This document shows positions 1-46,205 of a stretch of DNA of 46,205 nt, piece by piece. Source of the stretch: Clostridia bacterium. GTDB taxonomy: Bacteria > Bacillota > Sulfobacillia > SLMV01. Under the pieces are notes generated by a model that did not search any database, was not told where the DNA came from, and worked only from the letters and a program-made list of their open reading frames with translations. The first letter of the stretch is position 1. Each line of letters opens with the position of its first letter. The DNA lies in contig PUNF01000005.1 of the NCBI GenBank assembly GCA_003552525.1, positions 1 to 46,205 on the forward strand. The letters run 5' to 3'. Made by a program: the position numbers and the translations under genes.

Positions 1-473
1 AGGTTGGGTGGGGTCCCCATTAACGAGGTCATGCCACCGACCAGTGATCCGAAGGCCAGGGGCATAAGGATCTTTGAGGCAGGCCAGCCCTTCTGGCGGC
101 TTACCCCGATCACCACGGGAAGGACCAGCGTGATCGCGGCGATGTTGTTCATGAATCCGGACATGAGGGCCACCGAGATGGCTCCGAGGGCCGCCAGGCC
201 ACCGACACTCTTCGCGGTCCGACCCAACCATATGCTCAGCGGTTGTATCACGCCGCTACGTTGCATCGCGTCACTGATGATGGTCAGGGCGGCGACGGTG
301 ATCACAGCCGGGTTGGAGAAACCAATGGAGATCTCCCCCTCGGGAATGAGCCCGAAAACGGCGAGGGCGAACAGTGCGAGCACGGCCACCAGGTCGTAGC
401 GCAACCATTCGGTGATGAAGGCCGCGAGGATGGCCAGCAAAATGACGGATACCAGTATCATGTCACCGCTCAT
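1..473 (-). CDS. SLC13/DASS-family permease, N-terminal part (cut by window edge)
   Basis: The first 157 codons of an integral membrane transporter are visible; the rest lies beyond position 1. The ATG at 473-471 follows a GGAAGGAG site at about 478-485. The visible part is strongly hydrophobic, with helices around residues 4-20, 26-41 and 47-60. It carries the family-like stretches GFSNPAVITVAALTI (about 49-63), MNNIAAITLVLPVV and GGMTSLMGTPPN at the edge. The last resembles the GTxxN substrate/sodium-site loop of SLC13/CitT/YfbS-type carriers. The substrate (dicarboxylate, sulfate or other anion) cannot be told from this half. It is oriented away from the CPBP protease at 665 and separated from it by about 190 bases, so it may be the last gene of the same leftward unit. 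Confidence 0.8.
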   Translation of the reverse strand, partial: MSGDMILVSVILLAILAAFITEWLRYDLVAVLALFALAVFGLIPEGEISIGFSNPAVITVAALTIISDAMQRSGVIQPLSIWLGRTAKSVGGLAALGAISVALMSGFMNNIAAITLVLPVVIGVSRQKGWPASKILMPLAFGSLVGGMTSLMGTPPN

Positions 474-664
474 ACGTGCTCCTTCCCTGCCGGTTTCGAT
501 GGGCTCGCGGACGGATGCATGGCACGCGTCCGTATCGGGTGACGCTCACCGGTGGCGAAACGTTGCCCAAAAGCATCATCTCCTTCGCCATCCTGCGGTC
601 GTGGGCCTTGGGGGCGGGATCCTTTTCCCTGCGGCCCAATCGCCGCGTTCGGGGCCGTCGTCCA

Positions 665-1516
665 TCAGTCCACCGGGACCCTTGCTTTCGCCATGTCCCC
701 CGCATCGACCGGAGAGAGGCGGAAGAGCAGTCCGGCGATGATGGCGAACACGGGGAACCCGGTCAGTCCGACGGGGTTCGTCCAAAACAGTCCCACCGTG
801 GGCAGGAAAGCGCCCCCCAAAAAAACCGTGGCGTTAAAGGTGGCGTGGGCGAATCCCGCGACGACGGCACTTTGCGATTTCAAGCGCAGCCAGATCAGTA
901 TCGTGCCCAGGGGGATCATCGTGAGGGTCATGGCGAATACACCCGCCACGGGGGCATCCGGGAAGTTATGTCCCATCAGTATGAGGGGTGCGTGCCAAAG
1001 GCCCCAGGTTACCCCGCTGATCAGTATCGCCGGGGCCAAGCCGTGCGGCAGAAGACGCGCCACGAGGTAACCCCGCCAGCCGAACTCTTCGCCCAGCCCG
1101 AAGACCATGGTCTGCACGGGGCCCAGGATGAAGATTACCAGCACCAGTACCGGCGTCGAGATCTCAACGGATGGCAGCCAAGCAGCCAGCCCCTCTCGCA
1201 TCGGGACCAGTTTTCCAAGTCCCGTGACGGTACACAACAGTGCGTGGAGGGCGTGGGCACCGAGGATCACCCCGTAGGCCACAAGGTAATACCGGAGTTT
1301 TCCCCACCGCATCCCGTATTCGCGAAGCGTGCGTCCCTCCCGCCGCGCGAACACGCCGGCGACGATCCCGGGCACGAGCATCTGGGCGGGGACCAGCACC
1401 GCGGCAGCGGATGCTTCCAGGCCACCCTGAAGATAGAGGAAGAGGTTCAGGGCGAAGGTAAACCCAAATACCATGTAGACGTAGTTCCTCGTTCGGATAT
1501 CCCATGCACTCGGCAT
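665..1516 (-). CDS. CPBP-family intramembrane metalloprotease
   Basis: Predicted 283-residue polytopic membrane protein of the CPBP (CAAX protease and bacteriocin-processing, Abi) family. The family signature is present: LGEEFGWRGYL supplies the EExxxR motif, and WGLWHAPLILMGHNFP supplies the second conserved histidine block. Further hydrophobic helices follow to a short C-terminus. I chose the ATG at 1516 because GGAG at 1525-1522 is well placed for it; a GTG two codons earlier at 1522 is possible. In bacteria these proteases are linked to peptide processing, bacteriocin immunity or membrane protein cleavage, and nothing nearby fixes the substrate. It lies 77 bases downstream of the BPL_N-type gene in the same direction and may be cotranscribed with it. 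Confidence 0.85.
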   Translation of the reverse strand: MPSAWDIRTRNYVYMVFGFTFALNLFLYLQGGLEASAAAVLVPAQMLVPGIVAGVFARREGRTLREYGMRWGKLRYYLVAYGVILGAHALHALLCTVTGLGKLVPMREGLAAWLPSVEISTPVLVLVIFILGPVQTMVFGLGEEFGWRGYLVARLLPHGLAPAILISGVTWGLWHAPLILMGHNFPDAPVAGVFAMTLTMIPLGTILIWLRLKSQSAVVAGFAHATFNATVFLGGAFLPTVGLFWTNPVGLTGFPVFAIIAGLLFRLSPVDAGDMAKARVPVD

Positions 1517-1593
1517 GTGCACTCCACTCCCCGCATTATGATGGGCAGTCCGGCGTCGCCGTCGCCCGGTTCAACGACCGATCCATGCACATA

Positions 1594-2853
1594 TTATCTG
1601 TTGATCGCCCAGGAAACCACGGCGTGCAGCCAGGGCCACTGGGCACCGGAACCTCCCTCGAGATCGAAGACGTTCTGTTGGTGATCGTAGCCCATCTCCG
1701 GGTGCGGACCGATGAGGACGACGCGCCCGTCGCCGTGCCCGGCGGCCGCGACGGCGATCTCGCCCGTTTCTTCGTAGCGGGCGAGGATCGTGATCTCTTC
1801 ATCGGGCACGAGGTAGGGCCCGTCCATATAGTACATGTCCAGGGTGTCGTCGTCTCGTTCGAAATTGGAGGCGGGCCCCTCGGATCGTACCGGGGTGGTC
1901 GAGCCCCAGGGGCCGAGTGCTGCCACGGGACCCACCGCTTTCCCGGGGAAGAGGGCCAGCGACTGTTCCCGCTCGCTGCCGTCCCAAACGGTGGTGGCCG
2001 CCGCGTAGTAGGCGCCGGCGCAGCTGCCGAAGAAGACGCCGCCGCCGGCCACGAAATCGCGCAGGGAAGCCTCGTCATCGATCGCGGCCCGATACTCCGC
2101 GCTAAATCCGCCCGGGAACCATATCGCGTCAAACCGCTCGGCAAGGGTGTGCATTTCATCCTCGGAGAAGCGGTCATGGGGTATGTCGTAGTGGTCGAAA
2201 AATTGCGCGATGGCCCGGATATTCTCGCCCCAGGAACCCTCCCCGGCGTAGATACCGACGCGCGGCGGCGCGGGAGGCTCGGGCTCGGGTGGTGCGTCAA
2301 GGTGAATGAGGGTGATGTCCGGTCGATGCATGGACTGGCGGCGCACGACGCCCAGCAGCGATCGGAGGGTGTTGCCCCGCGCGACCGTGCACCCGCCTGC
2401 ACCTTCTACCGGATAGGAACGCCAAGCGAGCAGGGTTTCGATCACGGTGGGGATCGAGACGGCCCGCACGTGCAATCGACCCGACTCGTCGCGGTGGGCC
2501 TGTACCGGATGCCACGATACGCCGTCGCGCGTGGTTTCCGCGGCGGCGGGAGCGTTCTCTGCGGTTGGCAGGAACACGGTGGCGCTTGAATCCAGTAGCC
2601 GGGTCCAGCCCCCGGCGACATACTCGTCGCGTGCCGGGGGCAGGCGCGGGACGCCCGGGCCAATGCGGGCCGATCTGCCCAGATCCGGGGCGGGCAGGGT
2701 GGTTTCAGTCCCGGTTATGCCCACGTAGTCCGGCGGCCAGGTGTCGATGTTTGATCCGGTCCCTGGTGCGGCGACCACGGTGGATGTGGCCAGTAGCAGG
2801 CACAGGATCAGGGTCGCTGCGAGCCCCCAATAGGTTATGCTGTCGCGGGCCAA
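1594..2853 (-). CDS. Secreted BPL_N / class I amidotransferase-fold protein
   Basis: The open frame runs far upstream, but translation most likely begins at TTG 2853-2851, eight bases after GGGAGG at 2867-2862; this gives 419 residues. The N-terminus is a signal peptide (TYWGLAATLILCLLLATSTVVAAP), so the protein is exported. From about residue 205 it has the BPL_N fold (biotin-protein-ligase N-terminal-like, glutamine-amidotransferase superfamily): GIYAGEGSWGENI, an IWFPGGFS turn, the nucleophile elbow FFGSCAGAYYAA with Cys278, and IGPHPEMGYDH near the end. The first 200 residues are a proline-rich region with no recognised domain, apart from a possible leucine-rich segment. Family members are poorly characterised; the fold suggests hydrolysis or an inactive binding role, not biotin ligation, since no ligase domain is present. 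Confidence 0.75.
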   Translation of the reverse strand: MARDSITYWGLAATLILCLLLATSTVVAAPGTGSNIDTWPPDYVGITGTETTLPAPDLGRSARIGPGVPRLPPARDEYVAGGWTRLLDSSATVFLPTAENAPAAAETTRDGVSWHPVQAHRDESGRLHVRAVSIPTVIETLLAWRSYPVEGAGGCTVARGNTLRSLLGVVRRQSMHRPDITLIHLDAPPEPEPPAPPRVGIYAGEGSWGENIRAIAQFFDHYDIPHDRFSEDEMHTLAERFDAIWFPGGFSAEYRAAIDDEASLRDFVAGGGVFFGSCAGAYYAAATTVWDGSEREQSLALFPGKAVGPVAALGPWGSTTPVRSEGPASNFERDDDTLDMYYMDGPYLVPDEEITILARYEETGEIAVAAAGHGDGRVVLIGPHPEMGYDHQQNVFDLEGGSGAQWPWLHAVVSWAINR

Positions 2854-3117
2854 GGGGCATGCCTCCCTTCCCGTCCACGGTTCCCCGTGGTGCGCTCGAT
2901 CGAACCATCCTTTTTCGTAAAGGCACTGAATCCTCCCGGCGTTCCCTTCCTTCATCGTATCGTATCCCGGGTATCCGGTGCCCGGGCGCAGAAACATCGT
3001 CCCCCCGCTTGCGGCCCCCGGGGCCATGAGGGGACTTTCCCCAACATGATATCGTAGAGGCGGTACAGATATCCGCGCGGATGGCGTGAGACCGCGACGA
3101 GGAAAGGGGTCGTATTC

Positions 3118-3591
3118 GTGGGCGATGATGCCAACCTGAAGTTGATGGCGGACCTCTTCGCCGAGATGGCCGGGGAAGTGACCGGGTGTTTTGGTGAAGA
3201 GGGGGAGGCAGCGGTTCGCAGGGCGGTAAGGCGCTTTGGGCGTCGCCGCGGCGAGACCATGGCCCGGCGCGTTCTCGATGCCGGCAAGCCCCTCGACGTG
3301 GCGCACTACATGGAGTACTACGACATGGCCCGGGCCCAGGGCTTCTCCATCCGGACCGATCGTGGACCGGGTTGGGTGGAACAGGTCTTTGCACACTGTC
3401 CCCTCTGGGCAACCTGGGAAGAAGGAAACCGGGAAAGCGAGGGCTACCTGTATTGTCTGGAGATCGATGCAGCCATCGTCGAGGGCTATAATCCCCGGAT
3501 GCGTTTCATCCACCATTGCCACTTTCGCGATGCCGGGTACTGTCACATGCGGTTCGAGGACCCGGCCGAGGGCGACGAGCACGCCCGATGA
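3118..3591 (+). CDS. L-2-amino-thiazoline-4-carboxylate hydrolase-like protein
   Basis: 157-residue soluble protein starting at GTG 3118 behind GAGGAAAGGGG. It matches the pattern of the ATC-hydrolase-like family: an N-terminal helix with GEEGEAAVRRAVRRFGRRRGE, a central HCPLW, then YCLEIDAAIVEGYNP followed by a histidine/cysteine-rich end (FIHHCHFRDAGYCHMRFED). Members named after the Pseudomonas cysteine-biosynthesis enzyme hydrolyse the thiazoline ring, but most family members in anaerobes are untested and many probably bind ligands or metals. It stands alone, divergent from the BPL_N gene and closed by a clear intrinsic terminator at 3627-3647. The family call is fairly firm; the reaction is not. 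Confidence 0.72.
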   Translation: MGDDANLKLMADLFAEMAGEVTGCFGEEGEAAVRRAVRRFGRRRGETMARRVLDAGKPLDVAHYMEYYDMARAQGFSIRTDRGPGWVEQVFAHCPLWATWEEGNRESEGYLYCLEIDAAIVEGYNPRMRFIHHCHFRDAGYCHMRFEDPAEGDEHAR

Positions 3592-3626
3592 TGTCCCCGC
3601 AAGCGGATGGAGTCAAGTGTCGCCTT

Positions 3627-3647
3627 GCCCATCCGGATGGGCTTTTT
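3627..3647 (+). terminator. Rho-independent terminator
   Basis: The 7-bp stem GCCCATC/GATGGGC with a CG turn is followed directly by five T residues. It lies 36 bases after the ATC-hydrolase-like gene and ends that unit before the next promoter. Confidence 0.9.
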
Positions 3648-3668
3648 CGGTCCGGCACCCGGCATGGT

Positions 3669-3677
3669 TGATACAAT
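3669..3677 (+). promoter_or_regulatory. Extended -10 promoter for the 3747-6833 operon
   Basis: TG at 3669-3670, one base, then TACAAT at 3672-3677 forms an extended -10 element just after the terminator and about 70 bases before the first start codon. No good -35 hexamer is seen. The same TGnTACAAT pattern occurs before the FMN riboswitch at 25303. Confidence 0.55.
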
Positions 3678-3746
3678 AATAGGGCCAAGAAAATGTAGAT
3701 GAGAAGAGCGTAGAATGTGACGAATGACGAAGGAGGAGATGTTCGC

Positions 3747-3953
3747 GTGAAGATGCGAAACGCCATCGTCCTGTCCTTGGTCCTGTTATTCGCAGTACCG
3801 AGCGTGGCCCACGCATACCTGGACCCGGGTACGGGCAGCCAGGTGTTCCAGATACTCATCGCGGTGTTTGTCGGAGCGGGTTTCACCCTGAAGGTATACT
3901 GGCGGCGGATCAAGGCGTTTTTCCGCCCGGAATCCGAGTCGTCCGATGAATAG
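3747..3953 (+). CDS. Small YLDPGTG-motif membrane protein
   Basis: 68-residue protein starting at GTG 3747, eight bases after GGAGGAG at 3732-3738. It has an N-terminal hydrophobic segment ending VAHA that could be a cleaved signal peptide, then the motif YLDPGTGSQVFQI, a second membrane segment, and a basic tail (KVYWRRIKAFFR) with an acidic end. The YLDPGTG motif recurs in short proteins of unknown function beside methyltransferase and sulfatase-like genes; I recognise the motif but know no biochemical role. Its stop overlaps the start of the methyltransferase by 8 bases (3946-3953), so the two are translationally coupled. The motif right after the predicted export signal suggests it acts at the outer face of the membrane, perhaps as a scaffold for the downstream enzymes. 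Confidence 0.8.
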   Translation: MKMRNAIVLSLVLLFAVPSVAHAYLDPGTGSQVFQILIAVFVGAGFTLKVYWRRIKAFFRPESESSDE

Positions 3954-5313
3954 GGAGCCGGCGTCCTACCGGGATCCGGCCGGCTTCTTGTTCTGGCGAA
4001 ACGGGGTGTTGTACCGGCAGGTGAACCGGCGGTACGCACCCCACTATCGCAGGCTCATGGACTCGGGCCTGTACGAAGACCTCAGCGATCGGGGTTGGCT
4101 GGTTTCCCACCGTGAAACGGAGGAACCTCCAGCCGATCCCGATCGCGCACAATGCACGATCGCCCCCCGGCGCCTTCCCTTCATCTCGTACCCCTACGAG
4201 TGGTGCTTCGAGGCGCTCAAGGATGCCGCCCTGCTCACCCTGTCCATACAGGAGAAAGCCCTCGAATACGATATGGTGCTCAAGGATGCCAGCGCGTACA
4301 ATGTGGCTTTCGACGGCAGTCGTCCCGTGTTCATCGACACCCTTTCCTTCGAGTGCTACGAAGAGGGTGCGCCCTGGATCGCGTACCGACAGTTCTGCGA
4401 GCACTTCCTCGCGCCCCTCGCGATGATGGCCCGCGCGCACGTCGATCTCGGTCGCCTGTTGGCGGCGAACGTGGAAGGGGTTCCGCTCGCGGCCGCCAGC
4501 AGAGCACTCCCCTGGAGTACCCGGCTCTCCCCGGGGATGCTGATGCACATCCACCTGCACGCCCGGGGGGAGGAGCGCCTGGCCGAGTCGGGGGATGCAT
4601 CGGGCAAGCGCATGAGCCGCAGGGCGCTGGAGGGCCTGGTCGATAGCCTGCGCGGGGTGGTCGGGGGGCTACGATATCAACCCCGGGGAATCTGGAGCGA
4701 CTACTACGATGGATCCTCTTACACGGAGGAAGGTTTTGCCGATAAGGAGGCGGCGGTACGAGAGTACCTCGGGCGCCTGGATCCCGGTACCGTGTGGGAC
4801 CTGGGCGGGAATGTCGGGGTGTTCAGTCGCATCGCCGAGGAAATGGGCAGCGCCGTCGTCTGTATGGATGCGGATCCCGCCTGCGTGCAGCTACACTACC
4901 TCGAGAATCGCCGGGTGGACAGCGGGGTACTGCCGCTCTTGGTCGACCTTACGAACCCGAGCCCGGGTCTCGGCTGGGAAAACCGCGAGCGTCGACCGTT
5001 GCTCGAGCGGGGTCCCGCCGATGCCATCATGGCGTTGGCCCTGGTCCATCACCTGGCCATCGGGCATAATGTGCCATTGCCGTCAGTGGCCGCTCTGTTC
5101 GCGAAGACGGGGCGGGATGCCATCGTCGAATTCGTCCCCAAGGAAGATCACCAGGTGCAAAGGATGCTCCGCGACCGCGCGGACATCTTCGACGACTACC
5201 ATGCCGACGCTTTCGAAGCCGCCTTTTCGTCGCACTTCGTCATCGAAGAGCGAAGGGAGATGCGCGATACCGATCGCGTGCTCTACCTGATGCGAGGACG
5301 CGACCCAAGTTGA
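3946..5313 (+). CDS. Class I SAM-dependent methyltransferase, two-part
   Basis: 455 residues. The N-terminal half (about 1-235) is a conserved non-catalytic module: RDPAGFLFWRNGVLYRQVN, LKDASAYNVAFDGSRPVFID and a helical run to about 235. The C-terminal half is a Rossmann methyltransferase with motif I VWDLGGNVGVFSRIA at about residue 284, the acidic ribose-binding end VVCMDADP, and a later MALALVHHLAIGHN that fits the motif IV/post-I region. No membrane segment is visible, so it is presumably cytoplasmic. The start overlaps the small YLDPGTG gene and the TGA overlaps the TTG start of the sulfatase-like gene, making a tightly coupled trio. The context suggests modification of an envelope polymer or lipid-linked intermediate; the substrate is unknown. 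Confidence 0.8.
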   Translation: MNREPASYRDPAGFLFWRNGVLYRQVNRRYAPHYRRLMDSGLYEDLSDRGWLVSHRETEEPPADPDRAQCTIAPRRLPFISYPYEWCFEALKDAALLTLSIQEKALEYDMVLKDASAYNVAFDGSRPVFIDTLSFECYEEGAPWIAYRQFCEHFLAPLAMMARAHVDLGRLLAANVEGVPLAAASRALPWSTRLSPGMLMHIHLHARGEERLAESGDASGKRMSRRALEGLVDSLRGVVGGLRYQPRGIWSDYYDGSSYTEEGFADKEAAVREYLGRLDPGTVWDLGGNVGVFSRIAEEMGSAVVCMDADPACVQLHYLENRRVDSGVLPLLVDLTNPSPGLGWENRERRPLLERGPADAIMALALVHHLAIGHNVPLPSVAALFAKTGRDAIVEFVPKEDHQVQRMLRDRADIFDDYHADAFEAAFSSHFVIEERREMRDTDRVLYLMRGRDPS

Positions 5314-6833
5314 CGCGTGGCTTTCACCACCTGCTCGCGGCCCCATACTTCGTCTTGTTCCTGTTCTCGGTCAACGCCTATCAACTGGGCACCGACGTCC
5401 TCTGGGTTCCCCTCCTGGTATCGGCGGCCGGTGGCCTCCTGGCGCACATCGGGGCATATGTCATCCTGCGCCGGTGGCAGCAGGCGTCCCTTTTGGCCCT
5501 CGGGTTTTGGGTGCTCTTTTTGACCTATGGGCGGCTGGAGGGCATCCTGGCCGGTGTGCTCCCTGCGGGAATGTCCGCCCCGGTGGTGGGTGTCGCCTAC
5601 CTTGCCCTGCTCCTGCTGGCCTACCGTGCGCTCTCGCGGACCCGGGGCGACCTCCACGCAGCCGTCCGCTTTTGCAACATCGCCCTGGTGGTCCTTTGTC
5701 TATTGGCGGTGGGAAACATCGCCCACTACACCTTCCGGAGCGCTCGGGTCGCGGACGAACACGAGGCGATGGATCCGGGCTACGGTGTCATCTCCCTCGA
5801 CCTCCCCGATCCGGCACCCGACATCTATTACATCGTGTTGGATGGTTATCCGGCCGGGGATATCCTCGAGGCGGTCTACGATTACGACAATCAATACTTC
5901 CTCGACGCGCTCGCCTCGAAGGGATTCTACGTGGCCGAATCGAGTCGAAGCAACTATCCGCTCACGTTCCTCTCGTTGGCCTCGGCACTCAATTTCCGTT
6001 ACCTGGATGAATTGCCCGAGATCCTGGGCACCGCTTCCATGGACCAGGCCATCCCGCACGATTTGATCCGGGAGAATGATCTCGTGCGGACCCTCCAGTC
6101 GGCCGGTTATCGGTTCGTGCATTTTAACTCGGGGTGGGGACCGACGACGCATAATCCGCGGGCGGATGTCTCCCACCGGTTTGGACGCCCCGGGGACCAG
6201 TTCCCGGCGGCCCTGCTTGATCCGACGCCGCTGGCCGGATGGGCGGAGGCGTCGGCCCGTCGCCGGATCCTCGAGACCTTCGATGCCCTACCCGCGGCCA
6301 CGGAGGGGCGAGACACCCCCACCTTCGCATTTGCCCACATCATGCCGCCCCATCCGCCCTATCTCTTGGACCGGGACGGGAAACCGCTGCAGGGCGGAAG
6401 TCTGCACATGACGGGGCCGGTGTGGAGCGATCGCGCGGGCTACACCGAGCAAATGCGCTTTGTGAATCGCCGGGTCCTCGGGATGATCGGGGAGATCCTC
6501 GATACCGCGCAAGGGGAGACGGATCCGATCATCCTCCTGCTATCCGATCACGGTACGGCCTACCGGGCCGAGGTCGGCCCGGGTGGATGGGGGGAGCCGT
6601 CCATGGATTTTGTCCGGGAACGGACCAGCATCCTGGCGGCCCTGCACGTACCCGACTCGGTATGTGATGCGATGTACCCCGAAATCACACCGGTCAATGC
6701 CGTCCGGGCGGTGTTGCGGGAGCACCTCGGCGCTCCGCTCGACCCCCTTCCCGATCGCGTGTACTTCTCCGATTACCATGCGCCCTATGACTACCGGGAT
6801 GTCACCGATCTCGACACCGTTGATCTCCCCTGA
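5310..6833 (+). CDS. Membrane-anchored sulfatase/phosphoglycerol-transferase-fold enzyme
   Basis: 507 residues beginning at TTG 5310, whose TGA overlap with the upstream gene implies coupling. The first 150 residues contain about five hydrophobic helices. The rest is an exported alkaline-phosphatase-superfamily domain: DIYYIVLDGYPAGDI with the first metal aspartate, an NYPLTFLSLAS segment near where the nucleophile is expected, FAHIMPPHPPYLL, and LLLSDHGTAYR with the second metal Asp-His pair. LtaS/OpgB/EptA-type enzymes share this build, but no family-specific motif decides between phosphoglycerol transfer, phosphoethanolamine transfer and hydrolysis. It probably works on the outer face, on glycans or lipids modified with help from the two upstream proteins. 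No clear terminator follows. Confidence 0.75.
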   Translation: MTRGFHHLLAAPYFVLFLFSVNAYQLGTDVLWVPLLVSAAGGLLAHIGAYVILRRWQQASLLALGFWVLFLTYGRLEGILAGVLPAGMSAPVVGVAYLALLLLAYRALSRTRGDLHAAVRFCNIALVVLCLLAVGNIAHYTFRSARVADEHEAMDPGYGVISLDLPDPAPDIYYIVLDGYPAGDILEAVYDYDNQYFLDALASKGFYVAESSRSNYPLTFLSLASALNFRYLDELPEILGTASMDQAIPHDLIRENDLVRTLQSAGYRFVHFNSGWGPTTHNPRADVSHRFGRPGDQFPAALLDPTPLAGWAEASARRRILETFDALPAATEGRDTPTFAFAHIMPPHPPYLLDRDGKPLQGGSLHMTGPVWSDRAGYTEQMRFVNRRVLGMIGEILDTAQGETDPIILLLSDHGTAYRAEVGPGGWGEPSMDFVRERTSILAALHVPDSVCDAMYPEITPVNAVRAVLREHLGAPLDPLPDRVYFSDYHAPYDYRDVTDLDTVDLP

Positions 6834-7102
6834 TCTACCTGGTGGCCGCGACGAATCCGTGGCGAATATCGCACGGGTTCCAATCCCGCGAAATCCGGGG
6901 AAAATGCAGCAATCCCGCATCCTGTAACACTTCCTTCGGACCAGTGGGTCGCGACGGGCATTCTATTCCAACGGTGGGTGCAGAAAAGAAACATACCGGT
7001 AACATCGTGCCCGCAAGGATTCTGTGTCGAGCCGACGAATAAGATATTCGTATGTATACGTCTTGTTGGACAGGGTTTACCAAAATCAATAGGGGGTTGA
7101 AC

Positions 7103-8386
7103 ATGAGGGTATCGAAACGGATTCTTACTATCGCGTTGATCACGATCTTCACGCTTTCCATCGCATCCACCGCCTTCGCCGCCGACATGGAAGAGGCAAT
7201 GGAGAAGGCCGAGGTGCTTTACGCGCTCGACCTGTTCCTCGGGGTGGATCCCGACGTTTTCACGCCGAACCTCGAGGGTGCCACGGATCGCGCCGCGGCC
7301 ATGGTGATGGTGGCGCGTGCGCTGGACTGGGTGAACGCGGAGGACTTCGACGAGGATATGGTCAGCGACTTCACTGACGTTCCGGATTGGGCCGAGCCAC
7401 ACGTGGCCTACGCCGTCGAGCAGGGCGTCACCGTGGGCATTGGCGACGACCTGTTTGGCAACGACCTGGATGTCACCGAGCGCCAGCTGCAGACATGGTT
7501 CGACCGCGCCCTGGGCCGCGGGGATGCCACCGAGACCTGGGAGGCCAACGAGGCGCTCGATAACGAGACCGCCCTCATTCGTGCCGACCTGGTGCTCGCG
7601 ACCTGGGACGCGTTGCAGGAGATCCCCGAAGGCGCCGAAGCATCTCTTATCGCCACCATCGCAGGGGATGACGAGGACATGATGTACACGGCCATGGTGG
7701 GTGGGCTCATGGAGCCCCTCGAAGTCGACATCGATCCCGATGACTACGAGGTTACCGTCGCCGAATCCGACATGGGCTACTACCTGGGTGGGGACACCCT
7801 GGAGGTCACCGTGAACGGCCTGGAGCCCCTCACCGCGCAGACCGTCAGCATCTGGATTCACACCGGCGGCCCCGGCTTCCCTTTCCACAGTCCCATTTTC
7901 GAGGGCATGGAAGATGACGAGCAGATCGCCGGCGTCGTTGCGCCCGACGGCAGCTTCACGTTCTCGGGCGTTCTCAAGGAGGACATGCCGGAAGGGTCCA
8001 TCGAACTCGTCCCGGATGGATACGGCTACAGCATCGACGAAACCCTGCAGATTCCGTTCGATGAAGACCACACGGTTGTCTACGGGGATAGCGATATCGG
8101 CTCGGAGGCAGCCACCGTCATCATCAACGATGGCGAAGCCCTCGTGCTCGAAGTGGGCGAGGAATTCGACCTCTCGACGGTCCTCGAGGTGCGGGACCAG
8201 TACAACCAGGTGTTCACCGGCGAGATGGAGGGGACCTGGTCCAGTAGCGACGAAGAAATCGTGAGCGTGGACGAGGAGACCGGCGTCGTCACCGCCGAGG
8301 CCGAGGGTGAAGCGACCATCACCTTCAGCATCGTCGACGGCCCGGAGGGTAGCGTGGAAGTGGAAGTTACCGCCGAAGAAGAGTAG
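7103..8386 (+). CDS. Secreted acidic protein with SLH-like and Big2 domains
   Basis: 427 residues from ATG 7103. The signal peptide is clear (residues 1-26, ending STAFAAD). Residues about 28-150 contain SLH-like repeats (YALDLFLGVDPDVFTPN, then FTDVPDWAEPHVAYAVEQG with VTVGIGDDLFGN), the kind that tie proteins to secondary cell-wall polymers. The middle (about 205-340) is beta-rich and acidic without a recognised name. Residues about 345-425 form a bacterial Ig-like Big2 domain (TWSSSDEEIVSVDEETGVVTA). It is strikingly rich in Asp and Glu throughout. It is probably an S-layer-associated or surface structural protein. It sits behind a 269-base leader region and ends in a strong hairpin shared with the convergent msrA. 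Confidence 0.78.
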   Translation: MRVSKRILTIALITIFTLSIASTAFAADMEEAMEKAEVLYALDLFLGVDPDVFTPNLEGATDRAAAMVMVARALDWVNAEDFDEDMVSDFTDVPDWAEPHVAYAVEQGVTVGIGDDLFGNDLDVTERQLQTWFDRALGRGDATETWEANEALDNETALIRADLVLATWDALQEIPEGAEASLIATIAGDDEDMMYTAMVGGLMEPLEVDIDPDDYEVTVAESDMGYYLGGDTLEVTVNGLEPLTAQTVSIWIHTGGPGFPFHSPIFEGMEDDEQIAGVVAPDGSFTFSGVLKEDMPEGSIELVPDGYGYSIDETLQIPFDEDHTVVYGDSDIGSEAATVIINDGEALVLEVGEEFDLSTVLEVRDQYNQVFTGEMEGTWSSSDEEIVSVDEETGVVTAEAEGEATITFSIVDGPEGSVEVEVTAEEE

Positions 8387-8418
8387 GCGCGGCCGCCCGC
8401 TCCGCGAGGTGATCACGA

Positions 8419-8453
8419 CGGGCCCGGGGTGGCCGCACGGCTCCCCGGGCCCG
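8419..8453. terminator. Bidirectional hairpin between convergent genes
   Basis: A perfect 11-bp stem, CGGGCCCGGGG against CCCCGGGCCCG, encloses a 13-base loop midway between the SLH-like gene (ends 8386) and msrA (ends 8484). Only a short T run follows on the plus strand, so termination is inferred from the stem and its position. Confidence 0.7.
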
Positions 8454-8483
8454 ATTTGCGCCTTGGCCCCGGCGGTAGGGCGG

Positions 8484-9227
8484 CTAGCGGGATTCGAAGG
8501 CTTCGATGATGCGTACGCGGGTCGCCTCGGGCAGCGGCACCTCCGATAGGTAGTCCAGGAGATCTTCCCCGGATCCCGAGTCGGCGGCGTATCCGTTTAG
8601 CCGCGCGGCCTCGGGACTTTGCACCGCCTCCCAGAAGCCACCGTGGTGTGCCACCAATGCCTCCCATGCCCCCTGTATGCGCTGCAGGTAGAACTTCTGG
8701 TGGTAATCTTCCGCCACGTAGAAGCGTGCCCCCGGGACGATCTCGGTGCGCACGGTTCGACCCGCCGCCGGATCGAAGGCGTCTATGAATGCGATCGCCT
8801 GGGCCTTTTGCACGTCGTCCACGGGAAAGAGCGCGCTGGCGTACTGGCGCGAAAACGCGCGCGCCGTGGGATCGTGTGCCTGCCCGAAGATCTCAAGCAG
8901 CGCCGGGTATTCGATGATCTCGGGGTCGAATACGACCTCGAGGGCTTCGATGTGGTCGCCGATATCGCGGTACGTGGGATCCGGGGTGGTGCCCCCGGCA
9001 TACCCCGTGCGCGTCGACCGTACGCCTTCTATGAGCCCGAACCGGGCATCGGGTTCCCAGAATCATCCGGCCGCAAACAGCGCCGTTTGCATGCCCTCCA
9101 GGTCACCCGGTGGTGGAATATCCGTGGGTACGGGAACGGTGTCGTCGCGATCCCCACACCCGGTCGCCAAGAGGAGTACCATGGCGAACAGCAGGATCGC
9201 GGATCGGTACCTTCGCTCGCCGTGCAT
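8484..9227 (-). CDS. msrA: Selenocysteine-containing MsrA lipoprotein
   Basis: Peptide-methionine (S)-S-oxide reductase of 247 residues, read through an in-frame TGA at 9065-9063. The ATG at 9227 follows GGGAGGGAG by five bases. Residues 1-24 are a lipoprotein signal with lipobox ATGC (Cys24), so the enzyme acts outside the membrane. The MsrA active site GCFW appears as GUFW with Sec55; then come the family blocks TGYAGG, DHIEALEVVFDP, the QAHDPTARAFSRQY stretch and YVAEDYHQKF, all in one frame on both sides of the TGA. The reading frame, length and motifs argue against a pseudogene. There is no cysteine after Sec55, so no resolving residue: reduction must come from another thiol protein. A C-terminal extension of about 50 residues follows the core. 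A hairpin suited to a bacterial SECIS lies just after the UGA. Confidence 0.88.
9031..9049 (-). promoter_or_regulatory. Candidate bacterial SECIS element in msrA
   Basis: Read on the minus strand, GCCC and GGGC pair around the loop GGTTC, with two further outer A-T pairs after a small bulge. The loop begins 19 bases after the UGA, inside the usual bacterial spacing, and starts with the guanines expected for SelB binding. Confidence 0.6.
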
Positions 9228-9425
9228 GTCTGCTCCCTCCCTCCTTGTGACCTCATGCCCGAGGGAAGCCGCCGACAAACCGTCGAAGCCCGTGAATGCG
9301 ATGCGCTTCATCGGGGAAAATCGCGGCGATGTTCGAGGTGCTGTCGAATTCCGGGAGGAACCTGCGATGAATCAGGAGAATAGGATTCTGAACGGGTGAT
9401 CCCGTAACAGAAGAGGAGGTGGGCC

Positions 9426-10760
9426 GTGGCCGAAGAGCGACGGGCGGAGATTCTGCGGTATAGCGGGACATTTTGCATGAACCGGGATGAACAGGTGCTT
9501 GCCGCCGCAGAAGACGCCCGCATCGAATTAGACGACGAACACCTCGTGCTCGGGGGTGGTTTTGGAAGCGCCCAGGTGATCTCGTATCGCAACATTTCAC
9601 GCATTCGATCCGAGGATTATCGGGTATGCGTCGAACTGCTTACCGGGGAATCCCTGGTGTTCTCCCACCTGGGTCGCCACTTCCGCGGGTTTTCCCGGGA
9701 TCTCAATACCCGCCGCAATGATCTCATCGTCCGCGATTATCTCATGTACGAGGGCATCGTGGAGGACGGGATTCCCGCCGAGTACCGGGCACGGGAGGAT
9801 GGCCGCACGCTCGAGGGCAAGGGCGCCGTTCGCTTGTACGAGACCGCCCTCGTCCTGGTCACCGATGGCGAGGGCGTGGTCCGCATACCGTTTGGATTGG
9901 TCTCCGACGTCTCCGAGGGCGATTATTCCCTTCGCGTCGAGGCGGAGTACGGGACCACGATAGAACTTTCGGGGATGGGGCGTGCCCACGGGTATTTCGC
10001 CGCGCGTCTCTCCGAGGCGCTGGATGCTTTGGCGGCGCGCACGGCGCGGGAGTTGGACGCCATGCTGCCCACAGTGGGGCCGGTGCGCATCCACAACCTC
10101 ACCCGGCTCCTGCGGGATGGGCGGGCGGCGCGCAGGGCCGAGCTGGAAGCCATCCACCCCGGTACCTGGAACGCCTTCCGGGCGCGCATGGAGGATCTGG
10201 GCTGCCGCGAATACTACGATTACCTCCGCTCCCTGGCCGACACCGAGGATGCTTACCTCGGAACCAAGCGCGGTCTCCTCGGAGACGATCGCACGGGGCA
10301 TTATATCTGGTTCCTTGTGCCCATGCTGGGCGCGGCACCCGGAGCCGGCAATGCCCTGGCCATGGAGGTCGCGGGCGAGGAGGGCGGGCGGGCCACGTAC
10401 TTCTTCCGGCTCGTGTCCCGCGATATCTACCCGGACATCGGGCGCGCGGAACTGGAAGGCGAAGCCGAGAGGGCCGCCCGACACCTCAGCCGGTGCATGC
10501 TCACCATCAACTTCCGCCGCGAACCCATCTACCTCCCGACCCCGCGGTTGTCCGAACCGCGATACGTGCATTACGCGGCCGCGGTGGCGGCCATGCCGTG
10601 CCTGCAGGAACTGCGGGATCGATTCATCGGCCGCGTGATCCACCGTACGCCCGAGGGATGGCAGCGGGATGTCCTGGACCTATTGACCTTCAACACCAGC
10701 ACCCGCGATGACTCCGCCCGCTGGCGGGGCGATCCGGCACCCGAGGAGGAGTGGGAGTGA
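9426..10760 (+). CDS. Uncharacterised protein, PH-like N-terminal region
   Basis: 444 residues from GTG 9426, six bases after GGAGG. I do not recognise a named family. Residues about 20-100 and 125-185 have the alternating beta pattern of PH-like or GRAM-like domains (RIELDDEHLVLGGG, VISYRNISRIRS; GAVRLYETALVLVTDGEGVVRIPF), apparently two copies. Residues about 190-280 are helical and Arg/Ala rich. The C-terminal third (about 290-420) looks like a globular domain with FLVPMLG and FNTSTRDDSARWRG. There is no signal peptide and no membrane helix, so it is likely cytoplasmic. It overlaps the start of a zinc-ribbon gene, which in turn overlaps a second one; the trio must act together. PH-like domains of this kind sense membranes or short peptides. 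Confidence 0.55.
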   Translation: MAEERRAEILRYSGTFCMNRDEQVLAAAEDARIELDDEHLVLGGGFGSAQVISYRNISRIRSEDYRVCVELLTGESLVFSHLGRHFRGFSRDLNTRRNDLIVRDYLMYEGIVEDGIPAEYRAREDGRTLEGKGAVRLYETALVLVTDGEGVVRIPFGLVSDVSEGDYSLRVEAEYGTTIELSGMGRAHGYFAARLSEALDALAARTARELDAMLPTVGPVRIHNLTRLLRDGRAARRAELEAIHPGTWNAFRARMEDLGCREYYDYLRSLADTEDAYLGTKRGLLGDDRTGHYIWFLVPMLGAAPGAGNALAMEVAGEEGGRATYFFRLVSRDIYPDIGRAELEGEAERAARHLSRCMLTINFRREPIYLPTPRLSEPRYVHYAAAVAAMPCLQELRDRFIGRVIHRTPEGWQRDVLDLLTFNTSTRDDSARWRGDPAPEEEWE

Positions 10761-11116
10761 TCGGTTACCTGCAACCATGTCGTTACTGCGATGAACTTAT
10801 TGACCCGATGGCGGGCACCTGTCCCCTCTGTGGGCGGGTGGACCCCCACGCGCAGCGTTGCCCGAAATGTCGGAACCCCGTGAAGAAGCGATGGACACAC
10901 TGCTCCAGTTGCGGGTTGCAACTGCAGACGACGTGCCCCTCCTGCGGGGCGGGGACATTCTTTGGAGACTACTGTGATGCATGCGATGCGCGCCTGCTGG
11001 TGGTATGTTCCAGCGGAAAGTGTGCGACGGAGCAGCCCCCGGTGGGCGAGACCTGTAGATCCTGTGGGAAGCCATTGCAAATCCCTGACACACCGTCCCA
11101 AGGAGGAGGGGAGTAA
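10757..11116 (+). CDS. Multi-zinc-ribbon protein
   Basis: 119 residues, almost entirely metal-binding: CRYCDELIDPMAGTCPLC, CPKCRNPVKKRWTHCSSC, CPSCGAGTFFGDYCDAC and CSSGKCATEQ with CRSCGK near the end. These give four or five zinc ribbons of the CPxC...CxxC type. The frame opens at GTG 10751, but GTG 10757, which overlaps the TGA of the upstream gene, is better spaced from GAGGAGGAG. Its TAA overlaps the ATG of the next gene by one base. There is no catalytic domain, so it is probably an adaptor binding nucleic acid or protein partners. The specific function is unknown. Confidence 0.7.
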   Translation: MIGYLQPCRYCDELIDPMAGTCPLCGRVDPHAQRCPKCRNPVKKRWTHCSSCGLQLQTTCPSCGAGTFFGDYCDACDARLLVVCSSGKCATEQPPVGETCRSCGKPLQIPDTPSQGGGE

Positions 11117-11784
11117 TGAGTCGTATACAACCATTTACCAGCAACTTCGCCGACAACAGTACCGAGGCCGGTTTCCAGTTCACCTTCATGTGTGACATCT
11201 GCCGCGACGGGTTCAAGACCAGCTTCATCGAGTGCAAGAATTACAAGCGGGGCAAGACCCTGCGAAACCTCGGGCGCATGGCATCCATGGGTGCCTCCAT
11301 GCTCGGGCAACACCGCGTCGGTTCCGCCCTGCACCGGGGATCCTATAACGCCGGCGAGCGGTTCCATGGCATGAGTCCCCAGTGGCACAAGGAACACGAG
11401 GCCGCCTTCGAGGTTGCCCAGAACGAGGCCAAGGGCCACTTCACCCGGTGTCCTCGCTGCCACAAGTGGGTCTGTGCTTCGGATTGGAACGGGGATAGCG
11501 GGTTGTGTGTAAAATGTGCGCCCCACGCGAACGTCGAGGTTTCGGCCGCCCGGGCGGACAAGATGGTCTCGGATATCAAGCAGCGTGCGTCGGAAACGCA
11601 GGTGTACACGGGCGATATCGAGGCCAAGCAAACCACCTGTCCGCGCTGCCAGAAACCCGCCGGTGAGGGGAACTTCTGCGCCAACTGTGGCCAGGATCTC
11701 AGCCTCGTCAAGTGCGAACGCTGCGGGACGGAAAGTGCCGCGGGTACGAGGTTCTGCTCCGAATGCGGGGAGCGCATGGAGTAA
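11116..11784 (+). CDS. Zinc-ribbon protein with glycine/methionine-rich linker
   Basis: 222 residues from ATG 11116. An N-terminal metal site (FMCDICRDGFKTSFIEC, about 25-41) is followed by a basic, Met/Gly-rich stretch of about 50 residues. A second site lies at TRCPRCHKWVC...GLCVKC (about 112-135). Two C-terminal double-zinc ribbons follow (TCPRCQKPAGEGNFCANCG and VKCERCGTESAAGTRFCSECG). It is the third gene of a coupled operon with the PH-like protein and the smaller zinc-ribbon protein. The central part resembles the membrane-associated stretches of some zinc-ribbon proteins but is not clearly transmembrane. Function unknown; a scaffold or stress-sensing role is conceivable. A strong hairpin ends the operon. 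Confidence 0.7.
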   Translation: MSRIQPFTSNFADNSTEAGFQFTFMCDICRDGFKTSFIECKNYKRGKTLRNLGRMASMGASMLGQHRVGSALHRGSYNAGERFHGMSPQWHKEHEAAFEVAQNEAKGHFTRCPRCHKWVCASDWNGDSGLCVKCAPHANVEVSAARADKMVSDIKQRASETQVYTGDIEAKQTTCPRCQKPAGEGNFCANCGQDLSLVKCERCGTESAAGTRFCSECGERME

Positions 11785-11821
11785 GGATTGCCGGGGGTAG
11801 GATCGGGAATCGGGGGAAGCG

Positions 11822-11850
11822 GGGCGGGGCCGGATACCGGGGCCCCGCCC
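11822..11850. terminator. Bidirectional hairpin terminator
   Basis: GGGCGGGGCC pairs with GGCCCCGCCC around a 9-base loop, between the convergent zinc-ribbon operon (ends 11784) and the isochorismatase-like gene (ends 11871). It is followed by TTCG, not a long T run. Confidence 0.7.
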
Positions 11851-11870
11851 TTCGCGTGGGTCGCTCTACG

Positions 11871-13295
11871 CTAGGACCCCTGGGTGTCCTGCTCCCGCAA
11901 GATGTCCGCGAGATTCCGAACGTTGATAATCCCCACCTCCATATGCAGCAGGCGGTGGCGCAGACGGGGATGCCCGACGGCGCAGGCCTCCGGGACGATG
12001 ATGGCCCCGTAGCCGCGATCGGTGGCACTGCGCAGGGTCGCTTCGAGGCCCGCGTCGGGGGAGACGATGCCGAGGATCAGGTGCTCGATGCCGAGGTGGC
12101 GGAGCCGTTCGTCGAGACCCGTACCGTGGAAGGCGCCAATCCCCGGCTTCTCGATGGCGATCTCGCCGGGTCCGGGGGCGAGTGGAGGCATCCACGCCGC
12201 CGCGGTGTCGGCCACGCTGACCCCGATTCCCCCGGCCCGCAGGCGCGGGGAGAGGTCCCGGCCCCCCGGGAGGAGACCGGCCGTCCGCACGTGGATCGGG
12301 AGTACGCCCGCCTTGCGACAGGACGATAGCAGCTGCGCGGAGCCCCGCAGTGCGGCGGTGACCTCGTCGTAGTAGTACCCGGTTTCCCCGGGATCAGGGG
12401 CGGGCGTCTCTTCGCCCCCGGGGCCGCAACCGGGATCGCAGTACAGTCGCTGGAAATCCTGCAGTAGCAGGGCGGTTCGTTCCCCGGTGACCGGAAGGGG
12501 GATGGCCTCGGGAAAGATGTGATCGGTCGGGTTTTCCGCCCCCGGGGGTGCGGCCGTTTCGCGGGGCAGATAGGGTTTGACCCGGTGTAGGCCGCTACGA
12601 TTCGCGGGATCACGCCGGGGGGCCGCCCGCATGTACCCGATGCATTCGGACGTGGATACGACGCGGGTTCTCCCGCCCTCCATGCGCGCGAGGGCATCGC
12701 GGTGTGCATCGAGGCGCGTATCGGCGCAGGCGTCGTCGACCACCATGACGCCATAACCCAGGTCCGCGGCGTCGTGAACGGCACTCTCCACGCACCCACC
12801 GGTGACCGTTCCGGTGAATACCAGGTGGCGAATCCCCATGTTTCGCAGGATCCGATCGAGGTTCGTCGCGGGGAAGACGCCCGAGGATGATTTGCTGATC
12901 ACCAGTTCTCCGGTGAGGGGCGTAAGCCCCGGCAGAAACGCGCCCTCCTTGCTGTCGGGCGGCACCACCAGGCCCCGTACCAGCTGCTTGTACCCGACGT
13001 CCCGGGAATCCGGGGTGCGCTCGGCCACGCGCAGGTGGATGCACTCAAAGCCGCGATCGCGGGCGACGGACAGGATTCGCTGGATCCGTGGGGTTATGGC
13101 GTCGATGGTGCGAAAGTAGGGTTCCAGGTGCTCGGCGACTCCCAGCCGGCGGGCGGTGTGGCCATACCCCCAGTCGCGATGGGCATCGAAGTACTGCATG
13201 TCTACCACCAGGACGGCGGTCGCATCCGGATCCAGCGGGCCCGGGTCCGGGGGTCGGCGCGTCGAGGCAAAGGGTCGAAGGATGTCTTGGTTCAC
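11871..13295 (-). CDS. Tandem isochorismatase-fold (cysteine hydrolase) protein
   Basis: 474 residues made of two isochorismatase-like domains in one chain. GTG 13295 is chosen because GAGAGGGG lies eight bases upstream. Domain one (about 25-225) has the full Asp-Lys-Cys triad: Asp32 in VLVVDMQ, Lys135 in ISKSSSG and Cys168 in TVTGGCVESA. Domain two (about 280-470) keeps an aspartate in LLLQDFQ and a lysine in IEKPGIGAF, but the nucleophile position is glycine (Gly416 in SPDAGLEAT; GGC codon, not UGA). So one active and one inactive half are predicted, the second perhaps for dimerisation or substrate gating. Related enzymes split nicotinamide, biuret, carbamoylsarcosine or isochorismate; the substrate is unknown here. 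A 345-base divergent gap separates it from the c-di-GMP operon. Confidence 0.85.
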   Translation of the reverse strand: MNQDILRPFASTRRPPDPGPLDPDATAVLVVDMQYFDAHRDWGYGHTARRLGVAEHLEPYFRTIDAITPRIQRILSVARDRGFECIHLRVAERTPDSRDVGYKQLVRGLVVPPDSKEGAFLPGLTPLTGELVISKSSSGVFPATNLDRILRNMGIRHLVFTGTVTGGCVESAVHDAADLGYGVMVVDDACADTRLDAHRDALARMEGGRTRVVSTSECIGYMRAAPRRDPANRSGLHRVKPYLPRETAAPPGAENPTDHIFPEAIPLPVTGERTALLLQDFQRLYCDPGCGPGGEETPAPDPGETGYYYDEVTAALRGSAQLLSSCRKAGVLPIHVRTAGLLPGGRDLSPRLRAGGIGVSVADTAAAWMPPLAPGPGEIAIEKPGIGAFHGTGLDERLRHLGIEHLILGIVSPDAGLEATLRSATDRGYGAIIVPEACAVGHPRLRHRLLHMEVGIINVRNLADILREQDTQGS

Positions 13296-13640
13296 GATGG
13301 CTACCCCTCTCAGGGATGACTTGTGTGTGCGGTATACGCGGCGCGCTCGGGTTTTGGGTGCGCCATTGGGGTTGTATCGCTTCACATCGTCCACGTGTCA
13401 TTTCGCCCGGGCGCCGATCAAACCTGCATCCCGGACTGAAGGAAAGCGGCGACATTGCCGATAGTGCAAATAGGTATGTAGATCCGGCGTGATCCCCACG
13501 CTCGACTGGCCCTAGGATGGTGAACGCGGGTGGACGCGGCTTCCCCCCACGCCGGGCGACGCTTTCGCCCATCCGCGCGAGGGGGAGGAAGTGGCGGACG
13601 CGACGGATGGATTCAGCAGAAGGGATTTGGGTGAGGACCG
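13296..13640. other. Divergent intergenic region
   Basis: 345 bases between the isochorismatase-like gene and the c-di-GMP operon. It should hold promoters for both. A weak pair on the plus strand (TTGCCG at 13455 with TAGATC at 13479) is the only candidate seen. No convincing gene or RNA is visible. Confidence 0.4.
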
Positions 13641-14582
13641 ATGGACTTACTGATCGCCGAGGACGATCGCACGCAGCGGAGGATGCTTACGCATGTTCTG
13701 GAGCGGATGGGACACGGTGTGGTGGCGGTCTCCGACGGCTGTGCCGCCTGGGAGATCCTGTCGGGTCTGGCTGCACCGCGCATGGCCATCCTCGACTGGA
13801 TGATGCCGGGTCTCGAGGGGCCCGAGATCTGTCGGCGCGTGCGTGCCCTGGAGACGACGGACCCACCGTACCTCGTGCTGCTCACGGCCCGGGATGATGA
13901 GGAGAGTGTCGTCGAGGGGTTGGAGCTCGGTGCCGACGATTACCTGACCAAGCCTTTCAACGTCAACGAACTGCGCGCCCGCTTGGGCGTAGCGGAACGG
14001 ACACTGGCGCTGCAGTCGCGGTTGAACCGCGTCACGCGGGCCCTATCCCGCGAGGCCGCGCGGGATTCGTTGACCGGCCTGTACAATCGCCGCACGATTC
14101 TTCGTCTCCTGGGCCGCGAGATGGAGGCCGGGTCTCCCACGGCAGCGTCTTTTAGCGTCGGGTTGGCCGATATCGATCACTTCAAGCGCGTAAACGACGC
14201 CGGTGGTCACCAGGTGGGCGATGACGTCCTCCGCCGGGTCGCACGGGTGATGGCCGATGCCCTCGGGGAGGACGACATCCTCGGGCGCTACGGCGGGGAG
14301 GAGTTTTTGATCATCGCCCGCGGCTCCGTTGGCATCTTCGAAGAGATGCGTCGCCTGGTTTCACAACGCCCCCTGCCCACGCGGGGAGCACCGCAACGGG
14401 TTACCATCAGCATCGGTGTGGCCGGGTGCAAAGACCACGCAAGCGTCGACGCCCTGATGGGATGTGCGGATGCCGCCCTATATGCCGCCAAACGTGCAGG
14501 TCGTGACCGCGTCATCGTTTACGCCGCGGATGATTGTCCCGGAACGTCCCCGGGCGCGGCATCACCCCGGGAGGGAAGATAA
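13641..14582 (+). CDS. Response regulator with GGDEF diguanylate cyclase output
   Basis: 313 residues. Residues 1-120 are a receiver domain: acidic pocket EDD (7-9), phospho-acceptor Asp52 in ILDWMMPG, LLTA, and the conserved lysine in YLTKPF. A short coiled linker leads to a GGDEF domain (about 145-295) with the signature GGEEF at 218-222 and the metal-binding DIDHFKRVND. The RxxD inhibitory site that often precedes GGEEF is absent (GEDD instead), so feedback inhibition by c-di-GMP at this site is unlikely. This is the WspR/PleD-like design in which phosphorylation drives dimerisation and c-di-GMP synthesis. It lies one base upstream of the hybrid kinase start, which is the obvious phosphodonor. 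Confidence 0.93.
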   Translation: MDLLIAEDDRTQRRMLTHVLERMGHGVVAVSDGCAAWEILSGLAAPRMAILDWMMPGLEGPEICRRVRALETTDPPYLVLLTARDDEESVVEGLELGADDYLTKPFNVNELRARLGVAERTLALQSRLNRVTRALSREAARDSLTGLYNRRTILRLLGREMEAGSPTAASFSVGLADIDHFKRVNDAGGHQVGDDVLRRVARVMADALGEDDILGRYGGEEFLIIARGSVGIFEEMRRLVSQRPLPTRGAPQRVTISIGVAGCKDHASVDALMGCADAALYAAKRAGRDRVIVYAADDCPGTSPGAASPREGR

Positions 14583-14583
14583 G

Positions 14584-17500
14584 ATGTTGGACAAGGCGAG
14601 AGAGGGTGCGGCGGGTGCCGTCACGGGGATCGCGTATCACGCGATCATCCGGGATAGGGACGGGGTTTGCATTGACCACGAAATTGTCTCGGCCAACCGC
14701 GCGTGGATGGACCTGTTGGGGCTCGAGGAAGACCCCGTGGGAAGTCGGGGAAACGCGCTGCTCGAGGGTGTGGGCCCGGATGCGGCCGACATCCCCGCGG
14801 AGGTCGAGGCGCTCCTGCGCGAAGGCGGGCCCCGCAGGATACACCTCGGGCAGGGGAACCGGACGCTCGCGCTCGAACTGGACGCATCCGACAGCGGGGG
14901 ATTCTTCTCGACGCTGCGGGATGTGACGACCCGGCCGAATCGGGATCCCGAGGTATTATCGTCTTTGACCGCCGAGCTCGTGTCCCTGGTGCACCCCATC
15001 GATCATCGTGTACTCGCCTCCGCTTTTCGCCGTCTCTCGGGCGCCGCATACGTGGGCATCAACCTCTACGACGAGGACCGGACCCACTCCACCACCGCGG
15101 CGCTGGTGGGTGATGAGGCGGCCCTCTCCCGGGCCGAATCCATCCTCGGGGTCTCGCTCGAGGGCGCACAGTGGTCGCTCGACCCGCGGCGAATCGCCAC
15201 GATTGAAAGCGGGCGCCCGGTGCGCTTCGACGGGCTCGGTGCCACCTCCATGGGCGCCCTTCCCGAAGATGCGCTCCGGACCATCGAGGACACCCTCGAT
15301 CTCGGGCCCATCTACGTCATCATGCTGACCTCGGGCGAGGGGACCCCGGTGGGTGATGCCATCCTTTTGATGCCCCCGGGGCGGGAGATCGGCTGCAGTG
15401 AGGAACTCGAGATCTACGCGGGACACGTCGCAACACTCCTCGTGCGAGACCGGGTGCAAACGCGGCTGCGAGCGCACAACCGTCATTTTGAACAGCTGGC
15501 CGAGGGGCTGGAAGAGGTCTTTTGGATTCGCAGCGCCGACACCGAGGAGATGCTCTATATCAGCCCGGCCTACGAGCGCATCTGGGGCCGTAGTCGCGCC
15601 GCTCTTTATCGCGATCCCTCGGAGTTCTTCGCCTCCATCCTCCCCGAGGATCGTCCCGGTGTTGCCCGTGCCTATGCGCAATACGCCGAAGAAGGACATT
15701 TTGACATGGAGTATCGCATCCTTCGGCCCGACGATGCGGTTCGATGGATCTGGGCCCGGTCTTTCCCCGTACGGGACGGGGAGGGGCGCGTGGTGAGAAA
15801 CATCGGGATGGCGATGGATATCACCGAGCGCAAGGATCACGCCCGCGTTCTCGCCGAACAGAAGCGGCGTTTTACCAACCTGGTGGATAACGTGCCCGGG
15901 GCGATCTTTCGCTGTAAGCCCGATGCGCACTGGACCATGCAATACCTCAGCGATGCCATCACCGACATCACGGGATATCCGCCCGCGGACTTTTTGGGCA
16001 ATCACCGCCGCACATTCCAGAGCGTGATCCACGAGGCGGATCGCGACGCGGTGGCCGCCGCCGTCCAGGGATCCATCGAACGGGATGAGCCCTACGCCGT
16101 GGATTACCGCGTTCGACACGCCGACGGAGGGCATCGGTGGGTGCGGGAAAACGGCAGGGCGATGCGCGACGAAACGGGCCACCCCTGCTTCCTCGACGGG
16201 GCCATATTTGACGTGACCGATGAGCATGGGCGGGCCCGAGCCCTCCGCGAGAACCAGGACTACCTGAGCACGTTGCTCGAGGCGCTGCCGGACATGGTGT
16301 TCCACCTTGGTGAAGACGGGGAATTCGTCAATGTCTTCACCTCGACGGAGGAACTGCTCTATCTGCCGCGGGAGGAATTGGTCGGCCGCCGGGTGGATAC
16401 GATCTTTCCCGCGGATTTGGCGGAGGCATTCCGCGCCCACATCCAAAGCGTCATCCGGGGTGGTGCGCTGGAGGTGCTGGAGTATTCACTTCCCGGGGAA
16501 ACCCACGACCACTGGTTCGAGGCCCGCACCGTGCCGCTGCCGCAGGGCGGTGTATTGGCCGTCGTGGTCGATGTCACCGCCGCCAAGCGTACCGAGCAGG
16601 CCGTGCTGGAGAGCGAACAGAACCTACGGGCCACCCTGGACTCGATCGGCGATGCCGTCGTCGCCACCGATGTGCGCGGGTGTGTGGCCTGGATGAACCC
16701 GGTAGCGGAATCGCTCACGGGATGGCCCATCCGGGATGCCCTGGGTGCGCCGATCACGGATATCCTCGACATCGTGCACGCCCAAACCGGGGAGCCCGTG
16801 CCGAATCCGGCAATCGAGGTGTTGCGCTCGGGTCGCGTGGTGGAGCTGGAAGACGACAGCATCCTGCTCACGCGGGACGGAAAGCAGCTGGATATCGCCG
16901 ACTCGGCCGCCCCGATCACCGATGAAACGGGTGAGGCGACCGGGGTCGTCATGGTGTTTCGCGATATCACCGAGCAGCGGGCCGCCGAGCGTGCCCTGGC
17001 GGAGAGCCGGCGCCAGCTGGAACTATTCTTTTCCCAATCGATCAGCGGGTTCTTCTTCAGTGAATTACCCAGGCCCATCCACCGGGAAGTGGCGAGGGTG
17101 GATCAGGGCGCGGCAAGCGAGATGTTCCGCACGCTGCAGTTTACCCGGGTTAACCGCGCCATGGTAAAACAGTATCGCGCCCGGGATGATCGCGATTTCG
17201 TCGGACAGCGCGTCGCCGATTTCTTCGTGGAGAACCTACCCATCGAAAAGGAGCACCAGCTGTTCCGCGAGGGGAGCCTGCGCGCGGAGACCCGTGAACG
17301 CCGCCTCGACGGGTCCGAGATCTGGATCCTCGGCGATTATCGCTGCGTGTACGATGGGGATTACATCATCGGCGCCTTCGGCACCCAGAGCGACATCACC
17401 GCGCGCAAGATGACCGAGCACGCTCTCCGGGATAGCGAAGAGCGATATCGGCTCCTGGTGGACCATTCCTACGACATCATCTATAAGACCGACGACGCCG

Positions 17501-20193
17501 GTCGCCTCACCTTCGTTTCTCCCGCCTGGGAGGCGATGCTCGGGCACCCCGTTTGCGAGGTGATGGGATGCACCATGGAGGATTTCGCCCATCCCTCGGA
17601 CCGCGAGGTCTGCCGGTCCTTCTTCTCCGATGCCCTCGCGGGTGCGGATGCGGGCGATGTCGCGGAGTGTCGCGTGCAGCACGCGGACGGATCGTGGCGC
17701 TGGCATCGGATTGGGGCCACCCCGCTTCGCGATGGAGGGGCGGTGGTGGGCGTGGTGGGTACCTCGCAGGACATCACCGAGCGGGTGCACGCGGATCGGG
17801 CGCGCGAGGAGAGCGAGCAGCAATTCCGTCACCTGTTCATGGAATCGCCCGTCTCCATCATTATCCACGATCACCGGACCGGGGAAATCGTGGATGCCAA
17901 CCCAAACGCCTGGAAGATGTATGGGCTCTCGTCGCTGTCGGAACTACAAAACAACGCCTTCTGGCTGGCTTCCCCATACGGTTTCGATGAGGCACTCGCC
18001 AATATCCGGAGGGCCGTTCGCGAAGGCCCGCAGCAGTTCGAATGGAAGAACCGGGATATCCAAGGGAGGATCTTTTGGGAACTGGTCAGGCTGAGCCCGG
18101 TGGTGGTAGATGGTGTGAAGCGGGTCATGGCGACCACCATCGATATTACCGAACAAAAGGAGAGCGAACGACGACTGCAGGTGTTGAACCGGCGCTTGGC
18201 CGAGGAAACCGAAAAGGCGCGGGACGCCAACCGGGCCAAGGCGGACTTTTTGGCCAACATGAGTCACGAGGTGCGTACACCGCTCAACGGGATCCTGGGC
18301 ATGACGGGTCTTTTGTTGGACAGTGGTATCCGTGGCGAGGGCCGGCGCTATGCCGAGTCGATTCACATCAGCGGGGAGGCACTCCTCGGGTTGATTAACG
18401 ACATCCTGGATTTTTCCAAGATCGAGGCAGGCCGCCTGGAGATGGAGGAAATCGACTTCGACCTCGTGGGCCTCGTGGAGGATTTCGCCGACAGCATGGC
18501 CCTGCGCGCCGAGGAGGGGGGATTGGAACTCCTGTCCTATGTGCACCCCGGGATTCCCGAGACTTTGCGGGGGGATCCCGGTCGAATCCGACAGATCCTG
18601 GCAAACCTGGTGGGCAATGCCATTAAGTTTACCCCCGAGGGCCAGGTGGCGCTTTCGGTACACCCGGTGACGACGGGGGACGACGAGGGCGAGAACCGGA
18701 TGCGCTTGATGTTCACCGTGGAAGATACCGGCATTGGCATCCCCCGGGACAAGTTGCAGACGCTATTCAAGCGCTTCACCCAGGTGGACTCTTCGACCAC
18801 GCGGAAATACGGGGGCACCGGGTTGGGTCTTGCGATCTCGCGGGAGCTGGTTACGCGGATGGATGGCGAGATGGGGGTCGACAGCCGAGAAGGCGAGGGC
18901 TCGACTTTCTGGTTTACGATCTCGCTCGCACGACCCGCCCGGGTCCCCGACCCGCGCCCCCCGGTCATGGAGGGCCTACGGGGTGTGCGCACACTCGTCG
19001 TCGACGATAATGCGACGAACCGGGAGATCCTCTCGAGTATGCTCCTCGGCTGGGAAATGCGTACCACGACCCTGGAGGATCCCAGCCGGGCACTCGAGGT
19101 TTTGCATTGCGCCCGAAGGTCCGGGGATCCCTTCCGTCTACTGCTCGTGGATATGCAGATGCCGGGTATGGATGGGGAAGCGTTGGGATCGCTGGTACGC
19201 GGCGATGACAGGCTCCGTGATCTGCGGCTTGTCATGTTGACATCGATGGCCATGCGCGGTCAACCGCGACGCCTGGCTGACATCGGTTTCGATGGATATC
19301 TCAGCAAACCCATACGCAGGGAGGAACTCCGCGGCGTGCTCGCGCTGGCCATGGAGGGCGGGGACCCTTCGGATGACGCTCTCGGGAGATCCCTCGCCAC
19401 CCGCCACCTCGTGCGGGAGCGATCCCGCCGGGCGACCGGAGATGGTCGCCGTGTCCTGGTGGTGGAGGACAATCCGACCAACCAGGAGGTGGCGCTGGGG
19501 ATTCTCGGCAATCTGGGTTTCCAAGCACGGGGCGTCGATGATGGTTTTCGCGCCCTCGAAGTGCTGGCAGAAGAAGACTACGACGCCGTTCTCATGGACG
19601 TGCAGATGCCCGGGATGGACGGGATGGAGACCACCCGGAGGATTCGTGATTCCCGAGAAGTTCGCGATCCCGGGGTACCCATCATCGCACTGACGGCCCA
19701 CGCCCTGGCGTCGGATCGTGAGGCCTGCCTCGAGGCAGGCATGGATGACTACCTGGCCAAGCCCGTCACCCCGGCGGCCATGGTGCAAACACTCGAACGG
19801 GTGCTGGAAGACGCCGGAAGCGGGGAAGAGGTTGGCACGCGCGATGGGGCGATACTCGATGTCAGGGGATTATTGGCACGCACCATGGGAGACGAAGCCC
19901 TGGCCCGGGATATCCTCGGCGGCTTCCTCGTGGACGCCGCGGAACAGTTGGACGCGATGGCAACACACCGAACCGACGGAGACCTGGCCGGTGTCGCCGT
20001 GATCGCCCACACGCTCAAGGGTGCCGCCGCGAGCGTGTCAGCCGAACCGATGCGCGAGGCGGCCGCCGGGGTCGAAACCGCAGCGCGCGACGGGAATGTC
20101 GATGCCGTAGAGGCAGCGGAGGCGACCCTGCGCCATGCCCTGTCGCGCCTGGAGAAGGAAATCGAGGAAATTATGGGGGAGGATTCGCCCTAG
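14584..20193 (+). CDS. Giant multi-PAS hybrid histidine kinase (HisKA-HATPase-REC-REC-Hpt)
   Basis: 1869 residues; start ATG 14584 behind GGGAGGGAAG, not the earlier in-frame codons. No membrane helix is evident, so it is likely cytoplasmic. Domains in order: a PAS-like segment (about 15-115); a GAF-like segment (about 125-290); seven PAS-type repeats starting near 300, 430, 560, 680, 810, 950 and 1075, several with PAC ends such as VVDVTAAKR and DITERK; HisKA with phospho-acceptor His1228 in MSHEVRTP; HATPase with N box ILANLVGNAIKFTPEG, DTGIGIP and GGTGLGLAIS; a first receiver with Asp1523 (VDMQMPGMDG); a second receiver with Asp1672 (MDVQMPGMDG); and Hpt His1809 (IAHTLKGAA). This is a complete internal phosphorelay, His-Asp-His, able to pass phosphate on to the upstream REC-GGDEF protein. 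The signals are unknown; so many PAS domains suggest redox or ligand integration. Confidence 0.93.
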   Translation: MLDKAREGAAGAVTGIAYHAIIRDRDGVCIDHEIVSANRAWMDLLGLEEDPVGSRGNALLEGVGPDAADIPAEVEALLREGGPRRIHLGQGNRTLALELDASDSGGFFSTLRDVTTRPNRDPEVLSSLTAELVSLVHPIDHRVLASAFRRLSGAAYVGINLYDEDRTHSTTAALVGDEAALSRAESILGVSLEGAQWSLDPRRIATIESGRPVRFDGLGATSMGALPEDALRTIEDTLDLGPIYVIMLTSGEGTPVGDAILLMPPGREIGCSEELEIYAGHVATLLVRDRVQTRLRAHNRHFEQLAEGLEEVFWIRSADTEEMLYISPAYERIWGRSRAALYRDPSEFFASILPEDRPGVARAYAQYAEEGHFDMEYRILRPDDAVRWIWARSFPVRDGEGRVVRNIGMAMDITERKDHARVLAEQKRRFTNLVDNVPGAIFRCKPDAHWTMQYLSDAITDITGYPPADFLGNHRRTFQSVIHEADRDAVAAAVQGSIERDEPYAVDYRVRHADGGHRWVRENGRAMRDETGHPCFLDGAIFDVTDEHGRARALRENQDYLSTLLEALPDMVFHLGEDGEFVNVFTSTEELLYLPREELVGRRVDTIFPADLAEAFRAHIQSVIRGGALEVLEYSLPGETHDHWFEARTVPLPQGGVLAVVVDVTAAKRTEQAVLESEQNLRATLDSIGDAVVATDVRGCVAWMNPVAESLTGWPIRDALGAPITDILDIVHAQTGEPVPNPAIEVLRSGRVVELEDDSILLTRDGKQLDIADSAAPITDETGEATGVVMVFRDITEQRAAERALAESRRQLELFFSQSISGFFFSELPRPIHREVARVDQGAASEMFRTLQFTRVNRAMVKQYRARDDRDFVGQRVADFFVENLPIEKEHQLFREGSLRAETRERRLDGSEIWILGDYRCVYDGDYIIGAFGTQSDITARKMTEHALRDSEERYRLLVDHSYDIIYKTDDAGRLTFVSPAWEAMLGHPVCEVMGCTMEDFAHPSDREVCRSFFSDALAGADAGDVAECRVQHADGSWRWHRIGATPLRDGGAVVGVVGTSQDITERVHADRAREESEQQFRHLFMESPVSIIIHDHRTGEIVDANPNAWKMYGLSSLSELQNNAFWLASPYGFDEALANIRRAVREGPQQFEWKNRDIQGRIFWELVRLSPVVVDGVKRVMATTIDITEQKESERRLQVLNRRLAEETEKARDANRAKADFLANMSHEVRTPLNGILGMTGLLLDSGIRGEGRRYAESIHISGEALLGLINDILDFSKIEAGRLEMEEIDFDLVGLVEDFADSMALRAEEGGLELLSYVHPGIPETLRGDPGRIRQILANLVGNAIKFTPEGQVALSVHPVTTGDDEGENRMRLMFTVEDTGIGIPRDKLQTLFKRFTQVDSSTTRKYGGTGLGLAISRELVTRMDGEMGVDSREGEGSTFWFTISLARPARVPDPRPPVMEGLRGVRTLVVDDNATNREILSSMLLGWEMRTTTLEDPSRALEVLHCARRSGDPFRLLLVDMQMPGMDGEALGSLVRGDDRLRDLRLVMLTSMAMRGQPRRLADIGFDGYLSKPIRREELRGVLALAMEGGDPSDDALGRSLATRHLVRERSRRATGDGRRVLVVEDNPTNQEVALGILGNLGFQARGVDDGFRALEVLAEEDYDAVLMDVQMPGMDGMETTRRIRDSREVRDPGVPIIALTAHALASDREACLEAGMDDYLAKPVTPAAMVQTLERVLEDAGSGEEVGTRDGAILDVRGLLARTMGDEALARDILGGFLVDAAEQLDAMATHRTDGDLAGVAVIAHTLKGAAASVSAEPMREAAAGVETAARDGNVDAVEAAEATLRHALSRLEKEIEEIMGEDSP

Positions 20194-20234
20194 GATCTGT
20201 CGTAAGGGAATCAGTGGCCAGGGGAGGACGTGCT

Positions 20235-23147
20235 TTGAACCGCGACCAGTATCCGCTCGATACCCTTCTTTCCCCGTTGCCCATTGCCCTCGCGACGGGC
20301 ATCGGCATCCTAGGGCTATCCGCCGTTGCTCCGGTGATGTTGAGTGCCAACGTCGGGGTGGCTATCGTGGCCGTGGTCTCGATGTACCTGGGCTTGTCCG
20401 GTGGATTCGGGGCCGCGGGCGGGGCCACGGGGGCACTGTTGGCCATCGGTGCATGGCAGGGGCTCCCACTATACTCCCTGGTCATGGGCGCTGCGGCCTA
20501 CCTATCCTTCGCCCTGGTCCTGGGGCGCGCTACCGAGGCGAATCGAGAGCAGGCTCGCGTCGTCGAGGAGCAGCGGCGGCGCCTGCACGATATCGCGGAC
20601 GAATACGACACCATCTTCCACGGCACCCGTTCGCCCATGTTCCTGGTGGACGTCATCGAAGGACACCAGTTTTGCTACATACGGAACAATCGTGCGCACC
20701 GGGAAGCCACGGGATTCTCCACCTCCGAGATCCGTGGCAAGCAGCCCCGGGATATCCTCGAGCCCGAAGAGGCTGGGCGCGTGCAGGAGCAATATCGGCG
20801 CTGTGTGCAATCCCGTCAACCGGTCACCTTTGAAGCCACCATGGTATTCAAGGGTGTCCCGCGCACCTGGGTGACCACCCTGACGCCCGTCTTCGCCGAG
20901 GATGGATCCGTGGCGCAAATCGTCGGATCCTCGCAGGAGGTCGCCGCGGTGCGGGCCGCCCAGGAAGAAGCCTGGGCGCGGGAACAGCAATTCCGAAGTT
21001 TGGCGGAGAACTCCCCGGACCTCATCACCCGGGTCGACCGTGATTACCGCCGCCTGTACACCAATCCCGCTGTCCGGGATTTCCTCGGTTACGACGTGGA
21101 GGCGGCAATCGGCCGCACCAACCGGGAGCTGGGGATTCCCGAGGCCATGACTGAACAGTGGGAGGGTGCGGTGGAGGCGGTCTTTCGGACGCAGCGGCCC
21201 CAGGTACGCGAGTGGTCATTGGAGCATGACGGAACATTGCGCCATTACTTCGCCCGGCTGGTGCCGGAGAAGAACGAGGAGGGTGTGGTCACATCGGTGC
21301 TGAGCATTTCCCGCGATGTGACCGGCCTCAAGCGCGCCGAGGAGGCGTTGCGTGCCAGCGAGGAGAAGCACCGGGCCCTCGTCGAGCAATCGGCGGAGAT
21401 GTTCTTTTTGTTGGACTTCGAGGGAACCGTTGTGGAGGTCAATCCGGCCGCAGCGCGCGCCATCGGGCATTCCCGGGATGCGATTGTGGGCCAAACGGCA
21501 ATGGATCTGCTCGCCCGGGACGAACGGCCAGCCCTCGATCGCGGGGATTTGCGGGCTCTCGCGCGCCACGCTACCCTGCGCACCGAGGAACTTCAGATTC
21601 TCGCGCGCGATGGGAATCCCGTTCCCGTGGAGGTGACGCTCAGCGGTGTACACTTCGGGGGTCGGCAATATGTGATGGCCCTGGCGCGCGACATCCGGGA
21701 ACGTCGCCGAATGGAAGCGTCCATTGCCGAGCACCATGCCTACAACCGCTCGCTGCTCGAGGTGTTCCCGGATACGATCGTCGTTTGTGACGGGCAGGGG
21801 GTCTTCCGCGATATCCGTACTTCCCATACCGAGGTGATGATGTGGTCCCGGGAAGCAATCATCGGGAGCCGCGTCCGGGATGTGTTGCCGCCCGAGGAAG
21901 CCGAATTGTTCATCGAACACGTGCACGCCGCCCTGTCCACCGGGGCCGCCCAGTTCATGGAGTACTCCCTACCCACCCGGAAGGGGCGTCGCTGGTTCGA
22001 AGCGCGTACCGTGGCCCTGGACGATGAGCGGACCCTATCGGTCCTCATCGATATCCACGATCGCAAGCGCAACGAGGAGCGCCTGCGATACATGAGCTAC
22101 CATGATGCCCTCACCGACCTTCACAATCGCCACTTCGCCGAGGAACAGCTCCGCCGCCTCGAGGAAGCAAAGACGTTGCCGGTGAGCATCATCATGGCCG
22201 ATCTCAATGGCCTGAAACTGGTCAACGATGCCTATGGCTACCGTGTGGGGGATCGGATGCTTCTGGCCGCCGCCAGAGTCCTGGAGAAGGCTTGCCGGGG
22301 AGGGGATGTGCTAGCTCGCTGGGGTGGGGACGAGTTCGTGCTGGTCTTGCCGGACACCGGTGCCTACACGGCCGAGGCCATCCGGTGGCGCATCGAGGCA
22401 TTGCTGCGTCCCGTGCGCGTGGAAGAGGTCCCCCTCTCTATGAGCCTCGGCGTGGCCACCCGCGCGAAGTCGAGTACCTCCCTGCAGGCGACGCTCGTGG
22501 CCGCTGAGGATCAGATGCACCGACACAAGCTCATGGAGAGCCGCAGCCAGAAGAACGTGGTGGTCTCCGCGGTCCTCGGGACCCTGGCCCAAAAGAGCCA
22601 CGAGACGGAGCAGCACGCGAGGCGGATGTCCGAATATGCCCGGATCATCGGGGCGCGTCTCGGTCTTTCGGCTTCCGAGATGAGCCAACTGGATCTGTTG
22701 GCGAAGCTGCACGATATCGGAAAGATCTCCGTGGCCGAGGAGATCCTGGCCAAGCCCGCTTCCCTCGACCGCACCGAATGGCAGATCATCCGGGACCACC
22801 CGAGCGCGGGTTATCGCATCGCCCGCGTCACCGATGAGTTCAGCCACGTGGCCGACGATATCCTCGCCCACCACGAGTGGTGGAACGGTGAGGGATATCC
22901 CCAGGGATTGGCCGGGGAAGGAATCCCCCTCCTGGCGCGCATCGTTGCCATCGCGGATGCCTACGAGGCCATGACCAGTGGCCGTCCCTACCGAAGCCCC
23001 ATGTCGGACGCGGACGCCCTGGAGGAATTGAAGCACTGTGCGGGCACCCAGTTCGATCCGGGCCTGGTGGATGTTTTCGTGGAGGCCGTGCGAGAGGGGC
23101 GTAGCGCCGGGATCGACGGTTCCGGCATGTCATCTACGCGAGGGTGA
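20235..23147 (+). CDS. Membrane PAS-GGDEF-HD-GYP c-di-GMP enzyme
   Basis: 970 residues from TTG 20235, seven bases after GGGGAGG; an earlier in-frame GTG at 20214 has no such site. Three hydrophobic segments within residues 12-95 anchor it. Four PAS domains begin near 120, 248, 374 and 499. A GGDEF domain (about 620-775) has an intact GGDEF at 697-701 and an RGGD inhibitory site just before it. A C-terminal HD-GYP phosphodiesterase (about 780-960) has the pair His826-Asp827 in LHDIGK, ILAHHEWWNGEGYP, and IADAYEAMTSGRPYR. Synthesis and degradation of c-di-GMP thus share one protein, with product feedback on the cyclase. It follows the hybrid kinase by 41 bases in the same operon. Its 3' end overlaps the convergent DUF1294 gene by 14 bases. 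Confidence 0.92.
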   Translation: MNRDQYPLDTLLSPLPIALATGIGILGLSAVAPVMLSANVGVAIVAVVSMYLGLSGGFGAAGGATGALLAIGAWQGLPLYSLVMGAAAYLSFALVLGRATEANREQARVVEEQRRRLHDIADEYDTIFHGTRSPMFLVDVIEGHQFCYIRNNRAHREATGFSTSEIRGKQPRDILEPEEAGRVQEQYRRCVQSRQPVTFEATMVFKGVPRTWVTTLTPVFAEDGSVAQIVGSSQEVAAVRAAQEEAWAREQQFRSLAENSPDLITRVDRDYRRLYTNPAVRDFLGYDVEAAIGRTNRELGIPEAMTEQWEGAVEAVFRTQRPQVREWSLEHDGTLRHYFARLVPEKNEEGVVTSVLSISRDVTGLKRAEEALRASEEKHRALVEQSAEMFFLLDFEGTVVEVNPAAARAIGHSRDAIVGQTAMDLLARDERPALDRGDLRALARHATLRTEELQILARDGNPVPVEVTLSGVHFGGRQYVMALARDIRERRRMEASIAEHHAYNRSLLEVFPDTIVVCDGQGVFRDIRTSHTEVMMWSREAIIGSRVRDVLPPEEAELFIEHVHAALSTGAAQFMEYSLPTRKGRRWFEARTVALDDERTLSVLIDIHDRKRNEERLRYMSYHDALTDLHNRHFAEEQLRRLEEAKTLPVSIIMADLNGLKLVNDAYGYRVGDRMLLAAARVLEKACRGGDVLARWGGDEFVLVLPDTGAYTAEAIRWRIEALLRPVRVEEVPLSMSLGVATRAKSSTSLQATLVAAEDQMHRHKLMESRSQKNVVVSAVLGTLAQKSHETEQHARRMSEYARIIGARLGLSASEMSQLDLLAKLHDIGKISVAEEILAKPASLDRTEWQIIRDHPSAGYRIARVTDEFSHVADDILAHHEWWNGEGYPQGLAGEGIPLLARIVAIADAYEAMTSGRPYRSPMSDADALEELKHCAGTQFDPGLVDVFVEAVREGRSAGIDGSGMSSTRG

Positions 23148-23430
23148 GCAGGTAGCGGTATACCATCCAAAGCATGACGATCCCGTACGCGATGGAAAGA
23201 AGGGGGAGTCCCAGGCGAAATGCCGGCTTGGCCCGCTTGTGCCTGCGCCAGCGCATGCCAATGTAGACCCCGAAGGCGCCCCCTACGGCGGCCACCGACA
23301 ACAGGATGCGTTCCCGGACGCGCCGTCGGCGCAGCCGTGCCCGCCGCTTATCGAGGTACATCAGGAGAAGCCCGACGGTATTGATCGCGAAGAAGTAGCC
23401 GAGTGCTGCGAGCAACACGTTTCGATCCAT
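23134..23430 (-). CDS. DUF1294 small membrane protein
   Basis: 98 residues from ATG 23430 with GGGGAGGGGG upstream. Hydrophobic helices lie at about 6-24, 43-58 and 74-94, with a strongly basic loop (DKRRARLRRRRVRERI) and the family-like GGAFGVYIGMRWRRHKRAKPAF stretch, split here by its central turn. DUF1294 proteins are short, widespread and uncharacterised; some carry an N-terminal cold-shock domain, absent here. The tail overlaps the end of the c-di-GMP enzyme on the other strand. A strong GC hairpin separates it from the upstream carboxypeptidase gene, so its expression may be partly independent. Confidence 0.85.
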   Translation of the reverse strand: MDRNVLLAALGYFFAINTVGLLLMYLDKRRARLRRRRVRERILLSVAAVGGAFGVYIGMRWRRHKRAKPAFRLGLPLLSIAYGIVMLWMVYRYLLTLA

Positions 23431-23446
23431 GGGACCCCCTCCCCGC

Positions 23447-23470
23447 GGGGCGGGCGGTGGCGCCCGCCCC
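23447..23470 (-). terminator. GC hairpin after the carboxypeptidase gene
   Basis: GGGGCGGGCG and CGCCCGCCCC form a perfect 10-bp stem with a 4-base loop, 17 bases beyond the M14 stop. No T run follows on the minus strand, and the stem abuts the ribosome binding site of DUF1294, so it could end transcription or shape that leader. Confidence 0.6.
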
Positions 23471-23486
23471 GTCGCCTTTGGATTGC

Positions 23487-25169
23487 CTAGGGCAGATCCA
23501 GCGTGACCCGCCGCGTGCCGCCCTTTTCCGAAACCACGGTCACGTGTACCCGGGCCGGCGTGTCCTCGTCCGTCTTCCGCACGGTCCAGCGCGCCATGCC
23601 CGTCGCGGGGGGCCAGGCCCGGAAGCGGGAGTAGTGCTGGGGACGCTGCACCCGGCCCGCCAGGTGCCCGAGCGACTGCTCCTCCCGCCCCGAGACGTGC
23701 GTCGCCCCTTCCGCCGTGATGCGGGCCAGAACCGGCTTGGCCCGGCCCATCTCGATGGCCCGCTCGGTGACGTTGGTGCAGATGTAGCCGATGTTGCCCA
23801 CGAGTATCTCGACCTCGTACACGTCATCGCCGAGGGGGCGGACGTCGGCCCGTTCCACCATGATCTCGGGGGCCGCCGCCGCGTGCCGGGCGGTGAAGGC
23901 AGCACCACCCCGGCAGATCTCGTCGAGCAGCGGGCCGGCCGGGGGATTGCGGAAGGTATACATGCGGCGCCATCCGCCGATCTCCACCGGCCCCAGCTGC
24001 GGATGCTCGAAGGGACGCCAGTCGGCGAAGCCCGCGCCGTCGAGCACATCATCGCTCCACTGCAAAAGCTTCAGGTTTTCCTCTTCCGTGAAGGCGCGCA
24101 GCGGGAAGACCCAGTCCTTGTCGATGCCGGCGGCGGCGAAGACATCCCAAAGCTCCACGGTATAGCAGACGCTTCCGAGCTGGCCGTAGATGAAATCCTT
24201 GGAGGTGCCCATCCGCGGCTTGGCCCCCGGGGGGCTGAAGTCGCCGGGGTTCTCCAGGGTGGGATATCCCAGGGTATTCCGGGCCATCCCCGCGATATTC
24301 TTCAAGAGGTTGAGGTCGGATCGGGGTACCGGTTCCCCGCCCATCTCCAAGGGCGGAAGAATGATGCCCGAGTGGGTGTGGTAGTTTACGGCACCCCCGA
24401 TGTTGGGGTGATCGAGGATGAAGCGGCAGATGGCTGCGATTTCGGGTTCCTCCATGGGGTAGTCGCCCCCGCCGTATTCCTCGCCCTCGGGCCCCCAGCC
24501 GTAGGGGTAATTGCGGTTCATGTTCCCGTCCATGGGTTTTGGGATGGGTACATCGGCGTTGCCCTCGAAGCCCTCGATGATTCCCTCGGGGATGACGCGG
24601 TAGTACTCGCCGCCGAACTCGTAGGGCTCCCGCGGCACCATGACCCGGGGATCGTGACGGGAGATCTTCCACTCGCCCTTGGGATCGGGGACGCGCATGT
24701 CCAGGATCTCGCCGTCCCCGTCCACGTCGCGATAGTGCAGACCGTGCCCGAATTGCTCCTCGCCGGGCAGGTATCGGCCGTTGCCGATCCACTCGTAGAA
24801 GGTGTCCGTCAAACAGATCTCCGCGCCGTCGGGGTTGACCCGGGGCAGGATGTAGAACACGCGCTCCTCGAGCAGGCGGGTGATTTCGGCGTCCTGGCCA
24901 TATCCCTCGAGCAAGTGCCGGCAGGTGTAAAGGGCCACCATGGAACCGGTGACTTCCTCGGGGTGGGTATTGGCGTCGATGTAATACCCGGGCTTTTCGC
25001 CCGCGGGGGCATTGGGGGCGGTGATCTCCATCATCCAGAGTTCGCGCCCGCGATGGCTTTGTCCGATGGAATAGAGGTTGGCGGTTTCCGGGTGGGCGGC
25101 GGCCAGGGCTTGTAAATCGGCAGTCAGTTCCTCGTAGGTATAGTAGTGGTCAAACAGGGGTTCGGTCAC
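23487..25169 (-). CDS. M14-family zinc carboxypeptidase
   Basis: 560 residues from GTG 25169, preceded by AAAGAGGTG. It is a metallocarboxypeptidase of the M14 family. The N-terminal catalytic domain has DANTHPEEVTGS with zinc ligands His69 and Glu72, LPRVNPDGAE, and MNRNYPYGWG. The third zinc ligand is the histidine in NYHTHSG (about residue 256). The general base is in CYTVELWDVF (about 332). Residues from about 400 on form a beta-rich tail (VEILVGNIGYICTNVTERA). There is no signal peptide, unusual for an enzyme of this type, so it is either cytoplasmic or exported another way. It probably trims C-terminal residues from peptides. It is divergent from the FMN riboswitch and shares that intergenic space. 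Confidence 0.88.
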   Translation of the reverse strand: MTEPLFDHYYTYEELTADLQALAAAHPETANLYSIGQSHRGRELWMMEITAPNAPAGEKPGYYIDANTHPEEVTGSMVALYTCRHLLEGYGQDAEITRLLEERVFYILPRVNPDGAEICLTDTFYEWIGNGRYLPGEEQFGHGLHYRDVDGDGEILDMRVPDPKGEWKISRHDPRVMVPREPYEFGGEYYRVIPEGIIEGFEGNADVPIPKPMDGNMNRNYPYGWGPEGEEYGGGDYPMEEPEIAAICRFILDHPNIGGAVNYHTHSGIILPPLEMGGEPVPRSDLNLLKNIAGMARNTLGYPTLENPGDFSPPGAKPRMGTSKDFIYGQLGSVCYTVELWDVFAAAGIDKDWVFPLRAFTEEENLKLLQWSDDVLDGAGFADWRPFEHPQLGPVEIGGWRRMYTFRNPPAGPLLDEICRGGAAFTARHAAAAPEIMVERADVRPLGDDVYEVEILVGNIGYICTNVTERAIEMGRAKPVLARITAEGATHVSGREEQSLGHLAGRVQRPQHYSRFRAWPPATGMARWTVRKTDEDTPARVHVTVVSEKGGTRRVTLDLP

Positions 25170-25302
25170 GCGTTTCGCACCTCTTTCGTCGCGACGTCCG
25201 CGGACGTCGCTTGTCCGGTCGCTACCAGAAGTATTTCGCCACGCGGGGTACAGTCCCTCGGGAAATTGGCAGATCGATCGGGGTTTTCCGGCGACGCCAT
25301 TG

Positions 25303-25311
25303 TGCTACAAT
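25303..25311 (+). promoter_or_regulatory. Extended -10 promoter for ribU
   Basis: TG at 25303-25304, one base, then TACAAT at 25306-25311, with a poor TTTTCC-like -35 about 16 bases upstream. Transcription would start near 25318, placing the whole riboswitch in the leader. Confidence 0.6.
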
Positions 25312-25336
25312 AATGGCAGTCTCCCCACGGGGAGTA

Positions 25337-25484
25337 CCAATCTTCGGGGTCGGGTGAGCCGGGATACTCCGGTGAGTCCCAACCGGTGGTGATGCACCCG
25401 CGCGGTGCGAGCCCACGAACTGCCCAGCAGCCGAACCGGTGAGAACCCGGTGCCGACGGTAGAGTCCGGATGGAAGAAGATTGG
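25337..25484 (+). ncRNA. FMN riboswitch (RFN element)
   Basis: The conserved RFN blocks are all present in order: TCTTCGGGG then CGGGTGA, ACCGGTGGTGAT, GCGAGCCC, CCGGTGAGAACCCGGTGCCGA split by its loop, GGTAGAGTCCGGATG and AGAAGA. Stem P1 is closed by CCAATCTTC (25337-25345) with GAAGATTGG (25476-25484). It precedes a riboflavin transporter. The likely expression platform is a downstream hairpin (GGGCGC at 25486-25491 with GCGCCC at 25505-25510), which would shut off expression when FMN is bound. Confidence 0.96.
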
Positions 25485-25543
25485 CGGGCGCAGCAAGGGT
25501 GCCGGCGCCCCCCTTCGCCCACCCCCACTGGAGGGAATTACGC

Positions 25544-26092
25544 GTGCGCAAGACGAAGAGACTGGTCGCCATTGCCCTGTTCGGTGCACTTTCGACGGTG
25601 TTGATGTGGTTTCCGAAGTTCCCACTGCTCCCGCAGGTCCCGTTCATGTCCTACGATTTCAGCGATGTTCCGGTGTTGATCGGTACCTTTACCCTGGGCC
25701 CCGCCGCCGGCTTTTTCATCACGACCATCAAGAACGTATTGTATTTCATCACCCGCGCCCGGTCGGGCCCCATCGGCAGCTTCATGAACTGGAGTACCAC
25801 GCTGGCCTTCATCCTGGTGGCGGGAGCGATCTACTACGCGCTGCGCCCGGATCGGAAGGGTGCGCTCATCGGCATGGGAGTGGGGATCCTCAGCCTGACC
25901 GTCGTGGGCGTGATCCTCAACATCTACGTCGCCCTGCCGGCGTGGGGCATCCCGCCGGGCGAGGTGCGTGGCCTGATCACTTCCGCGGTCATCCCGTTTA
26001 ACCTGCTGCGGGGATTGATCAGCTCCGTGGTCACCTTCCTGCTGCTTCCGCGGGCCATGAAGCTCATCGGGGGCCTCGGCATCGGTGCGTGA
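25544..26092 (+). CDS. ribU: Riboflavin ECF transporter S component
   Basis: 182-residue membrane protein starting at GTG 25544, eight bases after GGAGGG. It has about six hydrophobic helices. The sequence follows the RibU pattern: an N-terminal RLVAIALFGALSTVLMW, then FMSYDFSDVPVLIGTF, FFITTIKNVLYF, and FNLLRGLISSVVTFLL near the end. It binds riboflavin at the outer face and needs the shared EcfA/EcfA'/EcfT energising module, not encoded here. The FMN riboswitch directly upstream supports the substrate assignment and shows that import is turned off when FMN is plentiful. The next gene begins 42 bases downstream. Confidence 0.93.
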   Translation: MRKTKRLVAIALFGALSTVLMWFPKFPLLPQVPFMSYDFSDVPVLIGTFTLGPAAGFFITTIKNVLYFITRARSGPIGSFMNWSTTLAFILVAGAIYYALRPDRKGALIGMGVGILSLTVVGVILNIYVALPAWGIPPGEVRGLITSAVIPFNLLRGLISSVVTFLLLPRAMKLIGGLGIGA

Positions 26093-26134
26093 GGCGACGG
26101 CGGAAACGATTGCCGGTTTTTGAGGAGGTGGCGG

Positions 26135-26671
26135 ATGGCATCGATGCGACGCGTGGCGGTGATCGGTTCCCCGGGGGCGGGGAAGTCCACCCTGGCGCGC
26201 CGCCTCGGTGGGCTCCTCGACCTGCCCGTCTATCATCTCGACCGCATGTACTGGGGACCGGGATGGACGGCCACGCCGCGCTCCCGCTGGCGTCGCCGCC
26301 ACGCCCGCCTGCTGGCCGAGTCCCATTGGATCCTCGATGGGCACTACGCCGATACCCTCGCGGATCGGTTGGCCGCCGCGGATACCGTGTTCTACCTCTG
26401 CTATCCCAGGAAGACTTGCATGCGACGCGCGCTGGCACGGGCCTTCGGCCCCGGCGCTCGTCCGGACATGGCACCGGGATGTGCCGCCGGGTTCGATCGC
26501 AACCTCCTATCCCTGCTGAGGCGCATATGGCGCTTTCCGGCGCAGGGGGCCCGGCACACCGAGGACCTCCTCGAAAGCGCCGGCACCGGGTTGTGCGTGT
26601 TCCGCCTGCGATCTCCCGCGCATACCGAGGCGCTATTGGCAGCACTCGGTGACGGGGAGATCCCGTGCTAA
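26135..26671 (+). CDS. P-loop nucleotide kinase-like protein
   Basis: 178 residues from ATG 26135, six bases after GGAGG. Walker A is GSPGAGKST near the N-terminus, followed by LARRLGGLLDLPVYHLDRMYWGPG split by its turn, and WILDGHYADTLADRLAAADTVFYL in the middle. This matches the adenylate-kinase-like 'topology modulation' (FlaR-type) P-loop family, whose substrates are mostly unknown. It is probably cotranscribed with ribU. That position tempts one to call it a flavokinase, but the sequence does not resemble RibF or RibK, so no such claim is made. Confidence 0.75.
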   Translation: MASMRRVAVIGSPGAGKSTLARRLGGLLDLPVYHLDRMYWGPGWTATPRSRWRRRHARLLAESHWILDGHYADTLADRLAAADTVFYLCYPRKTCMRRALARAFGPGARPDMAPGCAAGFDRNLLSLLRRIWRFPAQGARHTEDLLESAGTGLCVFRLRSPAHTEALLAALGDGEIPC

Positions 26672-26745
26672 CAGTGGGTGCCGGGAAGCGAGGATCGGAA
26701 CGAGCCGGGTATTCGAGGGCCACCCCTGGCGCGAGGCCCCGATCT

Positions 26746-26787
26746 GCACACTGCCCCCGGGGGGAAGCATTGCCGGGGGCAGTGTGC
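26746..26787. terminator. Long perfect hairpin between convergent genes
   Basis: A perfect 15-bp inverted repeat (GCACACTGCCCCCGG and its complement) encloses a 12-base loop, between the kinase-like gene (ends 26671) and the MFS gene (ends 26796). It probably ends transcription from both sides. Confidence 0.75.
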
Positions 26788-26795
26788 GCGCTCCC

Positions 26796-28007
26796 TTACC
26801 CCACGTGCCCCGCGCGGCCGAGCGGGGCACGTGGTCGAAGCAGGGCGTGCCGAATTTGGGTGAAAAGCAGTGCAGATACCAGCACCAGGATGCCACTGAT
26901 GAACGGCAGCGAAGCGTGGATGTCGAAGGCGAACCCACCCCACAGGGGACCCGCGATTCGACCGAGGCTCATGCAGGATTCGGCCACCCCCATGCTTTGC
27001 CCCTGTTCGCCTCCCGCACCCCGGGACACCATCGCCAGGGCGGATGGCTTCAGCAGCGCGTTGCAAAGCACCAGGATTCCCATGGACGAAAAGGTCGTCG
27101 CAAACGATGCCGACGCCAGGACCAGCATAAACCCGCCGGCGTTCCCCGCCATGGCGAGGGCGATCAACCGACGTGCCCCGAGTCGCCGGGTGAGCGGGCC
27201 CACCAGCACACCCTGTGCCAGGGCGTACATGGCGGCCATGCCGGTGAGCAGGGTGCCCACTTGCCCGGGATCGTAGGCGAAGCGCGCGATGGCGTAGAGC
27301 CCGTATACGCTCGAGAAGATCGTCTGCGCGAAGATGGCGACGAAGGCCACCACCAGCCCGAGCGAGGCGGGTCCCCCGAGCGCCCTTCGCAGTCCGGCCA
27401 GGTTGGGCAGGCTCTCGCGGAGGTTCCCGTGTGCCCGTCGGTGTGCCGGGGAGAGGGATTCCGGGAGGGCGAACAGCACCAGCAGGAAGGTGATCCCGGC
27501 CAGGCCCGCCGCCACGCGAAACGGCGTGACCAGGGAAGCAGTGGCGAGTAGTCCGCCGAGCCCCGGACCCAGGATGACGCCGAGCCCGATGGCCCCGCCG
27601 ATGCGACCCATGGCTGCGGCGCGTTCCTCCTCCCCGGTGCGATCCGCGGCGTACGCCTGCGCGGCCGGCAACATGGCCGAGGAAAGGGAGCCTGAGAGCA
27701 CCTGGGCCGCGTATAGCATCCAGAGCCGGTCGGCCAGCGAAAAGAGCAGCATGGCCGATCCCAGGCCGACCATGCCCAGCAACAGGAAGGGCCTGCGCCC
27801 GTAGCGATCCGATAGGCTCCCCCAGGCGGGGGCAAACAACAATTGCGTGATCCCGTAACTGGCGATCAAGAGGCCGAAATGGATCCCGCGACCCCCGAGG
27901 TTCTCGATGAAGAAGGGGAGCACCGGCATGGCGATCCCGTATCCCATCATGACGACGACCAGGCCCGCGAGGAGGATCCAGAGGTTGCGCGTCTTCAACC
28001 GTACCAC
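26796..28007 (-). CDS. MFS drug/metabolite exporter (DHA1 type)
   Basis: 403 residues with twelve predicted membrane helices. The MFS motif A is present between helices 2 and 3 (GSLSDRYGRRP, about 63-73). The first half has GYGIAMPVLPFFIENLG, typical of DHA1 tetracycline or multidrug exporters, and GPGLGGLLA resembles the antiporter motif C. The GTG at 28007 overlaps a purine-rich stretch; TTG three codons later is an alternative start with better spacing. The last dozen codons contain a second strong inverted repeat (26801-26834). The substrate is not predictable. It follows the PEP-synthase-like gene by 57 bases in the same direction. Confidence 0.85.
   Translation of the reverse strand: MVRLKTRNLWILLAGLVVVMMGYGIAMPVLPFFIENLGGRGIHFGLLIASYGITQLLFAPAWGSLSDRYGRRPFLLLGMVGLGSAMLLFSLADRLWMLYAAQVLSGSLSSAMLPAAQAYAADRTGEEERAAAMGRIGGAIGLGVILGPGLGGLLATASLVTPFRVAAGLAGITFLLVLFALPESLSPAHRRAHGNLRESLPNLAGLRRALGGPASLGLVVAFVAIFAQTIFSSVYGLYAIARFAYDPGQVGTLLTGMAAMYALAQGVLVGPLTRRLGARRLIALAMAGNAGGFMLVLASASFATTFSSMGILVLCNALLKPSALAMVSRGAGGEQGQSMGVAESCMSLGRIAGPLWGGFAFDIHASLPFISGILVLVSALLFTQIRHALLRPRAPLGRAGHVG
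26801..26834. repeat. Inverted repeat inside the 3' end of the MFS gene
   Basis: CCACGTGCCCCG and CGGGGCACGTGG form a 12-bp stem around a 10-base loop. It overlaps the final codons of the MFS gene and stands just before the 15-bp hairpin at 26746-26787, giving two stacked hairpins. Confidence 0.7.
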
Positions 28008-28034
28008 TTCCTTTCCAGGGCGCCTGCGCGCTTT

Positions 28035-28059
28035 GGGACCCCGGGTGGGACCGGGGCCC
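28035..28059 (-). terminator. Hairpin after the PEP-synthase-like gene
   Basis: GGGACCCCGG pairs with CCGGGGCCC (one G-U pair on the transcript) around a 6-base loop, six bases beyond the stop at 28065 and before the MFS start. No T run follows, so it may attenuate rather than end transcription. Confidence 0.45.
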
Positions 28060-28064
28060 GCGCA

Positions 28065-30680
28065 TCAGTCGAGCAGTCGCACCCGACCGGATCCCCCATC
28101 TACATGGATGCGTTGGCCATCGCGGATCCGCTCCGTCGCCCCGGCGACACCGACCACGGCGGGAATCCCGTATTCCCTGGCCACCACCGCGCCGTGGGAA
28201 ATCGGGCCGCCCGTCTCCATCACGATGGCGCCCAGTGACACGAACAGCGGCGTCCAGGCGGGATTGGTCGCCCGGGTCACCAGCACGTCGCCGGGCTTGA
28301 GACGGACGCCTTCCCGCGGGGATTGGAGGACGCGCGCCCGCCCCTCGTGCATGCCGGGGGATACGGCGACACCCGGCAGGGTCCCGTCGGCCTCCTCGAT
28401 CGGGGCGTAGATGCTCTCTCCCGTGCTGGCGAGCACGCGCGGGGGCTGCATCCGCCAGGCGCGCGCGTGGGCGGCGCGGTTCTCAGAAGCGATGCTTCGC
28501 AGGTCGGCGCCCGCGCGCACATCCTCGGGCCGAAGGAAGAAGATCTCTTCTGCACGCTGCAGGGTCCCTTCGGATACCAAATCTTCGCCCATCTCCCGAA
28601 GCGTCCGCCGGGCCCTGTCGTACAGGCGGGTCAGCACGAACTTGGATTCCTCGCGGAGGCCGAATACCGAGCGGTATTCGCGAAGGGCGTTGGCGACCCG
28701 CGTGGCCTTGCGCCCGGCCCCGGCGGCGGCGAGATCCTCCCGGATCCGTTCGATGGCCCGCTCCGCGTCCTCTGCACCGCGGTAGAACGCATCGAGTCCC
28801 GCCCGGTAACTCTGGTTGTCGATATAGGCCCGTACCAGGTCGCATACGTATTCTGGCTCCTCCCACCAGTTGGGGACCCCGACGTCCACCTCCTGGATGG
28901 ACCGGTGCCCGTACTGCGAGAGGAATTCGGCGATTTCGGGGTCATCGATGCCCGGCGTCTCCCCACGCCCGTCGTAGCGCTCCGCCAGCTCCATCAACGC
29001 GACGCCCATCTCGGTCGTGGTGTTGTGCGGCAATGACTGTCCGATGCGATCGAAGTCGGAGAGGTCGTCCAGGTAGCGTTCGGCGATCCCGCGGGCCTTT
29101 TTGTATTTGCCGAAGGAAGCGGCGAGCAGGCAAAGGGTGGCCCAGCCCGAGATCATGAATTCCCCGATGTGCCAAAGGATGATGTCGAGTCGATGCTCGC
29201 GATCCCGGGCGCGCGCCAGGTCCTCTTCCATGGCCACCAAGAACCCATCCCATTGCGCCAGCGCCCGCGCGCGGGCCCGCTCCGGGAAGAGTCTTCCGTA
29301 GAGGACATTTCGCACCATGGGAAACCCGATGCGAAGAAAGGGTACGAGGTTTCCGATGATCCACCGGGTCACCCGGCTCGGCTCGGCCGTGATGGCCTCC
29401 CGGTTTCTGTGCAAAAACTGCATCAGGGCCCGTGCCGTCATGGGCTCCTGTTCGGCGAACAGGTCGTTTTCCAAGACCTTCTCCCAGTTTTTCTCCTCGC
29501 GCAGGAGGTCGGTCATGTCGAAGAAGACCCGGCCGCCGAGCACCTGGCACCACCACAGGTCGTCGGGGGTCCGGATGTTGCGATCGAAGCGGCGGGCGGG
29601 GTTGACGAAGGTCTGGAGGAAGCATGCCTCGCCCATGGGTGTTAGGGGCTCGTGCATCCCCTGCGAAAGCAGCCCGAAGTTGACGAATGCCCGAAGGCCC
29701 GGCCGCCCCGGGATACGCGCGGGCCGGGGATAGAGTGAAGTGATGGGACGGGCCTGGACCAGGAAGAATTCCCCGCCCCGCTCGGCCCACTCGATGTCCT
29801 GGGGTGTGCCGAAGTGTTCCTCGACCAAGAGGCCGAGGCGGTAGAGCCGATTGACGCCGTCCGTATCCAGGGTGGCGGCCCGGCGCATCGGCCCTTCGAC
29901 GGCGCTGTCGTAGACGTCGCCCACGACACCCACGGTCATGGTGTCCTTGTCCGCGATGGTTTCCTCGAGGATGCGGCCGTCCTCCTTGTCCACGATCCAC
30001 TGGTCGGGGGTGACATCCCCCGAGACGATGGCTTCGCCCAGGCCCCAGGACGCGTTGAGGAGCATCCGGTCCCGGCGGCCGTTTACCGGGTTCGCGGTGA
30101 AGAGGATTCCCGCGCGCCTCGCGTCCACCATCTCCTGCACCACGACGGCGTGGGCCAGGTCGGCATGCCCGATGCCCTGCTTCATGCGGTAGGCCAGCGC
30201 GCGCTCATTCCAAAGCGACGCCCAGCAACGCCTGACTTTCTCCAGGAGATCGTCACAGCAGCTGACGTTGAGATACGTCTCGTACTGGCCGGCGAAGGAA
30301 GTGCCGGGCAAGTCTTCCGCCGTGGCAGAGGAACGCACCGCCACCGGCGGACCGCCGAGGGACGTGTACGCCCGCTCGATCGCGTCGCGAATCGCCTTCG
30401 GCATGGAACCCGCGGCGAAGTGCGCCGCGATCTTTTCCGCCGTCGCGGCGATCTGCGGGGGTGCATCGGGGTCGATCCCGGCCACCAGCTCCTCGATGAC
30501 TCCCGCCAGGCCGTTGGCCGCGACGAAATCGCGGTAGGCTCCGGTGTGCACGATGAAGCCCCCGGGCACGGGGATGCCCGCGCGGACCATTTCCCCCAGG
30601 TTGGCGGCCTTTCCCCCGACCGTCGCGAGGTCATCCCTGCCGACGGCATCGATTGCGTGGATGTATTTGGCGGTCGTCAT
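28065..30680 (-). CDS. PEP-synthase / rifampin-phosphotransferase-like enzyme
   Basis: 871 residues from ATG 30680, nine bases after GGGGAG; upstream extension of the frame is not needed. The N-terminal domain (about 1-330) is the PEP/pyruvate-binding ATP-grasp: VGGKAANLGEM, GGPPVAVRSSATAEDLPG split by its turn, QEMVDARRAGILFTANP, and ERGGEFFLVQARPI. A long helical middle (about 345-760) has no catalytic motif. The C-terminal swivelling domain has GGPISHGAVVAREYGIPAVVG with phospho-carrier His829. The PEP-binding TIM barrel of true PEP synthase and PPDK is missing after it, and the His domain is at the very end. That is the layout of rifampin phosphotransferase and its relatives, so ATP-dependent phosphorylation of an unknown hydroxyl substrate is likelier than PEP synthesis. 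Confidence 0.78.
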   Translation of the reverse strand: MTTAKYIHAIDAVGRDDLATVGGKAANLGEMVRAGIPVPGGFIVHTGAYRDFVAANGLAGVIEELVAGIDPDAPPQIAATAEKIAAHFAAGSMPKAIRDAIERAYTSLGGPPVAVRSSATAEDLPGTSFAGQYETYLNVSCCDDLLEKVRRCWASLWNERALAYRMKQGIGHADLAHAVVVQEMVDARRAGILFTANPVNGRRDRMLLNASWGLGEAIVSGDVTPDQWIVDKEDGRILEETIADKDTMTVGVVGDVYDSAVEGPMRRAATLDTDGVNRLYRLGLLVEEHFGTPQDIEWAERGGEFFLVQARPITSLYPRPARIPGRPGLRAFVNFGLLSQGMHEPLTPMGEACFLQTFVNPARRFDRNIRTPDDLWWCQVLGGRVFFDMTDLLREEKNWEKVLENDLFAEQEPMTARALMQFLHRNREAITAEPSRVTRWIIGNLVPFLRIGFPMVRNVLYGRLFPERARARALAQWDGFLVAMEEDLARARDREHRLDIILWHIGEFMISGWATLCLLAASFGKYKKARGIAERYLDDLSDFDRIGQSLPHNTTTEMGVALMELAERYDGRGETPGIDDPEIAEFLSQYGHRSIQEVDVGVPNWWEEPEYVCDLVRAYIDNQSYRAGLDAFYRGAEDAERAIERIREDLAAAGAGRKATRVANALREYRSVFGLREESKFVLTRLYDRARRTLREMGEDLVSEGTLQRAEEIFFLRPEDVRAGADLRSIASENRAAHARAWRMQPPRVLASTGESIYAPIEEADGTLPGVAVSPGMHEGRARVLQSPREGVRLKPGDVLVTRATNPAWTPLFVSLGAIVMETGGPISHGAVVAREYGIPAVVGVAGATERIRDGQRIHVDGGSGRVRLLD

Positions 30681-30763
30681 CGCGGATCGCTCCCCTTCGT
30701 CGAATCGCGCTGCCTGGTTCCTTGTGTGCTGCCTGGTTGCCATCTTCGCCTGGACCATGGCCA

Positions 30764-31042
30764 TCACCCTCTCCCTGGAGTCGTCTTCGATTCGCATTTT
30801 GCGCACAGGGCGACCGGTTCGATCCCCGAGTCCCGGAGGCGGAGGATCAATCCGTAGAGTGCCGGGGTATCGGGGAGTTCGCCCCCGAGGACCGATCTGT
30901 CGCCGCCGGGGTGCGCGAGGGAGCAACCGACTTGAAGGGAGTCCCCCATCCAATCCTCGAGCGGGCCGCCGAATCGGATATGGACCGACCACGTCCGCCC
31001 CTGCTGTTCTTCTGCCGATTCACTACGGTGTCGGCTTGCCAT
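30764..31042 (-). CDS. Small conserved-type protein upstream of the PEP-synthase-like gene
   Basis: 92 residues from ATG 31042, eight bases after GGGAGG. It shows the pattern IRFGGPLEDWMGDSLQVG, DRSVLGGELPDTPALYGLI and LRDSGIEPVAL. This resembles short proteins of unknown function in which an acidic-strand VLxGxLPDQxALxGLLxxLRDLG motif recurs. There is no signal peptide, membrane helix or catalytic motif. It lies 83 bases upstream of the PEP-synthase-like gene in the same direction and is probably cotranscribed, perhaps as a small regulatory or binding partner. A GC-rich open frame on the other strand is treated as a shadow. Confidence 0.6.
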   Translation of the reverse strand: MASRHRSESAEEQQGRTWSVHIRFGGPLEDWMGDSLQVGCSLAHPGGDRSVLGGELPDTPALYGLILRLRDSGIEPVALCAKCESKTTPGRG

Positions 31043-31092
31043 TTCGATCGCCTCCCAAGACGACGGGTTTGCCGTCGATGCGGCTTCGGAAC

Positions 31093-31163
31093 CCGGGACG
31101 TGCGGTCCCGGTGTCTTCATGCTAGCGGTCGCCGGACCCGTGGGGACCCGACAAAAGTCGGGT
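31093..31163. promoter_or_regulatory. Two dyads in the divergent regulator promoter region
   Basis: CCGGGAC (31093-31099) with GTCCCGG (31105-31111), and ACCCGAC (31146-31152) with GTCGGGT (31157-31163, loop AAAA). Both lie between the small protein/PEP-synthase-like unit and the MalT-type regulator, where operator sites would be expected. Function is inferred from position only. Confidence 0.35.
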
Positions 31164-31255
31164 TGGGGGTAAGGTGTGCGGGGATGGGTCCCCGGGTAGC
31201 GCGCAGGGTATGGGGTGGGCGGGACAGAATAGGGAGAAGGTCGGGAGGCGACCCC

Positions 31256-33970
31256 ATGAACGGCAATATCCTGCGCATCAAGACGCGCATCCCACCCATG
31301 CGCGGCAATATCCTAAACCGGCCGCACATTCTCGCAAAGCTCTCGCGTGGCCTGCTGGTGGACGGGGGCTTCACGCGCGCCCTGTCCCTCCTGTCCGCTC
31401 CGGCCGGGTTCGGCAAGACGACGCTGGTCCGTGCGTGGATGCACGCGCACGAACCCGGGGTCTCCTGGCTCAGCCTCGATCCCGGGGACGACGACTTCCT
31501 CACCTTTTGGAGCTATCTCATCGCATCCCTTCAGGCACGGGATCCTGCGCTCGGACGCGGTGCGCTGGAGATCCTCGAGGACGTGGGCCCGTCGGAAGAT
31601 CACGCGCAGTTCCTCGTACCCCTGCTCAACGACCTCCTTTCCCGGGGGACGACCACGTTCGTGGTGCTCGACGACTACCATTGCATCGATGATGCATCCA
31701 TCCACCGGGCGATGGCCTTCTTCATCGAGCACCTGCCGCCCGCGGTCCACCTGGTCATCACGACCCGATCGGATCCGCCCTGGCCCCTCGCGCGGTGGCG
31801 TGCCCGGGAGCAGATGGCCGAGGCGCGGTTGGATGCGCTCCGGTTTCGCGAGGACGAGGTGCGGGCATTCCTCGAGGACCGTGGGGTCGCAGCCCTCGGG
31901 GAAGCGCACATCCGGGCGCTGCAGGAGAGGACCGAGGGCTGGCCCACGGGACTGCAACTGGCCGCGGTCTCCCTCGCCGAGACCCCGGATCCGGAAGGTT
32001 TCATCGATCGTTTCACCGGCAACCACCGGCACATCCTGCACTTTTTGCACGCGGAAGTGTTGTCGGGCGTGGGCGTTGATGTCCGGGATTTCCTCGTCAA
32101 GACTTCCATCCTGCGTAGGCTGTCCCCGGGATCCTGTGAGGCCGTCACGGGCCGCGGGGATGCCGCCGCGATCCTCGAGGACCTGGTGCGGGGGAACCTG
32201 TTCACCATCCCCCTGGACCACGCGCACGGGTGGTACCGCTACCACCCGCTCTTCGGCCAGCTGCTCCACCACCAGCTTCAACGCGAGTGGCCCGATGCGG
32301 TGGAGGGTTTGCACGAGGCGGCCGCGCAGTGGTACTCCGCCCACGATGAACCCGACGAGGCGGTGCATCACGCGCTGTGCGCGAATCGGGCGGCGCTGCT
32401 TGGGGACCTGGTCGATCGCCACTACCACCTGTTCATGCGCCGTGGGTCCGCGACACTCAACCGGGTGCTCAATCGCCTGCCCGACGAGGCCGTGCATCGG
32501 CACCCCCGCCTCGCCGCCCACGGAGCCCTCTTTCACCTGGTGTACGGGGGCAGGGACAAGGCGGAGGCCAGTCGCAGGGCGGCGGCGCGGCTGGGCTACC
32601 ATGATCCGGACGAAGACCGCGAGTATCGCGGCATCCTGTCGGCGATCGACGCCTACTTCTGCGTGTATGCCGACGACTTCGGGGGCGCCCGTCGGGCCGC
32701 CGAGGAGGCGCTGGAGCGCCTGCCGGCCCACAACCATTACTGGCGGATGAACGTCGGGATCTACGCCGGCGACGCCGCGCTTTTCGCCGATGATCCCACC
32801 GCGGCCCTTCCGCATTACCTCGAAGCCCATCGCAACAGCCTGGCGCTGCGGGACGAGGGTTCGATACTGGCCGCCGGCACCGCGTTCAAGGTGGCCACCG
32901 CCCTGTATGGGCGGGGCCAGGTCGAAACCGCCGAAAAGATGCTCCGGGAGACGCTGGCGGCCGCCGCCGAGCGGGGCTTCGAGGGCGTGGCCCGCCTCGG
33001 GCTGCTGTGGGGATTGCGCGGGGAGCTGCTGCGCGAACGGGATCGGCTCGACGAGGCGGAGGAATGCCTGGCGCGCGCCATGGCCCTGAGCGAGGTCGAG
33101 TCCCCCTCCTTGGCCTGGAATACCCTGCATCTGGTGGCCCTGGAAAACTCCCGCGGACGGTGGCAGAGGGCGCTGGATGCCCTCGGGACCATCGATCGGT
33201 TGGACGCGGAGAAGCGGTTGCCGCGCTTCGTCATGGGACGCGCTCGCGCGTGGGAGGCCCGCATCCTGGGTGAGCGGGGCATGACGGTGCGGGCGCGCGA
33301 GATCCTCGCCGGCGAGGGGGTTATGCCGGGCGAAGCGGTGAGCGATGGGAAGGCCGACGGCTTCCTGGTCCTCGCGGAGACCATGATCCGGGATGGCTCC
33401 GATGCGCGGGAAACCGGCCGGATACTCGATGCCCTCGCGTGCCGGGCGGATTCCGGGGGTAATCACCCCCTGCTCCTGCGGACCCTGGTCGCCCGGGCGC
33501 TTCTCGCAGGTGGATCGACTCCGCACCTGGCACGTGCCCTCGCACTGGGGTGGGAGGGTGGCTTTCTCCGGGCATTCCTCGATTTCGGGTTCCCGTTGCG
33601 CGATCCCCTGCGCGAGAGCGCGGCCGCCCCTTCAACCCTGTCCCCCGGGGTACGGCGCTACGCGGAGGACATCCTCCTCCGCCTGCATCCAGCGCCCGCC
33701 CGTTCCCCGGACCATGACCGCGTTTCAAACGGCGGCGGATCCCGCGGGGATGGCGCAACCGGGCTGGTGGAGCCGCTCAGCGATCGCCAGCTCGAGGTCC
33801 TGCGTTTGATCGGCGAGGGCCTTTCCAACGAGGAGGTCGCGGATCGCCTCTTCCTTTCCGTGGGGACGGTGAAATGGCATACCAGCAACATCTTCGGGCG
33901 CCTGGGCGTGAAGAATCGCACCGAGGCGGTCGCCCGCGCCCGCCAGCTGGATATCATCGACGGGACGTGA
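31256..33970 (+). CDS. MalT-type LuxR transcriptional regulator (STAND ATPase)
   Basis: 904 residues from ATG 31256, seven bases after GGGAGG. The N-terminus (MNGNILRIKTRIPPMRGNI) and the Walker A APAGFGKT (48-55, Lys54) mark a STAND NTPase. FVVLDDYHCID is the Walker B, followed by LVITTRSDPPWPL and GWPTGLQLAA. A long alpha-helical repeat region (about 350-800) of TPR type binds the inducer in MalT relatives. The C-terminus is a LuxR helix-turn-helix: LSDRQLEVLRLIGEGLSNEE with VGTVKWHTSNIFGRLGVKNR. Such proteins are ATP- and ligand-dependent activators. It is divergent from the PEP-synthase-like operon, the likeliest target along with its own promoter. Confidence 0.9.
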   Translation: MNGNILRIKTRIPPMRGNILNRPHILAKLSRGLLVDGGFTRALSLLSAPAGFGKTTLVRAWMHAHEPGVSWLSLDPGDDDFLTFWSYLIASLQARDPALGRGALEILEDVGPSEDHAQFLVPLLNDLLSRGTTTFVVLDDYHCIDDASIHRAMAFFIEHLPPAVHLVITTRSDPPWPLARWRAREQMAEARLDALRFREDEVRAFLEDRGVAALGEAHIRALQERTEGWPTGLQLAAVSLAETPDPEGFIDRFTGNHRHILHFLHAEVLSGVGVDVRDFLVKTSILRRLSPGSCEAVTGRGDAAAILEDLVRGNLFTIPLDHAHGWYRYHPLFGQLLHHQLQREWPDAVEGLHEAAAQWYSAHDEPDEAVHHALCANRAALLGDLVDRHYHLFMRRGSATLNRVLNRLPDEAVHRHPRLAAHGALFHLVYGGRDKAEASRRAAARLGYHDPDEDREYRGILSAIDAYFCVYADDFGGARRAAEEALERLPAHNHYWRMNVGIYAGDAALFADDPTAALPHYLEAHRNSLALRDEGSILAAGTAFKVATALYGRGQVETAEKMLRETLAAAAERGFEGVARLGLLWGLRGELLRERDRLDEAEECLARAMALSEVESPSLAWNTLHLVALENSRGRWQRALDALGTIDRLDAEKRLPRFVMGRARAWEARILGERGMTVRAREILAGEGVMPGEAVSDGKADGFLVLAETMIRDGSDARETGRILDALACRADSGGNHPLLLRTLVARALLAGGSTPHLARALALGWEGGFLRAFLDFGFPLRDPLRESAAAPSTLSPGVRRYAEDILLRLHPAPARSPDHDRVSNGGGSRGDGATGLVEPLSDRQLEVLRLIGEGLSNEEVADRLFLSVGTVKWHTSNIFGRLGVKNRTEAVARARQLDIIDGT

Positions 33971-34102
33971 ATAGCCGGTGTGCACGCGCTTTCGCCGTGC
34001 GGGAAGGATTTCCCCCGCGTCATCGGTCATGGGCCGGGGTTTTCCCGCGGGGCGAGGGGATCTCTCCGGTGGCTGCACCGGGTGGCTGTTCGATGGAAGG
34101 AA

Positions 34103-34135
34103 CCGGTCCATCCGCCGCAGTGGCCGATGGACCGG
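34103..34135 (+). terminator. Hairpin downstream of the LuxR regulator
   Basis: CCGGTCCATC and GATGGACCGG pair over 10 bp around a 13-base loop, 132 bases after the regulator stop. A GGGTTTT stretch follows eight bases later. It could end the regulator transcript or, read the other way, the RDD gene. Confidence 0.5.
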
Positions 34136-34164
34136 ATGAAGGGTTTTCGCATCGTGGTGTCGCG

Positions 34165-34623
34165 CTACGCCGTCCCGGCCTCGCCCGGGACATCGACGAC
34201 CTGTGTCTTTCCGAACTTGTCCCCGATCCGGCGACCCTCGGAATCCGTCAGCACCAGGATGCACTCGATGATGCCGAGCACCAGTCCCACGATGGGACCG
34301 ATCACCCAGCCCAGGACCGGGATGACCATGATGAGGGTTCCGATGGAGAGGGGCAGGTTCCGCCGGATGGACGTCGCCCAATCCACGTAGTCGCCGTTTT
34401 CGAGCATGGCGACCTCGATGCTCATGACCTTCTTGCCGATGCTCCGATTGCGGAAATCTTCGTTCTGGGTCAGTTCAAATATCAGGGCGTCCTTGGTCAG
34501 GTAGTATCCGGCGCCGAGTAGTGGGCCGATGATCGGGATGAATGAAGGCAACGACATGATCAGGCCGTCGATGAGCGCGGCGACGAATCGCTTTACGAGA
34601 TCGGCTTTGGGCAAGACAAACAC
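34165..34623 (-). CDS. RDD-family membrane protein
   Basis: 152 residues with about four hydrophobic helices and the RDD-family start KADLVKRFVAALIDGLI (Arg and Asp near the first helix). RSIGKKVMSIEV and RRNLPL follow in the middle, as in typical family members. The open frame begins at GTG 34623, but GAAAGGA sits too close; TTG three codons in is an alternative. RDD proteins are of mixed or unknown function; some have been proposed to act in ion or proton transport. It stands alone, convergent with the regulator gene. Confidence 0.82.
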   Translation of the reverse strand: MFVLPKADLVKRFVAALIDGLIMSLPSFIPIIGPLLGAGYYLTKDALIFELTQNEDFRNRSIGKKVMSIEVAMLENGDYVDWATSIRRNLPLSIGTLIMVIPVLGWVIGPIVGLVLGIIECILVLTDSEGRRIGDKFGKTQVVDVPGEAGTA

Positions 34624-35078
34624 GTCCTTTCGAGTATGTCGACATCCGATGACCGCGCATCATCGAGAGGGGTGGGGCGGTGTGATCCGCCCGCGGTTGC
34701 CTGTCATGATGAGGAAGTCGTCGATTTCGTCGAGATGCCGGGCGACGCGCGCCCGGTGTACCCCGAAAGCGAGGACTTGACGCTCTCGATGCAACGACAT
34801 GCGGCCGGGGTGCGACTTCGCGACCCATGCGGTGATGTACGGATGCACGTTCCCCAAGCCTTTCCACGGTGGCTCGGTATATCCTTCCTCCACATCACCG
34901 CCGATGGTGATTTCGGCATAAAGCAATCGACAAAAATGCAAAAACGGTGTTTGGGGCGGCGCAATAACCGATTTAGTTTACAGTGCTGGATAGCCGCCTG
35001 TAGGCTGTGGGTGTACGCGACGCCAGTGGCCGGGTCACCGGCAGACCGAATGGTGTCGCTGGGAGGAGGAGCGCGCAC
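34624..35078. other. Intergenic region with a doubtful small ORF
   Basis: 455 bases. An AT-richer stretch at about 34915-34990 is out of character with the rest and probably holds the promoter for the lipoprotein gene at 35079, though no clear hexamers are seen. A leftward frame at 34660-34941 (up to 93 codons) has coding-like third positions from about codon 9 and a plausible protein sequence (for example GLGNVHPYITAWVAK). It has no ribosome binding site and no recognised family, so it may be a gene remnant. Confidence 0.4.
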
Positions 35079-35954
35079 ATGCGGGTGAAGCGATATGCTT
35101 CTGTCGCGACTCTGTCCGCACTCTTGATCGGGGCAATGATATTTGCCGGGGGATGTGGTTGGCTCCCGTCGATGGAGGACATCCTCGATCGGGTACCGGA
35201 TGCCGCTGAGGAGACCCTTGCGCCCGACGAGGGCGAGCCGGTATCGGACGAAGCGGAAGAAGATCCCCAGCCCGAGGCCGACGAGCCCGATGATGAAGAA
35301 GCCACGGATCCATCGCGCAATGATGCCGAGGGCGAAGTGATGATCGATGATTGGTATAATCCGCGTGAAATCTCAGATTTGCTGGATACGTTTGAGCGCT
35401 TAGAATGGATTGGGACAGACGTCGATGATGGAGCGGAGGGCGAACCTACGCCCGTACGCTACCGGGTGGAAGGGGTCGAGCAGGTAGAGGGCGCCGAAGC
35501 CACACGGGTCAGCCTGAGCCTGGATGAAGATCGTCTCGAAGTGTGGTTGGATGAGGATCGAGAGGTGGTCCAGGCACGGGTAAACGAAGACATGGTGCCC
35601 TCCATGGCGCTGGACTCGATGTTGTCTCCGATGCTGGAGGTGGCGTTCGCACCGTTTGCCGTGATGGAGCGCATCGACGTCGAGGGCCTGTTGCGCGGAA
35701 GCGGCGATTATGGTTGGGACTGGGAAGTCATCGACAGCGCCGGGGAGCAAATCGGCGACATGCGCGCCGAGGTCACCACCATACGCGTCGATGTCGGTCC
35801 ACCCTACGTCCCCGAGGGTGAAGAGGCCTGGGTGGAGTGTGGCGTCGCCGACTTCGGGGATTTCCAGATGCTGGTGCAATGGGAACATAAGGAAGCAACG
35901 GCGAGCGAAGAATACGGGATCACCCTGGAGGTGCAAGAACTGGTCCCCCGGTAA
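35079..35954 (+). CDS. Acidic lipoprotein of unknown function
   Basis: 291 residues from ATG 35079, behind GGGAGGAGGA. The signal sequence ends in a lipobox with Cys26 (IFAGGC), so it should be anchored to the outer face of the membrane. Residues about 30-90 are a low-complexity acidic linker rich in Glu, Asp and Pro. From about residue 90 a beta-rich domain follows (YNPREISDLLDTFERLEW, RYRVEGVEQVEGAEATRVSL, and VAFAPFAVMERIDVE), of a style seen in cell-surface LolA-like or LppX-like folds, but no family is recognised. It stands alone and is followed by a strong terminator at about 36080. Confidence 0.7.
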   Translation: MRVKRYASVATLSALLIGAMIFAGGCGWLPSMEDILDRVPDAAEETLAPDEGEPVSDEAEEDPQPEADEPDDEEATDPSRNDAEGEVMIDDWYNPREISDLLDTFERLEWIGTDVDDGAEGEPTPVRYRVEGVEQVEGAEATRVSLSLDEDRLEVWLDEDREVVQARVNEDMVPSMALDSMLSPMLEVAFAPFAVMERIDVEGLLRGSGDYGWDWEVIDSAGEQIGDMRAEVTTIRVDVGPPYVPEGEEAWVECGVADFGDFQMLVQWEHKEATASEEYGITLEVQELVPR

Positions 35955-36282
35955 TGTCGCACGGGCAGATGTCCCGATCGCGCGGACCCAGGCGGCCGGC
36001 CACGGGATGACGGCAGAGCCGCATGCGAGGACGGTGCGGGCGGGATTTATGCCCTGATCGCGGGAGAATTCGACAATGGGCGGGGCGGTGTTCCGCGGGA
36101 ATGCCGCCCCTTGTTGTTGGGATCTCGGGCGTGCGCCGATCCCCCGCCTTCGGGGCGATGGTCTTCGGCCATGGAGGAAGCCTGCGCCTCGCCGCGTCCG
36201 GGGTGAAGAAGCGGAAGGTGTGTCCGGTGGGCGTTTAACCGGGGTATCGCGGGGAAGATGAAGGGGGAGGGAGGTGTCGGGC
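35955..36282 (+). other. Intergenic region
   Basis: 328 bases between the acidic lipoprotein and the CXXC small protein. It holds the terminator at 36079-36113 and presumably a promoter for the redox operon. No other gene or structured RNA is recognised. Confidence 0.5.
36079..36113 (+). terminator. Terminator hairpin
   Basis: GGGGCGG, a TG/TG mismatch and TTCC pair with GGAA and CCGCCCC; the stem is followed by TTGTTGTTGG. It lies about 125 bases after the acidic lipoprotein gene. Confidence 0.7.
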
Positions 36283-36426
36283 GTGACGCGGAACCGGATG
36301 CGGGCGGGGTCTGGCTGGCTTTTCGCGGCCGGAGCCCTGGTGCTCCTCGGCCTCTGGCGCGGAGAGCACCTGGATGTGTTCACCAAGGCCATCACCCTGT
36401 GCCTCGAGTGCCTGGGTCTTCGGTGA
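36283..36426 (+). CDS. CD1871A-like CXXC small membrane protein
   Basis: 47 residues from GTG 36283, eight bases after GGAGG; a GTG at 36274 in the same frame is too close to that site. The peptide has one hydrophobic helix (GWLFAAGALVLLGLW) followed by RGEHLDVFTKAITLCLECLGLR, the CXXC tail I recognise from the CD1871A family of short clostridial proteins. The CXXC cysteines sit at the membrane face and may pass electrons or hold a metal. Its TGA overlaps the GTG of the polyferredoxin gene by three bases, and the thioredoxin-like selenoprotein follows, so the three form a single coupled redox operon. It is too short for most gene finders. Confidence 0.78.
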   Translation: MTRNRMRAGSGWLFAAGALVLLGLWRGEHLDVFTKAITLCLECLGLR

Positions 36427-37277
36427 GGCGAAGAAGCCGGCGTCCCCTCGTGCAGTGGCTGGCTGCCATCGGGGCGAACGCGTACATCCCCGGATGGATC
36501 CTGGGCCAGATTTACCGGGGACCGTTGAAGATGGGTTGTGTGCCCATCCTCAATTGCTACTCGTGCCCCGGTGCCCTGTTCGCGTGCCCGGTGGGTGCCG
36601 CGCAAAACGCCGCCGCCCGGGGAACCCTTCCCTTTTACGCGGTGGGAGTCGTGGCCGCCGCGGGTGCGCTCGCGGGGCGGCTGCCGTGCGGATGGCTGTG
36701 CCCCTTCGGCCTGTTCCAGGATCTCATCCACCGGTTGCGGGGTCGCCGGCGCGCGATGGCGTTGCCGCGTTCGCTGGGCTGGGTGAAGTTCGCCGTGCTG
36801 GCTCTCCTGTTGCCCGCCGCGGCCATTCCTACCGGCGCGGCGGACATGGGTTACGAGCGCTTCTGCACCTACCTTTGTCCCTCGGGTACCCTGATGGCCT
36901 CGGTCCCGCTCCTGGCGGTGGATCCCACGCTGCGCACCCTGGCGGGTCCTCTGCTCGGCTGGCGGTTTGCCCTGCTCTTTCTGGTCATCGGGACGGGGAT
37001 CTTTCTCTATTACCGACCCTTCTGCCGCGTGCTCTGTCCGCTGGGTGCCGGCCTCGGCCTGGGCAATCGGCCCTCGCTTTGGGCCGTAGGGCATGATCCG
37101 CGGAGGCGCACAGATTGTGGCGCGTGTCGCGCCGCTTGCCCTGTGGCGCTGGATCCCACCGCGGGGGGTACGGATACCGCGGAGTGCATTCGCTGCTTGC
37201 GGTGTGCCGAGGCATGTCTGCCGAAGAGCCTGCGGTTTGGCCTTCGCAATCGCATCGAGGGAGGTGATGCAGGATGA
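36423..37277 (+). CDS. Membrane 4Fe-4S protein (NapH/MauN/YccM-like)
   Basis: 284 residues from GTG 36423, coupled to the CXXC gene by a GTGA overlap. The frame stays open further upstream, but the extra residues are unlike any membrane protein and belong to the small gene in another frame. Three or four membrane helices alternate with cysteine motifs: CVPILNCYSCPGALFACP (about 39-56), PCGWLCPFG, FCTYLCPSG and FCRVLCPLG. A ferredoxin-like domain sits at the end (CGACRAACPVALDP and CIRCLRCAEAC). This layout resembles NapH/RdxA-type proteins that carry electrons from quinols or ferredoxin across the membrane. The stop overlaps the start of the TlpA-like selenoprotein, its likely electron acceptor. 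Confidence 0.85.
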   Translation: MRRRSRRPLVQWLAAIGANAYIPGWILGQIYRGPLKMGCVPILNCYSCPGALFACPVGAAQNAAARGTLPFYAVGVVAAAGALAGRLPCGWLCPFGLFQDLIHRLRGRRRAMALPRSLGWVKFAVLALLLPAAAIPTGAADMGYERFCTYLCPSGTLMASVPLLAVDPTLRTLAGPLLGWRFALLFLVIGTGIFLYYRPFCRVLCPLGAGLGLGNRPSLWAVGHDPRRRTDCGACRAACPVALDPTAGGTDTAECIRCLRCAEACLPKSLRFGLRNRIEGGDAG

Positions 37278-37801
37278 GCAAACCGACGCGATACGGGTCG
37301 CTACTTTGTGTACTCATGTTGTGCGCGGGTATCCTCTTCGCGGGTTGCGGTGACACGCCGCGCCCCGAGGAAGGGAGCCCCGCCCCGCCGGTGGAACTGG
37401 AAGACACCGAGGACGGGAACCAGGTCCGCTTTCCCGCCGACTGGGAGGGACGGGCGGTGGCCGTCAGTTTTTTCTCCCCGGGCTGACACGCCTGCGTGCA
37501 GGAAGTCCTGCAGTTGCAGGACGTGATCCCCGCATGGCGCGATCGCGGCTTCGACGTGATCTTCGTCACCCTCTCTTCACCGGACGCCATTCGGCGCTTC
37601 CGCGAGGCGCGCGACGTCGACCACATGGCGACCTATCAAGATCCCGGGGGTGCGATGCACGAGGCCTACTCCGTGCGGGCAGTCCCCACGACCTTCATTC
37701 TCGATACCGAGGGGGTGATCCGGGAGATCACCCTGGGCTGGTCCTCGGGTTCCCTGGATCAGCTGCAGTCCTGGGTGGATCGGCTCGCCCCGGAATCCTG
37801 A
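37274..37801 (+). CDS. TlpA-like thioredoxin-fold lipoprotein with selenocysteine (U-x-x-C)
   Basis: 175 residues including one Sec. The ATG at 37274 overlaps the upstream TGA and follows GGAGGTGAT by seven bases. Residues 1-25 are a lipoprotein signal (FAGC, Cys25). The thioredoxin fold then reads FFSPG-U-HAC: TGA at 37484-37486 encodes Sec71, and Cys74 is the partner, so the usual CxxC is UxxC. After the TGA the same frame continues through FDVIFVTLSSPDAIRRF, AYSVRAVPTTFILD (the cis-proline loop) and a normal C-terminus. The fit of both halves to one TlpA/AhpC-like fold rules out a plain stop. It most likely accepts electrons from the membrane 4Fe-4S protein and reduces oxidised partners outside the cell. 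The last 43 bases overlap the convergent serine hydrolase. Confidence 0.88.
37505..37522 (+). promoter_or_regulatory. Candidate bacterial SECIS element in the TlpA-like gene
   Basis: GTCCTGC and GCAGGAC form a perfect 7-bp stem with loop AGTT, beginning 19 bases after the UGA. The G in the second loop position fits the bacterial SECIS pattern. A competing stem, TGCAGG/CCTGCA at 37498-37513, is possible, so the active fold is uncertain. Confidence 0.55.
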
Positions 37802-39297
37802 GGGGCGGGCGGCCCGATGCCGGCCGCGCGGGCACCGACGGCCCGGATCAGGCGAAATAGGCCCACACTCAGTGCGGTGATAACCGGGACCAGGATGATC
37901 CCGCCGATGTCGGGGGCCATGGTCACAAATAGCGACCAGGTGACGCCCCGCCCGATGATGGATTGTGCGGCCACCGGGAGGCCGACCAGGATCGCGAGTG
38001 CGCCGCCGAGGGGCAGCAGGATGTCCCATTTCCCGTATTGGCTCGGTGCCTTGGGCCCGCCCGGGCCCGGGCGCACCAGCCTGAGGGCCGCGCGCACCGA
38101 CAGCCCGGCGCTGACCAGGAACAGGAACAACAGCACCGGTCCAATAACCCCGAGGGAAATGCCGGAGTCGGGGGGTGTTCCCAGGAGCCCCCCGGCGATG
38201 GCCTCCGAAAGCGTGGGACTCACCAGGGCGGTGTAGAGCAGGTGGTTTCCGTTGAGCAGCAGGACGGCGCCGACTTCCTCGTCCGGCAACAGGACCATGT
38301 GGGCGGCGTAGTTCTCGAGCGAGCCGGTGTGGGCGAGGGCCCGGTGCCCATCGATGGCTTCCACACTCCATCCCAGGGCGTACGCTGGCGGCGCACGAAA
38401 GACTGGCGCGTACTCCCACAGTGCCTCGACGCCCTCGGGGGAGAGGATGCGGGCGTAACCCAGGGATCCCTCGCCGAGCAGGGCGGCGGCATAGCGGCCC
38501 ATGTCCCGGGCCGTGGAGATGATGAAACCCGCCGGCAGGTCGTGGGCCAGGAAGGGTTGTTCGCGCGGAATGGGCCAGCCGAAGAGCGAGCCGTGGCCCG
38601 TGGCCAGCCCGGCCTCTCTGGCGGCTTCGGGATCGGTGAAGGTATTGTGCATCCCGAGGGGCTCGAACAGGTAGCGCTGGAGATACCGGCCGTACGCCAG
38701 CCCGGAGACTTCCTCGATGACGCGCCCGAGGACACTGTATCCCGCGTTGAAGTAGCTGTACTGCTCCCCGGGGGGCGCCACCGGTTGCAACCGGGCCAGG
38801 TCGGCCACGGCGTCGTCGAGTTCGGCGTGGACCGGGAGGGAGGGCACGTGACCGGCGTCCGATAGACCGCTGGTATGGGTGAGCAGGTGGCGCGGTGTGA
38901 TGCGCTCCGAGACCTCCGGATCGGCCACGGTGAATTCCGGCAGGTATTCGACCACCGGGGCGTCGAGGTCCAGCAGGTCGCGCTCCACCAGCTGCATCAC
39001 CGCGACCGCGGTGATGGGCTTGCTCAGGGATGCAATGTACATGGGCGTATCCGGAGACATGGGCGTATCGGGCGCGGCATTCCCCCGGGCGAACAGGTGC
39101 ACGCTCCCGTCGGCCCGCGCGACGGCGGCCGCACCGCCGGGAAGACGATGCCGGCGGAGCTGATCGGCCAGGAGGGCATCGATGGCGTCGGGATCGATCT
39201 CGCGGGCGGGCGCAGCCCGCGCCTCGGGGATGCCCCCGAGGAATAACAGCAACACCATCGCCAGCCCCACCAGTGTTTTCTTCCAGCGTTCCCCCAT
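37759..39297 (-). CDS. Exported serine hydrolase (class C beta-lactamase/DD-peptidase fold) with membrane tail
   Basis: 512 residues from ATG 39297 behind GGAGGGG. A signal peptide (about 1-29, GLAMVLLLFLGGIPEARAA) leads to a beta-lactamase/transpeptidase-like domain. SxxK is in YIASLSKPITAVAV (about residue 87), the YxN motif is YFNAGYS, and HTG is in LAHTGSLENYA. About four hydrophobic helices (from about residue 385 to the end) follow the catalytic domain, a layout seen in membrane-bound serine hydrolases of this family. The substrate may be cell-wall peptides, esters or D-amino-acid peptides. Its 3' end overlaps the TlpA-like gene by 43 bases on the opposite strand. Confidence 0.88.
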   Translation of the reverse strand: MGERWKKTLVGLAMVLLLFLGGIPEARAAPAREIDPDAIDALLADQLRRHRLPGGAAAVARADGSVHLFARGNAAPDTPMSPDTPMYIASLSKPITAVAVMQLVERDLLDLDAPVVEYLPEFTVADPEVSERITPRHLLTHTSGLSDAGHVPSLPVHAELDDAVADLARLQPVAPPGEQYSYFNAGYSVLGRVIEEVSGLAYGRYLQRYLFEPLGMHNTFTDPEAAREAGLATGHGSLFGWPIPREQPFLAHDLPAGFIISTARDMGRYAAALLGEGSLGYARILSPEGVEALWEYAPVFRAPPAYALGWSVEAIDGHRALAHTGSLENYAAHMVLLPDEEVGAVLLLNGNHLLYTALVSPTLSEAIAGGLLGTPPDSGISLGVIGPVLLFLFLVSAGLSVRAALRLVRPGPGGPKAPSQYGKWDILLPLGGALAILVGLPVAAQSIIGRGVTWSLFVTMAPDIGGIILVPVITALSVGLFRLIRAVGARAAGIGPPAPQDSGASRSTQDCS

Positions 39298-39547
39298 TTG
39301 TTCCCCTCCAGTGCATGGTCTCGTCATCCCCCTATCCTATTGGCTACCGGCCGGGCGAGCTCCTACCCGGCGGTGCATCCGTTTCTCCCTTGCGTACGTG
39401 CCGGAGAAAACCAGATCGATGCAGGGTTGGGCGACCCCGACGGTTAAATCCCTAGTGCATGCAGATCACCGTGTATCGACCGCCGACCCCGGTGCACCGG
39501 AAGACGGGCCGCCGGGGCGGTGATTCCGATGGGAGGGCGGGATATCG

Positions 39548-40516
39548 GTGAGACAAAGCCATCGCTACCGGGGTAGCATCCTGGGCCTCGCCGCGGGTGA
39601 CGCGCTGGGTGCCCCGCTGGAATTCTCGGATCCCGAGACGTTGACCCCGGTCTCCGACATGATCGGGGGCGGGCCGCACGGGCTGCCCCCGGGTTCCTGG
39701 ACGGACGATACCTCCATGGCGCTCTGCCTCGCCGTGAGTCTCATCGAGGCCGGGTTTGACCCCCGCGACCAGGCGCGGCGATACCTGCGCTGGTACCGCC
39801 GCGGTTACCTCAGCAGCACGGGGGAGTGTTTCGACATCGGCAATACCACCCGGGCCGCCCTGGAACATTTCGAGACCACCGGCGAGCCCTTCGCCGGCTC
39901 CACTGACCCCCGGGCCGCCGGCAACGGATCCATCATGCGCCTCGCGCCGGTACCGCTTTGCTATGCCCGGGATGCGCGGCGGGCCATCCACCTGGCCGCC
40001 GAGAGCTCCCGGGTCACCCACGGGACGCGGGAGGCGCTGGACGCCTGCCGCTACCTGGCCGCGCTCATCCTCGGCGCCCTCGGCGGTGCGCCCCGGGAGA
40101 CGCTGCTCTCGGAGGGATACACCCCGGTCCCGGGTCTTTGGGAGGAGCAGCCCCTGGCACCCGCGATCGCGGCCGTGGCCGCCGGCTCCTTCCACCGCCG
40201 GGAACCGCCCGAGATCCAGGGCTCGGGGTATGTGGTGCGGTCTTTGGAGGCCGCGCTATGGGCCTTCGCCACCACCGACAGCTTCCGGGAAGGTTGCCTG
40301 CGCGCGGTGAACCTCGGCGATGACGCCGATACCACGGGCGCGGTGTACGGGCAGCTGGCCGGCGCCTACTACGGGGTGGATGCCATACCCGCGGAGTGGA
40401 TCGAACGGCTATACTGGCGCACCTTCCTGGAGTCGGTGGCGGAAGAACTCCTGCGCTGTGCCGTCGAGGATTGCGCACCCGCCCGCGAGGAGGATATCGC
40501 GGACAACATCGAATAG
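39548..40516 (+). CDS. ADP-ribosylglycohydrolase (DraG/ARH family)
   Basis: 322 residues from GTG 39548, with GGGAGGG about ten bases upstream. The binuclear metal-site motifs are clear: [19 protein letters not shown] near the N-terminus, [12 protein letters not shown] (about 55-66), and [19 protein letters not shown] near residue 260. DraG-type enzymes remove ADP-ribose from arginine or other residues; other members act on ADP-ribosylated DNA or small molecules. No partner ADP-ribosyltransferase is visible in the window. A HIT-family gene follows after 38 bases in the same direction, possibly handling the nucleotide product. Confidence 0.9.
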
Positions 40517-40554
40517 CACCACGGCGATCGAAGCGATGTATTGGGAGGGATATC

Positions 40555-40977
40555 ATGTCCTGCATTTTCTGCGAGATGATCGAGGGGGAGGCCCCGGCCA
40601 GCGTGGTATACCGGGACGAGGACGTGTTCGCGGCACTCGACATCGTGCAGCCCAATCCCCACAAGGTGTTGGTCATGCCCACCCGCCACGTGCCCGACCT
40701 CTATACCCTGTCGGAGGGGGAAGCGGCGGCGCTTTTCGCGGTGGTTCCGAGGATCGCGCGGGGTATTCGGCGGGCCTCCGGCTGCACCGGTTTAAACATC
40801 CTGCAATCCAACGGGCGCGATGCCGGACAAACCGTCTTCCACCTGCACATCCACCTCTTCCCGCGCTTTCGGGATGATGGCGTGCGCTTCGACTGGTCCG
40901 GCGAGATGCCGGAACGGGATGTCCTCGATGACATGGCCCGCGACATCGCCCGCGCCATGCAGGCCGACTCGTCTTAA
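40555..40977 (+). CDS. HIT-family nucleotide hydrolase
   Basis: 140 residues from ATG 40555, behind GGGAGGG. The N-terminus MSCIFCEMIEGEAPASVVY and the catalytic HLHIHLFPR (histidine triad, His-x-His-x-His) are typical. SNGRDAGQTVFHLHIH gives the substrate loop. A zinc pair may be formed by the Cys of CIFC. HIT proteins hydrolyse nucleoside phosphoramidates, dinucleoside polyphosphates or similar. It follows the ADP-ribosylglycohydrolase by 38 bases. The stop at 40975-40977 overlaps that of the convergent Crp/Fnr gene by four bases at a TTAA palindrome. Confidence 0.92.
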   Translation: MSCIFCEMIEGEAPASVVYRDEDVFAALDIVQPNPHKVLVMPTRHVPDLYTLSEGEAAALFAVVPRIARGIRRASGCTGLNILQSNGRDAGQTVFHLHIHLFPRFRDDGVRFDWSGEMPERDVLDDMARDIARAMQADSS

Positions 40978-41657
40978 CCGAAGAGTACGTCCTCGAGGGC
41001 ATCGGGGTCGAGGATGGTGATGGTGTCACCCGAGAATGTAATGAGGCCATCGGCCCGCATGCGCCCGAGCTCCCGGGAGAGCGAGGGTCTTGAAACGCCC
41101 AGTTCCTCGGCCAGGGCGCGCCGGGAGACCCCCAGGCGCACCTCGCGGGACGTCCCATCGCGGGAGAGGTCGAGGATGCGGGCGGCCAACTTCTGGCGGA
41201 TACTCCCGTGAGACAGGTCCTGCAGGCGGCGGTTGAGCATGAGGATCTTCCCCGAGAGCAGGCCCAGGAAGTTTTCCAGGAAACGTTCTTCCCGGCGGCA
41301 GAGGCGAATGATCTCCCCGGCCGGGATGAACATGATGATGGTGTCGGCGGTGGCCGTGATGGTGGCGGGATACCGCCGGCGCCGGGAAAATACCAGGGCC
41401 TCGCCGAACACCTGGCCCGGCTCGAGGCGATCGAGGGTCTGGGCACGCCCCGAGGCCATCACCTTCTGGATTTCCACGCTTCCCCGCAGAATGAGCCCGA
41501 TGTGCCCACAACGTGCCCCCTCGACGGCCACGGGGGTCCCCCGCTCGAAGGTGGACATGCGATGGGGCAGTGCGTCGGTCAGGGCCACGATCTCGGCCGG
41601 GGTATATCCCTCGAATAGTACGGTATCCTTCAACCGGTCGGCGATGCTCGCCGGCAC
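40974..41657 (-). CDS. Crp/Fnr-family regulator, probable HcpR-type
   Basis: 227 residues. The frame runs to TTG 41681, but GTG 41657 fits the GGGGGAGG site better. An N-terminal cyclic-nucleotide-binding-like beta barrel (about 15-125, with GHIGLILRGSVEI and LEPGQVFGEALVF) is followed by a long dimer helix and a C-terminal winged helix-turn-helix (about 160-220: RRALAEELGVSRPSLSRELG). No N-terminal cysteine cluster for an Fnr-type 4Fe-4S is visible, so a haem or other NO-sensing mode, as in HcpR, is conceivable. It is divergent from ferredoxin-hcp, across a GTAAC-N4-GTTAC dyad that also falls just upstream of its own start. This makes it the obvious regulator of hcp. Confidence 0.82.
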   Translation of the reverse strand: MPASIADRLKDTVLFEGYTPAEIVALTDALPHRMSTFERGTPVAVEGARCGHIGLILRGSVEIQKVMASGRAQTLDRLEPGQVFGEALVFSRRRRYPATITATADTIIMFIPAGEIIRLCRREERFLENFLGLLSGKILMLNRRLQDLSHGSIRQKLAARILDLSRDGTSREVRLGVSRRALAEELGVSRPSLSRELGRMRADGLITFSGDTITILDPDALEDVLFG

Positions 41658-41674
41658 GCCAATCACCCTCCCCC

Positions 41675-41688
41675 GTAACAAATGTTAC
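41675..41688. promoter_or_regulatory. Probable HcpR operator dyad
   Basis: GTAACAAATGTTAC is a perfect dyad of GTAAC and GTTAC around AAAT. Its centre (41681.5) lies 41.5 bases upstream of the start site predicted from TATAAT at 41711-41716, the classic class II activator position, and the -35 region is poor. Confidence 0.75.
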
Positions 41689-41710
41689 CGATCGCGGAAT
41701 CTCCCCCCAT

Positions 41711-41716
41711 TATAAT
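41711..41716 (+). promoter_or_regulatory. -10 element of the ferredoxin-hcp operon
   Basis: TATAAT, a perfect consensus hexamer. The -35 position (about 41688-41693) has no good match, consistent with activator dependence. Confidence 0.7.
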
Positions 41717-41738
41717 GCAGGGCAGAGTTGGAGGGGAG

Positions 41739-42461
41739 GTGGTCGCCCTGCGGCGCACCATCATCGAAATCGACGAGGATCAGTGTAACGGTTGCGGGTT
41801 GTGCGTGGATGCCTGTCACGAGGGTGCCATCGAGCTGGTGGAGGGCAAGGCCCGGCTGGTTTCCGACGCGTATTGCGATGGACTCGGGGATTGCCTGCCC
41901 GAGTGTCCCACGGGGGCCATCCGGTTGGTCGAACGGGAGGCAGCGCCCTTCGATGAGGAATTGGTAAGGGCGCGGCAGGCCGCGCGCGCCACCGAATGCG
42001 CGGGGGGATGTCCCGGGATGGCGGCCATGGCCCTGGGGATGGATCGTGAACGGGAAACGGGTGACGAAACCGAAGAACCGGCCCGATCGGCCCTCGGGCA
42101 GTGGCCGGTGCAGCTTGCGCTGCTCAACCCCGCGGCACCGTACCTGGACGGGGCCCACCTGCTGGTGGCGGCGGATTGCGCGGCCTACGCCCATCCGGAT
42201 TTCCACGCCGACTACATGCGCGGGCGCATCACCGTCATCGGCTGCCCCAAGCTCGACGACAACGACCGGCAACGGGAAAAATTGGCCGCGATACTCGGTC
42301 AAAATGACATTCGCAGCGTAACCGTGGTCCGGATAGAGGTGCCCTGCTGTGGCGGGATCGTATCCGCCACCCGGGCGGCGGTGGCCCAAGCCGGGGGGCA
42401 CATCCCGTACGCGGAGATCATCATAGGCACGGATGGCCGCGTGCTGACGCCCGCATCCTGA
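41739..42461 (+). CDS. 4Fe-4S ferredoxin-like protein of the hcp operon
   Basis: 240 residues counted from GTG 41739. A GGAGGGG site at 41730-41736 is unusually close, so the exact start is uncertain; an ATG at 41715 would lie inside the promoter. The N-terminal dicluster region has CNGCGLCVDACHEGAI (a full CxxCxxCxxxCx set) and CDGLGDCLPECPTGAI, in which the second motif is one Cys short, as in many relatives. A linker with CAGGCPG follows. The C-terminal domain ends in VPCCGGIVSATRAAV (a CCGG-type motif) after a DCAAYAHPDFHADY segment. It is encoded 47 bases before hcp and probably supplies electrons to it. Confidence 0.82.
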   Translation: MVALRRTIIEIDEDQCNGCGLCVDACHEGAIELVEGKARLVSDAYCDGLGDCLPECPTGAIRLVEREAAPFDEELVRARQAARATECAGGCPGMAAMALGMDRERETGDETEEPARSALGQWPVQLALLNPAAPYLDGAHLLVAADCAAYAHPDFHADYMRGRITVIGCPKLDDNDRQREKLAAILGQNDIRSVTVVRIEVPCCGGIVSATRAAVAQAGGHIPYAEIIIGTDGRVLTPAS

Positions 42462-42508
42462 AGGCAAAGAGCGCAGAAGAATTTCCGGCAATGGGAAGGA
42501 TGGATGAT

Positions 42509-44155
42509 ATGAATAGCCGTACGGCGATGTATTGCAACCAGTGCGAACAGGTCGCGAGAGGACAGGCATGTACCCGCAGGGGTGTCTGCGGGAAAGACCC
42601 GCAGGTGGCCGGGCTGCAGGACCTGGTCATCTACCAGATGAAGGGGATTGGCTATCTCGGGGCGCGCGCCCTGGAGCGGGCGCTCGACATTCCAGAAGAC
42701 ATCCACGACCTCGTGCAGGAGGCGACCTTCGAAACGCTCACCAATGTCGACTTCGATCCCGATCGCTTCCACCGGTTGCTCGAGGAGGGCGACCAAGCGC
42801 GCCGTCGACTCCTGGAGATGGTGGGCACCGACGCCGACACGCCCGCGGCGGCCACCTATGCGCTCCCGGCGGACCCCGATGTCCGCATAGACGATGCCGC
42901 CCGCGTGGGTCCCTTGGCGGAAGCCGACCTCGACCCGGATATCCGCTCCCTGCGGCAGACGCTGGTATACGGTTTGAAGGGCATGGCGGCCTACGCCCAC
43001 CACGCCCGCGTCCTGGGCGAGACCGATCCCGGGGTGGATGCCTTCTTCTACCGGGGCTTCGATGCCGCGCTCCGCTCTGAAGACGGGGAGGCCCTGCTCG
43101 GCTTACTGCTGGAGCTGGGCGAGACCAACCTGCGGTGCATGGAGATCCTCGATACCGCCAATACCCGCAATTTTGGCCACCCCGAGCCGACCTCGGTTCC
43201 GGTCACGGTGAAAGAAGGACCCTTTATCGTGGTGTCGGGCCACGATCTCGCGGATCTTCGGGATCTCCTGGAACAAACCGAGGGCCGTGGCATCCACATA
43301 TACACCCACGGCGAGATGCTGCCCGCGCTGGCCTATCCCGGGCTCAAGAAGTACCCCCACCTGGTGGGCAACTACGGCGGTGCGTGGCAGGATCAGGTCC
43401 GCGAGTTCGACGGCATACCCGGCGCCATCCTGATGACCACCAACTGCATCCAGCGGCCCCGGGATTCCTATATGGATCGCATCTTCACCACCGGTCCGGC
43501 CGGCTTTCCCGGCGTGGCACACATCCCCGAGGTCGACGGCCAAAAGGACTTCACCCCGGTGATCGAAAAGGCCCTGACCCTGGGCGGATGGGACGAGGAC
43601 GAAGCGGAGCAGCGGATTACGGTGGGTTTCGGCCATAATGCTGTCATGGGCGTGGTCGGCGACGTCATCGATGCGGTGAAGTCCGGAGACATCCGCCACT
43701 TCTTCCTCGTGGGCGGTTGCGACGGGGCGAAGCCCGGCCGCAACTACTACACGGAGTTCGCCGAGAGGGCCCCAAAGGATACTGTGATCCTTACGCTGGC
43801 GTGTGGCAAGTTCCGCTTCAATAAGATGGACCTGGGCGACATTGGCGGCATCCCGCGCCTACTCGACATCGGCCAGTGCAACGATGCCTACTCCGCCGTG
43901 AAGATCGCGGAAGCCCTCGCGGATGCCTTCGCGTGCGACATCAACGCGTTGCCGCTGAGCATGATCCTATCGTGGTACGAGCAGAAAGCCGTGGTGATCC
44001 TGCTGACGCTGTTGGCCCTGGGCGTCAAGAACATCAAGCTGGGCCCGTCGTTACCCGCCTTCCTGTCCGAAAACGTCCTGAACACGCTGATAGAGGCCTA
44101 CGATATCGCACCCATCACCGACGTGGATCGCGACCTGGCCGAGATCCTCGGATAG
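42509..44155 (+). CDS. hcp: Hybrid cluster protein (hydroxylamine/NO reductase)
   Basis: 548 residues, length typical of the anaerobe-type Hcp. ATG 42509 (nine bases after GGAAGG) is preferred over the ATGs at 42491 and 42500. The N-terminal cysteine set MYCNQCEQVARG with CTRRGVCGK binds a 4Fe-4S cluster. The hybrid-cluster ligands appear in GETNLRCMEILD, IYTHGEMLPALAYP, TTNCIQRP, VGGCDG, LACGKFRF and DIGQCNDAYSA. Hcp reduces hydroxylamine and NO and is part of anaerobic nitrosative-stress defence. The ferredoxin-like gene immediately upstream and the Crp/Fnr gene across the dyad match the HcpR regulon layout. Confidence 0.97.
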   Translation: MNSRTAMYCNQCEQVARGQACTRRGVCGKDPQVAGLQDLVIYQMKGIGYLGARALERALDIPEDIHDLVQEATFETLTNVDFDPDRFHRLLEEGDQARRRLLEMVGTDADTPAAATYALPADPDVRIDDAARVGPLAEADLDPDIRSLRQTLVYGLKGMAAYAHHARVLGETDPGVDAFFYRGFDAALRSEDGEALLGLLLELGETNLRCMEILDTANTRNFGHPEPTSVPVTVKEGPFIVVSGHDLADLRDLLEQTEGRGIHIYTHGEMLPALAYPGLKKYPHLVGNYGGAWQDQVREFDGIPGAILMTTNCIQRPRDSYMDRIFTTGPAGFPGVAHIPEVDGQKDFTPVIEKALTLGGWDEDEAEQRITVGFGHNAVMGVVGDVIDAVKSGDIRHFFLVGGCDGAKPGRNYYTEFAERAPKDTVILTLACGKFRFNKMDLGDIGGIPRLLDIGQCNDAYSAVKIAEALADAFACDINALPLSMILSWYEQKAVVILLTLLALGVKNIKLGPSLPAFLSENVLNTLIEAYDIAPITDVDRDLAEILG

Positions 44156-44175
44156 TTTCCATCGCACCCACCCCA

Positions 44176-44213
44176 CGGGAGGTGCCCGGATCTTCGAGGG
44201 CGGGCACCTCCCG
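44176..44213 (+). terminator. Terminator hairpin after hcp
   Basis: A perfect 13-bp stem, CGGGAGGTGCCCG against CGGGCACCTCCCG, with a 12-base loop, 20 bases after the hcp stop. A weak CCCTTTA stretch follows. Confidence 0.8.
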
Positions 44214-44282
44214 CGTGATCACCCCTTTACCGGACCCAATTATTTCGGGATACTAGATGATAGTCTCGTGAGGGGGGATTCT

Positions 44283-45716
44283 TTGCGCGCCGAACACCGG
44301 GCGGAAGCAATGGGTACCGATCGCATCAGTCGTCTTCTGGTGCGCTTTTCCCTGCCCGCAACCATCGCCATGCTGGTGATGGCTTCCTACAATATCGCGG
44401 ATACCATCTTCGTCGGTCGCCTGGGCAGCGAGGCCCTCGCGGCCCTGTCGGTGGCCTTTCCCGTGCAGATGCTTTTTGGGTCCGTCGGGATCGGGACCGG
44501 GGTCGGGGCGGGCTCTTTGATCGCGCGCTCCCTGGGGGCGGGGGATCGTCGGGCGGCCGCCCGCACCGCCGGGCAGGTGTTCTTCCTCACCGGCCTTTTC
44601 GGGATCCTGACCGCGGGTCTTGGCCTGGCCTTCCTCGAGCCACTGCTGGTGGCTTTCGGTGCCACGCCGGAGATCCTCCCGCAAACCATGCAGTACATGC
44701 AGGTCGTCATCATGGGCTCGGTGTTCCTCTTCGGCATGATGATGATGAACAATGCCGTCCGCTCCGAGGGAAACCCGGTGTATTCCATGAATGCCATGAT
44801 CTTTTCCTCGGTGTTCAACATCGCCATCGATCCCCTGTTCATCTTCGCCCTCGGCATGGGGATTCGCGGGGCGGCCGTCGCGACGGTGATCGCCAAGGTG
44901 TTGGGCTTTGCCATCCTCCTTCACTACTACGTATCGGGCAAGAGTGCTTTTCGCATCGGCACCATGGACCTTCGGCCGCACGTGCAGACGATCGTCGAGA
45001 TCTACCGGGTCGGGCTTCCTTCTCTGCTGATGATGCTCGCCACCAATCTCTCTCTGGTCGTGGTGAACAACCTGCTCGGGGTCTTCGGCTTCATTCCCAT
45101 CGCCGTGATGGGATTGATCATGCGGCTGCAGCAGTTCGCGTTCATGCCGGTCATCGGGGTGGCCCAGGGGCTGCTTCCCATCATCGGTTACAACTACGGG
45201 GCCGGGCAGTATGGCCGGATTCGGGAAGCCCTGCTCAAGGGGGGTGCCGCGGGGACGCTTTTCATGACGGTGATGGGGGTGTTGTTCTTCGCCTTTCCCA
45301 CGGTTGCCCTCGGAATCTTCACCGACGATCCCGCCATCCTTGACATGGGGATCGGGGCCCTGCGATACATGGTGCTGGCCTATCCCTTGATCGCGGGAAT
45401 CATGGTATCCCGGACGCTCTTCCAGGCCATCGGCCGCGGTTTACCCGCGCTCTTTCTCGCGCTCCTGCGAGAGGTCATTCTCTATATTCCATTGGTCCTG
45501 GTGTTGCCGCGCTTCCTTGATCTCACCGGGATCTGGGCATCGCGTCCGGCCGCGGACGTATTGACCTTCGTCGTGAGTGCGGCGGTGGTGGCCCGGGAGT
45601 TCTGGCGGCGCGGCTTTTCCCTCACGGGCGGGGCGGTGGCGGGTGCGGCACCCCAGGGGGCCGTCCCGTCCAACGCCGTGGTGGAACAAGCGGCCGGGGA
45701 TGATGCGAACGACTGA
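44283..45716 (+). CDS. MATE-family efflux transporter
   Basis: About 477 residues from TTG 44283, close behind AGGGGGGA; ATG 44310 (MGTDRISRLL) is an alternative. Twelve hydrophobic helices are seen in two repeated halves. The MATE-type start LLVRFSLPATIAMLVMASYN and DTIFVGRLGSEALAALSVAFP open the first half; MGLIMRLQQFAFMPVIGVAQG and PIIGYNYGAGQYGRI open the second. Such proteins export drugs, metabolites or toxic compounds using sodium or proton gradients. Residues after about 445 are a Gly/Ala-rich tail. It stands alone after the hcp terminator. Confidence 0.93.
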   Translation: MRAEHRAEAMGTDRISRLLVRFSLPATIAMLVMASYNIADTIFVGRLGSEALAALSVAFPVQMLFGSVGIGTGVGAGSLIARSLGAGDRRAAARTAGQVFFLTGLFGILTAGLGLAFLEPLLVAFGATPEILPQTMQYMQVVIMGSVFLFGMMMMNNAVRSEGNPVYSMNAMIFSSVFNIAIDPLFIFALGMGIRGAAVATVIAKVLGFAILLHYYVSGKSAFRIGTMDLRPHVQTIVEIYRVGLPSLLMMLATNLSLVVVNNLLGVFGFIPIAVMGLIMRLQQFAFMPVIGVAQGLLPIIGYNYGAGQYGRIREALLKGGAAGTLFMTVMGVLFFAFPTVALGIFTDDPAILDMGIGALRYMVLAYPLIAGIMVSRTLFQAIGRGLPALFLALLREVILYIPLVLVLPRFLDLTGIWASRPAADVLTFVVSAAVVAREFWRRGFSLTGGAVAGAAPQGAVPSNAVVEQAAGDDAND

Positions 45717-45871
45717 GCCCGGGAGATCGCGCGACGCCTAGGACAATGGCAACAAATGCGATTTCTGTGGTACGGGGTCGGCAGGGATCCACGCGCCGGC
45801 GACTAGGTTCGCGGGTCCGTTTGCCCGCCGCGGCGAAGCCGACAGTAACGAAAAAGCCCCGCGTGCATGCA

Positions 45872-46205
45872 TTACCCTCCTGGGCGATTTGCCTGCCACT
45901 GGGGCACCGAGAGCACGATGGTCCGTGCATCCCCCGCATCCCCGTACAACGTCCCGCCGAGGTTCTTTGCCACGGCACGCGCGATCTCCAGGCCGAGGTA
46001 GGCCCGTGCCGATGGGCGACCGGGTTGATCTTCCCCCTCCGGCGTGCGGGTAACGGATACTTGTAGGCGACCGTGTTTGAGCGATGCGTGGATAACCAGG
46101 GCGGTGCCATGGGATCCCGCGTATCTCAGCAATCCCTCCAGGGCGCAAAGGAAGGCAGGGCCATCGGCCTCGAGAAGCAGGTCACCCCGGGGAACCCGCA
46201 CGGAG
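45872..46205 (-). CDS. Histidine-kinase-like ATPase domain, C-terminal part (cut by window edge)
   Basis: The last 110 codons of a gene whose start lies beyond 46205. The visible part reads LLEADGPAFLCALEGLLRYA, a degenerate N-box region, then TRTPEGEDQPGRP, GLEIARAVAKNLGGTLYGD (the G2-like stretch before the final strand) and IVLSVPQ. This fits the HATPase domain at the end of a sensor kinase. The usual N box asparagine and GxGLGL are altered or absent in what can be seen, so it may be a divergent or inactive ATPase. No terminator or other gene is seen in the 155 bases between it and the MATE gene. Confidence 0.65.
   Translation of the reverse strand, partial: SVRVPRGDLLLEADGPAFLCALEGLLRYAGSHGTALVIHASLKHGRLQVSVTRTPEGEDQPGRPSARAYLGLEIARAVAKNLGGTLYGDAGDARTIVLSVPQWQANRPGG

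Follow-up and report, generated by a model that had tools for sequence, protein, structure and literature searches.

A gene in the Clostridia bacterium genome studied here very probably encodes a selenoprotein, with selenocysteine (Sec) at the first active-site position of a TlpA-like thioredoxin, as judged from its sequence and relatives. The gene lies on a 46,205-nucleotide stretch of contig PUNF01000005.1 (the window), where it is the third and last gene of a module that begins with genes for a CD1871A-family peptide and a NapH-like membrane Fe-S protein. The features concerned are:

36298-36426 (+), CD1871A-family small protein (NF040920), 42 aa, with one hydrophobic segment and a C-terminal CLEC
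36432-37277 (+), NapH-like membrane Fe-S protein, homologous part (Fer4_5, PF12801, and homologues); the ORF is open from 36258 and its true start is uncertain
37260-37264 (+), GGAGG, probably the thioredoxin gene's ribosome-binding site, read directly from the sequence
37274-37801 (+), TlpA/ResA-like thioredoxin lipoprotein-like gene, with U71-H-A-C74, P138 and C25 (frame translation, Pfam, homologue alignment, predicted fold)
37484-37486 (+), in-frame TGA predicted to be read as selenocysteine, residue 71 (TGA shared by the same-genus orthologue; other homologues have Cys or Sec)
37505-37522 (+), apical hairpin of a putative bSECIS, GUCCUGC-AGUU-GCAGGAC, loop 37512-37515, 25 nt after the UGA; conserved and covarying

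The thioredoxin frame opens at ATG 37274 and closes with the TGA at 37799-37801, giving 175 aa on read-through. Around the internal UGA, the peptide reads ...AVSFFSPG-U-HAC-VQEVLQLQ..., and U71 occupies the first Cys position of the thioredoxin CxxC. A first-pass annotation of this DNA had already described a TGA replacing that Cys in SPG-U-HAC, with the frame running on through the cis-proline loop; the position of the gene and of the codon, the frame and the motif all proved right. The Pfam models AhpC-TSA (3.7e-17) and Redoxin (4.8e-15) cover both sides of the TGA, and P138 falls at the cis-proline position. The annotation also anticipated that standard gene calling would split the gene or cut it short. 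This indeed follows from the standard code (table 11), which yields a stub of 70 aa and, from GTG 37496, another ORF of 101 aa. It left out the two upstream genes of the apparent operon, so that this operon and the hairpin are additional to its content. Selenocysteine, a residue of higher reactivity, would be inserted at UGA 37484 and would act as the attacking residue in the thioredoxin's UxxC site.

Conservation of the UGA is seen at several taxonomic distances. A same-genus orthologue in G001 (L048/L088; PWSR01, Clostridia bacterium CSSed11_154) is 60% identical to the window protein and also carries TGA at this position of the alignment. CSSed11 is a sample name that appears in work on sediments of hypersaline soda lakes (PMC6146748). 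Identity to this orthologue is about equal upstream (39/68) and downstream (61/102) of the UGA, and the shared column and similar identity on both sides together exclude a nonsense mutation or chance. In-frame TGA at the U71 column was found in seven genomes of the window's class, the window's own included, and in 18 of the module loci from the scan of named genomes. More distant members also have U in that column (G058, G033, G051, G075 and G030). Others have C, namely G003 (TTTCPSC), G050 (SQGCHAC), G031 and G151, in line with the alignment that the first-pass annotation had proposed as a check. G050 also encodes a tandem TlpA-like pair (L056:3731-5118, minus strand), in which one member has CHAC and the other has SPPS, with both active-site residues lost.

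The distribution of the two forms follows that of SelA. SelA scored over its cut-off in 23 of 24 genomes with the Sec form vs 3 of 21 with the Cys form; G003, which belongs to the same family as the window, has the Cys form and lacks a SelA match above the cut-off. When the Sec label is mapped onto a tree of 72 thioredoxins, it requires 4 changes, compared to about 20 for shuffled labels, and a Syntrophomonas locus (L103) falls in the same Sec clade. The module thioredoxin of Desulforamulus putei (L106:5178-5582; FWTTT-U-GYC) grouped with the Cys forms and has a different hairpin after its UGA, and probably represents a separate gain of Sec.

Among 23 UGA genes, the hairpin with its AGUU loop is near-invariant. 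The 5-bp core around AGUU pairs in 23/23 genes, and four of the seven stem pairs show compensatory changes on both sides (e.g., C-G for G-C in the window, U-A for C-G in L163, and C-G for U-A in two TYGUINC genes). None of 500 shuffles reached its covariation score. Published bSECIS rules specify a loop of 3-9 nt, a stem of 4-16 bp, a distance of 16-37 nt from the UGA, a G within the first two loop positions, and a minimum free energy of -7.5 kcal/mol or lower (PMC13188914). The window hairpin agrees with these rules, having a 4-nt loop, 7 bp, a 25-nt distance, and an energy of -12.8 kcal/mol when folded by itself. If the whole region is folded to minimum energy, another pairing beats the hairpin, which is the best fold only with the first 9 nt left out, as if these were ribosome-covered at the UGA. 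SelB would recognize the hairpin from its position downstream of UGA 37484.

The hairpin also leaves its mark on the protein. In a first thioredoxin alignment of 11 members (seven Sec and four Cys), the peptide LQLQ was present in 7/7 Sec members and 0/4 Cys members, and its second Leu codon is TTG in 18/18 genes vs 18% of the other Leu codons of the same genes. As read from these sequences, the LQLQ peptide is imposed by the SECIS hairpin. A TYG-U-INC thioredoxin in two genomes of the class (L054:3273 and L055:3345, plus strand), which we take to be of the NHL-repeat type, has the same AGUU hairpin with a CCGC/GCGG stem. Within the window, a scan for TGA followed by NGTT hairpins gave four more matches, none of them in a frame resembling a known protein by eye. 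Elsewhere in the window lies an FMN riboswitch (25336-25485, plus strand; RF00050, 92.5 bits).

The window's genome (G000) is a metagenomic assembly of 224 contigs that is 92% complete, and the full set of SelA, SelB, SelC, and SelD was found in it. This included a tRNA-Sec (69.8 bits; anticodon tca according to ARAGORN), SelB (297.6 bits), and adjoining genes for SelA and SelD, with an in-frame UGA of its own in SelD (KAGUGCKMGP). The first-pass annotation had called for a search of this kind and had named two observations that would speak against Sec, close relatives ending at the UGA and a genome lacking selB or selC; the G001 orthologue runs on past the codon, and both genes are present. 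Directly upstream of selB lies a TrxB-like (thioredoxin reductase) ORF (L047:2174-5059), named by sequence reading only.

Two other readings of the UGA were weighed against selenocysteine. The table 11 frame ends at the TGA and a separate ORF follows, as would be expected of a true stop codon or a nonsense mutation, which would make the gene a pseudogene or a fragment of 70 aa. The recurrence of TGA at the aligned position in the orthologue and in many relatives, the equal protein identity on either side, the conserved SECIS hairpin, and the full Sec machinery make this highly improbable. Alternatively, a reassigned code or suppressor tRNA could deliver Cys or Trp, and homologues do have Cys in this column. 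However, TGA also terminates the thioredoxin gene itself, and a tRNA-Sec with a tca anticodon is present. Moreover, the Sec state tracks SelA, and the hairpin is maintained although this ties the protein to LQLQ, leaving reassignment with similarly slight credibility.

The name TlpA-like is right for the fold of the putative selenoprotein. In an AlphaFold2 model (mean pLDDT 91.6), U71 sits just before helix 72-81 and P138 before strand 139-143, as in thioredoxins. ResA-type reductases were the best matches among PDB structures (TM-score about 0.9 by length of ResA), and DsbE and CcmG were also matched. The protein scored 59 bits with the ResA model, below the cut-off of 170, and hence is not ResA itself but is filed by fold only; nor is it a Cys-Cys TlpA/ResA protein, its first motif residue being Sec, which is a known variation of the motif. 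It shares with ResA, TlpA, and CcmG (DsbE) the fold, the active-site position, a putative N-terminal hydrophobic anchor, and predicted thiol-disulfide chemistry, but differs in having Sec for the first Cys, in its low identity (22-25%), and in its NapH-like Fe-S neighbor in place of CcdA. Residues 7-23 form a hydrophobic helix and a lipobox-like ILFAGC ends at C25, suggesting that the protein is probably lipid-anchored. The product would be an exported, likely lipid-anchored TlpA/ResA-like thiol-disulfide reductase; we infer its export, its lipidation, the incorporation of Sec in the cell, and the reductase rather than oxidase direction.

Proteins of this general kind have been listed before. 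The PF00578 UxxC "Prx-like thiol:disulfide oxidoreductase" is a listed selenoprotein (PMC13188914, PMC9312934), and a 2006 list for Syntrophomonas wolfei includes a "distant Prx-like thiol:disulfide oxidoreductase" (PMC1794560). The window thioredoxin, which matches PF00578 and carries UxxC, corresponds to that definition and hence belongs to a kind of selenoprotein listed since 2006. The S. wolfei protein is probably a member of the same clade, the two being set together here by description. These lists give the domain and the motif, but not the FFSPGUxxC/LQLQ clade or its operon.

The two upstream genes point to a possible source of electrons. The CD1871A assignment is supported by 44.5 bits with NF040920 (curated cut-off 32) and by the C-terminal CXXC. 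The NapH-like protein scored 57.8 bits with the NapH/MauN model (cut-off 213) and 50.5 bits with a second NapH model (cut-off 234), and is thus NapH-like only, outside NapH proper. Its stop codon overlaps the thioredoxin start (ATGA). We scanned GTDB genomes with the NapH-like protein as the query and kept the best 80 loci. A CD1871A gene was located just upstream of the NapH-like homologue in 79 of these, and a same-strand thioredoxin lay beside it in 61, 18 of which have Sec. The CD1871A CXXC peptide and the NapH-like Fe-S protein would re-reduce the thioredoxin, doing the job of CcdA/DsbD. Our analysis of the module suggests, at slightly less than even probability, that the two proteins pass electrons across the membrane to the thioredoxin.

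The distribution of DsbD is consistent with such a role. No match to PF02683 (DsbD_TM) was found in the window's genome at E <= 1e-3. In the window's class, DsbD_TM is lacking in 9/13 CD1871A genomes vs 25/141 (Fisher p = 2e-4), and in the phylum in 44/60 vs 85/339 (Fisher p = 1e-12), although these p-values overstate the association, since the genomes are related. The assemblies compared are metagenomic and incomplete. DsbD_TM does occur in 16/60 CD1871A genomes of the phylum; hence, replacement of DsbD/CcdA by the module is not strict. Within the window's family, G000, G001, and G003 have the module and no DsbD_TM. In G002, also without DsbD_TM, a contig edge leaves the thioredoxin end of the module, together with the same downstream genes. 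In G004, G005, and G007, DsbD_TM is directly beside a TlpA-like gene, and there is no CD1871A.

A related model, DsbD_2 (PF13386), did match a protein of G000 (L168:3320-3976, minus strand, contig C198) with GPC and PCP motifs, and we dropped the statement that the window's genome has no CcdA-like protein at all. This protein adjoins a cysteine desulfurase and ThiI (neighbors named by sequence reading) and could be a sulfur- or selenium-linked conduit. PF13386 was also matched in G001-G003, and so a CcdA-like conduit may still exist in these four genomes. In six other module genomes (G058, G033, G075, G031, G151, and G153), both the DsbD_TM and DsbD_2 models are absent.

Two further readings concern function rather than the codon. 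As the best Pfam models are AhpC-TSA and Redoxin, and as peroxide removal would benefit an anaerobe, the protein might be a Sec-dependent peroxidase (AhpC/TSA type) or a thiol oxidase instead of a module-fed reductase. We consider this unlikely, given that the motif is UxxC as in thioredoxins and not the TxxC/TxxU of peroxiredoxins, that the nearest structures are ResA, DsbE, and CcmG, and that the neighbors are electron carriers. A more serious contender, although still less likely than not, is that the NapH-like protein and CD1871A peptide have a separate respiratory or flavin-linked function and are merely adjacent to the thioredoxin. Respiratory enzymes and flavinylated domains are common recipients of electrons from NapH-like proteins (PMC8238504), and 19 of the best 80 loci have no same-strand thioredoxin within the stretch examined, with a contig end behind some of these cases. 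Nonetheless, the thioredoxin is kept on the same strand at the large remainder of these loci, the overlap of the NapH-like stop and thioredoxin start in the window speaks for a joint role, and the association with DsbD/CcdA is negative in both the class and the phylum.

The module would resemble CcdA/DsbD only in its inferred role, the supply of electrons to an extracytoplasmic thioredoxin. There is no sign of homology, and the module has Fe-S clusters and a CXXC peptide instead of the cysteine pair of DsbD_TM. Membrane Fe-S proteins of the NapH-like PF12801 (Fer4_5) type have been proposed as transmembrane electron carriers in flavin-linked systems (PMC8238504); the partners there are flavinylated FMN-binding proteins, whereas those in the window are the CD1871A peptide and the thioredoxin. 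Searches of the literature on CD1871A and on TlpA/4Fe-4S protein/CcdA turned up no account of this module in the role of CcdA.

Taken together, these results identify a very probable but hidden selenoprotein gene, broken up by routine annotation, in which the SECIS is so constrained that it dictates four amino acids. They also bring forward, as a possible replacement for CcdA/DsbD, a conserved Fe-S module that about 15% of the sampled genomes from the phylum carry. We tentatively propose, as an idea nearly as likely to be right as wrong, that many anaerobes of the Bacillota, among others, use the CD1871A/NapH-like pair in place of CcdA/DsbD, as a so far unrecognized transmembrane electron conduit that would drive extracytoplasmic thiol reduction, and that in a large clade Sec became fixed in the partner thioredoxin since the conduit favors a very reactive acceptor. 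If true, the conduit would explain how anaerobes that lack DsbD keep their exported thiols reduced.
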